Source: Rhodoferax sp. (GTDB lineage: Bacteria; Pseudomonadota; Gammaproteobacteria; Burkholderiales; Burkholderiaceae_C). Taken from it: 20,878 bases of DNA. Position numbers and translations under genes: made by a program. Positions 1 to 20,878 of the stretch are shown piece after piece. Below the pieces are notes generated by a model. That model was not told where the DNA came from, searched no databases, and saw only the letters and a list, made by a program, of their open reading frames with translations. The stretch covers positions 1 to 20,878 of the forward strand of contig JAKFXU010000376.1 of assembly GCA_021731215.1 (NCBI GenBank). The letters run 5' to 3'. How positions within the stretch are numbered: position 1 is the stretch's first letter; every line of letters begins with the position of its first letter.

Positions 1-1061
1 TTTGCATGTGGACCGACATTTTCGTCGGGCGCATCGTCTTTTTCCTGTTGATGCTGTCCACGGTGATCCCGATCTACCTGATGTCCTACGCCACCCAGTA
101 CTGGCACTTCCTGGTGATCGGCCTGTTCGTCGGCCTGGCCGGCGGCTCGTTTGCGGTGGGCATCTCCTACGTAGCGCGCTGGTTTCCGCGCCATCAGCAG
201 GGCTTCGCCATGGGCATCTTCGGCGCTGGCAACTCGGGGGCTGCGGTCACCAAGTTTGTGGCGCCGGCCCTGGTGGTGGCCTTCGGTTGGGCCATGGTGC
301 CACAGGTCTATGCGCTCATCATGCTGATTGCCGCCCTGCTGTTCTGGTTCTTCAGCTACAGCGACCCATCGCACCGCGTCGATTCCAGCGTCACCTGGCG
401 CGAGCAACTGCTGGCGCTGAAGGATCCGCGCGTGTGGAAGTACTGCCAGTACTACTCGATCGTGTTCGGTGGCTACGTCGCGCTGGCGCTGTGGATGACC
501 AAGTATTACGTGGCCGAATACGGCTTCGACCTGCGTCTCGCAGCCCTGCTGGCGGCGACATTCTCGCTGCCAGGGGGCGTGCTGCGCGCGCTCGGCGGCT
601 GGATGTCGGACAAGTACGGCGCCCACAAAGTCACCTGGTGGGTGATGTGGGTCATGTGGATCTGCTTCTTCATCATGTCCTACCCGCAAACCGAATTCAC
701 GATCAAGACGATCGACGGTCCCCAAACCTTCACCCTCGGACTCAACGTCTGGGTTTTCACTGTCCTGCTGTTCATCGCCGGCATTGCATCGGCCTTTGGC
801 AAAGCCAGTGTCTTCAAGTACATCTCCGACGAGTACCCCACCAACATCGGCGTTATCTCCGGCATCGTCGGCCTGGTCGGTGGCCTGGCCGGCTTCCTGC
901 TGCCCATCATGTTCGGCATGCTGGTTGACCTCACCGGCATCCGCTCCAGCGCCTTCATGCTGATGTATGGCGTGGTCTGGGTCTCCTTGATCTGGATGTA
1001 CTGGACCGAGGTGCGGCGTACCGACGTCATGAGCAGCAGCGCCATCAAATCGCAGGTCTGA
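1..1061 (+). CDS. narK1: NarK1-type nitrate/nitrite MFS transporter, 5'-truncated by window edge
   Basis: This is the C-terminal 352 residues of a major facilitator superfamily transporter; the reading frame runs off the left edge, so the true start and roughly the first two membrane helices are missing. It is strongly hydrophobic, with about ten remaining membrane segments. Two glycine-rich nitrate-signature-like stretches are visible, one around GAGNSGAAVTKFVAP and one around GKASVFKYISDEYP. The loop GGWMSDKYG matches the conserved MFS loop between helices. Together these resemble NarK1-type carriers, which import nitrate with protons. Thirty-four bases separate it from a second, NarK2-like transporter, followed by narGHJI. 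In Paracoccus the two halves are fused into one protein; here they are separate genes. The family assignment is firm, the K1 subtype less so because the N-terminus is absent. Confidence 0.85.
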   Translation, partial: CMWTDIFVGRIVFFLLMLSTVIPIYLMSYATQYWHFLVIGLFVGLAGGSFAVGISYVARWFPRHQQGFAMGIFGAGNSGAAVTKFVAPALVVAFGWAMVPQVYALIMLIAALLFWFFSYSDPSHRVDSSVTWREQLLALKDPRVWKYCQYYSIVFGGYVALALWMTKYYVAEYGFDLRLAALLAATFSLPGGVLRALGGWMSDKYGAHKVTWWVMWVMWICFFIMSYPQTEFTIKTIDGPQTFTLGLNVWVFTVLLFIAGIASAFGKASVFKYISDEYPTNIGVISGIVGLVGGLAGFLLPIMFGMLVDLTGIRSSAFMLMYGVVWVSLIWMYWTEVRRTDVMSSSAIKSQV

Positions 1062-1095
1062 ACCCACCCCTCATTTTTCACTCGACGAAACCATC

Positions 1096-2724
1096 ATGAA
1101 CAACACTACACACTCACGCGCCGATATCGCCGACTGGCGGCCCGAGGACGAAAAGTTCTGGGAATCCACCGGCAAGAAAACGGCTTACCGCAATCTCTGG
1201 ATATCGATTCCCAACCTGCTGGTGGCTTTCGCCGTCTGGCTGATGTGGGGCATGATCACCGTGCAGATGCTCAACCTGGGCTTTCCGTTCAAGCCGGCCG
1301 AATTGTTCACGCTCACGGCCATCGCCGGGCTAATGGGCGCCACGCTGCGCATCCCGGCCTCGTTCTTCATCCGCTTGTCGGGCGGACGCAATACCGTGTT
1401 CCTGACCACCGCGCTGCTGATCATCCCGGCGGTGTGGACCGGCATCGCGCTGCAGGACAAGAGCACGCCGCTGTGGGTGTTCCAGCTTTGCGCTTTCCTG
1501 TCGGGCATTGGCGGCGGTAACTTCTCCGCCTCGATGAGCAACATCAACACCTTCTTTCCCAAGAAGCAGCAGGGTCTCGCGCTCGGCTTGAACGCGGGCC
1601 TGGGCAACTTCGGCGTCACCACCATGCAGATCCTGATTCCGCTGGTGATGACGGTCGGCCTGTTTGGTGCCGTCGGTGGCGGCTCGATGGTGCTGATGAA
1701 AGATTCGGGCTGGATCCTCGGCAAGATTCTGGCCGGCACGCCCACCTACATCCAGAACGCCGGCTTTATCTGGGCTGCCATTCTGGTGCCCATGGTGATT
1801 GCGGCCTGGTTCGGCATGAACAACCTGCTGACCATCACCCCCAACCATGGCGGCACCCTGGCCGCGTTCGGCAAGATTTTGTACCTCTACGGCCTGGCCT
1901 TCGTGGTCGGCGCCTTGGGTTTGTACCTGTACCTGCCAGCGCCCACCGGGCTGGGCCTGCTCAACATGTGGGTGGCGCTGCCACTGATCATCGTCGCCAC
2001 CCTGGTCGTCATGAAACTGGCCGCCTTTGGCGAGATGAAGGGCAACCTGAGCAAGCAGTTCGAAATCTTCAAGAACAAGCACACTTGGTCGATGACGGTG
2101 CTGTACATCGTCACCTTCGGCTCCTTCATCGGCTTCTCGATGGCCTTGCCGCTGTCCATCACCGTGATCTTCGGCTTCCAGCACGTGCCGGATGCGGCTG
2201 GCGTGATGACGCACACGCTGAAGAACCCGAATGCCCCGTCGGCCCTGACTTACGCCTGGATCGGCCCCTTCGTGGGCGCCCTGATTCGGCCCTTCGGTGG
2301 CTGGCTGTCCGACAAGGTGGGCGGCTCCATCGTCACGCAAGTGATTTCCGTGATCATGGCTGCGGCCTCTGCAGCAGTTGGCTACGTGATGATGCTGGCC
2401 TACCAGTCAGCCATGCCAGAGCAGTACTTCCTAGTCTTCATGGTACTGTTTGTGGTGATCTTTGCCTGCACCGGCATCGGCAACGGCTCCACCTTCCGCA
2501 CCATCGGCGTGATCTTCGATCGGGTTCAGGCCGGACCGGTGCTGGGCTGGACCGCTGCGGTCGGAGCCTACGGCTCGTTCATTGCCCCGGTGGTCATCGG
2601 CGCCCAGATTAAAGCCGGTACGCCCCAGATGGCGATGTACGGCTTCGCCGTGTTCTACGCCCTGTGCCTGGTACTCAACTGGTGGTTCTATCTGCGCGCA
2701 GGCTCAGAAATCAAAAACCCCTAA
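1096..2724 (+). CDS. narK2: NarK2-type nitrate/nitrite transporter
   Basis: A 542-residue MFS transporter expected to exchange nitrate for nitrite across the inner membrane and supply NarG from the cytoplasmic side. Arg85 in ATLRIPASF and Arg398 in LIRPFGGWLSDK correspond by context to the two substrate-binding arginines of E. coli NarK. Both nitrate signatures are present: GLNAGLGNFGVTTMQ near residue 165 and GIGNGSTFRTIG near residue 458. It is about 80 residues longer than E. coli NarK. The extra length lies in the middle, in a segment around residues 195-215 and in added hydrophobic stretches around 260-300, so it may have more than 12 membrane segments. The ATG follows only a weak purine-rich ribosome site. 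It lies between narK1 and narG in the same orientation, probably in one transcript. Confidence 0.93.
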   Translation: MNNTTHSRADIADWRPEDEKFWESTGKKTAYRNLWISIPNLLVAFAVWLMWGMITVQMLNLGFPFKPAELFTLTAIAGLMGATLRIPASFFIRLSGGRNTVFLTTALLIIPAVWTGIALQDKSTPLWVFQLCAFLSGIGGGNFSASMSNINTFFPKKQQGLALGLNAGLGNFGVTTMQILIPLVMTVGLFGAVGGGSMVLMKDSGWILGKILAGTPTYIQNAGFIWAAILVPMVIAAWFGMNNLLTITPNHGGTLAAFGKILYLYGLAFVVGALGLYLYLPAPTGLGLLNMWVALPLIIVATLVVMKLAAFGEMKGNLSKQFEIFKNKHTWSMTVLYIVTFGSFIGFSMALPLSITVIFGFQHVPDAAGVMTHTLKNPNAPSALTYAWIGPFVGALIRPFGGWLSDKVGGSIVTQVISVIMAAASAAVGYVMMLAYQSAMPEQYFLVFMVLFVVIFACTGIGNGSTFRTIGVIFDRVQAGPVLGWTAAVGAYGSFIAPVVIGAQIKAGTPQMAMYGFAVFYALCLVLNWWFYLRAGSEIKNP

Positions 2725-2757
2725 TTTCGGCTTCAACTATTTTTGCGGAGGTATCTT

Positions 2758-5700
2758 ATGAGCCACTTTCTGGATCGACTCAGTTATTTTTCTCAAGCCA
2801 GGGAGCCGTTTTCCGGCGAGCACGGCCTCACCACCGGCGAAGACCGCACTTGGGAGGACGCTTACCGCGACCGCTGGGCGCACGACAAAATCGTGCGCTC
2901 CACCCACGGCGTCAATTGCACCGGCTCCTGCTCGTGGAAGATCTACGTCAAGGGCGGCATCGTGACCTGGGAAACCCAGCAAACCGACTACCCGCGCACG
3001 CGCTGGGACATGCCCAACCATGAGCCGCGCGGTTGCGCCCGCGGCGCCAGCTACAGTTGGTACCTGTACAGCGCCAATCGCGTCAAATACCCGATGGTGC
3101 GGGGGCGCCTGCTCAAGCTCTGGCGTGAAGCCCGCCTCGCCAATGACCCGGTCGATGCCTGGGCCTCCATCGCGCAGTCCGACGCCAAGCGCAAGGACTA
3201 CCAAAGCGTGCGCGGTCTGGGCGGCTTTGTGCGCGCCAGTTGGGACGAAGTCAATGAAATGATTGCCGCCGCCAATGTCTACACCATCAAGCAGCACGGC
3301 CCAGATCGGGTCATCGGCTTCTCGCCGATTCCGGCCATGTCGATGGTCTCTTACGCCGCGGGCAGCCGCTATTTGAGCCTGATCGGCGGCGTCTGCATGA
3401 GTTTTTACGACTGGTATTGCGACCTGCCCCCCAGCAGTCCGCAGATCTGGGGCGAGCAGACCGATGTGCCGGAATCGGCCGACTGGTACAACTCCACCTA
3501 CATCATTGCCTGGGGCTCCAATGTGCCCCAAACGCGCACGCCCGATGCCCACTTCTTCACCGAGGTGCGTTACAAGGGCACCAAGACGGTGGCGGTAACG
3601 CCCGACTACTCTGAAGTCGCCAAGCTGTCCGACATCTGGATGAAGCCCAAACAGGGCACCGACGCGGCCGTGGCCATGGCCATGGGCCACGTCATCCTCA
3701 AGGAGTTCTACTTCCCCGATGGCGGCAAGCCCCGCAGCGCGTACTTCGACAACTACGTGCGCCGCTACACCGACATGCCGATGCTGGTGATGCTGAAAGA
3801 GCACGTCTTGCCCAGCGGCGAGGCGGTGATGGTGCCGGACCGCTACCTGCGCGCCTCGGACTTCAACGGCAAGCTCGGTGCCACCAACAACCCGGAGTGG
3901 AAAACCGTCGCCCTGGACGACAGTGGCAAAGTCGTCCTGCCCAACGGCGCCATCGGCTTTCGCTGGGGCGCCGATGGTCGCGCCGACCAGGGCCAATGGA
4001 ACCTGGAGGCCAAGGAGGCCCGCCACGGCAGCGAGGTCAAACTCAAACTGTCGGTGATGGAGGGCGAAAACCCCAGCACCGAGACGGCACAAGTCGGCTT
4101 CCCCTACTTCGGCGGCATCGAGAGCGAGCACTTCCCGAACAATGCCACCGGTGCCGGCAGCAACAATGTACTGGTGCGCACGGTGCCGGTGCAACGCATT
4201 TCACTCGGCAAGGCCGGCGAGCAGCGCGGCGCGCTGGTGGCCACCGTGTTCGACCTGCAGGTGGCCAACTATGGCGTGGCCCGTGGTCTGCCCGGTGAGT
4301 TGGCGGCGAAAGACTTCAACGACGACACCCCGTACACACCAGCCTGGCAGGAGCGCATCACCGGCACCCCGCGCGAGCAACTGATCACGGTGGCGCGCCA
4401 GTTTGCCGACAATGCCGACAAGACCCACGGCAAGTCGATGGTCATCATCGGCGCTGCCATGAACCACTGGTACCACAGCGACATGAACTACCGCGGCGTC
4501 ATCAACATGCTGATGATGTGCGGCTGCATTGGCCAAAGCGGTGGCGGCTGGGCACACTATGTAGGGCAGGAAAAATTGCGGCCGCAAACCGGCTGGACCG
4601 CGCTGGCCTTTGCGCTGGACTGGATCCGCCCGCCGCGCCAGCAGAACTCCACCAGCTTCTTCTACGCCCACACCGACCAGTGGCGCTACGAGAAGCTGGG
4701 CATGGAAGAGGTTCTGTCACCGCTGGCCGACAAGAAGCTGTACGCCGGCAGCATGATCGACTACAACGTGCGCGCCGAGCGCATGGGCTGGTTGCCTTCT
4801 GCCCCGCAGCTCAAGACCAACCCGCTGCAAGTGGTGCGCGATGCCAACGCCGCCGGCATCGACCCAAAGGACTATACGGTCAAGGGTCTGAAAGACGGCT
4901 CGCTCAAAATGAGCTGCGAAGATCCGGACCATCCCGACAACTGGCCGCGCAACATGTTCGTCTGGCGCTCCAACATCCTGGGCTCCAGCGGCAAGGGCCA
5001 CGAGTACTTCCTCAAGCACCTGCTCGGCACCAGCCACGGGGTGCAGGGCAAGGACCTCGGCAAGGATGAGGCCAAGCCGACCGAGGTGGTCTGGCACGAC
5101 CAGGCGCCCGAAGGCAAGCTCGACCTGTTGGTGACGCTGGATTTCCGCATGAGCACCACCTGCCTGTACTCCGACATCGTGCTGCCAACCGCCACCTGGT
5201 ACGAGAAGAACGACCTCAACACCAGCGACATGCACCCCTTCATTCATCCCCTGTCCACCGCAGTGGATCCGGCCTGGCAATCGCGCAGCGACTGGGACAT
5301 CTACAAGGGCTTCGCCCAGAAGTTCAGCGAAGTCTGTGTCGGCCATCTGGGTGTCGAGCGCGAAATGGTGTTGTCACCCCTGATGCACGACTCCCCTTCC
5401 GAACTGGCCCAGCCATTTGGCGTGCAGGATTGGAAGCGCGGCGAGATCGACCTGATTCCCGGCAAGACCGCCCCCAATATGACGGTGGTGGAGCGTGACT
5501 ACCCCAATGTGTACAAGCGCTTCACGGCGCTGGGGCCACTGATGAACAAAGTGGGCAACGGCGGCAAGGGCATCAACTGGAACACCCAGATCGAAGTCAA
5601 GCAACTGGGCGAGCTCAATGGTTTGGTGACGGCCGAAGGGGTCACCTGCGGCATGCCGAAAATCGAGACCGACATCGACGCCTGCGAAGTCGTCTTGCAA

Positions 5701-6576
5701 CTCGCACCCGAGACCAATGGCCACGTCGCCGTCAAGGCCTGGCAAGCGCTGGGCAAACAGACCGGCCTGGACCACACCCATCTGGCGATCCACCGGGAAG
5801 ACGAAAAAATCCGCTTCCGTGACATCCAGGCGCAACCGCGCAAGATCATCAGCTCGCCGACCTGGAGCGGCATCGAAAGTGAGACCGTGTCCTACAACGC
5901 CGGCTACACCAATGTGCATGAGATGATCCCGTGGCGCACGCTCACCGGGCGCCAGCAGTTCTACATGGATCACCCCTGGATGACCGCTTTTGGCGAGGGT
6001 TTTACCAGCTACCGACCGCCGGTGGACCTGAAGACCACGGCCGGCATCCAGGGCATCAAGCCCAATGGCAATAAGGAAATTGCCCTGAACTTCATCACGC
6101 CACATCAAAAGTGGGGCATCCATTCGACTTACACCGACAACCTGCTGATGCTCACGCTCAGCCGCGGTGGCCCCTGCGTCTGGCTCAGTGAAGATGACGC
6201 CAAGAGCGTCGGCATCGTCGACAACGACTGGATCGAATTGTTCAACATCAATGGTGCCATCGCCGCGCGGGCCGTCGTCAGCCAGCGCGTCAATCCCGGC
6301 ATGGTGATGATGTACCACGCGCAGGAAAAGATCGTCAACACCCCCGGCTCGGAGATCACCGGCGCACGGGGCGGTATCCACAACTCGGTGACCCGGATTG
6401 TGCTCAAGCCGACCCACATGATCGGTGGCTACGCTCAGTTCAGCTACGGCTTCAACTACTACGGCACCATCGGCACCAACCGAGACGAGTTCGTGGTGGT
6501 GCGCAAGATGAACAAGGTGGACTGGCTCGATGACGAAGCCGGTTCAACGGCCGACTCAAACACTGCCCACGCCTAA
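2758..6576 (+). CDS. narG: Respiratory nitrate reductase alpha subunit NarG
   Basis: Catalytic subunit of membrane-bound cytoplasmic nitrate reductase, reducing nitrate to nitrite at a molybdenum bis-MGD centre. It has 1272 residues, against 1247 in E. coli. His50, Cys54, Cys58 and Cys93 form the FS0 [4Fe-4S] site with its unusual histidine ligand, offset by one from E. coli. The Mo-ligand region YDWYCDLPP places Asp222 exactly as in E. coli. The N-terminus MSHFLDRLSYFSQ keeps the vestigial twin-arginine-like segment of cytoplasmic NarG. I chose the ATG at 2758 because GCGGAGG at 2745-2751 is an excellent Shine-Dalgarno site; the upstream in-frame TTG at 2743 would overlap it. It lies 33 bases after narK2 and 11 bases before narH. 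Confidence 0.98.
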   Translation: MSHFLDRLSYFSQAREPFSGEHGLTTGEDRTWEDAYRDRWAHDKIVRSTHGVNCTGSCSWKIYVKGGIVTWETQQTDYPRTRWDMPNHEPRGCARGASYSWYLYSANRVKYPMVRGRLLKLWREARLANDPVDAWASIAQSDAKRKDYQSVRGLGGFVRASWDEVNEMIAAANVYTIKQHGPDRVIGFSPIPAMSMVSYAAGSRYLSLIGGVCMSFYDWYCDLPPSSPQIWGEQTDVPESADWYNSTYIIAWGSNVPQTRTPDAHFFTEVRYKGTKTVAVTPDYSEVAKLSDIWMKPKQGTDAAVAMAMGHVILKEFYFPDGGKPRSAYFDNYVRRYTDMPMLVMLKEHVLPSGEAVMVPDRYLRASDFNGKLGATNNPEWKTVALDDSGKVVLPNGAIGFRWGADGRADQGQWNLEAKEARHGSEVKLKLSVMEGENPSTETAQVGFPYFGGIESEHFPNNATGAGSNNVLVRTVPVQRISLGKAGEQRGALVATVFDLQVANYGVARGLPGELAAKDFNDDTPYTPAWQERITGTPREQLITVARQFADNADKTHGKSMVIIGAAMNHWYHSDMNYRGVINMLMMCGCIGQSGGGWAHYVGQEKLRPQTGWTALAFALDWIRPPRQQNSTSFFYAHTDQWRYEKLGMEEVLSPLADKKLYAGSMIDYNVRAERMGWLPSAPQLKTNPLQVVRDANAAGIDPKDYTVKGLKDGSLKMSCEDPDHPDNWPRNMFVWRSNILGSSGKGHEYFLKHLLGTSHGVQGKDLGKDEAKPTEVVWHDQAPEGKLDLLVTLDFRMSTTCLYSDIVLPTATWYEKNDLNTSDMHPFIHPLSTAVDPAWQSRSDWDIYKGFAQKFSEVCVGHLGVEREMVLSPLMHDSPSELAQPFGVQDWKRGEIDLIPGKTAPNMTVVERDYPNVYKRFTALGPLMNKVGNGGKGINWNTQIEVKQLGELNGLVTAEGVTCGMPKIETDIDACEVVLQLAPETNGHVAVKAWQALGKQTGLDHTHLAIHREDEKIRFRDIQAQPRKIISSPTWSGIESETVSYNAGYTNVHEMIPWRTLTGRQQFYMDHPWMTAFGEGFTSYRPPVDLKTTAGIQGIKPNGNKEIALNFITPHQKWGIHSTYTDNLLMLTLSRGGPCVWLSEDDAKSVGIVDNDWIELFNINGAIAARAVVSQRVNPGMVMMYHAQEKIVNTPGSEITGARGGIHNSVTRIVLKPTHMIGGYAQFSYGFNYYGTIGTNRDEFVVVRKMNKVDWLDDEAGSTADSNTAHA

Positions 6577-6587
6577 GGAGAAGACTC

Positions 6588-8111
6588 ATGAAAATTCGCG
6601 CCCAAATCGGCATGGTGTTGAACCTGGACAAATGCATCGGTTGCCACACCTGCTCCGTCACCTGCAAAAACGTCTGGACCAGCCGGCCCGGCATGGAGTA
6701 CGCCTGGTTCAACAACGTCGAGACCAAGCCCGGCATCGGCTATCCCAAGGAATGGGAAAACCAGGACAAGTGGAATGGTGGCTGGGTTCGCAAAGCCAAC
6801 GGCACGATCGAGCCGCGCCAGGGAGCCAAGTGGAAGCTGCTGATGCGCATCTTCGCCAACCCCAACCTGCCCGAGATTGACGACTACTACGAGCCCTTCA
6901 CCTTCGATTACGACCACTTGCAGTCGGCGCCCGAGATGAAGGCGGCGCCAACGGCACGCCCGCGCAGCCTGATTACCGGCAAGCGCATGGAAAAAATCGT
7001 CTGGGGTCCGAACTGGGAAGAAATTCTGGGTGGCGAGTTCTCCAAGCGCAGCAAGGACAAGAACTTCGACGACATCCAGAAGGATATTTACGGCCAGTTC
7101 GAAAACACCTTCATGATGTACCTGCCCCGGCTGTGCGAGCACTGCCTGAACCCGGCCTGCGTCGCCAGTTGCCCGTCGGGTTCGATCTACAAGCGTGAGG
7201 AAGATGGCATTGTGCTGATTGACCAGGACAAGTGCCGCGGCTGGCGCATGTGCGTCAGCGGCTGCCCCTACAAGAAGATCTACTACAACTGGAAATCGGG
7301 CAAGGCCGAAAAGTGCATCTTCTGCTACCCGCGCATCGAGGCCGGCCAGCCCACGGTGTGTTCGGAGACCTGCGTTGGGCGCATTCGCTACCTCGGCGTG
7401 CTGCTGTACGACGCCGACCGCATTCAGGAAGCCGCCAGCGTGGAGCATGATCGCGACCTGTACCAGGCCCAGCTCGATATTTTCCTCAATCCGAATGACC
7501 CCAAAGTGATCGAGCAGGCCCGCATCGACGGCATCCCCGACAAGTGGATGGAAGCGGCGCGCAATAGCCCGGTCTACAAGATGGCGGTCGACTGGAAAGT
7601 GGCGCTACCCCTGCACCCCGAGTACCGCACGCTGCCGATGGTCTGGTATGTGCCACCGCTGTCCCCCATCAGCGCGGCGGCCAATGCCGGCCAGATCGGG
7701 ATCAATGGCGAGATTCCGGACGTCAAGCAGTTGCGCATCCCGGTCAAGTACCTGGCCAACCTGCTCACCGCGGGCGACACGCAACCGGTGGAACGCGCAC
7801 TCGAGCGCATGCTGGCGATGCGCGCTTACCAGCGCGAAAAGCATGTGGAGGGGCGCATCAACACCGCGGCCCTGGACCAGGTGCAGATGACCCAGTTGGA
7901 AGTGGAAGAGATGTACCATGTGATGGCGATTGCCAACTACGAAGACCGTTTCGTGATCCCGAGCACGCACCGCGAGTACGCCGAGAACACCTTTGACCTG
8001 CGCGGCGGTTGCGGCTTCTCGTTTGGCAGCGGCTGCTCCGACGGCAGCAGCGAGGCCAGTCTGTTCGGTGGGCCCAAGCGCCGCACCATCCCGATCAAGG
8101 CGGAGGTCTGA
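6588..8111 (+). CDS. narH: Respiratory nitrate reductase beta subunit NarH
   Basis: Iron-sulfur electron-transfer subunit that carries electrons from the NarI hemes to NarG. It has 507 residues, against 512 in E. coli. The four cysteine groups are all visible: Cys16/19/22/26, Cys183/186/191/195, Cys216/222/226 and Cys243/246/258/262. In the third group, CRGWRMC has tryptophan (Trp219) where a fourth cysteine would be, the hallmark of the [3Fe-4S] cluster FS4; the other groups fit three [4Fe-4S] clusters. GGAGAAG directly after the narG stop provides the ribosome site. There is no signal peptide, consistent with a cytoplasmic location on the membrane-bound complex. narJ starts three bases after its stop. 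Confidence 0.98.
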   Translation: MKIRAQIGMVLNLDKCIGCHTCSVTCKNVWTSRPGMEYAWFNNVETKPGIGYPKEWENQDKWNGGWVRKANGTIEPRQGAKWKLLMRIFANPNLPEIDDYYEPFTFDYDHLQSAPEMKAAPTARPRSLITGKRMEKIVWGPNWEEILGGEFSKRSKDKNFDDIQKDIYGQFENTFMMYLPRLCEHCLNPACVASCPSGSIYKREEDGIVLIDQDKCRGWRMCVSGCPYKKIYYNWKSGKAEKCIFCYPRIEAGQPTVCSETCVGRIRYLGVLLYDADRIQEAASVEHDRDLYQAQLDIFLNPNDPKVIEQARIDGIPDKWMEAARNSPVYKMAVDWKVALPLHPEYRTLPMVWYVPPLSPISAAANAGQIGINGEIPDVKQLRIPVKYLANLLTAGDTQPVERALERMLAMRAYQREKHVEGRINTAALDQVQMTQLEVEEMYHVMAIANYEDRFVIPSTHREYAENTFDLRGGCGFSFGSGCSDGSSEASLFGGPKRRTIPIKAEV

Positions 8112-8114
8112 ACC

Positions 8115-8822
8115 ATGTCACTCCCTAATGCATCCATCAGCCTGCGGGTACTGGCCCGGCTGCTGTCCTATCCGGACGCTGAGCTGCGCGGCCACCTGGA
8201 CGACATGCGCGCCGCGCTGCACGCCGAGCGAGCGGTCGCGCCAACGCGCCTGGCCGAGCTCGACGCCCTCATGACCAGGCTGGAACGCGGCGACACGCTG
8301 GACACCGAGGCCGAGTACGTTGCCATGTTCGACCGTGGTCGCGCCACCTCATTGCACCTGTTCGAGCATGTGCATGGCGACTCGCGTGACCGGGGGCCGG
8401 CCATGATCGACCTGGCACAGACTTTTGAGAAAGCCGGTCTGTACCTGGCACCCGGTGAAATGCCGGACTATTTGCCCGTGGTGCTTGAATTTGTATCGAC
8501 CCAGCCGCCGCAGGAGGCGCGTGCCTTTCTGGGCGAGATGGCCCACATTTTCAATGCCATTTTCAACGCCTTGCAACAGCGCGAAAGCGCCTACGCCAGC
8601 GTGCTGGGCGCGCTGCTGGAGCTCAGCGGCGAGCAAGCGCACGCGGTCCAGGTCACGCCGGACGAATCGATCGATGCGACCTGGGAAGAGCCGGTGGTAT
8701 TCGATGGCTGCTCGTCCAAGGGACAGGCCAAACCCGGCCAGCCCCAGCCCATTCACTTTGTCAGAAATGATCCGGCCCACGCCAGCGCGAAGGCGCCCGC
8801 CCCTGAAGGAGTATCACCATGA
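8115..8822 (+). CDS. narJ: Nitrate reductase assembly chaperone NarJ
   Basis: A 235-residue protein of the NarJ/TorD/DmsD redox-enzyme chaperone family. It is not part of the mature reductase; it binds apo-NarG and gates molybdenum cofactor insertion and membrane docking. The family features seen are the N-terminal LRVLARLLSYPDAELRGHL segment, EYVAMFDRGRATSLHLFEHVHGDSRDRGPAM in the middle (residues about 65-95), and the helix PGEMPDYLPVVLEF. The C-terminal tail after about residue 195 is polar and low-complexity, as is usual in this family. The ribosome site GGAGG lies in the last codons of narH. Its stop overlaps the narI start by four bases (ATGA), which suggests translational coupling. Confidence 0.96.
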   Translation: MSLPNASISLRVLARLLSYPDAELRGHLDDMRAALHAERAVAPTRLAELDALMTRLERGDTLDTEAEYVAMFDRGRATSLHLFEHVHGDSRDRGPAMIDLAQTFEKAGLYLAPGEMPDYLPVVLEFVSTQPPQEARAFLGEMAHIFNAIFNALQQRESAYASVLGALLELSGEQAHAVQVTPDESIDATWEEPVVFDGCSSKGQAKPGQPQPIHFVRNDPAHASAKAPAPEGVSP

Positions 8823-9553
8823 ACGCACTCGACACATTCTTGTTTGGCCTGTATCCGTACATCGCGCTGACCGTTTTTTTGCTCGGTAGCCTGATTCGCT
8901 TTGACCGCGACCAGTACACTTGGAAGAGCGACTCGTCTCAGATGCTCAAGGCCGGGCAGTTGCAGATCGGCAGCAATCTGTTTCACGTCGGCGTCTTGGT
9001 TCTGTTCGTCGGCCACTTGCTCGGCATGCTGACGCCGCACTTCATGTATGAGCCTTTCATGGGTGCGGGCACCAAGCAACTGCTGGCCATGGTGGTTGGC
9101 GGCATCGCCGGACTGCTGGGTTTTGTCGGCGTCAGCCTGCTGCTGCACCGGCGCCTGTCCGAGCCGCGCATTCGCATCAACTCCAAAACCAGTGACATCG
9201 TGCTGCTGCTGCTGCTGTGGCTGCAACTCGCCCTGGGCCTGGCGACGATTCCGCTGTCGGCCCAGCATATGGACGGCAGCATGATGATGCGATTGGCCGA
9301 GTGGGCCCAGCACATTGTGACCTTCCGCGCCGGCGCGCCGGAGCTGCTGGCCGGAGCCGGCTGGCTGTTCAAGCTGCACATCTTCCTGGGGTTGAGCATC
9401 TTCTTGATCTTTCCGTTCACCCGGCTGGTGCATGTCTGGAGTGGCTTTGGGGTCGCGGCCTATCTGATGCGTCCCTACCAGGTGGTGCGCGCGCGGCGCC
9501 TGAACGTGCCGGCCGGCCAGAATCAGCCACGCCGCCCCGACGCTGGCGTCTGA
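8819..9553 (+). CDS. narI: Respiratory nitrate reductase gamma subunit NarI (cytochrome b)
   Basis: Membrane diheme b subunit that oxidises quinol at the periplasmic side and passes electrons to NarH. It has 244 residues, against 225 in E. coli. Five hydrophobic membrane segments can be traced. His56, His66, His187 and His205 fall at the same residue numbers as the four heme ligands in E. coli, in the contexts FHVGVLVLFVGHLLG and FKLHIFLGLS...TRLVHVW. It starts inside the narJ stop (ATGA), preceded by AAGGAG. A run of five CTG codons at about 9202-9216 encodes part of a membrane helix. The C-terminal tail of about 25 residues is basic and polar, and longer than in E. coli. Confidence 0.98.
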   Translation: MNALDTFLFGLYPYIALTVFLLGSLIRFDRDQYTWKSDSSQMLKAGQLQIGSNLFHVGVLVLFVGHLLGMLTPHFMYEPFMGAGTKQLLAMVVGGIAGLLGFVGVSLLLHRRLSEPRIRINSKTSDIVLLLLLWLQLALGLATIPLSAQHMDGSMMMRLAEWAQHIVTFRAGAPELLAGAGWLFKLHIFLGLSIFLIFPFTRLVHVWSGFGVAAYLMRPYQVVRARRLNVPAGQNQPRRPDAGV

Positions 9554-9563
9554 GGATTCGACC

Positions 9564-10355
9564 ATGCAAGTCATTACACCCGTCAGATTGGAAGTGGCCA
9601 GCGTCAACGGTGTGGCGCTGCATGCGGTGGACGAGACGCTGGACGCCGCTGATCTGCGCCAGCGCGCGTGTTCCGAGTTGCTACGTCAGGCCGCAGTTAG
9701 CGCGGGACTGCTGTCGGGCAGCGATGCACCTTCCGTGGACGGCCTGCTCAGTGAAGAAGCCAGTCGTGCAATTGAAACCCTACTGGACCAGAACCTGGCC
9801 ATTCCCGAGCCTTCAGAGGAGGCTTGTCAACGCCATCACGCCGCCAACCAAGCTTTCTACAGCAGCGGCGAACGGGTGAATGTGCGGCACATCCTGTTCG
9901 CCGTGACGCAAGGTGTGGATGTGGTGGCGCTGCGCAACCGCGCCGAGACCACGCTGCTCGACGTACGCTGCCATGACGGCCGCCAGGCCAACGACGAATT
10001 TGCCAAAGCCGCCGGCAAACTGTCGAACTGCCCCAGCGGCGCCGAAGGCGGCAGCTTGGGCTGGCTGAGCGCAAGCGACTGCGCCCCTGAATTTGCCAAG
10101 GAACTGTTCGGTCATGCCGAAGTCGGTGTACTGCCGCGCCTGGTGCACAGCCGTTTTGGCTTGCACGTGGTCGAAGTGCTGCAACGCGAGCCGGGCCTGC
10201 CACAGCCGTTTGAAGCCGTCGGTGGCGCAGTGGTCATGGCCTTGCGACAGAAAACCTACGTCACCGCCTTGCGCCAGTATTTGCGCCTGCTGGCCGGTGA
10301 AACGATCATTGACGGGGTCGATCTTGAGGCGGCCGACACGCCACTGGTCCAATAA
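9564..10355 (+). CDS. Parvulin-type peptidyl-prolyl cis-trans isomerase (NifM/PpiC-like) at the end of the nar operon
   Basis: A 263-residue protein with a helical N-terminal half (about residues 25-100) and a parvulin rotamase domain at about 105-208. The domain shows its core motifs: VRHILF at 107-112, GGSLGW at 162-167 and RFGLHVVEV at 197-205. There is no signal peptide or membrane segment, so it should act in the cytoplasm, like NifM rather than periplasmic SurA/PpiD. It begins ten bases after narI with GAGGA upstream, so it belongs to the nar operon. A role in folding or maturing NarG/NarH, alongside NarJ, is inferred from context. Similar isomerases are known at the ends of nar operons in Betaproteobacteria and Pseudomonas. 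Domain assignment is firm; the substrate is unknown. Confidence 0.88.
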   Translation: MQVITPVRLEVASVNGVALHAVDETLDAADLRQRACSELLRQAAVSAGLLSGSDAPSVDGLLSEEASRAIETLLDQNLAIPEPSEEACQRHHAANQAFYSSGERVNVRHILFAVTQGVDVVALRNRAETTLLDVRCHDGRQANDEFAKAAGKLSNCPSGAEGGSLGWLSASDCAPEFAKELFGHAEVGVLPRLVHSRFGLHVVEVLQREPGLPQPFEAVGGAVVMALRQKTYVTALRQYLRLLAGETIIDGVDLEAADTPLVQ

Positions 10356-10357
10356 CT

Positions 10358-10483
10358 GACGCGGTGAAAGATGGTCAGCATCCGACCATCCTGTTCATCG
10401 GCTGCTCCGACTCGCGCCTGGCGCCCTACCTGCTGACCAGCGACGGTCCGGGAGGTTTGTTACAGATTCAGATCAATTCTTGA
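10358..10483 (+). pseudogene. Remnant of a beta-class carbonic anhydrase gene
   Basis: Reading 10358-10483 in this frame gives about 41 codons ending in TGA. The stretch GQHPTILFIGCSDSRLAPY followed by LLTSDGPG matches the zinc-site region of beta-carbonic anhydrases: CSDSR carries the first zinc Cys and the Asp-Arg dyad, and GPG normally leads into the LF-x-x-RN segment. After GPG the match is lost, the sequence reads GLLQIQINS, and it then stops. The His/Cys zinc ligands and the rest of the roughly 200-residue fold are absent. There is no credible start codon or ribosome site. It begins two bases after the parvulin stop. It is best read as a decayed or rearranged fragment, not a functional gene. 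Confidence 0.68.
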
Positions 10484-10521
10484 ACCGGATCAAGGATTGA
10501 CTTTTAGCCAACTGATAACCT
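10480..10521 (+). promoter_or_regulatory. FNR/DNR-box promoter of the nor operon
   Basis: The palindrome TTGAACCGGATCAA at 10480-10493 matches the FNR/DNR consensus TTGAT-N4-ATCAA at nine of ten fixed positions. Exactly 22 bases downstream lies TAACCT at 10516-10521, preceded by TG at 10513-10514, an extended -10 pattern. This spacing puts the box centre (10486.5) at -41.5 from a predicted start near 10528, the class II activator position. norC begins at 10555 after AGGAG at 10541-10545. Activation by the DNR-type protein encoded at 16256-16954 in response to NO or low oxygen is inferred. Confidence 0.82.
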
Positions 10522-10554
10522 AAACCCTTGTATATACCTTAGGAGTTCGTCCCA

Positions 10555-10992
10555 ATGAATCAGGTCAAAACCAATGGGTTCACCAAACAAGTGGCCCGCA
10601 ACATATTTTACGGAGGAACCGTATTCTTCATATTCGTGTTTGCGGCACTCATATTTGACAGCGAGCGAAAAATCCCATTCAGATCGAATGCCGAGGCCAT
10701 CACGCCGGCGGTGGTGCGCGGCAAGCTGCTTTGGGAAACACGCAACTGCATCGGCTGCCACACCCTGTTGGGTGAAGGCGCGTACTTTGCGCCCGAATTG
10801 GGCAACGTCTATAAACGCCGTGGCGGCGAATTCATCAAGGCATGGATCAAGGGACAGCCCACCCAGGCTCCGGGACGCCGGCAAATGCCGCAATTCAACT
10901 TCACTGATGCACAGCTTGATGACCTGGTGGAGTTCCTGCGTTGGACGGGCAACATCAACACCGAAAAATGGCCTCCAAACATTGAAGGCTGA
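10555..10992 (+). CDS. norC: Nitric oxide reductase cytochrome c subunit NorC
   Basis: Small c-type cytochrome subunit of cNor; it takes electrons from periplasmic donors and passes them to NorB for reduction of NO to N2O. It has 145 residues, the usual length. One uncleaved N-terminal membrane anchor is visible at about residues 17-35, followed by a periplasmic domain with the heme c motif CIGCH (Cys65, Cys68, His69). Met111 in RRQMPQF is the likely sixth heme ligand. GAYFAPELGNVYKRRG and the C-terminal TGNINTEKWPP are typical NorC sequence. AGGAG stands nine bases before the ATG. It is first in the operon, behind the FNR/DNR box, and 29 bases before norB. Confidence 0.98.
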   Translation: MNQVKTNGFTKQVARNIFYGGTVFFIFVFAALIFDSERKIPFRSNAEAITPAVVRGKLLWETRNCIGCHTLLGEGAYFAPELGNVYKRRGGEFIKAWIKGQPTQAPGRRQMPQFNFTDAQLDDLVEFLRWTGNINTEKWPPNIEG

Positions 10993-11003
10993 AGCACGTC
11001 TGA

Positions 11004-12464
<1,461 letters not shown>

Positions 12465-12465
12465 G

Positions 12466-13263
12466 ATGATGGGATTGGCAGCGACACCTTTTTATGCACA
12501 ACAGGGGGGCGAATGCGCCCTCTTTGAGCACGCTTGGAAAAAGCAGTTGCCACTTCTTATCAAGGGTCCAACAGGTTGTGGAAAAACCCGATTTGTGGAA
12601 CATATGGCCGCTCGTCTTGGGCGGCCACTTATCACAGTGTCATGCCATGACGATCTCAGCGCCGCCGATCTTGTTGGGCGCTTTTTGATTGGCAACGGCA
12701 ACACTGTGTGGTCTGACGGCCCGCTGGCTCGTGCGGTTCGCAGCGGCGCCATTTGCTACCTCGATGAAGTGGTGGAGGCGCGCAAGGACACCACCGTGGT
12801 ATTGCATCCGCTGGCCGATGACCGGCGCATACTGCCAATCGAACGAACCGGTGAACAACTCGCGGCACCGCTCGAATTCATGCTGGTAATTTCCTACAAC
12901 CCGGGCTACCAGAATTTGCTCAAGGGCCTTAAACCCAGTACCCGACAACGTTTTTTGGCGTTAAGCATGAGCTATCCGGTTCCTGAAGTCGAGATCGCCA
13001 TTGTCCAGGTTGAAACCGGTGTTTCGACGGCATGCGCAACCCAACTGGTTCAACTGGCAAAGTCCTTGCGCTGCCTGACGGAGTACGACCTGGAGGAAAC
13101 CGCCAGCACCCGGCTGCTCGTTTCGGCAGGCCGTCTGGTGGCTTCGGGTTTGTCACTGCAGGTGGCCTGTAGAGCCGCCATTATTGACGCCCTGACGGAC
13201 GATGCCGCGACCGCCGAAGCCCTGGGTGAGGTCGTACGCGCCCTGGTCGGCGATGCCTCCTGA
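12466..13263 (+). CDS. norQ: NorQ, MoxR/CbbQ-family AAA+ ATPase for NO reductase activation
   Basis: A 265-residue AAA+ ATPase of the CbbQ/NirQ/NorQ group. Walker A is GPTGCGKT at residues 34-41 and Walker B is ICYLDE at about 96-101; ISYNPGY contributes the sensor-like region. Together with the vWA protein NorD, NorQ proteins are known to be needed for active NorCB, through insertion of the FeB iron. The ATG at 12466 lies one base after the norB stop and is followed by a second ATG at 12469, so either could be used. The longer frame from 12397 would overlap norB by 68 bases and is unlikely. No strong ribosome site is seen, so translation probably depends on coupling to norB. Confidence 0.95.
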   Translation: MMGLAATPFYAQQGGECALFEHAWKKQLPLLIKGPTGCGKTRFVEHMAARLGRPLITVSCHDDLSAADLVGRFLIGNGNTVWSDGPLARAVRSGAICYLDEVVEARKDTTVVLHPLADDRRILPIERTGEQLAAPLEFMLVISYNPGYQNLLKGLKPSTRQRFLALSMSYPVPEVEIAIVQVETGVSTACATQLVQLAKSLRCLTEYDLEETASTRLLVSAGRLVASGLSLQVACRAAIIDALTDDAATAEALGEVVRALVGDAS

Positions 13264-14251
13264 TTTTTCGCCCCTGACAGGGACTCTGCCAACCTCGGCC
13301 CAGGCTAAAACCAGGCCTGGGCAACTTCAAAAATTACGCCGTGCGGCACAGGCTGGATTCTTCCTGCTGTTCGTTCTGGCCCCAGCGCTCAATTTGCTGC
13401 GCTTTGACCTGTACGAGACACAGTTATGGTTCATGGGGATGCGCTGGTCGCTGGGAATCGATGCCCTTGCCAGCGGTGAAATCAATGCCACGCAAGCGGG
13501 CATCAGCATTGTGCTGCGCGCATTGTTGCCGGCGATCATACTCATCACCGTATTTCTGGGCATCGCTTACCGCTATGGCCGCCTCTACTGTGGTTGGCTA
13601 TGCCCCCATTTTTCAGCGGTTGAGACGCTCAATGATTTGTTGCATCGTGCCTGCGGAAAACTCAGCCTGTGGGATCGCAGCGCGACACCACGCGCCAACG
13701 TGAAGCCCAACGCCCGCTGGTGGCCGCTCTTTGCCCTGAGTTGCGCGGTGATCGGCTTCCTGTGGGCCATCACACTCCTGACGTATCTGCTGCCGCCAAC
13801 CGTGATCTGGGGAGGTCTGATACAGGGCACATTAACCCCCAACCAGACTCGCTTCATTGTGATAGGCAGCCTGGTATTCACTGCGGAATTTGCCTTCGCC
13901 AGGCATTTGTTTTGTCGCTTTGGCTGTGCCGTGGGCCTGTTTCAAAGTTTGGCCTGGATGGCCAACCCACGCGGCATGGTGGTTGCGTTTGCACGAGATC
14001 GCGCACGGGATTGCAGGAGTTGTGACCCGCCAAGAGGCTCCGCTTGTGACAATGCTTGTCCGATGCGGCTCAATCCCCGCAACATCAAACGCCTGATGTT
14101 CTCCTGCGTGCAGTGCGGCCAGTGCTTGAGCGCCTGCGACACTTCGCAGCAAGCCCAGGCGCGCGAACCCACCCTGCAATGGCAAGTGGGTGTTGAGGCT
14201 CTGCGCGAAACCCTGCGCCAGCGTCGCACAGAGCATTCAGAGAGTTCTTGA
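13253..14251 (+). CDS. CcoG/RdxA-like membrane protein with ferredoxin clusters, in the nor operon
   Basis: A 332-residue polytopic iron-sulfur protein. About four membrane segments are seen (roughly residues 33-50, 84-105, 157-190, 200-218). YGRLYCGWLCPH (Cys113, Cys117) and FCRFGC (Cys221, Cys225) correspond to the two membrane-proximal Cys pairs of the CcoG/NapH/NosR family. A bacterial ferredoxin domain follows: Cys254/257/265/269, with an unusual seven-residue gap between the second and third Cys, then a regular CVQCGQCLSAC at 285-295. It lacks the C-terminal Ig-like domain of CcoG (about 480 residues). The ATG overlaps norQ by 11 bases and the stop overlaps norD by one. A role in electron supply or metal-centre assembly for NorCB is inferred from position; no exact function is recognised. 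Confidence 0.8.
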   Translation: MPPDFSPLTGTLPTSAQAKTRPGQLQKLRRAAQAGFFLLFVLAPALNLLRFDLYETQLWFMGMRWSLGIDALASGEINATQAGISIVLRALLPAIILITVFLGIAYRYGRLYCGWLCPHFSAVETLNDLLHRACGKLSLWDRSATPRANVKPNARWWPLFALSCAVIGFLWAITLLTYLLPPTVIWGGLIQGTLTPNQTRFIVIGSLVFTAEFAFARHLFCRFGCAVGLFQSLAWMANPRGMVVAFARDRARDCRSCDPPRGSACDNACPMRLNPRNIKRLMFSCVQCGQCLSACDTSQQAQAREPTLQWQVGVEALRETLRQRRTEHSESS

Positions 14252-16083
14252 TGGAAGAAATGGTAGGCCGTTGGTGGCATAACGCTGTGACGCGTCTGGC
14301 GCAACGTGGCAACCCTGAAGCCATGGTTCATCTCAATGATGTCCAAAAGTCGATTTGTGTTCTGTTTCGGGCGGCCGGCGGCTCGGCCGCGTTGCGGTTG
14401 ACGCCCGCCTCCGAGCAGCGCATTGGTGGCCCGCGGAGCTGGTTGCAAAGAGTTGCCGGCAGTGGTGGCCGGGCCGCCACGGCACGGCTTGAACCCGATG
14501 TGCTCGCGCTGCCCGCGTCGCTGTCGGTATTTGATGATCGAACGCTGAACCGGGATTTATACCTCTGGCTTGCCATTCAATCGGCCAGCTTCGAACACAC
14601 CGGCAACTGGGTCGCCGATAACTGCCGCGCCAGTCTGCGAGGGCTGCACCACTTCCCCGGCTTTGCGCCAAGGTACAGGCAATTGCAGACCGCGCATCTT
14701 TCACAGCGTGCCGACCCAAGCCATCTGCGGGGAACAGCCGCTCTGGCCGAGGCCGCCATTCAGGCCGTCTTGCGCGGCGATGGCTTGAGTGCCTGCCAGG
14801 TTCAACCATTGGACGTGGCGCCGGTATGGATATGGATAGGCGCTGGAGATGCCCTGGCATGCGGCGCGGCACGAAGCGCAGGCACGCAGGATTCGGCGGA
14901 TTCCACGCGCACCCATTCGGCCGAGGACAAACAACGCCGGCGCACCGAACGCGCGCAGGAAAATCAAGAACGCAACGCCATGGTGCTGCCTTTTCGGGAC
15001 GAGGCTCTGATGTCCTGGAGCGAATTGGTGCGCGTCAACCGCAGCACCGACGACGAAGACGACGGCAACGCCGTTGCAGCAGCCAACGACATGGACAAGC
15101 TGTCGCTGGCGCCCGACGGTCAAACACTGGCATCGCGCGTTAAATTTGATCTGGACCTGCCGAGCACCAGTGCCGACGACCTGCCTCTGGGGCCTGGACT
15201 GCGCCTTCCCGAATGGGACTATCGGCGCGGCCTCATGCAGCCCGATCATTGTGTTGTACAAGTCATGCAGGCGCGCCCGGGCGCCCCTTTTGTGCCATCG
15301 CCGGCCCTGCGGTTGACGGCTCGCCGCGTGCGCCGCCGCCTGGAGACGCTGCGCGACGCACCCCGGCCGCAACACGGACAAGACAGCGGGGATGCCATTG
15401 ACCTCGATGCCTGGGTCCGCTTTAGCGCCGATCAATTCGGCCACTGCGGTCTGCGCAGCGATGCGCCGCCGGTCTACACACGCCACGCCCGCAGTGAACG
15501 CAGTCTGGCCACCTTGCTGCTGGCTGATTTATCGCTGTCGACCGACGCCTACGCGACGTCGCAAACCCGGGTCATTGACGTCATTCGCGATGCGCTGTTT
15601 GTTTTCGGCGAAGCCTTGTGCGCCGTGGGCGATCCGTTTGCCATGTGGGGGTTCAGCTCGGTACGTCGTCACCACGTCAGACTGCAGCACCTCAAGAGTT
15701 TTGACGAAGCATGGAATGAAACCACCCGGGCCCGTGTCGGTGCCGTTCGGCCCGGCTACTACACCCGCATGGGCGCCGCCATACGCCACGCCACCCTTCA
15801 ATTGGCGGGGCGGCCGGAGCGCCGCCGCCTGTTGATGCTGCTGACTGACGGCAAGCCCAATGATCTGGACATTTATGAAGGTCGCTACGGCATCGAGGAT
15901 ACCCGGCATGCCATTCATGAAGCACATGCCGCGGGCCTGTCACCTTTTTGCGTCACCATTGACGAATCGGGTCACGACTACCTTCCGCTGCTTTTTGGTC
16001 AACGGGGCTATGCGTTGGTGCACCGGCCCGAAGACCTGGTCAATCGATTAACGCAGGCTTGGGCAACACTGGCCCGTCAATAG
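14251..16083 (+). CDS. norD: NorD, von Willebrand A-domain protein for NO reductase activation
   Basis: A 610-residue protein with a C-terminal vWA domain and a long helical N-terminal part, the NorD architecture. The MIDAS metal site is intact: DLSLS at 426-430 (Asp-x-Ser-x-Ser), Thr505 in GYYTRMG and Asp533 in LTDGKPND. An acidic, polar stretch at about 265-275 probably links the two parts. NorD partners the NorQ ATPase to activate NO reductase; a MoxR-vWA pair is a recurring metallochaperone arrangement. The ATG at 14251 forms TGATG with the preceding stop; a TTG one codon earlier is possible. There is no signal peptide or membrane segment. In this operon the CcoG-like gene separates it from norQ. 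Confidence 0.95.
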   Translation: MEEMVGRWWHNAVTRLAQRGNPEAMVHLNDVQKSICVLFRAAGGSAALRLTPASEQRIGGPRSWLQRVAGSGGRAATARLEPDVLALPASLSVFDDRTLNRDLYLWLAIQSASFEHTGNWVADNCRASLRGLHHFPGFAPRYRQLQTAHLSQRADPSHLRGTAALAEAAIQAVLRGDGLSACQVQPLDVAPVWIWIGAGDALACGAARSAGTQDSADSTRTHSAEDKQRRRTERAQENQERNAMVLPFRDEALMSWSELVRVNRSTDDEDDGNAVAAANDMDKLSLAPDGQTLASRVKFDLDLPSTSADDLPLGPGLRLPEWDYRRGLMQPDHCVVQVMQARPGAPFVPSPALRLTARRVRRRLETLRDAPRPQHGQDSGDAIDLDAWVRFSADQFGHCGLRSDAPPVYTRHARSERSLATLLLADLSLSTDAYATSQTRVIDVIRDALFVFGEALCAVGDPFAMWGFSSVRRHHVRLQHLKSFDEAWNETTRARVGAVRPGYYTRMGAAIRHATLQLAGRPERRRLLMLLTDGKPNDLDIYEGRYGIEDTRHAIHEAHAAGLSPFCVTIDESGHDYLPLLFGQRGYALVHRPEDLVNRLTQAWATLARQ

Positions 16084-16184
16084 GAAGCTCGCTCCGGAGC
16101 CGCACCGCCTCCAGCTTGAATTCGACGGTGCATTGACCCCACCATGCCGGTCTGATCTTTTGTCCATTTTTTCAACTGGAGGCA

Positions 16185-16214
16185 TTGGCACGTCCACTAC
16201 ACGTCCACTACAAT
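16185..16214 (+). promoter_or_regulatory. Sigma70-like promoter of the dnr regulator gene
   Basis: TTGGCA at 16185-16190 (five of six matches to the -35 consensus) and TACAAT at 16209-16214 (five of six to the -10) are separated by 18 bases. The predicted start is near 16221, about 35 bases before the dnr ATG. No TTGAT-N4-ATCAA box is seen within 172 bases upstream of dnr, so expression may be constitutive or controlled otherwise. The spacer consists almost wholly of an 11-bp tandem duplication. Confidence 0.6.
16190..16211 (+). repeat. Perfect 11-bp tandem repeat inside the dnr promoter
   Basis: The unit ACGTCCACTAC occurs twice head to tail (16190-16200 and 16201-16211). It fills the spacer between the proposed -35 and -10 boxes, overlapping the last base of the former and the first three of the latter. 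One copy would leave a non-functional seven-base spacer; two give 18. The length is close to one DNA helical turn. Confidence 0.9.
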
Positions 16215-16255
16215 CAAACAGCCGCACCAACTCACCACCGGTAGAAGAAATCAAA

Positions 16256-16954
16256 ATGAATACCGAACAGTTCGATATGCCGCGTTACCTGTCAGTGCTG
16301 CCACTGTTCAGCAACTTGTCGCAACTTGAACGAGAACGCTTAGCCCAAAGCTGCCAACTGAAACGATTTATCCGGGGTGATATGGTGTTTCGGGTGGGAG
16401 AGGAATGCGACGCTTTTCATGTCGTCGTGGTGGGGCAAATCAAACTGTACGTTGCCTCACCTTCCGGTCATGAGAAGGTGATTGAAATCGTGGGCCCTGG
16501 TCACAGCTTTGCAGAAGCCATGATGTTTCTCGGTATGCCCTGTATTTTGAACGCTCAAGCACTGGTTGACACCTTGCTTTTGCGTGTCAGCAAGCAGTCC
16601 GTATTCAGTGAAATAGAACGCGATCCGCGCTTTTCAATGCACATGCTTGCCGGCATCTCGCGTCGGCTACACGGGTTGGTTCGAGACGTAGAGGGCTATG
16701 CCTTGCACAGTGGCATGCAACGGCTGATCGGCTACCTGCTGCGGGAGGTTGAGGACGAAAATGCCGACAGGATTGGCGCCGTCACCGTTGCCTTGCCCGT
16801 GAGCAAAGCCACCATTGCCTCACGCCTGTCGCTAACTCCCGAGTATTTCTCTCGCGTTTTGCACGAGCTTGAAGCCGAAGGTCTGATCGAAATAGACAAG
16901 CGCGAGGTCCGTATTCTTGATGTACAACGCCTCGCCAGCTACGGCTCACATTGA
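16256..16954 (+). CDS. dnr: DNR-type Crp/Fnr family transcriptional regulator
   Basis: A 232-residue Crp/Fnr protein: a cyclic-nucleotide-binding-like sensor fold (about 15-125), a dimerisation helix (about 125-150) and a C-terminal winged helix-turn-helix (about 160-225). GHSFAEAMMFLGMP, LTPEYFSRVLHELEAEGL and DKREVRILD closely resemble Pseudomonas DNR. Glu196, Ser199 and Arg200 form the E-x-x-S-R recognition pattern of FNR-like proteins that bind TTGAT half-sites. The N-terminal cysteine cluster of oxygen-sensing FNR is absent, so direct [4Fe-4S] oxygen sensing is unlikely; NO sensing as in DNR is the family inference. I prefer the ATG at 16256 because the frame upstream of it is promoter DNA. 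It lies 172 bases after norD, the same way round, and is convergent with nirN. Confidence 0.9.
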   Translation: MNTEQFDMPRYLSVLPLFSNLSQLERERLAQSCQLKRFIRGDMVFRVGEECDAFHVVVVGQIKLYVASPSGHEKVIEIVGPGHSFAEAMMFLGMPCILNAQALVDTLLLRVSKQSVFSEIERDPRFSMHMLAGISRRLHGLVRDVEGYALHSGMQRLIGYLLREVEDENADRIGAVTVALPVSKATIASRLSLTPEYFSRVLHELEAEGLIEIDKREVRILDVQRLASYGSH

Positions 16955-17130
16955 CGACTCGCCCTAAACAAACAACCCAACCCAAATCGTGCCGAATAAA
17001 TAATTTGGATCGAGGTTGTTGGAACTTTGCACGGCTGTACGCCCTGTATCAGGGAGACTCCTTCTTTGTGACCCGCGCCAAGCCCGATTTCAATGCCTGA
17101 CGGGTGTATCGCAGAACTGCAAGCAGGCAT

Positions 17131-17153
17131 CACCAGCCAATCAATGGCTGGTG
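17131..17153. other. Perfect hairpin at the nirN 3' end, between convergent genes
   Basis: CACCAGCCA (17131-17139) and TGGCTGGTG (17145-17153) form a nine-base-pair GC-rich stem with a five-base loop. The nirN stop codon (complement of 17141-17143) lies in the loop, so half the stem encodes the last residues of NirN. Neither side is followed by a T-run, so it is not a classic intrinsic terminator. It could protect the 3' ends of transcripts or aid bidirectional termination for dnr and nirN. Confidence 0.7.
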
Positions 17154-18727
17154 CCCTCTGAGCGACTGATTTTATTGAACACATTGTATTTTCCGGAAGG
17201 TTTCTTCATCTTGATCCGCTTGACAACCTCCAGCGTCACTGCGTCGTAAATAACCAGCTCTCCATCAATTTCCCAAATGCTGACCACCGCATATTTCCCA
17301 TCCCGCGTGAATTCTGTATGCGCTGCAATCTTGCCTGGGCTGGGCTTGAGTTGCTTGACGATTTCCAACGTTTTTTTGTCGATGATCTGGATCACATCGT
17401 TATTTTTTTTATCGTTAAAGACATCGACCCAGGCATACGGTGTCTTCTCATGGCTGCGCATGAAGAAGCCAGGCCCCAGCGTGGGGATCTGCTTGATGGT
17501 CTGCCATGACTTCATGTCGATCACCGACACCACGCCATCTTTCAGGTTGGGCGTCGCCATCACGGGCCGGCCCTGGTAGGACCAGGATATGCCGGAGCCC
17601 AAGTGCGGCAAACCCGGCAGGCCAACATCGGCTGTTTTGCGCCCGCTATTGAGGTTCACCACCTGACCCTGACCGCCGCGCGAGGAGCCAAACACATGGT
17701 CATAGGCGGGGTCGAAGAAGAAGTCGTCCAGATAATCATCGAGCTGGATGCGACGCGGCGCAAAAGGCCCTTTGACGCCAAGCCCCGGCGTCAGCCGGTT
17801 GTCTGGCGCCCGGTCTGCGTCAACCGGGGGCGTCTTTTCGGCGTAGCTAAGCTCCCATACTTCCGCAATGTCTTTCAGGGCCGCTATGAAGCTTTTGCGC
17901 GGGGCGGCGTCATAGACGGCCGACACGCGTGACGACTTGCCGCTATCGTCCTTGACGTCGATCACCCGGATGGGCGACAGGTCGCGGGTGTCGAGCGCTA
18001 CCAGCGTATGGGGAAAGTAGTTGGCGACCAGGGCGAAGCGCCCGTCACTGGACACCGCCAGATTGCGCGTATTGATGCCGGCCCGAATTTCGGCCACCAG
18101 TGTCAGATTCCAGATGTCATATTTGGCAACCCAGCCGTCGCGCGAAGCGAAATAAACATAACGCCCATCAGGCGAGAACTTGGGCCCGCCATGCAGCGCG
18201 TAGCGGGTTGGAAAACGCGTGATCGGCTCGAACTTGTCGCCATCCAGAATGGTCGCATGATGGTCACCAAGCTCGACCACCACGAACAGATTGAGCGGAT
18301 CCGCCGTGAAGACAGGCTTGCTTGGCAGGTTCTCCGCCTTGACATGTTCAACCCGTGAGGCGCGGATTTCATCCATGCCCCAGCTCGGCGTCTTCACCAG
18401 CGGCGTATAGATCAGTTCCGTGAGTGCCGTGATCTCTTGCGCCGTCAGGCTGGCGCCATACGCCGGCATCTGTGTCGCCTGGCGACCCTCTGTGATGGTT
18501 TTGATTGCATCGGGCCGACGCAAGCGCCCCAAATTACCGGGCAGCAAGGCCGGCCCGGTTCCACCCAAACGGTCAGCACCATGACAGGAGGCGCAATGGG
18601 TTTGATAGACCTTATTGGTATCCGCTGTCAAAGGCTTGTCCGTGACCGCCCAGGCCGCAGGCAGCACGGCGCTGGCCAGCATCACAATCAGACTGGGCAA
18701 GAGTTTGTGAATCAGTGGCGCGCTCAT
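17141..18727 (-). CDS. nirN: NirN, c-type cytochrome with heme d1-binding beta-propeller
   Basis: A 528-residue periplasmic protein. A signal peptide is visible (residues 1-27, cleaved after AWA), then a cytochrome c domain with CASCH (Cys45, Cys48, His49) and likely ligand Met87 in TQMPAYG, then an eight-bladed d1-type propeller. His179 in RYALHGGPKFSPDGRY sits where NirF/NirN/NirS have the proximal d1 ligand. The short GADRLGGTGPALLP after the heme motif and the FPTRYALHGG element favour NirN over nitrite reductase NirS. NirN is known to oxidise dihydro-heme d1 to heme d1 and help deliver it to NirS. I chose the ATG at 18727, which overlaps the nirJ stop by four bases (ATGA); a longer frame to 18982 only shadows nirJ. 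Confidence 0.9.
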   Translation of the reverse strand: MSAPLIHKLLPSLIVMLASAVLPAAWAVTDKPLTADTNKVYQTHCASCHGADRLGGTGPALLPGNLGRLRRPDAIKTITEGRQATQMPAYGASLTAQEITALTELIYTPLVKTPSWGMDEIRASRVEHVKAENLPSKPVFTADPLNLFVVVELGDHHATILDGDKFEPITRFPTRYALHGGPKFSPDGRYVYFASRDGWVAKYDIWNLTLVAEIRAGINTRNLAVSSDGRFALVANYFPHTLVALDTRDLSPIRVIDVKDDSGKSSRVSAVYDAAPRKSFIAALKDIAEVWELSYAEKTPPVDADRAPDNRLTPGLGVKGPFAPRRIQLDDYLDDFFFDPAYDHVFGSSRGGQGQVVNLNSGRKTADVGLPGLPHLGSGISWSYQGRPVMATPNLKDGVVSVIDMKSWQTIKQIPTLGPGFFMRSHEKTPYAWVDVFNDKKNNDVIQIIDKKTLEIVKQLKPSPGKIAAHTEFTRDGKYAVVSIWEIDGELVIYDAVTLEVVKRIKMKKPSGKYNVFNKISRSEGTSH

Positions 18728-19929
18728 TCGGCAATCCTCGCCCGGCGCACCCCGACATAGGGTTTCATCTGGACCCGCGCGCTTTCGCCGACCAGCCCGA
18801 TTTCGCCGTCCGACAAATAGCAGGCCGGGTCTTCCTGCCAGGCATCGCCGGTCAACTGCAAAGCGCGCACCCGGGTGTTGCCACCGCACACGTCGAAATA
18901 GCTGCATTTGCCGCAACGCCCCTTGATCGGACGCGGCACCGCCTTGAGCCCCGCCATCAGCGGGTCCGAGGTATCGCGCCAAATGTCGGAGAAGGCGCGC
19001 TCGCGCACATTGCCCAGGTTATGGTGCCACCAGAAGGTGTCTGGGTGGACATTGCCCAGGTTGTCGATATTGGCGACATTGACGCCAGAGGAGTTGCCGC
19101 CCCACTGCGCCAGCTTGGCGCGCAGCGCCGCCTCGCGCTGCGGAAAATGACGGTGCGCCCAATGCAGCAAGTACACACCGTCGGCATCGTTATTGCCGGT
19201 GACGAATTCCTTTTCTACCCCGTTTTCAATGTTCTTCCAGCAGGTATCGAACAGCAAATCCATCGCCTTGCGGGTGGTGTCCAGGAACGCATCACGGCCG
19301 CGATTGGTGTTGCCGCGGCCCGCGTAGTTGAGGTGCGACAAATAGAACTTATCAATTCCCTCATCGTCCACCAGCTTGAGCAAGGCCGGCAGGTCGTGCG
19401 CATTGTCTTGTGTCAGCGTAAAGCGCACACCGATCTTGATACCTGCATCACGGCACAGCTTGACGCCATGCAGCGAGGCATCAAAAGCGCCTTCCTTGCG
19501 ACGAAACTTGTCATGGGTTTCACGGATGCCGTCCAGACTGATGCCGACATAGTCAAAACCGATGGCTGCGATGCGCTCGATATTCGATTCATCCACCAGC
19601 GTCCCGTTGGTGGACAGACCGACATAAAAACCCATCTCTTTGGCGCGGCGTGAAATGTCAAAAATATCGGTGCGCAGCAGCGGCTCACCGCCCGACAAAA
19701 TCAGCACCGGCACGCCGAACTCACGCAGGTTATCCATCACACCATAGACTTCCGCCGTACTCAATTCGCCGGCGAAATCCTTGTCTGCCGAAATGGAATA
19801 ACAATGCTTGCAGGTCAGGTTGCAGCGACGAATCAGGTTCCAGATCACCACCGGACCCGGTGGATTGCGTTTGGGGCCGAGCGGCGTGGGGTGTGCGATT
19901 TCTCGCATGTATTGGGTAATTCGAAACAT
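18724..19929 (-). CDS. nirJ: NirJ, radical SAM heme d1 biosynthesis protein
   Basis: A 401-residue radical SAM enzyme with a C-terminal SPASM-like region. The SAM-cluster motif is CNLTCKHC (Cys36, Cys40, Cys43), followed by the SAM-binding GGEP motif in LILSGGEPLLRTD. Auxiliary cluster cysteines are Cys339, Cys342, Cys348 and Cys370. NirJ removes propionate side chains from 12,18-didecarboxysiroheme to install the keto groups of heme d1. GAGGAAA lies on the coding strand just before the ATG at 19929. It starts 10 bases after nirH and overlaps nirN by four bases. Length and residue pattern are normal; PqqE-like or AhbC/D enzymes are relatives, but the Nir context settles the call. Confidence 0.96.
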   Translation of the reverse strand: MFRITQYMREIAHPTPLGPKRNPPGPVVIWNLIRRCNLTCKHCYSISADKDFAGELSTAEVYGVMDNLREFGVPVLILSGGEPLLRTDIFDISRRAKEMGFYVGLSTNGTLVDESNIERIAAIGFDYVGISLDGIRETHDKFRRKEGAFDASLHGVKLCRDAGIKIGVRFTLTQDNAHDLPALLKLVDDEGIDKFYLSHLNYAGRGNTNRGRDAFLDTTRKAMDLLFDTCWKNIENGVEKEFVTGNNDADGVYLLHWAHRHFPQREAALRAKLAQWGGNSSGVNVANIDNLGNVHPDTFWWHHNLGNVRERAFSDIWRDTSDPLMAGLKAVPRPIKGRCGKCSYFDVCGGNTRVRALQLTGDAWQEDPACYLSDGEIGLVGESARVQMKPYVGVRRARIAE

Positions 19930-19939
19930 TATTTTTCCT

Positions 19940-20467
19940 CTATTCGGCCATCTTTTGGCCTGCCAGGCGCAGACCCGTTTTTTTCAATATGCGGGTGCTG
20001 TACAAAATAGTGTGGCTCTGCACATGCTCGCCCAGCAGGGCCGCGATTTGGGCCACCTGTCTCTCGACTTCGTCACGGCTCTTGCCATGCACCATGGCGA
20101 ACAGGTTGTAGGGCCACTGCGGCAGGCGGCGTGGACGGCGATAACAGTGGCTGACGAATTTGAAACCACCGACCGACTCACCCAGTTGATCCACCCGGTC
20201 ATCGGGCACATCCCACACCGACATGCCGTTGGCGCTATAGCCAATTGCATAATGATTCGGCACCACCCCCAGGCGGCGGATCACGCCGCACGCCAGCATC
20301 CGCTGCACACGGACAATGACCTCTTCTGGCGTCAGTTGCAGGCCTTCGGCAATGGCGTGATAAGGCCGCGCCACCAGCGGCAACCCGCCTTGGGTCGCCA
20401 CGATGATGGCGCGATCAGTGGCGTCGATAGCTGGCAACTGGGGCCCCTCCCCGGTGCTGTCTGTCAT
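19940..20467 (-). CDS. nirH: NirH-like siroheme decarboxylase subunit (Lrp/AsnC fold)
   Basis: A 175-residue protein of the AsnC/Lrp-like Nir decarboxylase family, which turns siroheme into 12,18-didecarboxysiroheme, the first committed step after siroheme. An AsnC-like winged helix lies at about residues 14-65, with GLPLVARPYHAIAEGL at its start, followed by a RAM-like domain. The conserved core SHCYRRPRRLPQWPYNLFAMVHG is at about 106-128. These proteins look like regulators but act as enzymes. The ATG at 20467 lies eight bases after the upstream stop; a GTG at 20479 would overlap that stop by four bases (GTGA), which is common in this operon, so the protein may be four residues longer. NirH rather than NirL is chosen because nirJ follows directly. 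Confidence 0.85.
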   Translation of the reverse strand: MTDSTGEGPQLPAIDATDRAIIVATQGGLPLVARPYHAIAEGLQLTPEEVIVRVQRMLACGVIRRLGVVPNHYAIGYSANGMSVWDVPDDRVDQLGESVGGFKFVSHCYRRPRRLPQWPYNLFAMVHGKSRDEVERQVAQIAALLGEHVQSHTILYSTRILKKTGLRLAGQKMAE

Positions 20468-20475
20468 GTGCTTGC

Positions 20476-20878
20476 TCACGCTTTGAGTTTCAATTCGACG
20501 AAGTATTCCCGCGACTTGGGGAAGTTGAGTACGCTGCAACCAGTGTCCTGCTCTATCCGGGCGATGACCTCCTCGATTTCATCCGGCGTTTCGGTGGCGA
20601 TGACGAACCACATATTGAGTTCATGGTCGCGCGCGTAGTTGTGCGCAACCTGCGGCAGGGCATTGACGCATTGCGCCACCAGTTCGTACGCTTCGACCGG
20701 CGCATGCAAGGCAGCCAGGGTAAAGGCGCCACCCATGCGCTCGATCTGATACAAAGGGCCGACACGGGTGAGAACACCCTGCGCCAACAGTCGGGCGAGC
20801 CGCGCCATCAACTCATCCTCTTGCAGCCCAAGACGCTGCGCTGCCTCAAGATAAGGGCGCTCGCAAACCGCAAGCCCC
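20476..20878 (-). CDS. nirG: NirG-like siroheme decarboxylase subunit, 5' end beyond window
   Basis: The last 134 residues of a second AsnC/Lrp-like Nir protein; the frame is open through the right edge, so the start is not seen. The visible part begins in the winged-helix segment, GLAVCERPYLEAAQRLGL, and contains the core VAHNYARDHELNMWFVIATETPDE, which matches the other class of siroheme decarboxylase subunit. It ends in REYFVELKLKA. By analogy with nirD-L-G-H order in Pseudomonas aeruginosa, the gene directly before nirH is nirG, but the C-terminal part of NirL or a fused NirDL cannot be excluded from this fragment. It probably pairs with NirH in the decarboxylase complex. Its stop overlaps or nearly touches the nirH start. 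Confidence 0.75.
   Translation of the reverse strand, partial: GLAVCERPYLEAAQRLGLQEDELMARLARLLAQGVLTRVGPLYQIERMGGAFTLAALHAPVEAYELVAQCVNALPQVAHNYARDHELNMWFVIATETPDEIEEVIARIEQDTGCSVLNFPKSREYFVELKLKA

Follow-up and report, generated by a model that had tools for sequence, protein, structure and literature searches.

The window, which is the whole stretch of 20,878 nucleotides analysed here, carries the genes of a cytochrome c-dependent NO reductase (cNOR) in the order norC, norB, norQ, FDX, norD and a Crp-type regulator (Table 1). FDX is a label coined here for an otherwise unnamed gene. The original prediction had placed a gene between norQ and norD in overlapping frames, and its ORF, overlaps and domains are confirmed. 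FDX starts with ATG at 13253 and ends with TGA at 14249-14251; the norQ stop codon (13261-13263) falls inside it, giving an 11-base overlap, and in the string TGATG the FDX stop and the norD start (ATG at 14251) have one base in common. Because of these overlaps, the three genes norQ, FDX and norD appear to be translationally coupled. The FNR/DNR-type box likely drives norCBQ-FDX-norD; a scan of the window allowing up to two mismatches gave 17 matches against 5.6 expected, with two matches at one mismatch.

Table 1. Features of the nor cluster in the window
Feature	Position	Strand	Description
FNR/DNR-type box TTGAACCGGATCAA	10480..10493	+	one mismatch to TTGAT-N4-ATCAA; ~60 bases 5' of norC
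norC	10555..10992	+	cytochrome c subunit; cytochrome c domain in Pfam
norB	11022..12464	+	catalytic subunit of cytochrome c-dependent NO reductase; COX1-type
norQ	12466..13263	+	MoxR-type AAA+ ATPase; AAA_5 and CbbQ_C domains
FDX	13253..14251	+	332 aa; four-helix membrane protein, flanked by norQ and norD
CX3CP motif 1 (C113-X3-C117-P118-H119)	13589..13609	+	both Cys, Pro and His invariant in 60/60
Second CX3C (H218-L-F-C221-X3-C225)	13904..13927	+	His and Cys invariant; no Pro
4Fe-4S motif 1 (C254-X2-C257-X7-C265-X3-C269)	14012..14059	+	unusual, stretched spacing; Pro next
4Fe-4S motif 2 (C285-X2-C288-X2-C291-X3-C295)	14105..14137	+	regular spacing
norD	14251..16083	+	VWA-domain protein
Crp/Fnr-family regulator	16256..16954	+	after norD

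Two other parts of the window flank the cluster. Between narI and norC, at 9564-10355, lies a PPIC-type prolyl isomerase that is weakly NifM-like, and matches to this type recur 5' of norC in 7 of 80 named loci (L092, L093, L143, L148, L150, L156 and L162). On the minus strand 3' of the nor cluster, 17141-19929 holds a protein that combines cytochrome d1 and cytochrome c domains, which we take to be NirN-like, and NirJ (648.5 bits, above the cutoff).

FDX has the core of the CcoG/NapH/NosR superfamily, with four predicted helices, two CX3C(P) pairs and two 4Fe-4S motifs, the second pair being without Pro: C221-X3-C225 is followed by Ala. In Pfam, Fer4_5 alone is found (E up to 0.001). From 123 complete copies among 143, incomplete or broken copies having been left out beforehand, 60 representatives with less than 75% identity were taken. 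In all 60 of these divergent members, twelve Cys (113, 117, 221, 225, 254, 257, 265, 269, 285, 288, 291 and 295) as well as H119 and H218 are invariant, and an alignment of 58 of the 60 agrees on the invariant residues. H119 stands right after CX3CP, a place taken by Gln in the compared CcoG rows and by Val or Tyr in NapH-type rows.

To establish how FDX is related to known members of the superfamily, matches and trees were compared. Among 300 genomes of the order, the best matches per genome split sharply, 31 genomes having E below 1e-30 and the next lying at ~1e-23. In a tree of 40 rows, 23 of 23 FDX rows form one group with support of 100/94 and in 100% of 200 bootstrap trees; this tree has a midpoint (arbitrary) root and long branches, and its 17 non-FDX rows are CcoG, CcoG-like and NapH-type, without NosR, YccM or MauN. 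The grouping supports FDX as a separate clade of the CcoG/NapH superfamily. FDX was tried and rejected as a CcoG (TIGR02745, 35.1 bits against a cutoff of 316.7) and as a NapH (NF007013, 47.2 bits against 234; TIGR02163, 49.1 bits against 213). The same genome has a true CcoG on contig C107 (L216; 520.7 bits) with the Ig-like FixG_C domain. In the Pfam scan, FixG_C (PF11614) is absent from FDX, and no FMN-binding domain of the NosR type is found in its 332 aa at E up to 0.001. The missing Ig-like domain had been read as a mark of nor specificity, which does not hold, since both an annotated NapH (L218; 404.9 and 339.8 bits on the NapH models), which at 303 aa ends shortly past its Fe-S region, and E. 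coli YccM lack the domain as well (the latter according to part of PMC7558416).

The neighbourhood of FDX is strongly conserved. Of 153 fetched stretches, 144 have FDX flanked by norQ on its 5' side and by norD on its 3' side, all three genes sharing one strand. Split into four sets, which may share species, the counts are 27/31 for the order, 80/80 for named genomes (the best 80 of 570 confirmed, so closest relatives only), 25/29 for the class (29 fetched of 36 genomes below 1e-30, besides the window) and 12/13 phylum-wide (one stretch in the same class and 12 outside it). 'Between' here means order rather than contact, with intervals of up to ~8 kb in L037 and L074; a few stretches hold further genes besides FDX in the norQ-norD interval. 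This placement of FDX is far beyond chance. Six of the nine exceptions are contig ends: four (L033, L083, L175 and L199) have norD and stop before norQ, L082 has norQ and stops inside FDX, and the contig of L190, 2.7 kb long, carries hemerythrin, FDX and part of norD. In L181 hemerythrin precedes FDX and norD follows it, norQ being absent within 1.5 kb; L232 has the order norB-FDX-norD, and L078, a second FDX copy in genome G218, adjoins COX3-domain (norE-like) and norF-like genes. A linkage to ccoNOQP or ccoHIS of the CcoG kind was seen neither in the window nor in these 144 stretches, where the neighbours are norQ and norD, and napG is absent beside FDX in the window. Tree and linkage together bear out the proposal of a nor-specific subfamily; scattered close homologs without a link to nor genes, which the original prediction had named as its refutation, were looked for and none came to light.

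Plasmid and split clusters show how far this bond reaches. With nor names given here from annotated domains, a Sphaerotilus plasmid has norC-B-Q-FDX-D, an Amphritea plasmid has norC-B-FDX-norE-F-Q-D with FDX directly 3' of norB, and Thiothrix pTfr153 has norC-B, two other genes, FDX and nnrS, with norD ~13 kb on; the FDX relatives on these three records are annotated '4Fe-4S binding protein' only. Where norQ-norD is split from the norCB operon, FDX stays with norQ-norD: ~26 kb off in G061, on another contig in G035 and convergent in G080. That FDX tracks norQD only is weakened by Thiothrix and Amphritea and is kept as a tendency; these two arrangements imply that the bond of FDX is to nor as a whole.

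Among the 300 genomes of the order, FDX occurs in 30 of 57 carriers of a close norB (480 bits or more) and in 1 of the 243 others (Fisher p ~2e-24, species not being independent). The lone case among the 243, G159, is a fragmented assembly in which a piece of FDX lies beside norQ and the small membrane protein TM3 at a contig end. In 27 of the 57 close-norB genomes no FDX was found, a count that includes G122, whose contig ends right after norQ-TM3. On quick norB and norQ trees (49 and 53 rows), FDX presence needs ~8 parsimonious gains or losses, of which at least three and at least five, respectively, fall on firm branches. FDX is thus nor-specific yet dispensable, and has been gained or lost several times. 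Paracoccus norCBQDEF, described in part of PMC9976466 and without an FDX-like gene, yields active cNOR in E. coli; given this and the many close-norB genomes that lack FDX, a general requirement for FDX can be dismissed.

Other genes in the interval were surveyed in 155 same-strand norQ-norD pairs from overlapping sets; one pair, L212, does not belong to a nor cluster. A bacterioferritin gene separates FDX from norD in L044 (7194-7655) and takes the place of FDX in the sister genome L085 (11001-11468; TIGR00754, 156.6 bits, cutoff 125.55); these 2 of 155 intervals, in related loci, are probably one event. Hemerythrin genes are found 3' of FDX in L037, L041 and L073 and 5' of it in L181 and L190. 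Several more genes lie between FDX and norD in L037, L041 and L074, those of L041 including DUF2249 and FeS_assembly_P proteins (Pfam). TM3, of 132 aa, is often located between norQ and FDX (L008:1107-1505, L030:1091-1507, L020:2393-2788 and many others) and occurs without FDX in five loci (L059, L060, L061, L066 and L085). Some TM3 homologs are called Tic20-like or have PF09685, and the copy tested had no Pfam or NCBIfam match. A decayed FDX in the L059 interval was considered and rejected, as nothing in the interval matches FDX at E 1e-4 or better and its content is TM3 plus short ORFs that do not resemble FDX. In the window, the nor interval has no bacterioferritin, hemerythrin or TM3.

Some of these neighbours would suit a part for FDX in the control of NO or oxidative damage, in which it re-reduces or repairs NO-struck iron centres, or senses NO for the nor operon, alongside hemerythrin- or NnrS-type proteins. 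Consistent with such a role are the genes for hemerythrin, DUF2249 and FeS_assembly_P proteins that separate FDX from norD in some clusters, hemerythrin 5' of FDX in two loci and nnrS 3' of FDX in Thiothrix. We nevertheless consider it improbable, as neighbours of this kind occur in a minority of clusters and the constant ones are norQ and norD.

In an AlphaFold model of FDX (mean pLDDT 81.2), four helices are predicted confidently, and the Fe-S part is weaker (~52-74). The original prediction had described two membrane CxxxC pairs and two ferredoxin-type motifs; the pairs and motifs are there, and the pairs are predicted at cytoplasmic helix ends rather than within the membrane. Over 58 rows, with segments set from the model and unequal in length, the Cys-bearing loops and the Fe-S domain average 8.6, 3.4 and 13.4 Lys+Arg, and the outer loops 2.5 and 0.3. 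Because the Cys-bearing loops are positively charged (positive-inside rule), all twelve Cys are predicted to be on the cytoplasmic side, the same as NorQ and NorD. The conserved His of FDX in these rows are 119 and 218 only, both in predicted cytoplasmic parts, and no conserved His that could serve as a heme ligand is found within a transmembrane helix as delimited by the model. By analogy, NapH speaks against this cytoplasmic reading, its 4Fe-4S clusters being assigned to a periplasmic domain in a portion of PMC3475470. NapH depends on its first motif to contact NapF (PMC5928378, in part), and a title in the reference list of that paper calls NapF cytoplasmic. Structure searches for a solved relative of FDX gave no credible match.

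The predicted sidedness favours a role in FeB maturation over supply to the periplasmic NorC. Electron feed to NorC had been offered as one function of the gene and is disfavoured by the predicted cytoplasmic redox centres and the lack of a conserved transmembrane His for heme. A NapH/NosR-like conduit, with FDX oxidising quinol and feeding NorCB during catalysis so that the cytochrome bc1 route is bypassed, is unlikely on the same grounds, which leave no evident path to the NorC heme. FDX also has norQ and norD as neighbours, no NapG-like partner adjoins it, it has no FMN domain, and it stays with norQD in the three split clusters. In favour of a conduit, the best NCBIfam match of FDX is NapH-type (49 bits, far below cutoff), NapH and NosR, of the same core type, move electrons for periplasmic reductases (PMC5928378, in part), one paper calls the NapH clusters periplasmic (PMC3475470, in part), and FDX is nearer norB than norD in Amphritea and Thiothrix. 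A structural anchor that docks NorQ-NorD on NorB, its clusters being structural or regulatory, would also fit the close linkage to norQ/norD and a Cys-rich face predicted to be cytoplasmic, and lineages without FDX suggest that the chaperone is able to work alone. That both CX3C pairs are as invariant as the cluster Cys argues for redox work rather than docking, and makes an anchor quite improbable.

We tentatively favour, at slightly less than an even chance, a role for FDX with the NorQ-NorD chaperone in the maturation of cNOR, its electrons keeping or making iron ferrous. The four-helix membrane part would take electrons, probably from quinol, and pass them via the Cys pairs and two predicted 4Fe-4S clusters on the cytoplasmic face; there they would maintain or produce Fe2+ as NorQ-NorD opens NorB to let FeB in. 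We infer the electron donor, the electron acceptor and iron as the substrate; the link to iron is drawn from the role of norQ and norD and from a few neighbours, and an FeB reductase is the best of several ideas. Parts of PMC9976466 report that NorQ and NorD are essential for FeB insertion, and NorQ-NorD is thought to remodel cNOR for FeB entry (PMC9976466 and PMC13036017, both in part). The former paper, in the portion cited, leaves the Fe2+ source for FeB open, naming free Fe2+, iron chaperones or ferritin. It also states that solubilised FeB-less cNOR was not reactivated by purified NorQD alone, and that adding a soluble cell fraction to FeB-deficient membranes increased their activity 2.5-fold, a partial reactivation. 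Iron reduction by FDX is less backed by the analogy with CcoG, because CcoG, with two tetranuclear clusters, reduces Cu(II) and not Fe(III) in the account given in part of PMC7558416.

Loci of other CcoG-like proteins from the same order and class, for which we coined the labels CcoG2 and CcoG2s, were also inspected. CcoG2s has a single VWA gene directly beside it in L238, L239, L244, L246 and L248 and, in L212, a MoxR-VWA pair; these are 6 of its 12 loci, all away from nor. CcoG2 in L205, L208, L243 and L249 is on the same stretch as a gene read as CcoN-like from a partial ORF, and in L205 a FixO-domain gene near CcoG2 is confirmed by Pfam.

In a stronger form of the maturation proposal, FDX would be a dedicated ferric-iron reductase and the membrane platform of the NorQ-NorD machine, the missing Fe2+ source for FeB, within a wider scheme that pairs an Fe-S membrane protein of the CcoG type with a MoxR/VWA chaperone to load metal into an enzyme. 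The wider scheme is suggested by the second such pairing, that of CcoG2s away from nor; we regard this form as doubtful. If true, the notion of a metal reductase, exemplified by CcoG with copper, would come to cover iron and MoxR/VWA chaperones as well. How, and in what redox state, FeB iron enters NO reductase is the question for which FDX offers a concrete candidate for the missing step. The gene has norQ and norD on either side both in this class and in at least one further class of the phylum; now annotated only as '4Fe-4S binding protein', it marks a large proportion of cNOR clusters. No description of it was found in the open-access literature searched, which covers little of the subscription literature. 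One table gives norQ as OHM77_13040 and norD as OHM77_13030, numbers that would allow for a single unlisted locus tag in between (PMC10390337, in part).

Among known systems, NapH, a quinol dehydrogenase ferredoxin subunit, resembles FDX in length, in its four-helix core with two CX3C pairs, in having two C-terminal 4Fe-4S motifs and in being without an Ig-like domain. FDX is set apart from NapH-type rows at 100/99 on the midpoint-rooted tree with its long branches, and no napG adjoins it. NapH and NosR have in common a four-helix core with two CX3CP motifs, which matter in electron transfer (PMC5928378, in part). NosR, which is absent from the tree, and FDX are of this common membrane core type and both are tied to a denitrification enzyme (same source, in part), but NosR has an FMN-binding domain and FDX has none. 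CcoG2 and CcoG2s have the core in common with FDX, and an RH before the second CX3C pair is seen in all their rows shown except L212, as in FDX; with 104-118 bits to CcoG in three scanned, they stand apart from FDX on the tree and are not at nor.

CcoG/RdxA/FixG proteins, too, are polytopic and have two CX3C pairs as well as two 4Fe-4S motifs. On the midpoint-rooted tree, the rows nearest to FDX, found on its side of the root, are those of CcoG and its look-alikes, and CcoG is reported to reduce Cu(II) (PMC7558416, in part); both would be in line with a cupric reductase that keeps copper reduced or off the FeB site. Such a function is very improbable for FDX: the metal of cNOR is iron, not copper, the same genome has its own full CcoG, and FDX differs from CcoG in having CPH for CPQ, a second motif that has lost its Pro, a stretched first cluster motif, no FixG_C and a link to nor. 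What the two proteins share beyond their core is the kind of enzyme at hand, as CcoG serves the assembly of cbb3 oxidase, an enzyme of the heme-copper oxidase superfamily, and FDX would likewise be accessory to such an enzyme.
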